Both the position numbers and the translations under genes were made by a program. Positions 1 through 37,818 of a DNA stretch of 37,818 bases are shown in pieces (positions within the stretch are counted from its first letter, which is position 1; each line of letters begins with the position of its first letter). The stretch covers positions 1 through 37,818 of the forward strand of contig JALVVU010000109.1 of NCBI GenBank assembly GCA_027023255.1, read 5' to 3'. Origin of the DNA: Desulfurococcales archaeon (GTDB lineage: Archaea > Thermoproteota > Thermoprotei_A > Sulfolobales > NBVN01). The notes below the pieces were generated by a model that saw only the letters and a list, made by a program, of their open reading frames with translations, did not search any database and was not told the DNA's origin.

Positions 1-517
1 ATATTATCGTTACCGCAGGTTTGGGTGAATGCTTAGCGAACTTTAGCTCCTTAAGCCTTTTCAGTCCCTCAAGTACCCTAGTAAGCGAACCCCCTAACCT
101 TAGCTTCGAGAACGTCTCCACTTCAGGGGAGTCCACACTAACGTATAGCCCGTCGATCTTCATCCTTATTAGGTCGTCAGCTAACTCAGCAAGGGTTACG
201 CCGTTCGTGCTTAGGTACACTTCCTTAGCAACTTTCTTGGCTTGGTCAAGCATGTCGAGTATGTTGGGGTGAACAGTTGGTTCGCCCCACCCAGTTAGGG
301 TTATTCTCTCCACGCCTCCCCAGTCACGCATCTCCCGCATTAGCCTCAAGAATAGCTCGTAATCCATGTCACCCTCTACTTCCCGCATGCTCCTTCTGAA
401 GCAGTGCACACACGATAGGTTACACCTAGTCGTCACTTCCATCACTAGTATGGAAGGCTTCGAGGGGACGTACCTTACTTCCCATTCGTGAAATTTAAAG
501 GTGTTCCAAGCACTCAT
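1..517 (-). CDS. Radical SAM protein, partial (3' end outside window); probably AOR-associated tungsten-cofactor-modifying type
   Basis: Manual translation of the minus strand from ATG at 515-517: MSAWNTFKFHEWEVRYVPSKPSILVMEVTTRCNLSCVHCFRRSM...LTGWGEPTVHPNILDML...; CxxxCxxC radical SAM motif; adjacent to and same strand as AOR. Not in the ORF track because it runs off the window edge. Confidence 0.88.
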   Translation of the reverse strand, partial: MSAWNTFKFHEWEVRYVPSKPSILVMEVTTRCNLSCVHCFRRSMREVEGDMDYELFLRLMREMRDWGGVERITLTGWGEPTVHPNILDMLDQAKKVAKEVYLSTNGVTLAELADDLIRMKIDGLYVSVDSPEVETFSKLRLGGSLTRVLEGLKRLKELKFAKHSPKPAVTII

Positions 518-649
518 ATGACATACCTATCATTTAATTTCTAGGTAGCTCTGAGTAAAATACGTTGAGTTCGAATTCCTAACTAATATTCATTTAAGGT
601 TTAGGTGCTTCCCAAAAACTGGGTTTTATGTTTCGGAACGCACACCCAT

Positions 650-2539
650 TCACTCAGGTAGGAGTCCCTCCTCAGCGAGCCACTCAGCAAGCCATTTGAG
701 GCCTAGCTCCTCTAGCTTAGCTCTGGTGGGTCTCCCGTCCTTCCAGCCTCTGACCTTATAGTACTCGTCAAGCATCTCGTTCAGCTTGACGACGTAGCCC
801 TTGCTTGGTCCCTCGGGCATTGGCTCCTCCAGTAACCTCTTGGGTAGCGTGTCGTATTCCCTCCCATCACCGAATGAGAGTACGTTGAATGCTCTCTCAG
901 CGTTGTAGATCCTCTCACCCACAACCTCAATGTCCTTCGCTGTGTACGGTATGCCGGTTACGGCCGAGAGCATTTCAGCGAAGTCCTCAGCCCATAGGGC
1001 GAACGTCGTGAACTTACACACGACTAGCGAGTCAACGACGGCTGACACGTCCTGGAAGTGCTTCACCATTGCTGGCTTACCTTCGGTCTTGAATCTGTCG
1101 ACTAGCTGAGGTACTCCAAGCACTTCAGGCGATATCATGTAGGCCCTTAAGTGGCAGCCTCCGCGGTTGCTGGTGGCGTACGCGAGTCCATGTCCCTGAG
1201 CGCCTCTTGGGTCGTAGGCAGGTAGTTCCTGACCCCTCACAACCATCGCTATGTCTGGTACTCCGTACTTCTTCGCTAGCCTTAACGCTCCCTCCGCTAA
1301 GTCATTACCAATACCTGACCTGTAGGCTGTCCTCCACACCAGCTCGACGATAGCTTCGGGCGTTCCCCATTCTGCCTTTAGACCACGTAGGGCTTCCTTC
1401 GGCACCTTACCCATCTCAACTAGCTCCATGAGCGTTCCTATCGTGTGACCCATGGATATCGTGTCTAGGCCAAGCTCATTGCAGAGGAAGTTAGCCTTGC
1501 AGATCGCCTCCAAGTTATCGGTACCCGTCTGCGCACCAAAGGCCCATATGGTCTCGTACTCGGGTCCTCCGCCCTCACCGCTGAAGGGTGAGTTCGTTAC
1601 CTTAGCATACCTTGCACATCCTATCGGGCATCCCCAGCATATTTCCTCACGCTGCTTGTTCCAGTCCACGAATTCCTTAGCTAGCCTCTCACCGCTTATC
1701 CTCTCTGCTCCTGGGAACACGCCTGTCCTGAAGTTCTTGGTCGGGAATATCCCCGCCTTGTTTATGATGTTCACTAGCACTGCCGTACCTAGCTTAGGCA
1801 GCGCCTCGGCAGTTACTGAGTTCTTCTTTATTTTGTCCATGGCCTTAACAAGGGCGTCCCTTAACTTACTTGGGTCGGCTACTGGCGGCTTGCCGTGACC
1901 CAGTACGGCTATTGCTTTGAGTTTCTTGGATCCCCAAACCGCTCCGTGACCTCCTCTGCCTGCTGCCCTGTTCTTATCATTCATTATTGAGGCTATCCTA
2001 ACTAGGTTCTCTCCGGCTGGTCCTATGCATGCTACCTTGATCTTCTTGGCCTCATCCTTACCTACCTCCGCCGCTAGCTCCTCCTGGATCGCGTCTGTTG
2101 TCGCGTGTACATCCTTACCCCAGAGGTGCTTTGCGTCCCTTATCTCTACCTTCCCATCCTTAATCCAGAGGTATACGGGTTCCTCTGACTTGTCCTCGAT
2201 TATGATGGCGTCGAAGCCAGCGAACTTTAGCTCAGGCCCGAACTTGCCTCCGCTCTGGGAGTCGTGCACGGTGTTCGTGAGCGGGGACTTAGTTACTGAG
2301 GCCCACCTACCGGCTGAAGGTACCCCAGGTATACCCGTTAATGGGCCTGTAGCAACTATGGCCTTATTTGATGGGCTTAGGGGGTCAACCTTCGGGTTGA
2401 CTTCCTTAAGCATCAAATACACTCCAAGTCCTCTTCCACCGATCCAGTTCTTGAGCACCTCCTCAGGAAGTTCCTCAACACTTACTTTACTTGACCAAAG
2501 GTTAACTCTAAGTATTTTGCCTGCATAACCTCCTGGCAA
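650..2539 (-). CDS. aor: Aldehyde:ferredoxin oxidoreductase (tungstopterin AOR family)
   Basis: 629 aa; N-terminal GGYAGKILRVNL...GGRGLG, RAAGRGGHGAVWGSKKLKA, cluster motif EEICWGCPIGC, typical AOR length. TTG start codon at 2537-2539. Confidence 0.96.
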   Translation of the reverse strand: MPGGYAGKILRVNLWSSKVSVEELPEEVLKNWIGGRGLGVYLMLKEVNPKVDPLSPSNKAIVATGPLTGIPGVPSAGRWASVTKSPLTNTVHDSQSGGKFGPELKFAGFDAIIIEDKSEEPVYLWIKDGKVEIRDAKHLWGKDVHATTDAIQEELAAEVGKDEAKKIKVACIGPAGENLVRIASIMNDKNRAAGRGGHGAVWGSKKLKAIAVLGHGKPPVADPSKLRDALVKAMDKIKKNSVTAEALPKLGTAVLVNIINKAGIFPTKNFRTGVFPGAERISGERLAKEFVDWNKQREEICWGCPIGCARYAKVTNSPFSGEGGGPEYETIWAFGAQTGTDNLEAICKANFLCNELGLDTISMGHTIGTLMELVEMGKVPKEALRGLKAEWGTPEAIVELVWRTAYRSGIGNDLAEGALRLAKKYGVPDIAMVVRGQELPAYDPRGAQGHGLAYATSNRGGCHLRAYMISPEVLGVPQLVDRFKTEGKPAMVKHFQDVSAVVDSLVVCKFTTFALWAEDFAEMLSAVTGIPYTAKDIEVVGERIYNAERAFNVLSFGDGREYDTLPKRLLEEPMPEGPSKGYVVKLNEMLDEYYKVRGWKDGRPTRAKLEELGLKWLAEWLAEEGLLPE

Positions 2540-2541
2540 GA

Positions 2542-2561
2542 AGTGTACACCTCTTTACACT
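2542..2561. promoter_or_regulatory. Candidate operator: inverted repeat AGTGTA-N8-TACACT between TATA-like box and AOR start
   Basis: AGTGTA 2542-2547, TACACT 2556-2561; minus-strand TATA-like CATATA at 2561-2566, about 25 nt before the TTG start. Confidence 0.4.
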
Positions 2562-2708
2562 ATATGTTTTGAAGAATTATTAATTTTCAGTAATGCGACA
2601 CTGATTAACATTTTACTTGAGGTTGTCAATCGAATTCATTAAACAACCAGTCAGGTTTAAAGCACCATTCGTGAATAATATAGTAGCTCCCTCAAGCCCT
2701 CACCACAG

Positions 2709-3149
2709 GTGTTAGGATTGCCTGGAAGATACGGTGACACGTACTTCACCGAGACGCAGGTTAAGGTACTTGAAATGTACTTCAGCGGGATGAAGGTTGA
2801 CGAGATAGCTAAGAAACTCGGTAAGTCTAGGGCAGACATATACTTAATACTCAGGAGGGCTAAGAACGTCGTTAAGCGGTGCTCCAAAACGCTGGAGGTT
2901 TACGCTTCGGTTAGGGGGTTTATTGACGTGGAGCTTGAGGCAGGGAAGGATGTGTTATCAGTTATTGACACCGTACTGAGGGCGGCAGATGCGCATAACA
3001 TTAAGTTATCGGAGACCTCAGCCCAGTTACTGATGTCCTTACTCAAAACCGCTGAAGCCTGCGGCAGTATTGAGGGTCTCTCCCTCAAGCGCCCGATTAA
3101 GGCGAGAATAAGAAAGGAGGGTAAGGTTCTCTTCATGTGCGTTACGTAG
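2709..3149 (+). CDS. Tfx-like HTH DNA-binding protein
   Basis: 146 aa; YFTETQVKVLEMYFSGMKVDEIAKKLGKSRADIYLILRRAKNVVKRCSKTLEVYASV resembles the sigma-region-4-like HTH of archaeal Tfx proteins; GTG start. Confidence 0.75.
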   Translation: MLGLPGRYGDTYFTETQVKVLEMYFSGMKVDEIAKKLGKSRADIYLILRRAKNVVKRCSKTLEVYASVRGFIDVELEAGKDVLSVIDTVLRAADAHNIKLSETSAQLLMSLLKTAEACGSIEGLSLKRPIKARIRKEGKVLFMCVT

Positions 3150-3176
3150 TGCAGGGTTGCTCCGTCGCTACGCCTC

Positions 3177-4136
3177 CTACCAAGTCACCCTGCTTATCCT
3201 TAGGTTTCGGCTCGCCTCCTCAAGCGTTAACCAGTCCTCAATACTTAAGTACCAGTTCTCGCCAGCTACGGCATTGTCTTCAACCTGCTTCTCGTTCTTC
3301 GCACCCGGTATCACTATAACCGTGTCGGAGGCTTGAATCAACCACTTCAACGCCACCTGGGCTGGCGTCTTCCCGTACTTCCTCGATACTTCGAGGAGCT
3401 TCTTCACTAGGGTGTTGTAAATGGCGTTGAAGTTCTCAGGGTGGAAGAGCGGGTCGTTCTGCCTTACATCGGTGAATGCAGGAAGGTTATCGGGTGTGTA
3501 TTTCCCTGTTAGGACTCCCTTGGCTAGGGGCGACCACGCTATTATTGAGAGTCCCTCGGCTTCCGCATAAGGTATTATCTCCTTCTCCGCATCCCGCTCT
3601 ACCAGGTTGTATCTGACCTGATTGCTTACTACGTCCTCCCTAGCTAAGCATGCCCTAGCTGAGTCCAGTAGTTCAGGGGCGAAGTTACTCACGCCTATGG
3701 CCTTAATCAAACCTAGGTTAACCAGCTTCTCTAACGCGCGCATGTACTCGCACGTCGGTATGTTGTGCCAGGCTGGCGGCCAGTGAACCTGCATTAAGTC
3801 TATCGAGTCAACACCTAGTCTCCTAAGCGATCTTCGAGTAGCCTTAAACACGTCCCCATACGCCAAGAACTCACCCGGTATCTTGGTCGCGATCACGAAG
3901 TGCTCCCTAGCACCTAGCTCCTTGATTGCACGTCCTACGAACTCCTCGCTTAAACCCTGCCCGTAAACTATGGCTGTATCTATGAAGTTTATTCCAGCCT
4001 CTAACGCCTTAGTTATTATTTTCTTAGCTGTGGCATAGTCCTTAACACCCCAAGCATCGCTGAATTGCCACGTGCCTAACCCAACCACGGTAACCTTAAT
4101 CCCGGATGAACCAAGCTCACGCTTCTCTAGTGCCAT
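3177..4136 (-). CDS. Aldo/keto reductase family oxidoreductase
   Basis: 319 aa; GLGTWQFSDAWG, FIDTAIVYGQGLSEEFVGRAI, KAIGVSNF, IIAWSPLAKGVLTGKY; classic AKR signatures. Confidence 0.95.
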   Translation of the reverse strand: MALEKRELGSSGIKVTVVGLGTWQFSDAWGVKDYATAKKIITKALEAGINFIDTAIVYGQGLSEEFVGRAIKELGAREHFVIATKIPGEFLAYGDVFKATRRSLRRLGVDSIDLMQVHWPPAWHNIPTCEYMRALEKLVNLGLIKAIGVSNFAPELLDSARACLAREDVVSNQVRYNLVERDAEKEIIPYAEAEGLSIIAWSPLAKGVLTGKYTPDNLPAFTDVRQNDPLFHPENFNAIYNTLVKKLLEVSRKYGKTPAQVALKWLIQASDTVIVIPGAKNEKQVEDNAVAGENWYLSIEDWLTLEEASRNLRISRVTW

Positions 4137-4222
4137 CAGAATAACCCTGTTATGCTTGGTGCCGAAGGTAAAAACACTTTACGTGATCAGTGCCCTCCTT
4201 TAATGACTGGCTCGTCCTGCAT

Positions 4223-4239
4223 TTTACACTGGCTGTAAA
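4223..4239. promoter_or_regulatory. Inverted repeat TTTACA-N5-TGTAAA in divergent intergenic region
   Basis: TTTACA 4223-4228 / TGTAAA 4234-4239, between aldo/keto reductase (-) and small ORF (+). Confidence 0.35.
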
Positions 4240-4278
4240 AACCAGTTATCTTTAATCCTCAATACCCAAGTAAACCAG

Positions 4279-4467
4279 GTGCATACAAGGTTGCGTCGCG
4301 ATGATATAAAGCAAGAAGAGAGCGTACTTAAGCAGGTCATGAATGGCCAGGAATTCGAAGAACTCATTAACTACATAATTAATGAAGCAAACATACCCCG
4401 CGAATACGTTATCAAGGTTCTCTTTTACGAACGCATGTTTTACCTGCGGAACACCGTGGAAGGCTGA
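4279..4467 (+). CDS. Small hypothetical protein (62 aa)
   Basis: GTG-start ORF in an otherwise non-coding gap, preceded by TATA-like atctttaat about 25 nt upstream; charged helical composition; no family recognised. Confidence 0.45.
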   Translation: MHTRLRRDDIKQEESVLKQVMNGQEFEELINYIINEANIPREYVIKVLFYERMFYLRNTVEG

Positions 4468-4544
4468 CAGAGCCGCTAAAGAGTTAATGATTAAAATTAA
4501 GTAAGAAGGAAGTTAGGATCATGTGTTCCTCTGAGCTACTTAGA

Positions 4545-7037
4545 TCAGTTCTCTTGTTGAATCACGTATTTTAGTGCTTCAAATGACTCAATCATATTTC
4601 TGATGCGTTCCTTACTAGTAGCTTCAGGATAGAGTTCCTTAGAACACCTGATCAGTACTTCCCTAGCCTTGTCCTGACCCTGCTTAAAGTACGTTATGAC
4701 GGTATCCAATGCACATAGGGCACCCTTGTATTCGACGCATAGCAGGCGTGCTGACTCCGTTAATTGGTTAGCGTCCTCCTCCTTACCAGCAGCGTAGAAC
4801 GCGTACGTTACTAATGGAATTGCATTACAGTAAAAGAACATCCTACCCAGCTCCAGCATCTCGGCAAGCACCTCAGAACCCGTTTGAGCTACTTCCTCGA
4901 TCCTGCCCACGTCAGTTAGGCCGACTATGAGCGCGTACCCTAATTGCGTAGCTAGACCTCGTACCTTAAGTAACTTGAGGTCTCTCCGTATCTGCTTGAG
5001 CATCACGATGCTTTCCTCAAGCTTACCCATTAACCCCTTAACTATGGCTACGTGAGAGAGGGACAGCATGTGCTGGATCGGGTCATTAAGCATGCCGGCT
5101 ACCTCTACCTCCTTCAGCACGTACTCGTAGGCCTTATCCAGCTCCTCTCGGAACACGTAGACCTTAGTTAAGTTTGAGTAGGCTGAATGCAGTGCGTGCG
5201 GTCGTAGTTCACTGTCCTCCACGCGTAGAGCCTTATCCAGAGCTTGTAGGGCTCTTTTCAAGCTCTCCTTCGCGTCACCTAGGTCTACTAGTACGCTACT
5301 TATGACGGAGTTCGCGTATGATAGTAGGAAGTTGTTCCTCAGTAACTCACCTATCCGGGCAGCTCTCTTGAGGCGCTCAAGACCCTCCTTAAGCTTACCT
5401 AAGTTGACAAGCACCATGCCGAGTTCTAGGTTGAGGTAGCCCAGCAGTTCAGGGTTCTTAGCGAATCTATCGATCTCCAGCAGCACATTCCGGTAGCTTT
5501 CCAGTATCTCGAGTAGCCTGTACTTTATTCTGAGTAACCGATGCCTTAACGCGGCAAGACATCTTCCCTCATCACCCGCCTTCACGTAGTAGCGCAGTGC
5601 TTTAATGAAGAGTTCGACATTATCTGATGACTTTAGGTACGTGTCACCTACCTTGATGTAATATGCTGGGTTGATATGCCTTAATTTCATAACGCTCCTA
5701 ACCCAGTCCTTCAACCTAAAACCTAACCCGACCTCCTCAGCCATCCCCTTATCCACTAAGGTGTAGAGCGCCCTTACCGCACCCCTCATTCCGGCCATTT
5801 CAGCTATCAACTCAGGGGGCAACGCCTCATCAAAGTGCGCCAGAACCCTCAACGCCCTCCTCTCGGCGGGGGTTAGCGAGGAATAGATTCTCATCCAGAA
5901 AGCACTCGCTATTGCACCACTACGTAACGCGTTAAGCGCCTCCTCTAGACCCCTATTCCTAACTAGGGTTGCGAATGCCTCCACTAACGCAGGTATTCCT
6001 TGTGTAGCCACATGAACCTCTACAGTCACTTTATTATCCACGGCTACATTGTAGCTCTGAAGCAAGTCCTTAACCTCATGGAATTTCAGCCCCCTTAATT
6101 CAATGCTTTCCGGGGGCCTCGATAAGGTCAGTAATTCCTGCGGTGTTACCCTGGAGATCACTATGAGTTGAGAGGCACTTATCCTCACAGCAATTACGGG
6201 TAAGAGTAACTTAACTTTCCCGTCACCGCACTTGTGGTAATCATCAAGCACAAGTATAGTGCCGGTCTTATCCATTCCCTCGGCTAGGAGGCGTGCTAGA
6301 AGGTCATTATCGCGTTCTCCCCTCCGTAACGCGTCAATCAGTGCTACGTAGCCTCTCCTTTCAAGGGCTGACGCTACGTGCCTTAAGAAAGAGTAGTAGT
6401 CCTCAAGTCCGGTGAACTCGTACCACATAACCTTATCTGCTAACCCATACCTATGCACGTACTCTGTTACGAGTGAGGTCTTCCCAACACCAGAGACACC
6501 AGTAATGATAACTGTACCTGGCCAGTTATCATGCAGTGTTTTGAGATCCTCTTCCCTTCCAACGAATGTCATGAGCCTTGGGGGTGGAGCATCATAGGAC
6601 AGTGTTAGTGCTTTGTCTATCCTCCCGCCACATTCCTCCCTGCCTTTACCCGGATCCTTAAGGAGTATCTTGGGTGAGGGGTAAGAAGCCACCAGCGTAA
6701 GTGCTCTCTTAGACAATCTATACACCTTCAGGTTCCTATCACCTGAGCGAACCCAGGAGTACTCCACTAGCCTATGCTCCTTAAGCCTCTTTAGTTTCCT
6801 TGAAACTATGGATTCATCCACGCCTGTGGCTTCAGCTATTTGCCGCGGGCTTAGCTCGCCGGTCGATAGCACACTAATAATCTTGAGAACAACCTTACTC
6901 GATAGTAACTTCAGCAGAGCGGAAACCTCTTCCAGACCTTCCACGGCTTCGGTGCCGTTAGGGGCCACGAACTCTACACCATCCCAAGATATACTGCCTT
7001 TAATGTTTACTTGTTTCTTGTTTTTAAAGTTTAACAA
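4545..7037 (-). CDS. STAND-type NTPase with N-terminal winged-helix HTH and C-terminal TPR-like repeats
   Basis: 830 aa; HTH (ISVLSTGELSPRQIAEATGVDESIVSRKLKRLKEHRLVEYSWV), Walker A GVSGVGKTSLV, Walker B ILVLDDYHK, long alpha-helical C-terminus. Confidence 0.88.
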   Translation of the reverse strand: MLNFKNKKQVNIKGSISWDGVEFVAPNGTEAVEGLEEVSALLKLLSSKVVLKIISVLSTGELSPRQIAEATGVDESIVSRKLKRLKEHRLVEYSWVRSGDRNLKVYRLSKRALTLVASYPSPKILLKDPGKGREECGGRIDKALTLSYDAPPPRLMTFVGREEDLKTLHDNWPGTVIITGVSGVGKTSLVTEYVHRYGLADKVMWYEFTGLEDYYSFLRHVASALERRGYVALIDALRRGERDNDLLARLLAEGMDKTGTILVLDDYHKCGDGKVKLLLPVIAVRISASQLIVISRVTPQELLTLSRPPESIELRGLKFHEVKDLLQSYNVAVDNKVTVEVHVATQGIPALVEAFATLVRNRGLEEALNALRSGAIASAFWMRIYSSLTPAERRALRVLAHFDEALPPELIAEMAGMRGAVRALYTLVDKGMAEEVGLGFRLKDWVRSVMKLRHINPAYYIKVGDTYLKSSDNVELFIKALRYYVKAGDEGRCLAALRHRLLRIKYRLLEILESYRNVLLEIDRFAKNPELLGYLNLELGMVLVNLGKLKEGLERLKRAARIGELLRNNFLLSYANSVISSVLVDLGDAKESLKRALQALDKALRVEDSELRPHALHSAYSNLTKVYVFREELDKAYEYVLKEVEVAGMLNDPIQHMLSLSHVAIVKGLMGKLEESIVMLKQIRRDLKLLKVRGLATQLGYALIVGLTDVGRIEEVAQTGSEVLAEMLELGRMFFYCNAIPLVTYAFYAAGKEEDANQLTESARLLCVEYKGALCALDTVITYFKQGQDKAREVLIRCSKELYPEATSKERIRNMIESFEALKYVIQQEN

Positions 7038-7186
7038 TAAAACTTTGGTTTATTTCTTAACGAGTGTCCAGCACTATGCTACTAGAATGGCATGTGTATC
7101 TCGGATTTCTAAGACATCTTCTTTATTGAGTTAACATATCATTCAGAGTAAAAATCCGTAAGCAACGGGAGAACCAAGAAGTCACT

Positions 7187-7657
7187 CTAAGCTTTCTTTT
7201 CAACATTAATGATTACCTTAGTTGTATCGACCAACGTATCCTCTATTGGACAGTGCTTCTCAACGAACTCCATAAGCTTCTTTAGGTCCTCCTCACTCGC
7301 GCCCGGTGCATCAACTGTTACTTTCACTCTAATCTCCTGGAAGCCCGGCTTGACGTCCTGACCTGCAAATCCTCTGGGGTCGTAATCACCTTCAACCTCT
7401 ATCTCCATTCCCTTTATTTCTATCCCGAACTTACCGCTGTGAAAGCGCGCAACTATACCTATGCACCCAGCTAGTGATGCAAGCAGAAGCTCTGGTGGTA
7501 AGGGACCGGCATCCTTACCTCCCGCGAACTCAGGTAAGTCCTGAATTATTACGTGCTTACGGGCCTTCGTAACGACCTTGAAGCCTTCTTCGAGGGTTGA
7601 TGTCACCCTTATTGTTTTAAGGTTCTTTTCACGAATCTCGGGCAAGAATATCCCCAA
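7187..7657 (-). CDS. OsmC-like family protein
   Basis: 156 aa; GGKDAGPLPPELLLASLAGCIGIVAR and KHCPIEDTL redox-Cys motifs typical of OsmC/YhfA. Confidence 0.9.
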   Translation of the reverse strand: MGIFLPEIREKNLKTIRVTSTLEEGFKVVTKARKHVIIQDLPEFAGGKDAGPLPPELLLASLAGCIGIVARFHSGKFGIEIKGMEIEVEGDYDPRGFAGQDVKPGFQEIRVKVTVDAPGASEEDLKKLMEFVEKHCPIEDTLVDTTKVIINVEKKA

Positions 7658-7862
7658 ACCTTATGTAGAGCCTATATTAAAATACGTTGGGGTTTGACTA
7701 ATCTAAATCCCTCAAAGAAATTATGTTGGGTAATAAGAAGAACACCATAATTATTTAACCTTACTAAAGTAATGCTCACACCATGAGTAAACCTTTTATG
7801 GGTTGTCCTCGGTCTATTAATCGAAGTAAAGCACATGGTGAAATATTGAATAGGCGAAGCAT

Positions 7863-7965
7863 CTCCGCTCCACCGTACTATGGTGGGGCCGGAGGATATG
7901 CGGCCCGTGCGGGCCGTTCGAACCTGCTATGGGTTGAAACCTAGATAAGTCAATCCCATCTAGGT
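7863..7965 (+). ncRNA. Candidate structured 5' leader or independent ncRNA upstream of sugar transporter
   Basis: Three consecutive strong hairpins: 7863-7894 (CTCCG-CTCCACC/GGTGGGG-C-CGGAG), 7900-7917 (GCGGCCC-GTGC-GGGCCGT), 7939-7965 (ACCTAGAT-N11-ATCTAGGT), all just before SD-like GGTGAGG and ATG 7983. Confidence 0.55.
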
Positions 7966-7982
7966 GTGGGGGTGAGGGGTGC

Positions 7983-9725
7983 ATGGCAAGTAAAGGTTGG
8001 GCAATTGCGGCCGCAATAATAATCATCATAATCATAATAGGTGCAGCAGCATACTACATGACCCAGAAGCCTGCGCCGACAACTACAACGCCAACCACCG
8101 CTTCAACGACATCAACGACGAGCTCAACCTCCTCAGCATCTCCAACCACGTCGGCAGCACCAGCTAAGCCTGTGCTTACAGGGAACTTCGAGAAGGACGT
8201 CATAGCGATCGGTAAGTACTTAGAGTCAAAGGGCATACACACAGTGAAGTTCACGGTGTGGGCCACCGGAGACCCCAACAGCGTTATGAGGATGTATGGC
8301 CTCTATGAGGCCGCATATAGGATCAATAAGATCTGGGAGAAGAACGGCATTAACGTGAAGATAGTTATGAGTAAGTTCTGGGAGAGTAGCTTCAAGAAAC
8401 TATACGATGAGTTCCTCTCCGCCGTGCCTCAAGGCACTAACGGCGACTTCTTCGTGAACAGCTACATCTACATCGCTAACCTAGCGAGCCAAGGATACAT
8501 ACTTAACATAAACAGCTATGTTGAGAAATATTGGAACAGTGTCTTCAAGGACTTCTACCCCGCGTTAATGAATGCCGCTAAGTACAAGGGCCAGTACTAC
8601 GCGGTGCCTCAGGATACTGAAGCTAGGCCTATATACGTGAGGAAGGACGTGGCGGCATGCATGGGATGGGACATAAGCAACCTAGCTCAGCTAGTTAAGG
8701 AAGGTAAGTTCACGTGGCACGACATGTTCAAGAAGGCTGAGGAGGCCGTAAGCAAGGGATGCGCTAAGTGGGGATTAATCCACAGGAAAGGCAGTGCTCA
8801 CCCGGACTTAATGCAGTTCATCTTCGCCTACGGCGGTAAGCTGTACGACCCTAAGACAGGAAAGCTAGTGTTCGATGTCCCAGCAGTATATAAGTGGTTC
8901 GCTACCGAGTACGCGTTCGCGCAGCACAAGCTACTGCCCAAGGACATGATGTCATGGGACTGGGCACAGCAGATACACCCAACAGTAGTGAATGACTGTA
9001 AAGGCTCACCAACCGGATGCACGCTGTTCTTCATCGGCGGCACCTGGCACTGGACTGAGTGGCAGACAAAGGCATATTACTACGATCCACACACTCACAA
9101 ACGAAGACCATTAACTCCTGAGGAGGAGGTCAAGAAGTTCTACTACATGCTCTTCCCAGCAGGCGACCCTGGTGATAAACCGGTTACGCTGAGCCAGCCA
9201 TTCATGTGGATGATTGCCGAGAACGCCGGTAAGGACAACCCAGACTACAACCAGCTTAAGGATGTGTACCACGAGCTTGCATTCCTAATGATTGTAAAGG
9301 CAAGCGACCCAGAGATAAACGCCATACACAGCGTGATCTCAGGCCACGTACCCGTGAGGAAGGCTGCTGCGGCTCTCCTGAAGAACGAGACCTGGATAAA
9401 CGACTTAATCAACATGAAGATAAACCTAAGCCCTGAGGTCAAGAAAGCCATTGAACCCATAGTTAAGAGGACCGCCAGCAAGATAAACATAGAGTTCCTA
9501 GCGAACGTGAGCTATATGCTAGAGTACACTCACCTAGCGCCAAGCCATCCGCAGTACCCGAAGCTCGCCGGCTACTTCGCTGACGCGATAAATAAGGTGT
9601 TAATGGGTAGTATGACCCCGAAGGAAGCCGTGAACTACATGATTCAAAAGATTAAGGCTGACCCAGACCTCTCTAAAGCTGTTGAGATCGTTGGCAGCAT
9701 ACCAACCAACTGGACATTCCCGTGA
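7983..9725 (+). CDS. Extracellular solute (carbohydrate)-binding protein of ABC transporter, membrane anchored, class III-type signal
   Basis: 580 aa; MASKGWAIAAAIIIIIIIIGAAAYYM + Thr/Ser-rich linker + SBP family 1-like body; followed by two permeases and an ATPase. Confidence 0.93.
   Translation: MASKGWAIAAAIIIIIIIIGAAAYYMTQKPAPTTTTPTTASTTSTTSSTSSASPTTSAAPAKPVLTGNFEKDVIAIGKYLESKGIHTVKFTVWATGDPNSVMRMYGLYEAAYRINKIWEKNGINVKIVMSKFWESSFKKLYDEFLSAVPQGTNGDFFVNSYIYIANLASQGYILNINSYVEKYWNSVFKDFYPALMNAAKYKGQYYAVPQDTEARPIYVRKDVAACMGWDISNLAQLVKEGKFTWHDMFKKAEEAVSKGCAKWGLIHRKGSAHPDLMQFIFAYGGKLYDPKTGKLVFDVPAVYKWFATEYAFAQHKLLPKDMMSWDWAQQIHPTVVNDCKGSPTGCTLFFIGGTWHWTEWQTKAYYYDPHTHKRRPLTPEEEVKKFYYMLFPAGDPGDKPVTLSQPFMWMIAENAGKDNPDYNQLKDVYHELAFLMIVKASDPEINAIHSVISGHVPVRKAAAALLKNETWINDLINMKINLSPEVKKAIEPIVKRTASKINIEFLANVSYMLEYTHLAPSHPQYPKLAGYFADAINKVLMGSMTPKEAVNYMIQKIKADPDLSKAVEIVGSIPTNWTFP
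8073..8169 (+). repeat. Low-complexity Thr/Ser-rich linker coding region
   Basis: Translation APTTTTPTTASTTSTTSSTSSASPTTSAAPAKP. Confidence 0.8.
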
Positions 9726-9738
9726 GGAGCTGAGGTAG

Positions 9739-10689
9739 GTGGCCGCAATGAAAATACGTAAAACAAGCCTACTCTTTTTCCTTGGACCCGCGTTATTCGT
9801 TGTCGCACTCTTCTACATAATCCCCCTCTTTCTTTCGGTCTACATAAGCTTCACACCCATGGTTGATTGGAACGTTAACAGGTACTTAACGCAGTTCATA
9901 GGCTTACAGAACTACGAGCGCTTATTCCACATAGTCATGTATGACCCCGACATGAGGGCCGTAGTCATAACAACGGTTGTGTTCGTGCTTGTTACGCTAG
10001 TTATAAACGTATTCGGAGGATTACTCCTAGCGCTCGCAACGTACTTTATGGATGAGAAAATGTCTGCCGCATACCAAGGGCTTTGGTTATTACCTCGTAT
10101 GACCCCTATCGCCGTCTACTCATTGCTGTGGTACTACTTCTTTCATAGTTCGGGAATAGGTATACTTAACTCGATACTGCTTAAACTCCACCTAATAGAT
10201 CACCCAATAGCTCTTGGTTTGGATCCGAAGTACCTTCCCTGGGGTGCTTGGTTCATCATAATATTCGTGAATGGGTTGGTCGGTGTTAGCTACGGTATGA
10301 TAATATTTTACTCAGCCTTCAAGAGCATACCTAAGGAGTTAATAATAGCGGCTAGGGTTGACGGTGCGTCCACGACTAGGATAATAAGGCACATACTCCT
10401 TCCACTGACTAAGTGGCACTTCACGTTCGTAATGGTGTGGCAGATGTTCTCCCTTCTGATGACCTACGCCCAGACATTCCTGCTGGTTGAGTGGAGGGTT
10501 GTCGATAGCACGTGGGGGCAGACTTGGGCCCTCTATGTCTTCAGGACCGCCTTCACTACGACGAAGGATCAGGGGTTGGCGGCGGCAGCCTCTACCTTCC
10601 TGTCGATAATAGGTATTGTTTTAGGTATCATAGCCCTGAAGGCGTTAGGTTACGAGAAGATGATTCTTGAACCGAAGGGTGATATATGA
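9739..10689 (+). CDS. Carbohydrate ABC transporter permease (MalF/UgpA-like)
   Basis: 316 aa, six-TM pattern; permease EAA-like segment ARVDGASTTRIIRHILLPLTK. Confidence 0.93.
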   Translation: MAAMKIRKTSLLFFLGPALFVVALFYIIPLFLSVYISFTPMVDWNVNRYLTQFIGLQNYERLFHIVMYDPDMRAVVITTVVFVLVTLVINVFGGLLLALATYFMDEKMSAAYQGLWLLPRMTPIAVYSLLWYYFFHSSGIGILNSILLKLHLIDHPIALGLDPKYLPWGAWFIIIFVNGLVGVSYGMIIFYSAFKSIPKELIIAARVDGASTTRIIRHILLPLTKWHFTFVMVWQMFSLLMTYAQTFLLVEWRVVDSTWGQTWALYVFRTAFTTTKDQGLAAAASTFLSIIGIVLGIIALKALGYEKMILEPKGDI

Positions 10690-11597
10690 TGCCTGAGACA
10701 ACCGATGTTGAGACAATAAATAGGCGTAGGATGAACTTAGCGTTAGGTATAGTGGTGTTGATAGCATCCATACCTATACTCGTGACGTACTTCATACTGA
10801 TGGCTTCAAGCTTCGCTAACCAGATGATAACTGGAAGCATGGTTGGGCAGTTAACATTCACGCTGAAAAACTGGATACTCTTCTTTGAGGGTAAGCTAAC
10901 AGTTGCTTCTGCGGCAGTGTATTCTACGTGGGACATCCTCCGCTACATATTCAATACGTTCATAGTGGCGTTCGGCGTCATGCTCGTCACTACGGCTCTC
11001 GCCACGATGGCCGGTTATGCGTGCTCGCGGATGAAGTTCAAGGGTAGGAAGTTCCTAATACAGCTACTGATACTACTGCATGCGTTCCCGGGCGTATCAC
11101 TGATAATAGCTGTTTACGCCTTATACATATTCTCTAAGGGACCGATCCCGAGCCAGTGGTGGACGCTGTACGCATTCATTTACGTAATAGTTGCTAGGGC
11201 AGCGCTCGAGATACCGATGGATATCTGGATAATGAAGGGCTTCTTCGATAAGGTGCCGTGGGAGGTTGAGTGGTCAGCACTGATAGATGGCGCGTCAAGG
11301 ATTAAGGTGTGGAAGGACATAATATTACCGCTTGTTAAGCCGGGGATCGCCGCCGTGGCTATATTCTCCTTCATAGCTGGGTGGGGAGCCCTGATCTACG
11401 TGTTGGTGTTCCTGCCGCCGACGGAGAAGACGCTCGCCACGTACATAGCTGGGCTCCTAGCCGGAGGGAGCTTAGAGGTTGTGCACTTACCGGTGGTGGC
11501 TGCGGCAGGTACGCTCTACTTGCTACCCACGCTTATCTTCTTTTCTTTCGTGCGTAGGTACATGCTTCAAACAAGCCTAAGCGGTATAAAGGGGTGA
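10686..11597 (+). CDS. Carbohydrate ABC transporter permease (MalG/UgpE-like)
   Basis: 303 aa; EAA-like motif SALIDGASRIKVWKDIILPLVKPG; 4-nt overlap with upstream permease. Confidence 0.94.
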   Translation: MMPETTDVETINRRRMNLALGIVVLIASIPILVTYFILMASSFANQMITGSMVGQLTFTLKNWILFFEGKLTVASAAVYSTWDILRYIFNTFIVAFGVMLVTTALATMAGYACSRMKFKGRKFLIQLLILLHAFPGVSLIIAVYALYIFSKGPIPSQWWTLYAFIYVIVARAALEIPMDIWIMKGFFDKVPWEVEWSALIDGASRIKVWKDIILPLVKPGIAAVAIFSFIAGWGALIYVLVFLPPTEKTLATYIAGLLAGGSLEVVHLPVVAAAGTLYLLPTLIFFSFVRRYMLQTSLSGIKG

Positions 11598-12706
11598 GCC
11601 GCGTGGTCAGCATAAGGCTGGATAAGGTAACGAAGAGGTTCGGGAAGGTAGTGGCCGTTAATAACGTGAGTTTAGAGATAGAGGACGGTAAGCTCTACGT
11701 GCTGCTAGGGCCTTCCGGTGGGGGCAAAACCACAACACTCTACCTCATTGCAGGCATATATAAGCCCACATCAGGTAGGATATACTTTAACGAGAAGGAC
11801 GTAACGGACTTAACCCCGGCCGAGAGGAACGTTGGGCTCGTATTCCAGAACTACGCCCTGTATCCCCACATGAAGGTGTATGATAACATTGCCTTCCCCC
11901 TCCGCTTGAGGAAGGAGCCTAAGTCAAAGATAGACTCCAAGGTACATGAGGTAGCTAAGTTCCTGCGCATTGAAAACCTTCTCGACAGGTACCCGCATCA
12001 GCTCTCCGGAGGACAGCAACAGAGGGTTGCCCTAGCTAGGGCCTTAGTGAAGGAGCCAAGCGTCCTGCTCCTTGACGAGCCCCTAAGCAACCTGGATGCG
12101 TTGCTCAGGGTTTACATCAGGGCTGAGTTGAAGAGAATGCAGCAGGACCTAGGGATAACGAGCGTGTACGTAACCCACGACCAGTCCGAGGCACTAGCGA
12201 TAGCTGATAAAATAGTGGTGATTAATAAAGGCATTATTCAGCAGGAGGGAACACCTGAGCAAATATATGAGAATCCTAGGAATGTGTTCGTGGCGACATT
12301 CATAGGTAACCCGCCCATGAACATCGTTAAGGGCACCGTCCTAGAGGACGGCACCATAGAGACGACAGGCTCACGCCTAACCCCACCACCTGCCGTACTG
12401 GAGAAGATTAAGAGGCTGAAGCTGAAGAACATCCTAATGGCGTTCAGACCTGAGAACGCGGTGGTTTCCGAGCACCCCATGGAGGGTAGGTTCTCACCTA
12501 TGGGTGACCTCTTCGAGGTTGAACCCTTAGGGAGGGACGCGGTAGTTACGGTAACGGTCGGTGAGTTCGTCATTAAGGTCGTCATGCCTACGAGGGAGGC
12601 TATGCAGCTACGCATAGGGTCTAAGGTGCACGTCAATATAGATCCTAGCACCATAAAGTACTTCGACCCGAACACGGAGCTTAACTTAGAGTACATTGAA
12701 GCATAG
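11594..12706 (+). CDS. Carbohydrate ABC transporter ATP-binding protein (MalK/UgpC/MsmX family)
   Basis: 370 aa; Walker A GPSGGGKTT, signature LSGGQQQRVALARAL, Walker B VLLLDEPLSNLD, H-loop VTHDQSEA, C-terminal OB/TOBE-like region. Confidence 0.97.
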   Translation: MSRVVSIRLDKVTKRFGKVVAVNNVSLEIEDGKLYVLLGPSGGGKTTTLYLIAGIYKPTSGRIYFNEKDVTDLTPAERNVGLVFQNYALYPHMKVYDNIAFPLRLRKEPKSKIDSKVHEVAKFLRIENLLDRYPHQLSGGQQQRVALARALVKEPSVLLLDEPLSNLDALLRVYIRAELKRMQQDLGITSVYVTHDQSEALAIADKIVVINKGIIQQEGTPEQIYENPRNVFVATFIGNPPMNIVKGTVLEDGTIETTGSRLTPPPAVLEKIKRLKLKNILMAFRPENAVVSEHPMEGRFSPMGDLFEVEPLGRDAVVTVTVGEFVIKVVMPTREAMQLRIGSKVHVNIDPSTIKYFDPNTELNLEYIEA

Positions 12707-12759
12707 CGTAAGTTAACATCATTTTAAATCCCAACTAACCTAACTTCACGGCTAACATA

Positions 12760-13947
12760 ATGCTGGTAGGCGTGCTCACACTCCTTGGTGAGTCCCTAAT
12801 AATCTTTATCTTAGCTCTAATCACGGCTTTCTGGAGTTACGGACTTTATGGAGTCAGGAAAAGCCTATCAAGACTCAGGAAACCTAATCTGAGCATTACT
12901 CACACACCTAGGTTCTCCATCGTCATACCTTGCCGCAACTGTGCCGACACCATAGCGACTACCATTAAATCCATAGCGACGCAGGATGTCAAGCCCCTTA
13001 ACATAGTCGTCGTTGATGACGGAAGCACAGACGGATCTGCTGGGGTCGTGCATGCGCTAGCATCAGAACTGATTGATCGTGACCTAAGAGTGAGTGTGGT
13101 GAGGGTCAATAGAGTCCCGCGGGGCTGGCTCCCTAAGCCCTACGCTTGCCTGCAGGGCTACTTAAGGGTTAGGGGCGAGTCCGAGGTGCTAGTATTCCTG
13201 GACTCCGACACGTGGTTCACTAAGGAGGACGCCCTGCGTGTATTAGTGGGTGAGGCGTGGGTCACGGGGCTGGCATCGTACGCCCCGCGATTCGTGTGCA
13301 GTACGCGTGCTTGCCGCGCGGCTGAGGTGCTCCTGACCACGCTCTCCCACGCGTTCCTAGGCTTTGATAAGGTGTTTGACCCTAAGTCAAGGATTGCTTG
13401 GTTCTTCGGGTGTTGCTGGGCTGTGCGTAGGGATGTTTACGAGGCATTAGGTACTCATGAGTCCGTTAAGCATGAAATCGTTGAGGATAAGGCATTCGCG
13501 GTGGCTGCTAAGCGTAGGGGTGTGGGTTTCACCGTGCTTGCTGGCTTCGATAGGGCGGCTTCCCTCTGGCACCCAAGGTTAAGTGACTCGGTGAATGTTC
13601 TCGCCAGGATATTCTGGGGGAGGATAATGCGTGAGCGTGGACGCTCCTTAGCGTATGCTGCGTTATTCCTCCTACCCTACCTAGCGCCTGCGTTAGGGCC
13701 CGCATTCTTGGTCAGCATGAATCCATTCCTCATAGTGGCTGGTTACGTGGCGTACGGGGTGTGTGTCCTGACACATGCCATCGGATCTAAGCTTAACGGT
13801 TATTCCGTCGCGTACGCGCTTGCCGCGCCGTACGTTGGTGTTGCCATGATATGCATGTTTATGTCCCGCATACTTAAGGGGGAGTTCGAGTGGCGCGGCA
13901 GGAAAGCGGGTGAGCTACTCGGCAATATCCATGCATGTCCAGCTTGA
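12760..13947 (+). CDS. Glycosyltransferase family 2, membrane associated
   Basis: 395 aa; FSIVIPCRNCADTI, VVDDGSTDGSAG, FLDSDTWF; TM segments at both ends. Confidence 0.93.
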   Translation: MLVGVLTLLGESLIIFILALITAFWSYGLYGVRKSLSRLRKPNLSITHTPRFSIVIPCRNCADTIATTIKSIATQDVKPLNIVVVDDGSTDGSAGVVHALASELIDRDLRVSVVRVNRVPRGWLPKPYACLQGYLRVRGESEVLVFLDSDTWFTKEDALRVLVGEAWVTGLASYAPRFVCSTRACRAAEVLLTTLSHAFLGFDKVFDPKSRIAWFFGCCWAVRRDVYEALGTHESVKHEIVEDKAFAVAAKRRGVGFTVLAGFDRAASLWHPRLSDSVNVLARIFWGRIMRERGRSLAYAALFLLPYLAPALGPAFLVSMNPFLIVAGYVAYGVCVLTHAIGSKLNGYSVAYALAAPYVGVAMICMFMSRILKGEFEWRGRKAGELLGNIHACPA

Positions 13948-13994
13948 GTTGAGAGCATGGGCATAGCATTTACTAGGTTGCCTCACTCACTTAC

Positions 13995-14819
13995 TTGGGG
14001 TTACGTGTAATGCTCATTGATAGGGTAGCTACGTGGGTGTCTAAGCAAATTGAGCGTGTGGGCGCGCCCTTGAGAATTGTTGAGTATGGTGTTGGGGTGA
14101 TGTATTCTTACGTCCTAGTAGAGTGTGGTGGGGAGGAGTACTTAGGGGTGGCGTTAACGCCCCTTGAGGACGTGGCTGGCGTGAGGATTGTGCCGGTGAA
14201 GCGCGTCAGTAGCGTTGCTGAGGCGCTGTCGCTTGTCTCCTCCCTGAACCCTCTGGAGAAGAGTGTTGGTGTTGCCGCTGTCAACGCCGTGTCCTCCTAC
14301 TTACTATGGGGTGCTGGGCAGGACCGGGAGCTACACATTGAGGTTGGGGTCGACATAGTTTCTGCGGTGCCGCGCGTGGCTTCTGGTAAGGTCCTCGTTG
14401 TCGGGCATATGGGGCCCTTAGTGAGAGCGCTGAAGGAGCATGGTGCTCGGGAAGTGCATGTTGTTGAGAGGTGCGCTGCGATGAGGTGTCGTGGCGCGTT
14501 GAGCGACTCAGCCCTTCCCAGGTTAGCTCCGGAGGTCGACACCCTAGTGGTTACTGGCGCGACGCTCGTTAATGATACCCTAGATTACATACTGTCCTTA
14601 AGGAAGGCGGACTCTACCCTAATCCTCGTTGGGCCCACTGCAGGCGCGCACCCAACCCCACTCTTCACAGAGGGTGTTAACGCGATCGCGTCAATGCGTG
14701 CGGTGAAGGTTAGCGCGGTGCTTGACGTGATTAGGCGCGGTGGTGGGAGGTGGGCTTTCACCGAGTTCTGCGAGCAGTACGTTGTTAGGGCTCCAACAAC
14801 CCCCTCAACCTCTCCCTAA
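13995..14819 (+). CDS. DUF364-like (putative heavy-metal chelation, Rossmann-like) protein
   Basis: 274 aa; KVLVVGHMGPLVRALKEHGAREVHVVER...DTLVVTGATLVNDTLDYIL...LVGPTAGAHPTPLFTEGVNAIASMRA resembles DUF364. TTG start at 13995, alternative ATG 14010. Confidence 0.78.
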   Translation: MGLRVMLIDRVATWVSKQIERVGAPLRIVEYGVGVMYSYVLVECGGEEYLGVALTPLEDVAGVRIVPVKRVSSVAEALSLVSSLNPLEKSVGVAAVNAVSSYLLWGAGQDRELHIEVGVDIVSAVPRVASGKVLVVGHMGPLVRALKEHGAREVHVVERCAAMRCRGALSDSALPRLAPEVDTLVVTGATLVNDTLDYILSLRKADSTLILVGPTAGAHPTPLFTEGVNAIASMRAVKVSAVLDVIRRGGGRWAFTEFCEQYVVRAPTTPSTSP

Positions 14820-16116
14820 GGTGCTGCTCAAGCTTCTCCGGGTTAGGCGAGCCAGGATGCGGCTTCATTATGCTTTCCTCGGGGCTTAGCACGTGTCCTA
14901 GGTGCTTCGCTAGTACCCCGTAAAGCTCGTCAATGTTGTGGGACTCCTTGACAGCCTTAGCCACGAGTGCGTGGGCTTCGCGGTAAGGTATTCCTTTCCT
15001 CAAGGAGATGAGTTCGGCGTAATCGGTTGTTAGGATTGGGTACTTCTCAACGTCCTCGAGCAACCTGTCCTTAACTGGTTCTATCCCCTCTACGAGCTTA
15101 TGTAGTACCTTCACGGTTTCTAGGGTTCGGTCCGCTAGCCTGATTGCATGCTTGTTCGCTTCCTGAAGATCCAGCGAGTACCCTGACGGCACTCCCTTCA
15201 CTATGGCTAGCAGTGACGTGAGGTGCCCTATGCTCTCGCCTCCCCACGACCTGATGATCTCAGCAACCACTTGGTTCTTCTTGTGAGGCATTAAGCTGCT
15301 AGTGGCTAGGAAGTCCTGCGGTACTTCTAGGTAATTGAATTGCGGTATGGTGAATACCACTAGGTCCTCTGCGAACCTGCTTAGGGTTACGGAGAGGCAC
15401 GTGAGTATCGCTGACGTGATCATTAGGAAGTCCCTTCCTCCCGCGCCCCTTATGGAGTTAGTGACTATCCGCGTGAACCCTGCCTTCCTTGCGAGTGCTT
15501 CACGGCCTAATGGTGCGTTAGTAGTCACGCACGCGCCGCTACCTAGTGGTGACTCACTCAGCACTTCATTAGCAATGAATCTTAACACGCCCTCATATGT
15601 TGCGAGGGACTCCTCAACCCACGCCAGGTAGTGAGCCAGTGTCGTGACTTGGGCTGGTTGTAGGTGGGTGAATGCAGGCATGAGTGTGTCGAGGTTCTCC
15701 AGCGCCTTACGAATTAATGCCTTACGTAACCCACGTATCGCTCTGATCAGTTCGTTGACTGACTTAAGCATGCGTAGCCTCAGTGCGGCGGCTACGTGGT
15801 CGTTCCTGCTCCTTCCCAGCCCAACCCAGCCTGCATCCGAACCCACCTTATCTGCCAAATACTTCTCTAGGGCTTCATGGACGTCCTCCGCCTCGACTTC
15901 GAATAACGGTGATGGGTCCTTAAGCAACTCGGTTAAAGCATGCGTCACCTTAACTACTGCGTCGCTACGCATTAAGCCCTTCTCGCCCAACTCCCTCACA
16001 TGTGCTAACATAACTTCCACTACTTCCTTAGCGATGCTGACATCGTCCTTCATCGAGGACGTGTACGCCTGCACTCCCGGGTCGCTTACCTCGCCTAGGA
16101 GTTCCCTCCTGTACAA
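14785..16116 (-). CDS. argH: Argininosuccinate lyase
   Basis: 443 aa; fumarase/ASL signature [28 protein letters not shown]; follows argG. Confidence 0.96.
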
Positions 16117-17318
16117 GTCAGCGCCACCGCCTTCGCTTTAGCCTTCCTCCTTAGGGCCGCGGCAACAGTTGATTGGAGACCCCAGAGCTGTGTGAAGCCC
16201 TTGCCGAGGCTCTGGTCGAAGGAGCTTATGCTTTCGTACGATGATAGCTTCAGGTCATAGAGTGCGTTGGGGGATGCCCTGCCGACCACCGTAGCGGTGC
16301 CCTTGAATAGCTTCAGCTTGACCTCACCCTCAACACCCTCATTCATCAGGTTTATCAGCTCCGTTAACTCCTCTCGGAGGGGCTCGAACCACAGCCCATT
16401 ATAGACGAGCCATGACCAAGTGTTATCGGCTAGTTCCTTAAACATGAGTTCCCACTTCGTCAGCACTAACTTCTCAAGATCCTTATGCGCTTTAATCAGC
16501 GTGATTGCTGCGGGTGCTTCGTAAACCTCCCTGCTCTTTATCCCCACGGTCCTGTCCTCCATGTGATCTATCCTCCCAACACCGTGCTTCCCTGCCACAG
16601 CGTTAAGCAACGATATAATGCTCGTCAACGGTAGCTTCACGCCATTCACGGCTACGGGGATCCCCTCCTCAAACTCAATGCTTAAGTACTCTGGGGTATC
16701 CGGCGCTATCTCCGGCGCGGTCGTCCACTCGAACACCTCCTCAGGCGGCTCAGCGTAAGGATCTTCCAGAACCCCACCCTCTATGCTCCTACCCCACAGG
16801 TTTTCGTCGATGCTGTATATGCCGTGGCTAACGGGTATGCCGTGCTCCGAAGCATACTTCAGTTCCCAGTCACGCGTCAAGCCCCACTCCCGGACGGGGG
16901 CTATTATCTCGGCCTCCGGGTATAGGGCCTTGACAGCGACGTCAAACCTTACTTGGTCGTTTCCCTTTCCTGTGCATCCGTGCGCTATGTAGCGTGTCCC
17001 TTCCTTAAGTGCGACCTCAACAACCTTCTCGACTATCAATGGCCTAGCTAGGGCGGTTGAGAGCGGATACGCTCCCTCATAGAGGGCGTTCGCCTTTACT
17101 GCTGGCGCGACGTACTTCTCGACGAACTCCTGCTTAGCGTCTACATAGTAATGCTTGAGGGCCCCGAGGGCGTATGCCTTCTCCTTAATGAAGTTAAAGT
17201 CCTCCTTCTGACCAACGTCTACAGTTACCGTGATTACCTCCGCACCCATCCTCTCCTGAAGTAAGCGTAGGATTACGGAGGTGTCTAAACCACCTGAAAA
17301 TGCGAGCACTACCTTCAT
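16095..17318 (-). CDS. argG: Argininosuccinate synthase
   Basis: 407 aa; [36 protein letters not shown]. Confidence 0.97.
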
Positions 17319-17364
17319 GATTTAGCACCTTCCTCTAGCAGTATGTAAAATATAAATATGTTTT

Positions 17365-17378
17365 GTAACATATGTTAC
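17365..17378. promoter_or_regulatory. Perfect 14-bp palindrome GTAACATATGTTAC upstream of argG
   Basis: Sequence equals its own reverse complement; lies next to minus-strand TATA-like tttatatttt in the gap between the ACT-domain gene and argG. Confidence 0.6.
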
Positions 17379-17434
17379 TAAATAAAAATCATAAGTTACA
17401 TATACAACTACAACAAACTGAGGCAGTCTTAAGG

Positions 17435-18103
17435 TTACTCCCTTGCAGATGATATAATGTTCTCGAGCACTGTGTATGCCCTAGACGCTTCACTCCTATC
17501 ACACACTATGACCGTTTCTCTATGGCATGAGATTATCTGCGTTATGTTAATACCGTTGTTCGCTAGGGCTGAGGTCATGTACGCTATCACGCCTGGTGTA
17601 CGCGTTATTTCCTCGGGGCTAACCATGACTATCGCTGTCTGATCTTCAAGCACCTCGACTATGTTGTCCTCACCTATTAGCTTCACAAGGTCATCCAGAA
17701 CCTCCTTAGCCACTATTATTGTGAGCGACACCGTACCCTGCGTTAGCTGGAAGAACCTAGCGCTCCCAACAACGTTAATTATTGATGCGAGCTTCGGGAT
17801 CACGGCGTTCCTGAAGGCGTTAATGACTACGAGATCTGTTTGCAACTCGATGACTGACGACGCTATTATCTCCTTTATCTTCTCATCAAGTGATTCCTTA
17901 ACACGTAGGAGGTCCTCCCTAATCCTAATTAAGGCCATCTTGACCGCGCCGACCGACGTCTCTATGCCTGACCTCTTGAGTTCGTCCACGATTGCCCGGG
18001 CTAGCGCGCTGTAATTAACGACTCCCCTCTCAAGGCACTCCCTAAGGAAGGGACGGGACATCACGTACTCCCGGACAGCCTCGGATGCTCTTGATATCCT
18101 CAA
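17435..18103 (-). CDS. ACT-domain protein, possible regulator
   Basis: 222 aa; N-terminal helical region (EYVMSRPFLRECLERGVVNYSALARAIVDEL) and C-terminal ACT-like fold TPGVIAYMTSALANNGINITQIISCHRETVIVCD. Confidence 0.78.
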   Translation of the reverse strand: MRISRASEAVREYVMSRPFLRECLERGVVNYSALARAIVDELKRSGIETSVGAVKMALIRIREDLLRVKESLDEKIKEIIASSVIELQTDLVVINAFRNAVIPKLASIINVVGSARFFQLTQGTVSLTIIVAKEVLDDLVKLIGEDNIVEVLEDQTAIVMVSPEEITRTPGVIAYMTSALANNGINITQIISCHRETVIVCDRSEASRAYTVLENIISSARE

Positions 18104-18173
18104 TTTAGAACACCTGTGTTGTATTCTGTAAAGTCCTTAATTAATGGGTAATGCATGCCTTGAACCTGTAATT

Positions 18174-18197
18174 AACAGTTAAACAGTTAAATAGTTT
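18174..18197. repeat. 8-bp tandem repeat AACAGTTA-AACAGTTA-AATAGTTT in promoter region
   Basis: Read directly; about 30 nt before ATG 18225. Confidence 0.6.
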
Positions 18198-18224
18198 ATT
18201 GACGCGTTACTAAGCGAAACCACC

Positions 18225-18566
18225 ATGAGCCGGCACGGACTCCCCGCAGGAATATTGGGTACGATGTCTCTGGCTGTTGTGTTACTTGCGATGATACTGT
18301 CAATCCCTCACGCCTCGGTACAGGCTGTAAACGCTGTTAATGTCAGCAACAGTGTTAGCACCACTACCGTTACCGTTACCACGACTGAGTTCCTCACGTG
18401 CTCTCCCTACACCACTACAGTCACGAAGTTCGTTACAATGACTGAGACGGTTACTGTGATGGCGTCAAATCAAGCAACGAGGCTACTAGCTGTGGTAACG
18501 TTAGCGTTACTCGTTGCGGTCATTTTACTCGTGCTGTTACTGGCCTACAAGCGTGTTCGGAAGTAG
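18225..18566 (+). CDS. Small secreted/membrane-anchored Thr/Val-rich protein
   Basis: 113 aa; N-terminal hydrophobic signal, TTTVTVTTTEFLTCSPYTTTVTKFVTMTETVTV, C-terminal TM followed by YKRVRK. Confidence 0.65.
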   Translation: MSRHGLPAGILGTMSLAVVLLAMILSIPHASVQAVNAVNVSNSVSTTTVTVTTTEFLTCSPYTTTVTKFVTMTETVTVMASNQATRLLAVVTLALLVAVILLVLLLAYKRVRK

Positions 18567-18626
18567 TTCTTGCAATATGAGTAATACTTTTTAAGCTTAT
18601 AATACTTGTAATACTGGGTCAGCAAA

Positions 18627-19139
18627 ATGGTAGGGGAAGAGAAAGACGAGAAGGATAGGGATCGCCCCTATAGGACTAGGATATACACGATAAGGGGTCT
18701 TGACCCCGAACTCTACGAGAAATTCAGCAAGATAGCGAAGGAGATAGGCACTAACATCGGGGCATTAATGAATGAAGCAATGAAGAATGTCATAGCGTTA
18801 ATAGAGGTGGGTAAGGACGTCGGTAAGACAGGGTTAGTCATAGCGACCGCACCAATAAAAGCCGCTAAGGAGGCATCGAAGGAAATCAAGGACTTCGAAG
18901 TGATATCGGGTGTAAGTGAACTCGAGGTTAGCAAGGATGATCTCGAAGCCTTGGACAAGCCGGTAGTATTCACGAACATGAGTAAACTCGTGTTCGCAGA
19001 TGACGTAACCTGGGAGGTCATTGAGAAGAAAGTTAGAGCGATAAAGCTCGTTGATGAGGTTGTCATACCTAAGCACATACCGAAGCTCCAGCTAGTCAAG
19101 CGCTGCAGTATGGTAAAGAAGATCGTGATTAAGGAGTAG
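18627..19139 (+). CDS. Uncharacterised protein with RHH-like N-terminus
   Basis: 170 aa; RTRIYTIRGLDPELYEKFSKIAKEIGTNIGALMNEAMKNVIAL fits a ribbon-helix-helix; C-terminus has short regularly spaced V/I/L-rich strands. Confidence 0.75.
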   Translation: MVGEEKDEKDRDRPYRTRIYTIRGLDPELYEKFSKIAKEIGTNIGALMNEAMKNVIALIEVGKDVGKTGLVIATAPIKAAKEASKEIKDFEVISGVSELEVSKDDLEALDKPVVFTNMSKLVFADDVTWEVIEKKVRAIKLVDEVVIPKHIPKLQLVKRCSMVKKIVIKE

Positions 19140-19145
19140 GGTAGT

Positions 19146-19168
19146 TAAAAACGAAACACATGTTTTTA
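19146..19168. promoter_or_regulatory. Inverted repeat TAAAAAC-N9-GTTTTTA downstream of RHH-like gene
   Basis: TAAAAAC 19146-19152, GTTTTTA 19162-19168; terminator-like or promoter element. Confidence 0.35.
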
Positions 19169-19233
19169 GCTTAAACACACCTAATCTAGGGTGGTCACTG
19201 CTGTCGGTTTCGTTCTCAAGATACGCAGCGCTC

Positions 19234-19983
19234 GTGAAGAACCTTCGCGGCGTCGTGTTACTGGATCCACACGATGACCTCGCCCCCAACTTCCTTCGGT
19301 GGCTTAACCGCAGGTTCAAGTACAGGGTTCTTGGCATATCACCCCTCATGCTTAAGGAACTAAGGGGAAGGGGTCTCTCGCCGACGAGGCAGGTTAAACC
19401 ACTTCACTACCCAAGCAAGGAGCTTTCCGAGCTTGTGAAGTGCTTGAGCGGCATGCTCGGCAGCATTCCCGAGGACGTTGTTGAGTCCGCCGTGATGGCG
19501 TCAGCCTACGTGTCTCCCCTCATAGTCTTCGGGGAGCCTTCTAAGTCCGTCCTGAACCTAGCTACGCGCGTCGTTAAGACCGTGGTCAAGCTGAACAACG
19601 CGTTGCTCAAGCTACACATGAGGATAGCGGACTACAGCATACTTGACTACTACGTCAAGAACCTAGAACTGCTTGAGAGGCTCTGGAAGGGTGAGTTAAG
19701 CGGTAAGGAGTTCGTCGAGCTACGTAAGGATATGGTTGTGAAGGACTCCAAGAGGTACTGGCGCCTAACCACGCAACCGAGTAAGGGCGGGAAGAAAGGT
19801 GCTAGTAAGACCGAGGTGCTTGAGGAGCCCCAACCCTTCCTTGCGTACGTGGATCCGCTCTCATTACTGATTAGGGAGGGGAGAGGTACTGAGGTGATTA
19901 GGGACTTCAGCTTTGAGGATGTCGGTGCGGGCTTAGTCGTCGTTCCGTCAGTCACTATACCCCCGTATATCGTCGGTAAGTGA
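19234..19983 (+). CDS. Uncharacterised protein (249 aa)
   Basis: Long ORF with archaeal codon usage; family not recognised; start could lie further upstream (about 19199-19205). Confidence 0.7.
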   Translation: MKNLRGVVLLDPHDDLAPNFLRWLNRRFKYRVLGISPLMLKELRGRGLSPTRQVKPLHYPSKELSELVKCLSGMLGSIPEDVVESAVMASAYVSPLIVFGEPSKSVLNLATRVVKTVVKLNNALLKLHMRIADYSILDYYVKNLELLERLWKGELSGKEFVELRKDMVVKDSKRYWRLTTQPSKGGKKGASKTEVLEEPQPFLAYVDPLSLLIREGRGTEVIRDFSFEDVGAGLVVVPSVTIPPYIVGK

Positions 19984-20016
19984 GTAGCCAAGGAAGCGTT
20001 GAGGACGTGATGCGGT

Positions 20017-21234
20017 GTGGAGCGCCCTCAACTCGCTAGCATCTTAGTGATACTCGCCGTAAGCTTCGCGGGTACCGCCGCTTTCAGGGTTAGTATACCG
20101 GCAATATCGTTCTACGCTAGAAGCGTGCTTGAGGCGACGGCGTTAGGGGTCGGGATGCTGACCTCCGCATTCTTCTTCGCTAGGGCCCTCTCAGCCATTG
20201 CCGCAGGCAGTGTAGCAGATAAGTACGGGTTTAAGGTGTCGCTTCTAGCCGCGGTGTGCTTTGCGCTGAACGCGCTCGCCGTCCAGCTGTACGGGCTCTC
20301 AAGTAACATAGCCTGGTTCGTCGTTGTCAGGTTAATGCAGGGAGCCCTCAATGGGTTGGCGTGGGTGTCAATGCAGTACATGCTCGGTAGGTTGACCCCT
20401 AAGGACGTTCGCGGGCGTGCTTTCGCAGTTTACTTTGCTGCCGGCACATTCGGCGCCATCGCAGGCAACGCGCTATACTCGATGCTTTCCAACGCACCGC
20501 TGACTGCGTCGCTTGCGGCATCATCGCTTCTGTTCCTTGCCACATCCGCGTTGACTGTCTCGCTCTCGATCCTTGTTAGGGGCACTGAGGTGGGGGGCGG
20601 GGCTAAGGAGTCCGGGGCGCACGGAGCTACGGAGGTACAGCCTTCTCCCATGCTTGGATTGGTCGCTATAGTTCCGCTGGCGATAGTGGTTGCAGGCTCC
20701 AGCATCATTGGCTCGGTAGTTGGCGGTGACTTAACGTACGTGTACATTAAGGAGTTCCTAGGTATCCCTAAGTACGTGGTTGCGGACGCCGTTGCTGTCT
20801 CAAGCCTCGTCGCCCTCCTCGGAACCTACGCTCTTAGCTGGGTCTCAGACAAGGTGGGTGACAGGGTCTCCCTAAGGTTGTCGATATTAGTTGGGTTAGT
20901 GGGGGCATTCATGATGGCGTTACCGTCACTCCCTCTGGTAATTACTGGTAGGGCGTTAGCATCCGTAGGTGGCTCCGCGGTAATGTCCGTCAGCAGGAAG
21001 GTCGCCGTGACCTACTACGGGAAGAGAGGCGTTGCTGTCGGGGTAATAAACGCTACTGGCAATGCCGGTAAGGTTCTGGGCTCCTTAATTGCTGGGCACC
21101 TCTATGACGTGATGTCGGGTTGCGTTATCTCTGTAGGCACGCTTCCAGCCTCGTGCTTTATGTTAGCTATGGCGTCATTGCTATTAATACCGTTGCTAGC
21201 ATCCGCAACGCTACCTTCAAGCAATAAGGGCTGA
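20017..21234 (+). CDS. Major facilitator superfamily transporter
   Basis: 405 aa, about 12 TM; GSVADKYGFKVSL and SWVSDKVGDRVSLR loop motifs; GTG start. Confidence 0.92.
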   Translation: MERPQLASILVILAVSFAGTAAFRVSIPAISFYARSVLEATALGVGMLTSAFFFARALSAIAAGSVADKYGFKVSLLAAVCFALNALAVQLYGLSSNIAWFVVVRLMQGALNGLAWVSMQYMLGRLTPKDVRGRAFAVYFAAGTFGAIAGNALYSMLSNAPLTASLAASSLLFLATSALTVSLSILVRGTEVGGGAKESGAHGATEVQPSPMLGLVAIVPLAIVVAGSSIIGSVVGGDLTYVYIKEFLGIPKYVVADAVAVSSLVALLGTYALSWVSDKVGDRVSLRLSILVGLVGAFMMALPSLPLVITGRALASVGGSAVMSVSRKVAVTYYGKRGVAVGVINATGNAGKVLGSLIAGHLYDVMSGCVISVGTLPASCFMLAMASLLLIPLLASATLPSSNKG

Positions 21235-21297
21235 GGGGGAGCTCATTATTTGGTGTAGTATTAAAGGTTACCCTCCCAATATTTACGGTCGAGGGGA

Positions 21298-22554
21298 TTG
21301 CGGCGAGGGGCACTGAGGCTAAGGAGGCTGCGGAGGATTAGGGAGTGGCGCGTTGATATCTCTGAAGAGGTTAGGAAGGACTTTAAGGAGGGTGCATTCT
21401 CGCTTATTCTCTGTAATCTTGGCGACTACATATCCGGTTTCTTCCTGCAGGTTTTCTCCCCGATAATTCAGTCAGCACCTATCCTTATCGCGTTGCTTCC
21501 TGCGGCAAGTGACGCTAGGGGGGACGTGTATTCTAGCTATGGGTCTAGGTTAGGTACGTTGCTTCACTTAGGTCTCGCCAAGAAGATGATTAGAGAGGAG
21601 TTAACGGCATTAGTAACGATATTAATAAGCATTAACTTCTGGGTTGGGGCGATGACCGCTACTGTTGCCTGGGTCGTTAGCGCTGAGGCAGGCATCGAAC
21701 CGACTGCAACGATATTCACCGCCATGGCGTCGGCTGTTTTCTCCGCCGCATTCATGATTCCCGCGACAACGTGGCTTGCCTTCACAGCCTTTAAGAGAGG
21801 TCTGGATCCAGATAACCTTGTCGCGCCGATAGCGACTCTCTTTGGGGACATGATAACGGTCCCGACAATAATAGCTAGTTACGGGATAGCCACTAAACTA
21901 CCTCCGCACCTTAGGGTAGTAATGATCGCTACGCTCCTTAGCCTCGCAGTAATCATGACAGCGTCCGTCGCCGCTAAGTATAAGCGTAAAGGAATGTACG
22001 TTAGGGCATGGAGGATCATAAAGCAGAACCTGCCCGTCATAATGTTATCGACGTCGTTCAGCATGGCTGCAGGCGTAATCCTGCTGGTGAATATCGAAAC
22101 AATAATTCAGGGGTTGGGGATCCTCGCAGTAATCCCCGCGTTCCTAGAGGACGGGGGAGCCATAGCATGCAGGTTTTCGGCGAGACTCTCAACCTCCCTA
22201 CACTTGGGTAAGATACATGCTGAAGTCATCCCAAGGAATAGGTGGGTTATCTCGCAATTCATAGTCAACGCGATTCACGCGGTAATGATCTTCGGGGCGC
22301 TAGGTGTCTTCGGTTACGCAATTGCGCTTTGGAGAGGCGCGACACCCGTGTGGGGATTCAAGGTATTCACTACGGTGCTACTTGCTGGGTTGATGCTCAC
22401 CGCAATAATATCGGTGCTGACGTACTACGCAGCAATAGCGTCCTTCAAGGCCGGTATAGACCCAGATAACGTCCTAGCACCCATACTCACCAGCCTCGCC
22501 GACATCATAGGCACGTCCAGCCTCGCAACCGTTCTACTCCTAATGATACATTAA
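21298..22554 (+). CDS. MgtE/SLC41-like divalent cation transporter with internal duplication, no CBS domain
   Basis: 418 aa; repeats FKRGLDPDNLVAPIATLFGD and FKAGIDPDNVLAPILTSLAD; paired LGTLLHLG / STSLHLG segments. Start codon (TTG) uncertain. Confidence 0.88.
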   Translation: MRRGALRLRRLRRIREWRVDISEEVRKDFKEGAFSLILCNLGDYISGFFLQVFSPIIQSAPILIALLPAASDARGDVYSSYGSRLGTLLHLGLAKKMIREELTALVTILISINFWVGAMTATVAWVVSAEAGIEPTATIFTAMASAVFSAAFMIPATTWLAFTAFKRGLDPDNLVAPIATLFGDMITVPTIIASYGIATKLPPHLRVVMIATLLSLAVIMTASVAAKYKRKGMYVRAWRIIKQNLPVIMLSTSFSMAAGVILLVNIETIIQGLGILAVIPAFLEDGGAIACRFSARLSTSLHLGKIHAEVIPRNRWVISQFIVNAIHAVMIFGALGVFGYAIALWRGATPVWGFKVFTTVLLAGLMLTAIISVLTYYAAIASFKAGIDPDNVLAPILTSLADIIGTSSLATVLLLMIH

Positions 22555-22649
22555 ATCACCCAACATCTTTAAGCCGCATCAAGGATACTTTCGTGTTATT
22601 GCACGTAATCCTTATTAATTTCTGTGCTATAACACAAAATGGTGGGAAC

Positions 22650-22940
22650 ATGCCCGGATGGGGATGGAGAGGAGGATGGAGAGGACCCTGGCCCGGGAAC
22701 GGCCCCTTCAGCTACCTACCGCCATGGCTAAGGCCTGGATGGGTATTCGGCAGAGGCGCGTGCTGGTGGCTCTTCGGGTACCCGTGGGGCGCTAGGTTGT
22801 GGTACTGGAGATACTGGGGATGGCCTGGATGGGGCTGGGGATGGAGATGGCTATGGAGCTACCACACCGCTAACCCGGTAACCTACACGTACTACCCGCC
22901 AGCGTGGTGGGTAACGTACTGGGGAGTCCCACCTTACTGA
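22650..22940 (+). CDS. Trp/Gly/Pro/Tyr-rich small protein (96 aa)
   Basis: MPGWGWRGGWRGPWPGNGPF...; 21 Trp in 96 residues; in frame with the longer ORF-track call but MPGW is the better start. Confidence 0.75.
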   Translation: MPGWGWRGGWRGPWPGNGPFSYLPPWLRPGWVFGRGACWWLFGYPWGARLWYWRYWGWPGWGWGWRWLWSYHTANPVTYTYYPPAWWVTYWGVPPY

Positions 22941-22979
22941 ACACAGTACAAAACAAACAGAAATCAGGAGGTGATAATC

Positions 22980-23393
22980 ATGAGTTACGGCTACGGTTAC
23001 GGATGGGGATGGAGACGCTGGTGGAGATGGAGGGCATGGCAGTATGGCCCACCCTACGGCCCACCAGGGCCTTGGTGGGCTGAGAGACCTCCGGAGTCCG
23101 AGAACGTAGAGAAGGAAACCCAAAGCAGGGAGGACGTAACGCAGAGAGGCTACCGGTACGGCCCGCCATACCCGCCACCCTACTATCCGCCACCATGGTG
23201 GTCAGCGCCGCCAGCACCCTACCCATACCCCTACGGACCTCCAGCACCTCAGAGCCCTGAGGAAGAGCTAGCGATGCTGGAAGAGTACAAGAAGGAGCTT
23301 GAGGCTAGCTTAAAGGATCTGCAGGACGAGCTGAGAAGCGTTGAGGAACGCATTGAGGAGTTAAAGAGGCTCATTAAGGAGAAGGGAGGTTGA
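22980..23393 (+). CDS. Trp/Tyr/Pro-rich protein with C-terminal coiled coil (DUF5320-like)
   Basis: MSYGYGYGWGWRRWWRWRAW...SPEEELAMLEEYKKELEASLKDLQDELRSVEERIEELKRLIKEKGG; SD AGGAGGTG just upstream of ATG 22980. Confidence 0.82.
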   Translation: MSYGYGYGWGWRRWWRWRAWQYGPPYGPPGPWWAERPPESENVEKETQSREDVTQRGYRYGPPYPPPYYPPPWWSAPPAPYPYPYGPPAPQSPEEELAMLEEYKKELEASLKDLQDELRSVEERIEELKRLIKEKGG

Positions 23394-23453
23394 ACCCCTA
23401 ACTTAAAGTGTTTTTCCACATAGCGCTTTTCGCACCAGTAAAATTCTCTCGCC

Positions 23454-24065
23454 CTACTTGAGTGTGTTCACGGCAATAGTGATTGTTACGGCCGCTACCG
23501 CAGGTACCGCTAGTTCATCATCAACGGATCTCCTACAAAGCCATTCCGCTATGGTTGACGTTGTCGCGGTGAGTAAGGCAATTAGTACCGGTAAGCCTAC
23601 CGCTAGGCATGATGCTGTCCCAGCCAGAAACATGGCTGTGGCCCCAGCGAGGGTTTTTCGAGGGGCCAGAGGGAGCTTAGGTCCGCCCACCGCCTTACCA
23701 ACTATCGCTGCCGCGGCATCCCCGAAGGCTGAAACCATGACTGACGCGGCGGCATGTATGGGTGGGAGTAGCGCGACTAGGAGTAACGTTATTCCCCAGA
23801 AGTACGTGGCTCCTCGGAAGTGCTTCCCCTTAATCTCCTCATCACGAGCCATCATTACGTAGGTATGGTACGCTATGGGGACCTTGAACCTCGTGTTTAC
23901 CCTTAAGCTTACTTCATGGAGTAAGTATAGGGTGAAGAAGAACGCCGCTATGGGGACTGAGACTAGCTTCCCGCCCCAAACGACTACGGGAATCGCCATG
24001 ACCCCCGGTATTATGTGGATAGACTTCCTCTTCACTTCCCGCACGACCTCATCCCATCTACTCAC
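23454..24065 (-). CDS. Dolichol kinase / phosphatidate cytidylyltransferase-like membrane protein
   Basis: KRKSIHIIPGVMAIP; SAFGDAAAAIVGKAVGG...RKTLAGATAMFLAG motifs. Proposed GTG start at 24065 overlapping the upstream TGA by 4 nt (GTGA). Confidence 0.82.
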   Translation of the reverse strand: MSRWDEVVREVKRKSIHIIPGVMAIPVVVWGGKLVSVPIAAFFFTLYLLHEVSLRVNTRFKVPIAYHTYVMMARDEEIKGKHFRGATYFWGITLLLVALLPPIHAAASVMVSAFGDAAAAIVGKAVGGPKLPLAPRKTLAGATAMFLAGTASCLAVGLPVLIALLTATTSTIAEWLCRRSVDDELAVPAVAAVTITIAVNTLK

Positions 24066-24922
24066 GGCAAGCACCCCGCGATGAAGGCCAGTAGGCCTGC
24101 CAGGAGCGGTAACTTCAGGATTCGAGTTGCTCTCCACGCATTACGTACAGGGTTAGACAGCATCATAACCGAAGCAATGAACACGGGCACGTCAACGCCG
24201 AGGGAAGCGAACGCGGAGTATGCGACCGTGTTCGAGCAGTACCCAATGATCGCTGGCAACGGGCTTATCGCGACGAGCATGTAAAGCACTACCGTCCCCC
24301 AAAGTACTGCCGCGCCGACCCCCAAGCTCGATGCAATGGTCCGTATACTGTACTTGGAGTCACCGCTCACATCCTCAACACCCTTATAGAGCTCCCTCCC
24401 GAGAATTACCAGGAAAGCGTACACGCCCGGCATTAACGAGTACGCAGGATTAGGTGCGACAATACCGCCGTAAATAATGACGAGGAGTGAAAGGAACGCT
24501 ATCACCACATTACCCGGGAGCCCTAACCTCTTCAACCTCCACGAGTAAACATAGAGGAGTAGGGCAGCAACCAGCGCTACGAGGAAGCACTTCAAAGAAG
24601 CGAATAACGCCATAACCAACCCTGCGAGCGTTAGCGAAGCCCAAGCATTCCTCGCCTCAACCAATGAAATCCTGCCTGAAGGTATCGGGCGCCATGGCTT
24701 ACTCACGGTGTCCGGCCCGACATCAAAGTAATCGTTTATCACGTTCCCCGCAGCACCTATCAACGCTGCCGATAACGCAAGGAGCAACGCCTCCAGCAAG
24801 TCATGCCCGCCGGACACGAAGTACCCTGTTAGGGCGCCCACACCGATAACTACGGAGTTCCCTGGCCTGACGATCTCTACCCATGCACGTACTTTCTTGA
24901 GACCCTCGCGTGGAGTCATCAA
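24062..24922 (-). CDS. UbiA-family prenyltransferase, probable DGGGP synthase (archaeal lipid biosynthesis)
   Basis: 286 aa; NVINDYFDVGPDTVSKPWRPIPSGRIS and GRELYKGVEDVSGDSKYSIRTIAS motifs. Confidence 0.9.
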   Translation of the reverse strand: MMTPREGLKKVRAWVEIVRPGNSVVIGVGALTGYFVSGGHDLLEALLLALSAALIGAAGNVINDYFDVGPDTVSKPWRPIPSGRISLVEARNAWASLTLAGLVMALFASLKCFLVALVAALLLYVYSWRLKRLGLPGNVVIAFLSLLVIIYGGIVAPNPAYSLMPGVYAFLVILGRELYKGVEDVSGDSKYSIRTIASSLGVGAAVLWGTVVLYMLVAISPLPAIIGYCSNTVAYSAFASLGVDVPVFIASVMMLSNPVRNAWRATRILKLPLLAGLLAFIAGCLP

Positions 24923-25018
24923 TGACTTACGGCGTGCTGGAATTAAAGCTTGTTGCCGGTAGTGAAGGCCTAATTCACACTAGTGTTGATTTTCATAATC
25001 TTCTAAGGTAACTAAGGT

Positions 25019-25030
25019 AATGACGTCATT
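25019..25030. promoter_or_regulatory. Perfect 12-bp palindrome AATGACGTCATT in intergenic region
   Basis: Read directly; between DUF72 and UbiA genes. Confidence 0.35.
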
Positions 25031-25157
25031 GATGCAGCTAATTAATGCAAAGAGAACATAGCAAGTTAGCTAGGCGGGAGCCTTAAATAAGGCTTCCTGC
25101 CACTACCTCGATAGCCTAGCCATAATGGCGTTAATTTTAACAACTTCCTAGCCTAAG

Positions 25158-25916
25158 CTACCCTAGCTTAAACCCGTACCCTGTCAGTTTAAGCATGAAT
25201 CTTCGGGCGTTCTCAAGCATGTCGTGATCATTGTTGAAGAACACGTAGGCCTTCTCAATACTCAGCTCACTTAAAACTGAGGCCACCTCATCTAGTTCCT
25301 CGTCGGTATAGTAGTGGGCGTACCAGAATTCCCGACCATGCATGCGTACGTAAGCCGCCGGCCCGGATGACCGTACGTATGTTGCCTGCGGTGAATCAAC
25401 ACTAACGTATGTTACTCCAAGCGAAGCGCAGAAATCTACCCACTCGTCACTAAACCATGACTCATCCCTGAACTCTATGGCTATGCGCCATTCCCCAACG
25501 TCCTTGACTGCTTCCTTGAGGAAGGACGTGAGTCTGGTGATGAAGGGTTTCGTGGGTCTTGCCCTAGGCGGTAGTTGGAGGAGGTAGAAATCCACGTACT
25601 TGTCTAAGGGCTTCATAGTTCTTAGGAAGGCTCTCCAGGGCTTTAATGCCCGCTCATTGAGTAGGTGGACATGAGTCACTAGCCTAGTTACCTTCACCGC
25701 CCACCTCATTCTGCCCTTGGTGAGGCGCTCTGTCTTATTTGCCCATGACTTAACCTGATTAGGGAATGGGAATCTGTAGAAGCTCGCGTTGAGTTCAACC
25801 GCGTTTAGGTTAGAGTGCTTAGCGTACCAGTCGAAGCCATCGGGATTCCAGTCATACATCCACCCGCTGGTGCCGACGTATGCCGTAGGCGTGGGCACCA
25901 CGCTCCTTATTCGCAT
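25158..25916 (-). CDS. DUF72 domain-containing protein (YecE-like)
   Basis: AYVGTSGWMYDWNPDGFDWYAKHSNLNAVELNASFYRFP; RWAIEFRDESWF; YVRMHG. ATG at 25916 overlaps the end of the PadR gene. Confidence 0.93.
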   Translation of the reverse strand: MRIRSVVPTPTAYVGTSGWMYDWNPDGFDWYAKHSNLNAVELNASFYRFPFPNQVKSWANKTERLTKGRMRWAVKVTRLVTHVHLLNERALKPWRAFLRTMKPLDKYVDFYLLQLPPRARPTKPFITRLTSFLKEAVKDVGEWRIAIEFRDESWFSDEWVDFCASLGVTYVSVDSPQATYVRSSGPAAYVRMHGREFWYAHYYTDEELDEVASVLSELSIEKAYVFFNNDHDMLENARRFMLKLTGYGFKLG

Positions 25917-26413
25917 TTGAGTCCGCTTTCCTTCATCGCTTTCCTGAGTATTTCCGAGCATTCTGCTAGTGCTTTACCCAGTATTTCTTTCTGCTCGTCA
26001 CTTAACGTGCTGAGGGACTTCATGATTGTTCCTAAGCACTTCATGAGTTCCATACCGCCTAACTCAGTGAATTGACGGACGGCCGATGCTTTAAGCAAGA
26101 CATCCCTTAATTCGTCCATGTGCTTCTTAAGGTATTCCTTGCCTCTTTCCGTGAGGCTGTAGACACGTACGGCCTTCCTACCCTTCCCACGGGATTCCTC
26201 GATTACCTTAATTAGGCCTTCCTCCCGCATGACCTTGAGTAGAGGGTAGAGCGACCCTGGGCTCGGTGAGTTGACGCCGAATAACTCGCCTATGCTCTTC
26301 ATTAGCCCATATCCGTGCATTGGCTGCTTCTCTAAGTAATGCAGTACGAGTAGCCTCAGCCTCTCGACCTCGATAGGTGACTTCCTTTCTGGCGCCAACC
26401 TATCGACCGACAT
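25907..26413 (-). CDS. PadR-family transcriptional regulator
   Basis: 168 aa; LLVLHYLEKQPMHGYGLMKSIGELFGVNSPSPGSLYPLLKVMREEGLIK...YSLTERGKEYL. Confidence 0.94.
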   Translation of the reverse strand: MSVDRLAPERKSPIEVERLRLLVLHYLEKQPMHGYGLMKSIGELFGVNSPSPGSLYPLLKVMREEGLIKVIEESRGKGRKAVRVYSLTERGKEYLKKHMDELRDVLLKASAVRQFTELGGMELMKCLGTIMKSLSTLSDEQKEILGKALAECSEILRKAMKESGLKCE

Positions 26414-26489
26414 AAGTCTTTTACTAGCTAGCTTAAGTGCGTTGCTGTTAGCACTGGTACCGGGTTGAAGAGAAATTGGCGTGTTAGTG

Positions 26490-26501
26490 AAAAATATTTT
26501 T
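26490..26501 (+). promoter_or_regulatory. Likely TATA-box region for the Mrp operon (AAAAATATTTTT)
   Basis: 12-bp AT palindrome about 38-49 nt before the first mrp start, between divergent PadR and mrpF. Confidence 0.45.
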
Positions 26502-26538
26502 AGTTATTCCTTACTCTACACTTCATGGTGTCCTTTGA

Positions 26539-26817
26539 GTGGAGGGTTTTGTGAGCCTAGCGCTCTCCTGCCTGATCCCCCTGTACATCGTCGCAATAGT
26601 CCTGTACGCTGTTAGGGTGTTAAAGGGCCCTACGGTGTCGGATAGGGTTTTGGCTGTGGACGCCTTGGGCTTTGACCTGGCGGCGTTCCTTACGATTCTT
26701 TCCGTGCTGTTTAGAGCACCCATAATGGTGACGACCGCGTTAGTACTGGCGCTCTGGATCTACGCCCTAGACATCTACGTAGCAAAGTACCTGGAGTCTA
26801 AGGAGATGGGTGATTGA
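26539..26817 (+). CDS. mrpF: Mrp/Mnh complex subunit F
   Basis: 92 aa; RVLKGPTVSDRVLAVDALG motif, 3 TM. Confidence 0.9.
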   Translation: MEGFVSLALSCLIPLYIVAIVLYAVRVLKGPTVSDRVLAVDALGFDLAAFLTILSVLFRAPIMVTTALVLALWIYALDIYVAKYLESKEMGD

Positions 26818-27196
26818 AATGTTATGGGAGACCGTGTGCTCGGTGGCCGGCCTCATACTCGTGGCGATAGGTGCTTTCTGTGACATAGCGGCAGCCATAG
26901 GGATTAACAGGTTCCCGAATTTCTTTGTTAGGCTCCATGCCGCCACCGTTGGGGCCATAGGTGGTGCTGTGGTACCGGCTTTCGGTGCCGGCCTAATAGC
27001 TCTAGGGTCGCCCGAGTTAGGGAATTACAGGTTCTTCGTTGCCGGCGTTTCCTTCACTACAGGATTAATGATAATGATTTTAGGGCAGGCAGGCGCTCAC
27101 GCATTAGCTAGAGCCACGCTGAAGGCTAAGGCAGCACCTCTTGAGCCATGCGTACATAACGCGTTAAGGAGGAGGGAAGAGGTGAGGGGTGAATGA
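26810..27196 (+). CDS. mrpG: Mrp/Mnh complex subunit G
   Basis: 128 aa; GINRFPNFFVRLHAAT motif. Confidence 0.92.
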   Translation: MIEMLWETVCSVAGLILVAIGAFCDIAAAIGINRFPNFFVRLHAATVGAIGGAVVPAFGAGLIALGSPELGNYRFFVAGVSFTTGLMIMILGQAGAHALARATLKAKAAPLEPCVHNALRRREEVRGE

Positions 27197-27447
27197 TTGA
27201 CCTTATTGCCGCACTCTTGATGGCTGTGGCTGCGGTAACGTCCATAGTGTTCACGTACTTAGCTGTGGTTGAGAAGAACTTAATTCAGGCGGTGGTGTTC
27301 TCGGCTGTTCAGAGCACCATGTACGCACTGATCTACTTCCTCCTAATGGCCCCCGACATCGTGTTGGTCTACCTGCCCGTGGGTGTCGGTATATACCCCG
27401 CCATAATTTTACTCTTAATTAAGAAAACTGATAAGGTGGATGAGTAG
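27193..27447 (+). CDS. DUF4040 / MbhD-like subunit (MrpA C-terminal equivalent)
   Basis: 84 aa; three TM; VEKNLIQAVVFSAVQSTMYALIYFLLMAPDIVL. Confidence 0.85.
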   Translation: MIDLIAALLMAVAAVTSIVFTYLAVVEKNLIQAVVFSAVQSTMYALIYFLLMAPDIVLVYLPVGVGIYPAIILLLIKKTDKVDE

Positions 27448-27449
27448 CC

Positions 27450-28262
27450 ATGAAGGTCACAGATCTTGTCGTTGCGGCCTCGATCGTCGCGCTTGCCCTC
27501 CTGCTTAGTTACGCGATGTTTTTGGGCGGAATAGGGCCGGTACCCGTGAGGTCTGAGTTGAGGACCTTAGCCTTGAACTATATCCTACTAACATACAATC
27601 CCGCGAAGATCATTTACAGCGCTTTAGCTCCCGAAGGGGTCACGGCTATCGTGTGGGACTACAGAGGGCTTGACACGTACTTCGAGACAGCCGTTATGTT
27701 CCTAGCGATAATTTCAGTCGTCGCACTAACACACGGATGTAAGGTGAGGATAGGGCTAGGTAAGGGAGGGATGTCATTAATAGTTAAGACCACCACACGC
27801 ATACTAATGCCACTCATAGTGCTGGCCGGCGTCTCAATAACCATGCACGGATGGCTGACCCCCGGCGGAGGCTTCCAGGGCGGCGCGACAATAGCCGTAG
27901 CTACGGTCCTAGCCCTCGTCACATACTCCATTGACACCCTGGCGAAGCACGGCATACGTAAGAAAATACTCCTAGCGATGAGGAGCACGGGCCTCATAGG
28001 CATAGCGCTAACCGCTGTCGCCCTACTCATTATTGGTCTTGCCGTTGGCGTTAATGCGTACATCTTCCAGAACCAGGAACGCATGGGTTCACCACTAGCG
28101 TTCCCAGCATACTTCAGCGGAACACCTACCGGAGGATCGTTACTTTTCTATAACTTGTTTGAGGCGTTTGCTGTGAGTGCCGGTCTCTCGTTAGCGATAA
28201 TAGTGACGTCTCTCCGGGAGGAGGAGGTTAAGGAGACCTTGAGGGGTGAGGGTGTTGAGTGA
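27450..28262 (+). CDS. MbhE-MnhB fusion (Mrp subunit B with N-terminal MbhE-like part)
   Basis: 270 aa; YRGLDTYFETAVMFLAIISVVAL then ILMPLIVLAGVSITMHGWLTPGGGFQGG. Confidence 0.87.
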   Translation: MKVTDLVVAASIVALALLLSYAMFLGGIGPVPVRSELRTLALNYILLTYNPAKIIYSALAPEGVTAIVWDYRGLDTYFETAVMFLAIISVVALTHGCKVRIGLGKGGMSLIVKTTTRILMPLIVLAGVSITMHGWLTPGGGFQGGATIAVATVLALVTYSIDTLAKHGIRKKILLAMRSTGLIGIALTAVALLIIGLAVGVNAYIFQNQERMGSPLAFPAYFSGTPTGGSLLFYNLFEAFAVSAGLSLAIIVTSLREEEVKETLRGEGVE

Positions 28263-28692
28263 GTTAATCATTCCGTACCTACTGACAGTGGTCTTCGTTT
28301 CCTTCGTGATTAACCTAGTAATAGCTTTGTACGGTATCTTCGCCAGACCGACGCTCGTGAAGAAGATCATAGCGCTGACGATATTCTCTGATAGCCTCAA
28401 TAGCTTAGCCATATTCGTGGGTTACAGGGTAGTTTCAGGGAGAGTCCCGGCACCGCCCGTCGTCGTGAATTACACTAGCCCCCAAGGACCCGCTCAGCTG
28501 GCTAAGGTCACGGTAGATCCATTACCTCAGGCCCTAGTCCTCACAGCCATAGTGATAGGCCTCGCGGTCACGCTCTTCATGGTTAAGGTGACGATGCAGG
28601 TTCATAGGATCTATGGAACGACTAGTGTCCGCAAGCTTGAGCGTATCGAGCACGGCAATAAGGGAGAGGAGGACGAAGGGGTGGTTGAGTGA
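28246..28692 (+). CDS. mnhC: Mrp/Mnh subunit C (NuoK-like)
   Basis: 148 aa; three TM; YGIFARPTLVKKIIALTIFSDSLNSLAIFVGY...DPLPQALVLTAIVIGLAVT. Confidence 0.92.
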   Translation: MRVLSELIIPYLLTVVFVSFVINLVIALYGIFARPTLVKKIIALTIFSDSLNSLAIFVGYRVVSGRVPAPPVVVNYTSPQGPAQLAKVTVDPLPQALVLTAIVIGLAVTLFMVKVTMQVHRIYGTTSVRKLERIEHGNKGEEDEGVVE

Positions 28693-29195
28693 TGAAGGCG
28701 TTAACGTATGTAGGAGCTTTCCTGTTCTTCCTAGCCTTTTACCTGCTATTCTCCGGCTCCGTAAGCTTGTATGACATCACGGTTGGCTGTGTGGCTTCCG
28801 CAATACTTACGGTGCTTTACGCCAGGATAATGTATGGTAGGGATCTGAAGCCCTCTGACATCGCTAAGGTCGGGCGCCTGATCAAGTACTTCTTCTGGTA
28901 CATGTTTGTGGCGGAGCCTAAGGCACATGCAGACGTGATTAAGAGGGCTTTAAGCCCTTCCATGCCCATAAACCCAGGCATAGTTGAGGTTCCCTTCGAC
29001 GTTAAGAGTGACTTCTCGATAACCCTCATAGCAGGGTCAATAACCAACACTCCCGGCACCGTGACTGTTGAGGTCGATAAGGAGAGGAAGGTACTCTACG
29101 TACACTGGATCGACGTTAAGGTTACGGAGCCCGAAGCCGTGCGTGAGCACGTCTCACGTGACTTCGAGAAACACGCGTCACGGATTTGGGGGTGA
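28689..29195 (+). CDS. mnhE: Mrp/Mnh subunit E
   Basis: 168 aa; FAFYLLFSGSVSLYDITVGC-like N-terminus and SITLIAGSITNTPGTVTVEVD...LYVHWIDV. Confidence 0.93.
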   Translation: MMKALTYVGAFLFFLAFYLLFSGSVSLYDITVGCVASAILTVLYARIMYGRDLKPSDIAKVGRLIKYFFWYMFVAEPKAHADVIKRALSPSMPINPGIVEVPFDVKSDFSITLIAGSITNTPGTVTVEVDKERKVLYVHWIDVKVTEPEAVREHVSRDFEKHASRIWG

Positions 29196-29201
29196 TGAGG
29201 T

Positions 29202-30746
29202 TTGGACGTGAACGTGTTTGTAGGCATCCTCCCGCTTTACCTGATCGCTGCCGCGTTCGCCTTACCTGTCTTCACGCTCTTCATCAAGGATAGGCGGTTC
29301 TTCGAGGGGTACGGCATCGTAGCTGCGGGCATAGCATTAGTGATTTCCGCTAAGGTCTTCATGGATGTGACTAGGGAAGGCATACAGAAGTACTACTTCG
29401 GCGGGTTCCCACCACCTCTCGGCATCGCGTACGAGGTTGACAAGATGGGGGCGTTACTGGGGCTTGTGGCGTCCCTCATAGTCTTCATCACCACAGTCTA
29501 CAGCGCGTGGTTCATGAGGGTTAAGGGTGTTGAGTGGTACTACGCGCTACTCCTAGGCATAGAGGCGGGCTCCGTTGGCGTGCTCTACACGGGCGACTTC
29601 TTCAACATCTTCGTCATGCTTGAGGTGCTATCCATAAGCGCGTACGGGCTCGTGTCATTCTACAGGTGGAGGGGTAAGTCCCTCAGCGCCTCCATAGAGT
29701 ACGCCATAGTGGGTTCAGTAGCGACTGGTCTCTACTTCCTCGCGGTGGTCTTCCTTTACGGGGCATTCGGCACGCTTAACTTAGCGGACCTAACCGCGAA
29801 GGCCATGAGTGACGGTGGGTACGTTAACCAGTGGAGCGGGGGGTTATTCGGCAACGCTGTCGTTGCTTCCGCGGTGGCGTTAGCGTTAACGATGTGGACA
29901 ATAACCTTTAAGTCAGCGATCTTCCCGAACTACTTCTGGTTGCCCGACGTCGTGCCTGAGGCACCCACACCAGTCTCAGCAATATTCGTTGCGGTTGCTG
30001 AGGTTCTGGGTGTGTACCTCTTCGTCAGGTTCATGTACACTGTCTTCTCACCACAGAGCCTGCTAAGCGGGGAGTTGAGGACGTACTTCCTAGTGTTCCT
30101 CCACATACTCGGCATAGTTTCCGCATTCATAGGTGCGTTAGTCCTCAACATTCAGCGCGACGCTAAGAAGTTCATAGCGTACAGCACCGTCAACCAGATG
30201 GGCTTCGTCTTCATGGGATTAACGCTAGGCACTAAGGAAGGAGTAGTGGCTGGACTATACCACCTACTCTCAAATTCCTTCGGCGAAGCCCTACTCTTCT
30301 ACTGCGTCGGCGTAGCGATATGGCTTAAGGGCAGGTCATTAACCGATGCGGGGGTGTTAAGACGTAATCCTGTCATCGCGGCGGGTTTAGTAGTAGGTCT
30401 CCTGAACCTCTTCGGATTACCTCCCTTCATGGGGTTCTTCAGCAAGTACATGCTGTTCAAGGCATGCCTTGATAGGGGATACATCGTGAGCGCCGTGCTA
30501 ATCCTAGTCATAACGGGCATATCGTTGATAGGGTACGCAAGGTTCCTACGCGGACTACTCTCCGGACCTTCGGAGGCTGTGCGGAGCAGGAACCTCATAG
30601 TGCCGCTAATTATTGTGGCGTTCATTACCGCAGTGATAGTGTTGCTGGGTGTGGGCTTCGAGTACGTTATACACTACCTTAACGGCGTCGTTAAGATGGC
30701 ATTCGATTCAGGAACATACGCCATGAATGGGGTGTATCCTCCTTGA
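29202..30746 (+). CDS. Mrp/Mnh subunit D-like antiporter subunit (NuoM/N family)
   Basis: 514 aa; GDFFNIFVMLEVLSISAYGLVSF, FKSAIFPNYFWLPDVVPEAPTPVSA, LFGLPPFMGFFSKYMLF. Confidence 0.93.
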   Translation: MDVNVFVGILPLYLIAAAFALPVFTLFIKDRRFFEGYGIVAAGIALVISAKVFMDVTREGIQKYYFGGFPPPLGIAYEVDKMGALLGLVASLIVFITTVYSAWFMRVKGVEWYYALLLGIEAGSVGVLYTGDFFNIFVMLEVLSISAYGLVSFYRWRGKSLSASIEYAIVGSVATGLYFLAVVFLYGAFGTLNLADLTAKAMSDGGYVNQWSGGLFGNAVVASAVALALTMWTITFKSAIFPNYFWLPDVVPEAPTPVSAIFVAVAEVLGVYLFVRFMYTVFSPQSLLSGELRTYFLVFLHILGIVSAFIGALVLNIQRDAKKFIAYSTVNQMGFVFMGLTLGTKEGVVAGLYHLLSNSFGEALLFYCVGVAIWLKGRSLTDAGVLRRNPVIAAGLVVGLLNLFGLPPFMGFFSKYMLFKACLDRGYIVSAVLILVITGISLIGYARFLRGLLSGPSEAVRSRNLIVPLIIVAFITAVIVLLGVGFEYVIHYLNGVVKMAFDSGTYAMNGVYPP

Positions 30747-30805
30747 TGATGTTAAAGGAAAAACATTCAATCAAGAATTTTAACATTCTTTACGAGCAAC
30801 CAACA

Positions 30806-30816
30806 AAATTTTTAAC
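30806..30816 (+). promoter_or_regulatory. Candidate internal TATA box for the hydrogenase half of the cluster
   Basis: AATTTTTAAC-type element inside the 90-bp gap 30747-30836, about 25-30 nt before the GTG start at 30837. Confidence 0.45.
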
Positions 30817-30836
30817 AGAGTACCAATAAAGACAAG

Positions 30837-31904
30837 GTGAGTAGAAGATTGAAGTTCGCATTTCTTTGTAAGGAGAAGGGCTCCGAAGGCCGCGGTAAAG
30901 TAGCGATAGTGGGCGCGGGCCCTGCAGGCCTTGCAGCGGCCGGATACCTTGTGTGCAAGGGTTATGATGTGGAGGTATTCGATAAGTTACCCCTACCCGG
31001 AGGCTTAATGACCTTCGCAATACCATCCTACAGGATCAGGCTCACGACCGTGCTGGAGGGCGTTGAGGATCTCAAGAAGAACTTCGGCGTCCAGTTCCAT
31101 CTATCCACTAAGGTCGTGTGCGGTAAAAGACATGACGAGGGCGACGACTTCGCAAAGAATGAGGTACAGCTGAGCAATCTAGTCAGCGAATTTGATGCTG
31201 TACTGATAGCCACCGGAACCTGGCAGTCTAGGAAGATGAAGATCCCGGGTGAGGACGCTGAGGGTGTTGAGACCGCGCTGGAGTATCTCTTCAAGGTTAG
31301 GGCCCATGAGTACGGTTTAATGCCCGAACCCCCCGTACCGAGGAGGGTCATCGTTGTTGGCGGTGGCCTCTCAGCCGTGGATGCGGCGGAGGTGTCGCTT
31401 GAAAGGGGATCTGAGGTTGTTTACCTGATGTACAGGAGGAGTATCCAGCAGGCACCTGCGGGAGTGTATGAGATAAAGAGGTTGATTAGGAAGGGAGTGA
31501 AGTGGATGGAGCTAGCTAACCCGACGAGGATAATTACCGAGAACGGTAAGGTCAAGGCTGTTGAGGCCATAAGGATGAAGTTGGGTGAGCCTGACGCTAG
31601 CGGCAGGCCAAGACCTGAGCCAATACCTGGAAGCGAGTTCGTTGTCGAGACTGATGCGGTTATTGAGGCGATAGGTGAGTACTCAACCCCACCGATAGGC
31701 GAGGGATGCAGTGAACTAGGCATTGAGGTTGACAGGAAGGGAAGGATTGTGGTCGATGAGAACTTTAGGACGAGTCACCCGAAGGTATTCGCCGCAGGCG
31801 ACGTGGTCACGGGTCCCAGCAAGATAGGGGATGCTTCACTCCTCGGTCTCAGGGCTGCCAAAGCTTTACACCTCGCCCTGAGTAAGGGCTCAACTCGTTT
31901 GTGA
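30837..31904 (+). CDS. GltD/NfnL-like FAD/NAD(P)-binding oxidoreductase lacking N-terminal Fe-S domain
   Basis: 355 aa; FAD motif VAIVGAGPAGLAAAGYL, PGGLMTFAIPSYR, NAD(P) motif VIVVGGGLSAVDAAE, C-terminal FAAGDVVTGPSKIGDASLLGLRAA. Confidence 0.94.
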   Translation: MSRRLKFAFLCKEKGSEGRGKVAIVGAGPAGLAAAGYLVCKGYDVEVFDKLPLPGGLMTFAIPSYRIRLTTVLEGVEDLKKNFGVQFHLSTKVVCGKRHDEGDDFAKNEVQLSNLVSEFDAVLIATGTWQSRKMKIPGEDAEGVETALEYLFKVRAHEYGLMPEPPVPRRVIVVGGGLSAVDAAEVSLERGSEVVYLMYRRSIQQAPAGVYEIKRLIRKGVKWMELANPTRIITENGKVKAVEAIRMKLGEPDASGRPRPEPIPGSEFVVETDAVIEAIGEYSTPPIGEGCSELGIEVDRKGRIVVDENFRTSHPKVFAAGDVVTGPSKIGDASLLGLRAAKALHLALSKGSTRL

Positions 31905-31920
31905 GGGAGGTGAGCAAGGA

Positions 31921-32457
31921 ATGTCCGTACAGTCAGAGGGTAAGGCCTCAAGGAAGGCCGGTCTTCAGGAGTTAAGACTAATAGACTACGAAAGGTGCAT
32001 GGGGTGCGGCACCTGCGAAGCTGTCTGTGGCTTCATTCACGACGACAGGCCCTACATAAAACTGTACGAGTTATACCCCGGCTTGGTGAGGCCAATATCC
32101 TGCTTCCACTGCAGTAAGGCACCCTGCATTGAGGCGTGCCCGACAGGAGCCATGAGCAGGGATCCTGAGACAGGCGCTGTTTACGTCGAAACAACGCGGT
32201 GCATCGGCTGTATGGCATGCCTTTACGCCTGCCCCTTCGGCATACCTGAGTTCTCCAGGGTCTCTAACACCGCTACCAAGTGCGACCTGTGTCGCAAGCT
32301 AATGCATGAAGGCTTAAGACCGGCATGCGCGGCGATGTGCCCTGCGGAGGCGATAGTGGTCGCGCCGCCTGAGGAGGTAGGTAAGGAGGTTAGGGTGAGG
32401 GTCCTTAAGAAGATAGTTTTACCTAAGCTCGAGGCGCTTGAGGAGAGCCGTAAGTAG
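31921..32457 (+). CDS. HycB/HydN/CooF-like 4x[4Fe-4S] ferredoxin
   Basis: 178 aa; ERCMGCGTCEAVC, CFHCSKAPCIEACPTGAM, TRCIGCMACLYACPFG, KCDLCRKLMHEGLRPACAAMCPAEAI. Confidence 0.95.
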   Translation: MSVQSEGKASRKAGLQELRLIDYERCMGCGTCEAVCGFIHDDRPYIKLYELYPGLVRPISCFHCSKAPCIEACPTGAMSRDPETGAVYVETTRCIGCMACLYACPFGIPEFSRVSNTATKCDLCRKLMHEGLRPACAAMCPAEAIVVAPPEEVGKEVRVRVLKKIVLPKLEALEESRK

Positions 32458-32468
32458 CTCCTTAAGCG

Positions 32469-34022
32469 ATGAGGAGAACCGTCATGAATGCACCGTTAAC
32501 GTATGACACGCTTAGGTACGTAGTAATAGCGGTCTCAGCCGCCACCGTGCTAACCGGATCGTACATAAGTTGGAGACATAAGACTGCGGGAGCGTCCCTA
32601 CGCTCGGCAGGGTACTTACTGTTGGCGTCCCTGCCCCTCATATCTACATACCTTTTTGGAGCTCCCTCCCCTATCCAGCTTGTTTCGTACCTCATGATCT
32701 TCATAGCTTCAGCCATATCGCTGATAGTCTCACTGTACACGTCCTCGTACGTCAAGAAGTACGGCACTAATTCCCTCCAGCTATTGATCGACGCGTTCGC
32801 TCTCTCCATAATAGGTGTGTTCGTGGCTAACTACCTACTTGAGTTCGTGCTGTTCTGGTTGCTTGCGGAGGCCATAGGTTTCTTCGTAATAGTGTATGAT
32901 GCCCTAATAGGCAGGGAGACTAGGGCTTGGCGGGCTGGCCTGAGGTACTTAGCCATCTCCATGATCCCCGCTGATGTCGGCTTAATGACTCTGCTGGCCC
33001 TAGCCGGCCTAGGCAGGGCAGTTACCGTACCGATGTTTAACCTCGGCCTCGACCTAAGCAACCAGGTCATAGTGACGCTGGTTGCGTTAGGCTTCATGGC
33101 TAAGGCAGCGATAGCTCCCCTCCACTTCTGGTTGGCTGACGCGCACTCCATAGCGCCGGCGCCGGGTTCCGCCTTGCTCAGCGGTGTCATGGTTAAGATG
33201 GGTGTTTATGCGTTGCTGGCTCTCCCGTACATGGCTAACGTGCTGTCCAGCACCTACTGGATCGTGCTTGCCGTCTTCGGCGCCATCACAACTATCTACG
33301 GTGGTCTGCAGGCGCTAGTGCAGAGTGACATAAAGAGGATACTCGCGTACAGCACCGTATCCCACACCAGCGAGATGGCTATACTCATAGGCCTCTTCCT
33401 GCTCTCAGGGAATGACGTGTTCTTCGCCGCCGTCATAGCGTACATGGTTGCCCACGCTCTCTACAAGGCCGGCCTCTTCATGGACTCCGGCTTCATAGAG
33501 TTCCACCTCCACACGAGGGACATTAATAAGCTAGGATTCGTGTCCAGGATAGCGCCGAGCGAAACCCTAGCGGCGTTACTGGCGGTAATGTCGTTGATAG
33601 GCATCCCGCCCACCATGGGCTTCCTCGCGAAGCTAATCACGCTCCTTGCCCTAGCAGACAACATAATGTTTGGCGTGGTCTACATTGGCGCACTGGCAGT
33701 AATCCTTGCCGGCATGGTCCTAGCGTTGGGTTACGGTGTGAGGTACTTACTCGTTCACTTAGGTTCCGTGGAGAACCCGGAGACCGAGAAACCGGGGAGA
33801 ATCGAGCACGTTATGAGTGAGGCTGTGATGGCTGCTGCGGCCCTAGGCTTGATACTGCCGCTGGGGCTAGCCCCCATAATAGTGAGTAGGTTAGCGATGC
33901 CCGTGCTGTACTTAGTGCTCGGCGTAACGCTAATGATCGTGCTAGTGATCTTAGCAGCATTAAATGATATACTTAAGAGGGGAAGGAGACATACTCCTTG
34001 GTTAGGAGGGGCGGCACCGTGA
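32469..34022 (+). CDS. HycC/HyfB-like (NuoL/M family) antiporter-type hydrogenase membrane subunit
   Basis: 517 aa; FMAKAAIAPLHFWLADAHSIAPAPGSALLSGVMVKMGVYALL; AHALYKAGLFM; SLIGIPPTMGFLAKL. Confidence 0.93.
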   Translation: MRRTVMNAPLTYDTLRYVVIAVSAATVLTGSYISWRHKTAGASLRSAGYLLLASLPLISTYLFGAPSPIQLVSYLMIFIASAISLIVSLYTSSYVKKYGTNSLQLLIDAFALSIIGVFVANYLLEFVLFWLLAEAIGFFVIVYDALIGRETRAWRAGLRYLAISMIPADVGLMTLLALAGLGRAVTVPMFNLGLDLSNQVIVTLVALGFMAKAAIAPLHFWLADAHSIAPAPGSALLSGVMVKMGVYALLALPYMANVLSSTYWIVLAVFGAITTIYGGLQALVQSDIKRILAYSTVSHTSEMAILIGLFLLSGNDVFFAAVIAYMVAHALYKAGLFMDSGFIEFHLHTRDINKLGFVSRIAPSETLAALLAVMSLIGIPPTMGFLAKLITLLALADNIMFGVVYIGALAVILAGMVLALGYGVRYLLVHLGSVENPETEKPGRIEHVMSEAVMAAAALGLILPLGLAPIIVSRLAMPVLYLVLGVTLMIVLVILAALNDILKRGRRHTPWLGGAAP

Positions 34023-34366
34023 GTCATGTCCGTGCCAACTTACTTTACAGGTTATCCAGACTCGTTAACAGGATGCTAGCTAGGACAGCCCCTCTCTCTA
34101 GGTCTCTTAGGAAAGCCCTCCTAGAGTTAGCACAGGAGGATAGATCCAAGGGAGGCAAGGGTTCCTCACTCCTTGAGAAAGTCGTGAACCTTCCCGGTAG
34201 GTGGGAAGGTCTCGAGTACTACGTTGTTAACGCATTACGGGGCACGGCCGGAGGGATCACGTCCTTCCAGAGCTCCATTGAGAAGTCATTCGCCCTCGCC
34301 TCCTTGCTTGCGGGCGTCCTAACCGTGGTTAGCTTAATGGTTTTGGTGATCGTGCATGTATCTTGA
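34019..34366 (+). CDS. Small subunit resembling the detached C-terminal lateral-helix/TM part of HycC/HyfB (MbhI-like position)
   Basis: Amphipathic charged N-terminus then one TM (SFALASLLAGVLTVVSLMVLVIVHV); GTGA 4-nt overlap with upstream stop. Confidence 0.7.
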   Translation: MSHVRANLLYRLSRLVNRMLARTAPLSRSLRKALLELAQEDRSKGGKGSSLLEKVVNLPGRWEGLEYYVVNALRGTAGGITSFQSSIEKSFALASLLAGVLTVVSLMVLVIVHVS

Positions 34367-35213
34367 AATACTCTTGGCAACCGCCCTAACGGTTGCCGGG
34401 GTGGTGCTCGCCCCAATATATGATTCGCTAGAGCGGAAAATTAAGGCTAGACTGCACTCTAGGGTCGGCCCACCAATACTTCAGACGTGGTACGACGTGC
34501 TTAAGCTGCTGGCGAAGGAGTTAGTAATACCTGAGGGAGGGTACTTCACGGCCGCTGTAGTGCTTACGGAGCTGTTCCTCTCGATAGCTCTGCTAGTGTC
34601 CGTGAGTTTCCTGCTATTCTTCCAGTCGCTAACGATGTACGTCCTCGTCGCTGTCTTCATATCGGCGCTAAGTGCCGCCACACTTGTGAAGTCCGTGACG
34701 CAGAACAACCTATTCTCAATCATAGGTGGCTTCCGGGAATACTCAGTAGTGCTTAGTGCGGAGCCATTCCTCATACTGCTCGTACTGTTGATAGGGGCTA
34801 GGGGCGTGACTGACTTAAAGAGCTTGATTGGGTTAGCACCCGTGGTGCTAACGACGTACGTCATGACCGCACGAATACCCTTCGACATAGCTGAGGCTGA
34901 ACCCGAGATAGCTTCAGGAATAATGATAGAGTTATCAGGACCTCTCCTAGCCGCTAATGAGTTATCCCTCCTAACACGAAGGTACGTCATGGCGGCATTA
35001 CCAGCGTACCTCTTCCTCCCATGGCTCATTGCGAACCCCTTACTAAGGGTCGGGTTAGGGCTCGCCTTAACACTACTGACTTGGGTTATCTTCGCCGTTG
35101 TGGCCGTCCTGCTGGGCAGGACTAGGGCTGCCGTAATGCTTAAGGGAACCACGGTCGCCGCTCTCACGTTAACCTTACTATTCATAATTGTGGAGAGTGT
35201 TCCTTATGGGTGA
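34356..35213 (+). CDS. HycD/MbhM-like (NuoH family) membrane subunit
   Basis: 285 aa; YDSLERKIKARLHSRVGPPILQTWYDVLKLLAKE; RIPFDIAEAEPEIASGIMIELSGPLLA. Confidence 0.96.
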   Translation: MYLEILLATALTVAGVVLAPIYDSLERKIKARLHSRVGPPILQTWYDVLKLLAKELVIPEGGYFTAAVVLTELFLSIALLVSVSFLLFFQSLTMYVLVAVFISALSAATLVKSVTQNNLFSIIGGFREYSVVLSAEPFLILLVLLIGARGVTDLKSLIGLAPVVLTTYVMTARIPFDIAEAEPEIASGIMIELSGPLLAANELSLLTRRYVMAALPAYLFLPWLIANPLLRVGLGLALTLLTWVIFAVVAVLLGRTRAAVMLKGTTVAALTLTLLFIIVESVPYG

Positions 35214-36903
35214 GCAGGGCAGGTACCTGCCGGAATGTCCTGAAATGAGTGAGGTAGTACGTAAGCTTACTGAGGAGTATGGCGGGCACGTGATTTTCTC
35301 TCGGGAGTCTGAGGTCTACATTGAGGTGCCGCGGCATGAGCTGAAGGATGTCGCTAAGTACCTCTACAGCTCGGGGGCGTTCTTAAAGACCTGCGCGGCC
35401 GTTGATGAGCGCCCACTCAACCGTTCCTTCGCGCTGTACCACATATTCGGCATGGATTCGAAGGGTTACGATGTGATAGTGAAGGTGAGCGCCCCGGAGG
35501 ATGACGCCTGGGTGCCCAGCACAGTCGACGTGGTTCCGGCAGCGGATTGGTGCGAGCTTGAAGCACGCGACATGGTGGGAATCGAGCTCAAAGGTAGGAG
35601 GCTAGTTCGCAGGTTAGTCCTTCCTGAGGACTGGCCTGAAGACATACACCCGCTCAGGAAGGAAGTTCCCCACGATTTCAGGCCACCATCAGTTAAGGCG
35701 GAATCCGAGTTCCGCCCGCCTGAGAGGGGCATACCTATAGGGCCGTATCACCCAGTGCTTCACGAACCCGAGTACTTCGAACTCCTCGTTGAGGGGGAGA
35801 CCGTAGTCGACGTTTACTACAGAGGCTTCCACGTCCACAGGGGCATTGAGAAGCTAGGTGAGTCCCCGAGGTTCACGTATCAGAAGATACCGTTCCTAGC
35901 TGAGAGGATCTGCGGCATATGCGGGTTCGTGCACTCAACCTGCGCCATAATGGCTATGGAGAAAGCCGCCGGAATCAGGCCGCCGGAGAGGGCTGAGTTC
36001 ATTAGGACGATCGTGCTTGAGCTTGAGAGGATCCACAGTCACCTGCTCTGGGTCGGTGTCGCGGCACACGTCCTAGGTTACGACGCGGGCTTCATGCACA
36101 CATGGAGGGTCAGGGAACCAGTAATGATTCTCTCCGAACTCATAACGGGCAGCAGGAAGACGTACGGCTTAAACCTAGTGGGTGGCGTTAGGAGAGACAT
36201 AGACAAGGACAAAATGGAGAAGATCATGAAGACTCTAGACAGGGTTGAGAAGGAGTTTAAGGAGCTAGCTAACCTCCTCGTCTCCGTACCCCAGATACGT
36301 AGGAGGGCGCAGGGCACTGGCGTGCTAACCAGGTCTGAGGCTAGGGCTTTAAGCGTCGTCGGGCCGGTAGCGAGGGCTTCAGGCCTTTACCGTGATGTCA
36401 GGAAGGACTACCCATACTTAGCGTATAAGGAGGCATCCTTCAAGGTCCCGCTCTACACCGAGGGCGATAACCTAGCTAGGGTGCTTGTTAGGGTGGAGGA
36501 GGTCTTCGAGAGCATCAGCATAATAAAGCAGTTACTGGATAAGCTACCTGGAGGCCCTATAATGCATGAGAAGTGCTCAGCAATAATACCTGTGGACGAG
36601 CTAATACCTCCCGGGAAGTACGCCGTAGCTGCTATCGAGGCGCCGCGTGGTGAGGACGTCCACTTCCTAATGACTGGGGAGGGCAGGCCTTACAGGTGGA
36701 GGGTTAGGGCCCCCACCTACCAGAACATACCTGCGTTGAGGCCCATGCTCAGAGGCGATCCCTTAGCCGACGCACCATTAACGATCGCCAGCATAGATCC
36801 TTGTTTCTCGTGCACTGACAGGGCCCTCGTGATCGACGTGAGGACCGGGAGGGCCCGGACGATTAAGCTATGGGATGGAGGTGTCGGTACGTGTCGATTA
36901 TGA
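35206..36903 (+). CDS. HycE-like fused [NiFe]-hydrogenase large subunit (NuoC + NuoD domains)
   Basis: N-terminal 30-kDa-like domain, then ERICGICGFVHSTC (L1) and C-terminal DPCFSCTDR (L2): all four Ni ligands present. ATG 35206 overlaps the upstream TGA. Confidence 0.95.
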   Translation: MGEQGRYLPECPEMSEVVRKLTEEYGGHVIFSRESEVYIEVPRHELKDVAKYLYSSGAFLKTCAAVDERPLNRSFALYHIFGMDSKGYDVIVKVSAPEDDAWVPSTVDVVPAADWCELEARDMVGIELKGRRLVRRLVLPEDWPEDIHPLRKEVPHDFRPPSVKAESEFRPPERGIPIGPYHPVLHEPEYFELLVEGETVVDVYYRGFHVHRGIEKLGESPRFTYQKIPFLAERICGICGFVHSTCAIMAMEKAAGIRPPERAEFIRTIVLELERIHSHLLWVGVAAHVLGYDAGFMHTWRVREPVMILSELITGSRKTYGLNLVGGVRRDIDKDKMEKIMKTLDRVEKEFKELANLLVSVPQIRRRAQGTGVLTRSEARALSVVGPVARASGLYRDVRKDYPYLAYKEASFKVPLYTEGDNLARVLVRVEEVFESISIIKQLLDKLPGGPIMHEKCSAIIPVDELIPPGKYAVAAIEAPRGEDVHFLMTGEGRPYRWRVRAPTYQNIPALRPMLRGDPLADAPLTIASIDPCFSCTDRALVIDVRTGRARTIKLWDGGVGTCRL

Positions 36904-37400
36904 AGCTACTCAGCATAGCGGCTAAGGCTAAGGTAGTCACTAGGAGGTACCCATTCGAACCCCCCGTAGTTACTGAGGGGTTCAGGGGTAAGATTGAGGT
37001 CGACCCTAAGCTCTGCTGGGGCTGTGGCGTATGCACTAGGATATGCCCGCCCAACGCCTTGACGCTTAAGAAGCGGGAGGACGGCACCCTAGTGCTTTCG
37101 TACTTCATGGGTAGGTGCATATTCTGCGGCATGTGCGCTGAGGTATGCCCGCGGGGAGCGATAACTGTTACGAAGGAGTTCGAGCTCGCGTCACTGACTG
37201 CGGAAGACTTGGTTAGGGACGTTAAGCACGACGTGGTTAGGTGCAGGATTTGCGGGCGCGTCATAGGCCCTACCGTGGAGATAAGGGAAGCGACCAAGAG
37301 CGTGGGCGGTGCAGAAGCCAAGTACTACGACCTCTGCCCTGAGTGCCGTAAGCTCGTGGTTGCCCGCGGAATAATGACTAAGGTGGGTGTTAGGCCTTGA
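36891..37400 (+). CDS. HycF/MbhN-like (NuoI family) 2x[4Fe-4S] subunit with C-terminal Cys4 knuckle
   Basis: CWGCGVCTRICPPNA, CIFCGMCAEVCPRGA, then CRICGRVIGP...YYDLCPECRK. Start GTG 36891 or ATG 36900. Confidence 0.93.
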   Translation: MSIMKLLSIAAKAKVVTRRYPFEPPVVTEGFRGKIEVDPKLCWGCGVCTRICPPNALTLKKREDGTLVLSYFMGRCIFCGMCAEVCPRGAITVTKEFELASLTAEDLVRDVKHDVVRCRICGRVIGPTVEIREATKSVGGAEAKYYDLCPECRKLVVARGIMTKVGVRP

Positions 37401-37818
37401 GCGGGGACGGCTCGAAACTCCTGGCTAAGGCCCTCACCAGGCTAAAGAGAAGTATATGGGTGTTCCACCTTAATACAGGGTCCTGCAATGGTTGCGACAT
37501 AGAGGTTCTGGACGCGCTAACACCTTACTTCGACGTCGAGAGGTTCGGCATAAAGCTAGTTGGTTCCCCGAGACACGCTGACGTCTTCCTCATGACTGGT
37601 CCCGTCACTCGCGAAACCCTGCCTAAAGTGTTAAGGGCGATTGAATCCATGCCCAGACCCCGCCTGATCCTAGCCCTAGGGTCATGCGCCTGTGGGGGCG
37701 GGATCTGGTGGGACACGTACTCCACGATAGGCGGGTACGGGAAACTCAAGGAAATACTGGAGAGGAGAGGTGTCGTAGTCGACCGCGTAGCGTACGTGCC
37801 GGGATGCCCCGTCAGGCC
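37397..37818 (+). CDS. HycG/MbhJ-like (NuoB family) [NiFe]-hydrogenase small subunit, partial
   Basis: Manual translation: HLNTGSCNGCDIEVLDALTPYFDVERFG...LALGSCACGGGIWW...YVPGCPVRP; TTG start overlapping upstream TGA; runs off the window. Confidence 0.93.
   Translation, partial: MSGDGSKLLAKALTRLKRSIWVFHLNTGSCNGCDIEVLDALTPYFDVERFGIKLVGSPRHADVFLMTGPVTRETLPKVLRAIESMPRPRLILALGSCACGGGIWWDTYSTIGGYGKLKEILERRGVVVDRVAYVPGCPVR

Follow-up and report, generated by a model that had tools for sequence, protein, structure and literature searches.

The arrangement closest to the one studied here was described in 2010 in the genome paper of Thermosphaera aggregans, where genes Tagg_0050-0059 were assigned to a 'dehydrogenase-linked MBX complex' in which a sudA-like gene replaces fdhA and which was proposed to oxidise NADPH, either protons or sulfur accepting the electrons (PMC3035292). 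One year earlier, Smar_1055 had been noted beside the corresponding cluster of Staphylothermus marinus (PMC2678158). The clusters of these two organisms and of Desulfurococcus kamchatkensis resemble the locus presented here: they are related to formate hydrogenlyase clusters and combine a sudA-like flavoprotein with an FHL/MBX-like hydrogenase. A second precedent is biochemical. Fdh3 of Thermococcus onnurineus NA1 was purified as Fdh3A, Fdh3B (39.1 kDa) and the Fe-S proteins Fdh3G1 and Fdh3G2; it reduces NADP+ with formate alone and strongly prefers NADP+, and Fdh3B residues R204-R205 are held responsible for the recognition of the NADP 2'-phosphate (PMC8965080).

We analysed a stretch of 37,818 nucleotides from a Desulfurococcales archaeon (contig JALVVU010000109.1), called here the window, in which a flavoprotein gene and a ferredoxin gene stand beside an Mrp module and a [NiFe] hydrogenase (Table 1). 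The window proteins share about 50-58% identity with their Desulfurococcaceae orthologues. A full upstream Mrp module is found in the window and in S. marinus, whereas T. aggregans and D. kamchatkensis were reported without it (PMC3035292). Neither the pair nor the idea of its link to NADPH is new, and the proposal made in a previous sequence-only reading of this DNA is a rediscovery of that of 2010; what is new here is the evidence from gene fusions, from an exchange of input modules, from a conserved Cys quartet and from orthology with Fdh3. No published activity test of the hydrogenase-linked pair was found in the open-access literature. We consider it likely that the pair constitutes an Fdh3B/Fdh3G2-type NADP(H) module attached to an FHL-type, Mrp-associated [NiFe] hydrogenase, where it would replace a formate dehydrogenase (FDH) or CO dehydrogenase (CODH) input.

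Table 1. Features of the window around the flavoprotein-ferredoxin pair.
Feature	Positions	Strand	Basis or remark
Mrp-type cation/proton antiporter module	26539..30746	+	Upstream of the pair; ORFs and profile matches
TATA-like AAAATTTTTAA followed by GGTGA Shine-Dalgarno core	30806..30840	+	Sequence
PRK12770-type GltD/NfnL-like flavoprotein	30837..31904	+	ORF list, profile match, AlphaFold2 model, structure search
Four-cluster HycB/CooF-like ferredoxin	31921..32457	+	ORF list, profile and structure matches, Cys count
Antiporter-like membrane subunit, MbhH/HyfB-NuoLM type	32469..34022	+	Profile matches
Small ORF of 122 aa, overlapping both neighbours	33998..34366	+	Without family match
NuoH/HycD/MbhM-like membrane subunit	34356..35213	+	Profile matches
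HycE-type NuoC-NuoD fused [NiFe] hydrogenase large subunit	35188..36903	+	RICGIC and DPCFSC intact
HycF-like 2x[4Fe-4S] subunit with C-terminal quartet C125/C128/C156/C159	36870..37400	+	Proposed ferredoxin docking site
HycG/NuoB-like small subunit	37397..37816	+	Cut by the window end

Both ORFs lie where the sequence-only reading had placed them, and the succession it described, a flavoprotein with FAD and NAD(P) sites, then a 16-Cys ferredoxin, then an intact [NiFe] hydrogenase, is confirmed. That reading had also presented the pair as an insertion between Mrp and hydrogenase. The position is correct for the window and is not conserved, as the pair stands first or last in other clusters. Only 16 nt separate the flavoprotein from the ferredoxin gene and 11 nt the latter from the antiporter gene, and the hydrogenase genes that follow overlap one another; between the Mrp module and the flavoprotein gene lie 90 nt, which contain the TATA-like AAAATTTTTAA. 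From this spacing, the pair appears to open the hydrogenase operon rather than to be inserted, and the TATA-like element with its GGTGA core is the probable start of a flavoprotein-ferredoxin-hydrogenase transcription unit. The archaeal Shine-Dalgarno core GGTGA at 30836 overlaps the GTG at 30837 and, since homologues begin with M-K-F-x-F-x-C at TTG 30849, this TTG is probably the true start of the flavoprotein.

Over its full length, the flavoprotein matches NCBIfam NF009409/PRK12770, a family titled putative glutamate synthase subunit beta (476.8 bits against a curated cut-off of 343 bits, covering positions 3-352 of 360). It carries FAD and NADP(H) Rossmann motifs and the sequence Y199-R200-R201, whose two arginines are invariant in flavoprotein alignment A1. 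The absence of the N-terminal Fe-S domain, which the sequence-only reading had suspected, was borne out by the domain search, where no Fer4_20-type match appeared in the flavoprotein, and by alignment to the GltD, NfnL and AegA models, of which only the C-terminal part is covered, starting from the FAD domain (model position 126 or later). It does not belong to GltD proper: its match to TIGR01318 begins at model position 142, Fer4_20 is missing, and the operon has no GltB. The AlphaFold2 model (pLDDT 91.6) has as its nearest solved structure 5jca_L, the NADP(H)-bound large subunit of Pyrococcus NfnI; the alignment spans residues 148-472 of 5jca_L only and no NfnS-like gene is found among the neighbours, which places the protein outside NfnL/SudA. 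Two cysteines of the flavoprotein, C11 (30867-30869) and C40 (30954-30956), are both present in 87 homologues and both absent in 54, never singly; they may form a disulfide or a shared metal site, although their co-occurrence is confounded by descent.

The ferredoxin gene, preceded by GGAGGTGAG, encodes a protein with exactly 16 Cys, arranged as four 4-Cys motifs; this protein is similar to HycB3 of HDCR, HycB, AorA and DmsB-type subunits. The sequence-only reading had suggested that this neighbour supplies in trans the Fe-S domain that the flavoprotein lacks. Natural fusions support the suggestion: in four loci adjoining a tungsten AOR, flavoprotein and ferredoxin are fully fused into a protein of 530-535 aa (L064, L065, L069, L071), and a fifth fusion (L096) is cut by a contig end.

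The hydrogenase next to the pair has a large subunit whose best PDB match is E. coli HycE (7z0s_E, 447.6 bits, compared with 248.7 for Pyrococcus MbhL) and which keeps both Ni-ligand CxxC motifs, RICGIC and DPCFSC; by these sequence criteria it is a formate-hydrogenlyase-type group 4 [NiFe] enzyme. No FdhF-like ORF was found in the window ORF lists, and the hydrogenase cluster continues past the 3' end of the window. The alignment of the HycF-like subunit to HycF (7z0s_F, 106.9 bits) extends through the C-terminal Cys quartet, and the match of this subunit to MbhN of MBH is restricted to the ferredoxin part. In E. coli, the quartet-bearing extension of HycF contacts HycB (PMC9474812). The quartet is full in 22 of the 24 clusters with a HycB-like ferredoxin and degenerate in the other two, and it is found in none of the 14 clusters without such a ferredoxin, an association (Fisher p about 1e-8) in which the quartet-bearing enzymes all belong to one clade and so are not independent samples. 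We propose, from this comparative analysis, that the ferredoxin would dock on the quartet extension of the HycF-like subunit.

A further line of evidence comes from hydrogenases of the same type that carry a different input. In the window's genus, a further hydrogenase of this type (G378) carries CooS and a CooF-like ferredoxin instead of the flavoprotein; the window's own genome has a counterpart of this CODH-linked cluster, situated on a short contig (L204). Likewise, same-type hydrogenases with a CooS-like protein and a CooF-like ferredoxin are present in three other genomes (G326, G342, G143); the CooS-like proteins score 769.6 bits (L206) and 724.3 bits (L222) against TIGR01702. In the large-subunit tree, the CODH-linked L222 clusters with the window and other flavoprotein-linked hydrogenases (99*). 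Since CooS/CooF are exchanged on the same hydrogenase type, the flavoprotein stands where the catalytic input subunit would be.

Of 400 genomes of the phylum, 98 encode PRK12770 proteins that score above the cut-off. Most of these flavoproteins have no nearby four-cluster ferredoxin, and none of the evaluable flavoprotein-only loci has a four-cluster HycB-like ferredoxin, divergent ones included, within 4 kb. Those of Thermoproteota and relatives that are paired with an adjacent ferredoxin form a single 31-row clade (98*) comprising 23 hydrogenase loci, six loci beside a tungsten AOR and two with neither. The AOR branch is nested within the hydrogenase-linked clade, as sister to L059/L062 (95*), and for this reason the AOR association is derived. 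Altogether, about 30 loci combine the pair with one and the same type of hydrogenase, and so many repetitions of the arrangement argue that it is not due to chance; flavoprotein, ferredoxin and hydrogenase also stand together in L035. Ferredoxins similar to that of the window (at least 49% identity) were found in 26 of 30 genomes tested, 25 of them with an FHL-type hydrogenase. The complete genome G044 (L034) has an intact pair without an FHL-type hydrogenase, which is present in its close relative G155, and in G334 the flavoprotein gene is far from the hydrogenase and ferredoxin genes. The co-occurrence with hydrogenases, which the sequence-only reading had proposed to check, thus stands, and it extends to FDH, CODH, AOR and isolated pairs; as that reading had named wide occurrence outside hydrogenase loci as evidence against itself, the lack of hydrogenase specificity counts partly against it.

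Other arrangements were seen around these genes. The window itself encodes a tungsten AOR (650-2539, minus strand) without a flavoprotein of its own, 73-74% identical to the AORs beside the pair in L095 and L096; no second close copy of the flavoprotein was found in the window genome, so the pair might also serve this AOR. In two stretches (L101:10001-14572 and L105:10001-14794), a PRK12770 flavoprotein akin to the paired clade lies directly 5' of NuoL/NuoM-like antiporter genes, and neither a HycB-like ferredoxin nor a hydrogenase was found in them. Another PRK12770 flavoprotein (L084:9069-12309) lies 256 bp 3' of the gene for a classical [NiFe] hydrogenase large subunit, on the same strand. 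In Dehalococcoidia (L122, L123), a related flavoprotein domain is located within a group 4 hydrogenase operon, between the small and large subunit genes, and no HycB-like ferredoxin was found in these bacterial operons.

Orthologues in Thermococcaceae connect the pair with Fdh3. A flavoprotein 53-57% identical to that of the window is encoded in 21 of 40 genomes and is paired with the ferredoxin in the fetched loci. The pair accompanies Mrp and an FHL-type hydrogenase in eight loci (L099, L253, L254, L256, L257, L258, L261, L264), FDH in three (L252, L255, L259) and CODH in three (L260, L262, L263), and has none of the hydrogenase, FDH or CODH linkages in seven (L241, L243, L245, L247, L248, L251, L265). 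The three CODH-linked pairs are also beside a CooF-like ferredoxin, with hydrogenase absent from the stretch, and their clusters are predicted from gene content to encode a CO:NADP+ oxidoreductase. The order in L259, on one strand, is formate transporter, FDH, HycB-like Fe-S protein, quartet-bearing Fe-S protein, flavoprotein and HycB-like Fe-S protein, the same composition as the T. onnurineus fdh3 cluster TON_0538-0543. Its flavoprotein (39.0 kDa) and its terminal HycB-like protein are 53% and 45% identical to the window flavoprotein and ferredoxin, respectively, and R204-R205 of Fdh3B correspond to R200-R201 in the window. This orthology is based on gene order and identity in Thermococcaceae genomes, the T. 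onnurineus sequence itself lying outside the comparison. The window thus contains the three elements of an Fdh3B/Fdh3G-type module: a flavoprotein devoid of Fe-S domain, the Arg-Arg motif and an adjoining 16-Cys HycB-like ferredoxin. L119, also considered as an fdh3 locus, was rejected, as the flavoprotein gene stands alone there next to a deoxyhypusine-synthase-like gene. In agreement with the sequence-only reading, which had suggested an NAD(P)H input module, both window proteins have orthologues in Fdh3-type clusters, the purified Fdh3 reduces NADP+ and the HycF-like quartet is kept.

An alternative that we regard as unlikely is that the pair acts as a freestanding, FNOR-like NADPH:ferredoxin oxidoreductase for soluble ferredoxin and several enzymes, its adjacency to the hydrogenase reflecting co-regulation. 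It would account for the copies that stand alone in the seven Thermococcaceae loci and in G044 without an FHL-type hydrogenase, for the closest structures being Nfn/Xfn ferredoxin:NADP oxidoreductases, and for a window AOR that has no flavoprotein of its own. The standalone Thermococcaceae copies are, however, trios of a small ferredoxin with a HycF-type Cys quartet, the flavoprotein and the HycB-like ferredoxin, as if they brought their own docking partner; several of these trios are divergent from cytosolic NADPH hydrogenase I genes. Tight operon packing, natural fusions, the exact CooS/CooF swap and quartet conservation point instead to a complex.

Two other readings seem highly improbable to us. 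An electron-bifurcating or confurcating module, in which FAD would split electrons among NADPH, ferredoxin and hydrogenase, is suggested by the nearest structural kin, the large subunits of bifurcating NfnI, NfnABC and StnABC, but the operon has neither NfnS nor a second flavin subunit, the flavoprotein lacks the N-terminal Fe-S domain seen in NfnL, the clusters form a single linear chain, and Fdh3 works with formate alone as donor (PMC8965080). As for sulfur reduction by the pair or the complex, published as a proposal for S. marinus (PMC2678158) and compatible with two Cys conserved throughout the flavoprotein family, it has against it the HycE-like large subunit with both [NiFe] CxxC motifs, a best family match other than NSR/CoA-disulfide reductase, a four-cluster ferredoxin paired or fused with the flavoprotein, unlike NSR, and orthologues that cluster with FDH and CODH rather than with sulfur genes.

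The arrangement is largely explained, and from sequence comparison the putative function of the hydrogenase-linked pair as an Fdh3-type NADP(H) module for the hydrogenase appears well supported. Judging from fold and motifs, and from the NADP use measured in the homologous Fdh3, NADPH would bind the flavoprotein and reduce its FAD, which would hand on single electrons to the ferredoxin with its four [4Fe-4S] clusters; as the natural fusions suggest, these would stand in for the N-terminal Fe-S domain. By analogy with the E. coli FHL structure and given the conserved quartet, the ferredoxin would dock on the HycF-like subunit, whose two clusters, followed by that of the HycG-like subunit, would carry electrons to the [NiFe] site. 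The net reaction would be NADPH + H+ <-> NADP+ + H2, that of an 'NADPH hydrogenlyase'. The standard potential of NADPH is roughly -320 mV, and that of the H+/H2 couple, computed for pH 7 and 80 C, comes to about -490 mV under 1 bar of H2 and -350 mV under 10 Pa. By this calculation, making H2 from NADPH is energetically unfavourable under 1 bar of H2 and comes close to equilibrium only when H2 is at about 10 Pa or lower. The system may therefore serve NADPH disposal at low H2, be driven by an ion gradient through the Mrp/antiporter arm, or run in reverse. Reversal would mean H2-dependent NADP+ reduction, and the anatomy allows either direction equally. More tentatively, as an idea to which we give slightly less than an even chance, the complex might be an ion-translocating NADPH hydrogenlyase coupled to a Na+ or H+ gradient, whose detachable plug would be common to hydrogenase, CODH, FDH and AOR. 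To our knowledge, no enzyme has been shown to link the oxidation of NADPH to H2 while translocating ions in such a way.

If the hydrogenase exchanges electrons with NADP(H), these peptide- and sugar-fermenting hyperthermophiles would possess a membrane path linking NADPH and H2 in addition to the ferredoxin-driven MBH. An input that can be swapped among formate, CO and NADPH on one hydrogenase type also offers a working picture of how complex I might have acquired an NADH-oxidising arm. In addition, a portable plug of this kind could in principle link metal enzymes to NADPH at high temperature.

Compared with known systems, the locus shares different parts with each of them. AegA/YgfT (PRK12769/PRK12809) likewise combine a HycB-like and a GltD-like domain in one unit, although the intervening region of AegA (about model positions 158-327) is missing in the window and the domain order is reversed in the archaeal fusion. 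The parallel to AorA/AorC of Aromatoleum AOR is functional only: AorA (8c0z_C) matches the ferredoxin, and AorC was not among the 60 best hits of the flavoprotein. E. coli formate hydrogenlyase-1 has the HycE-type large subunit, the quartet-bearing HycF and the HycB-like ferredoxin (PMC9474812); its input is FdhF instead of the flavoprotein, and in the window Mrp genes adjoin. Archaeal CODH-ECH clusters, with CooS/CooF and hydrogenase, have a common hydrogenase chassis and a HycB/CooF-like ferredoxin, with CO dehydrogenase in place of the flavoprotein. Finally, Fdh3 shares with the window a flavoprotein of about 39 kDa, Fe-S proteins and the Arg-Arg NADP motif, and orthologues of the window proteins are found in clusters of its composition; its catalytic partner is a soluble tungsten formate dehydrogenase, whereas in the window it is a membrane [NiFe] hydrogenase.
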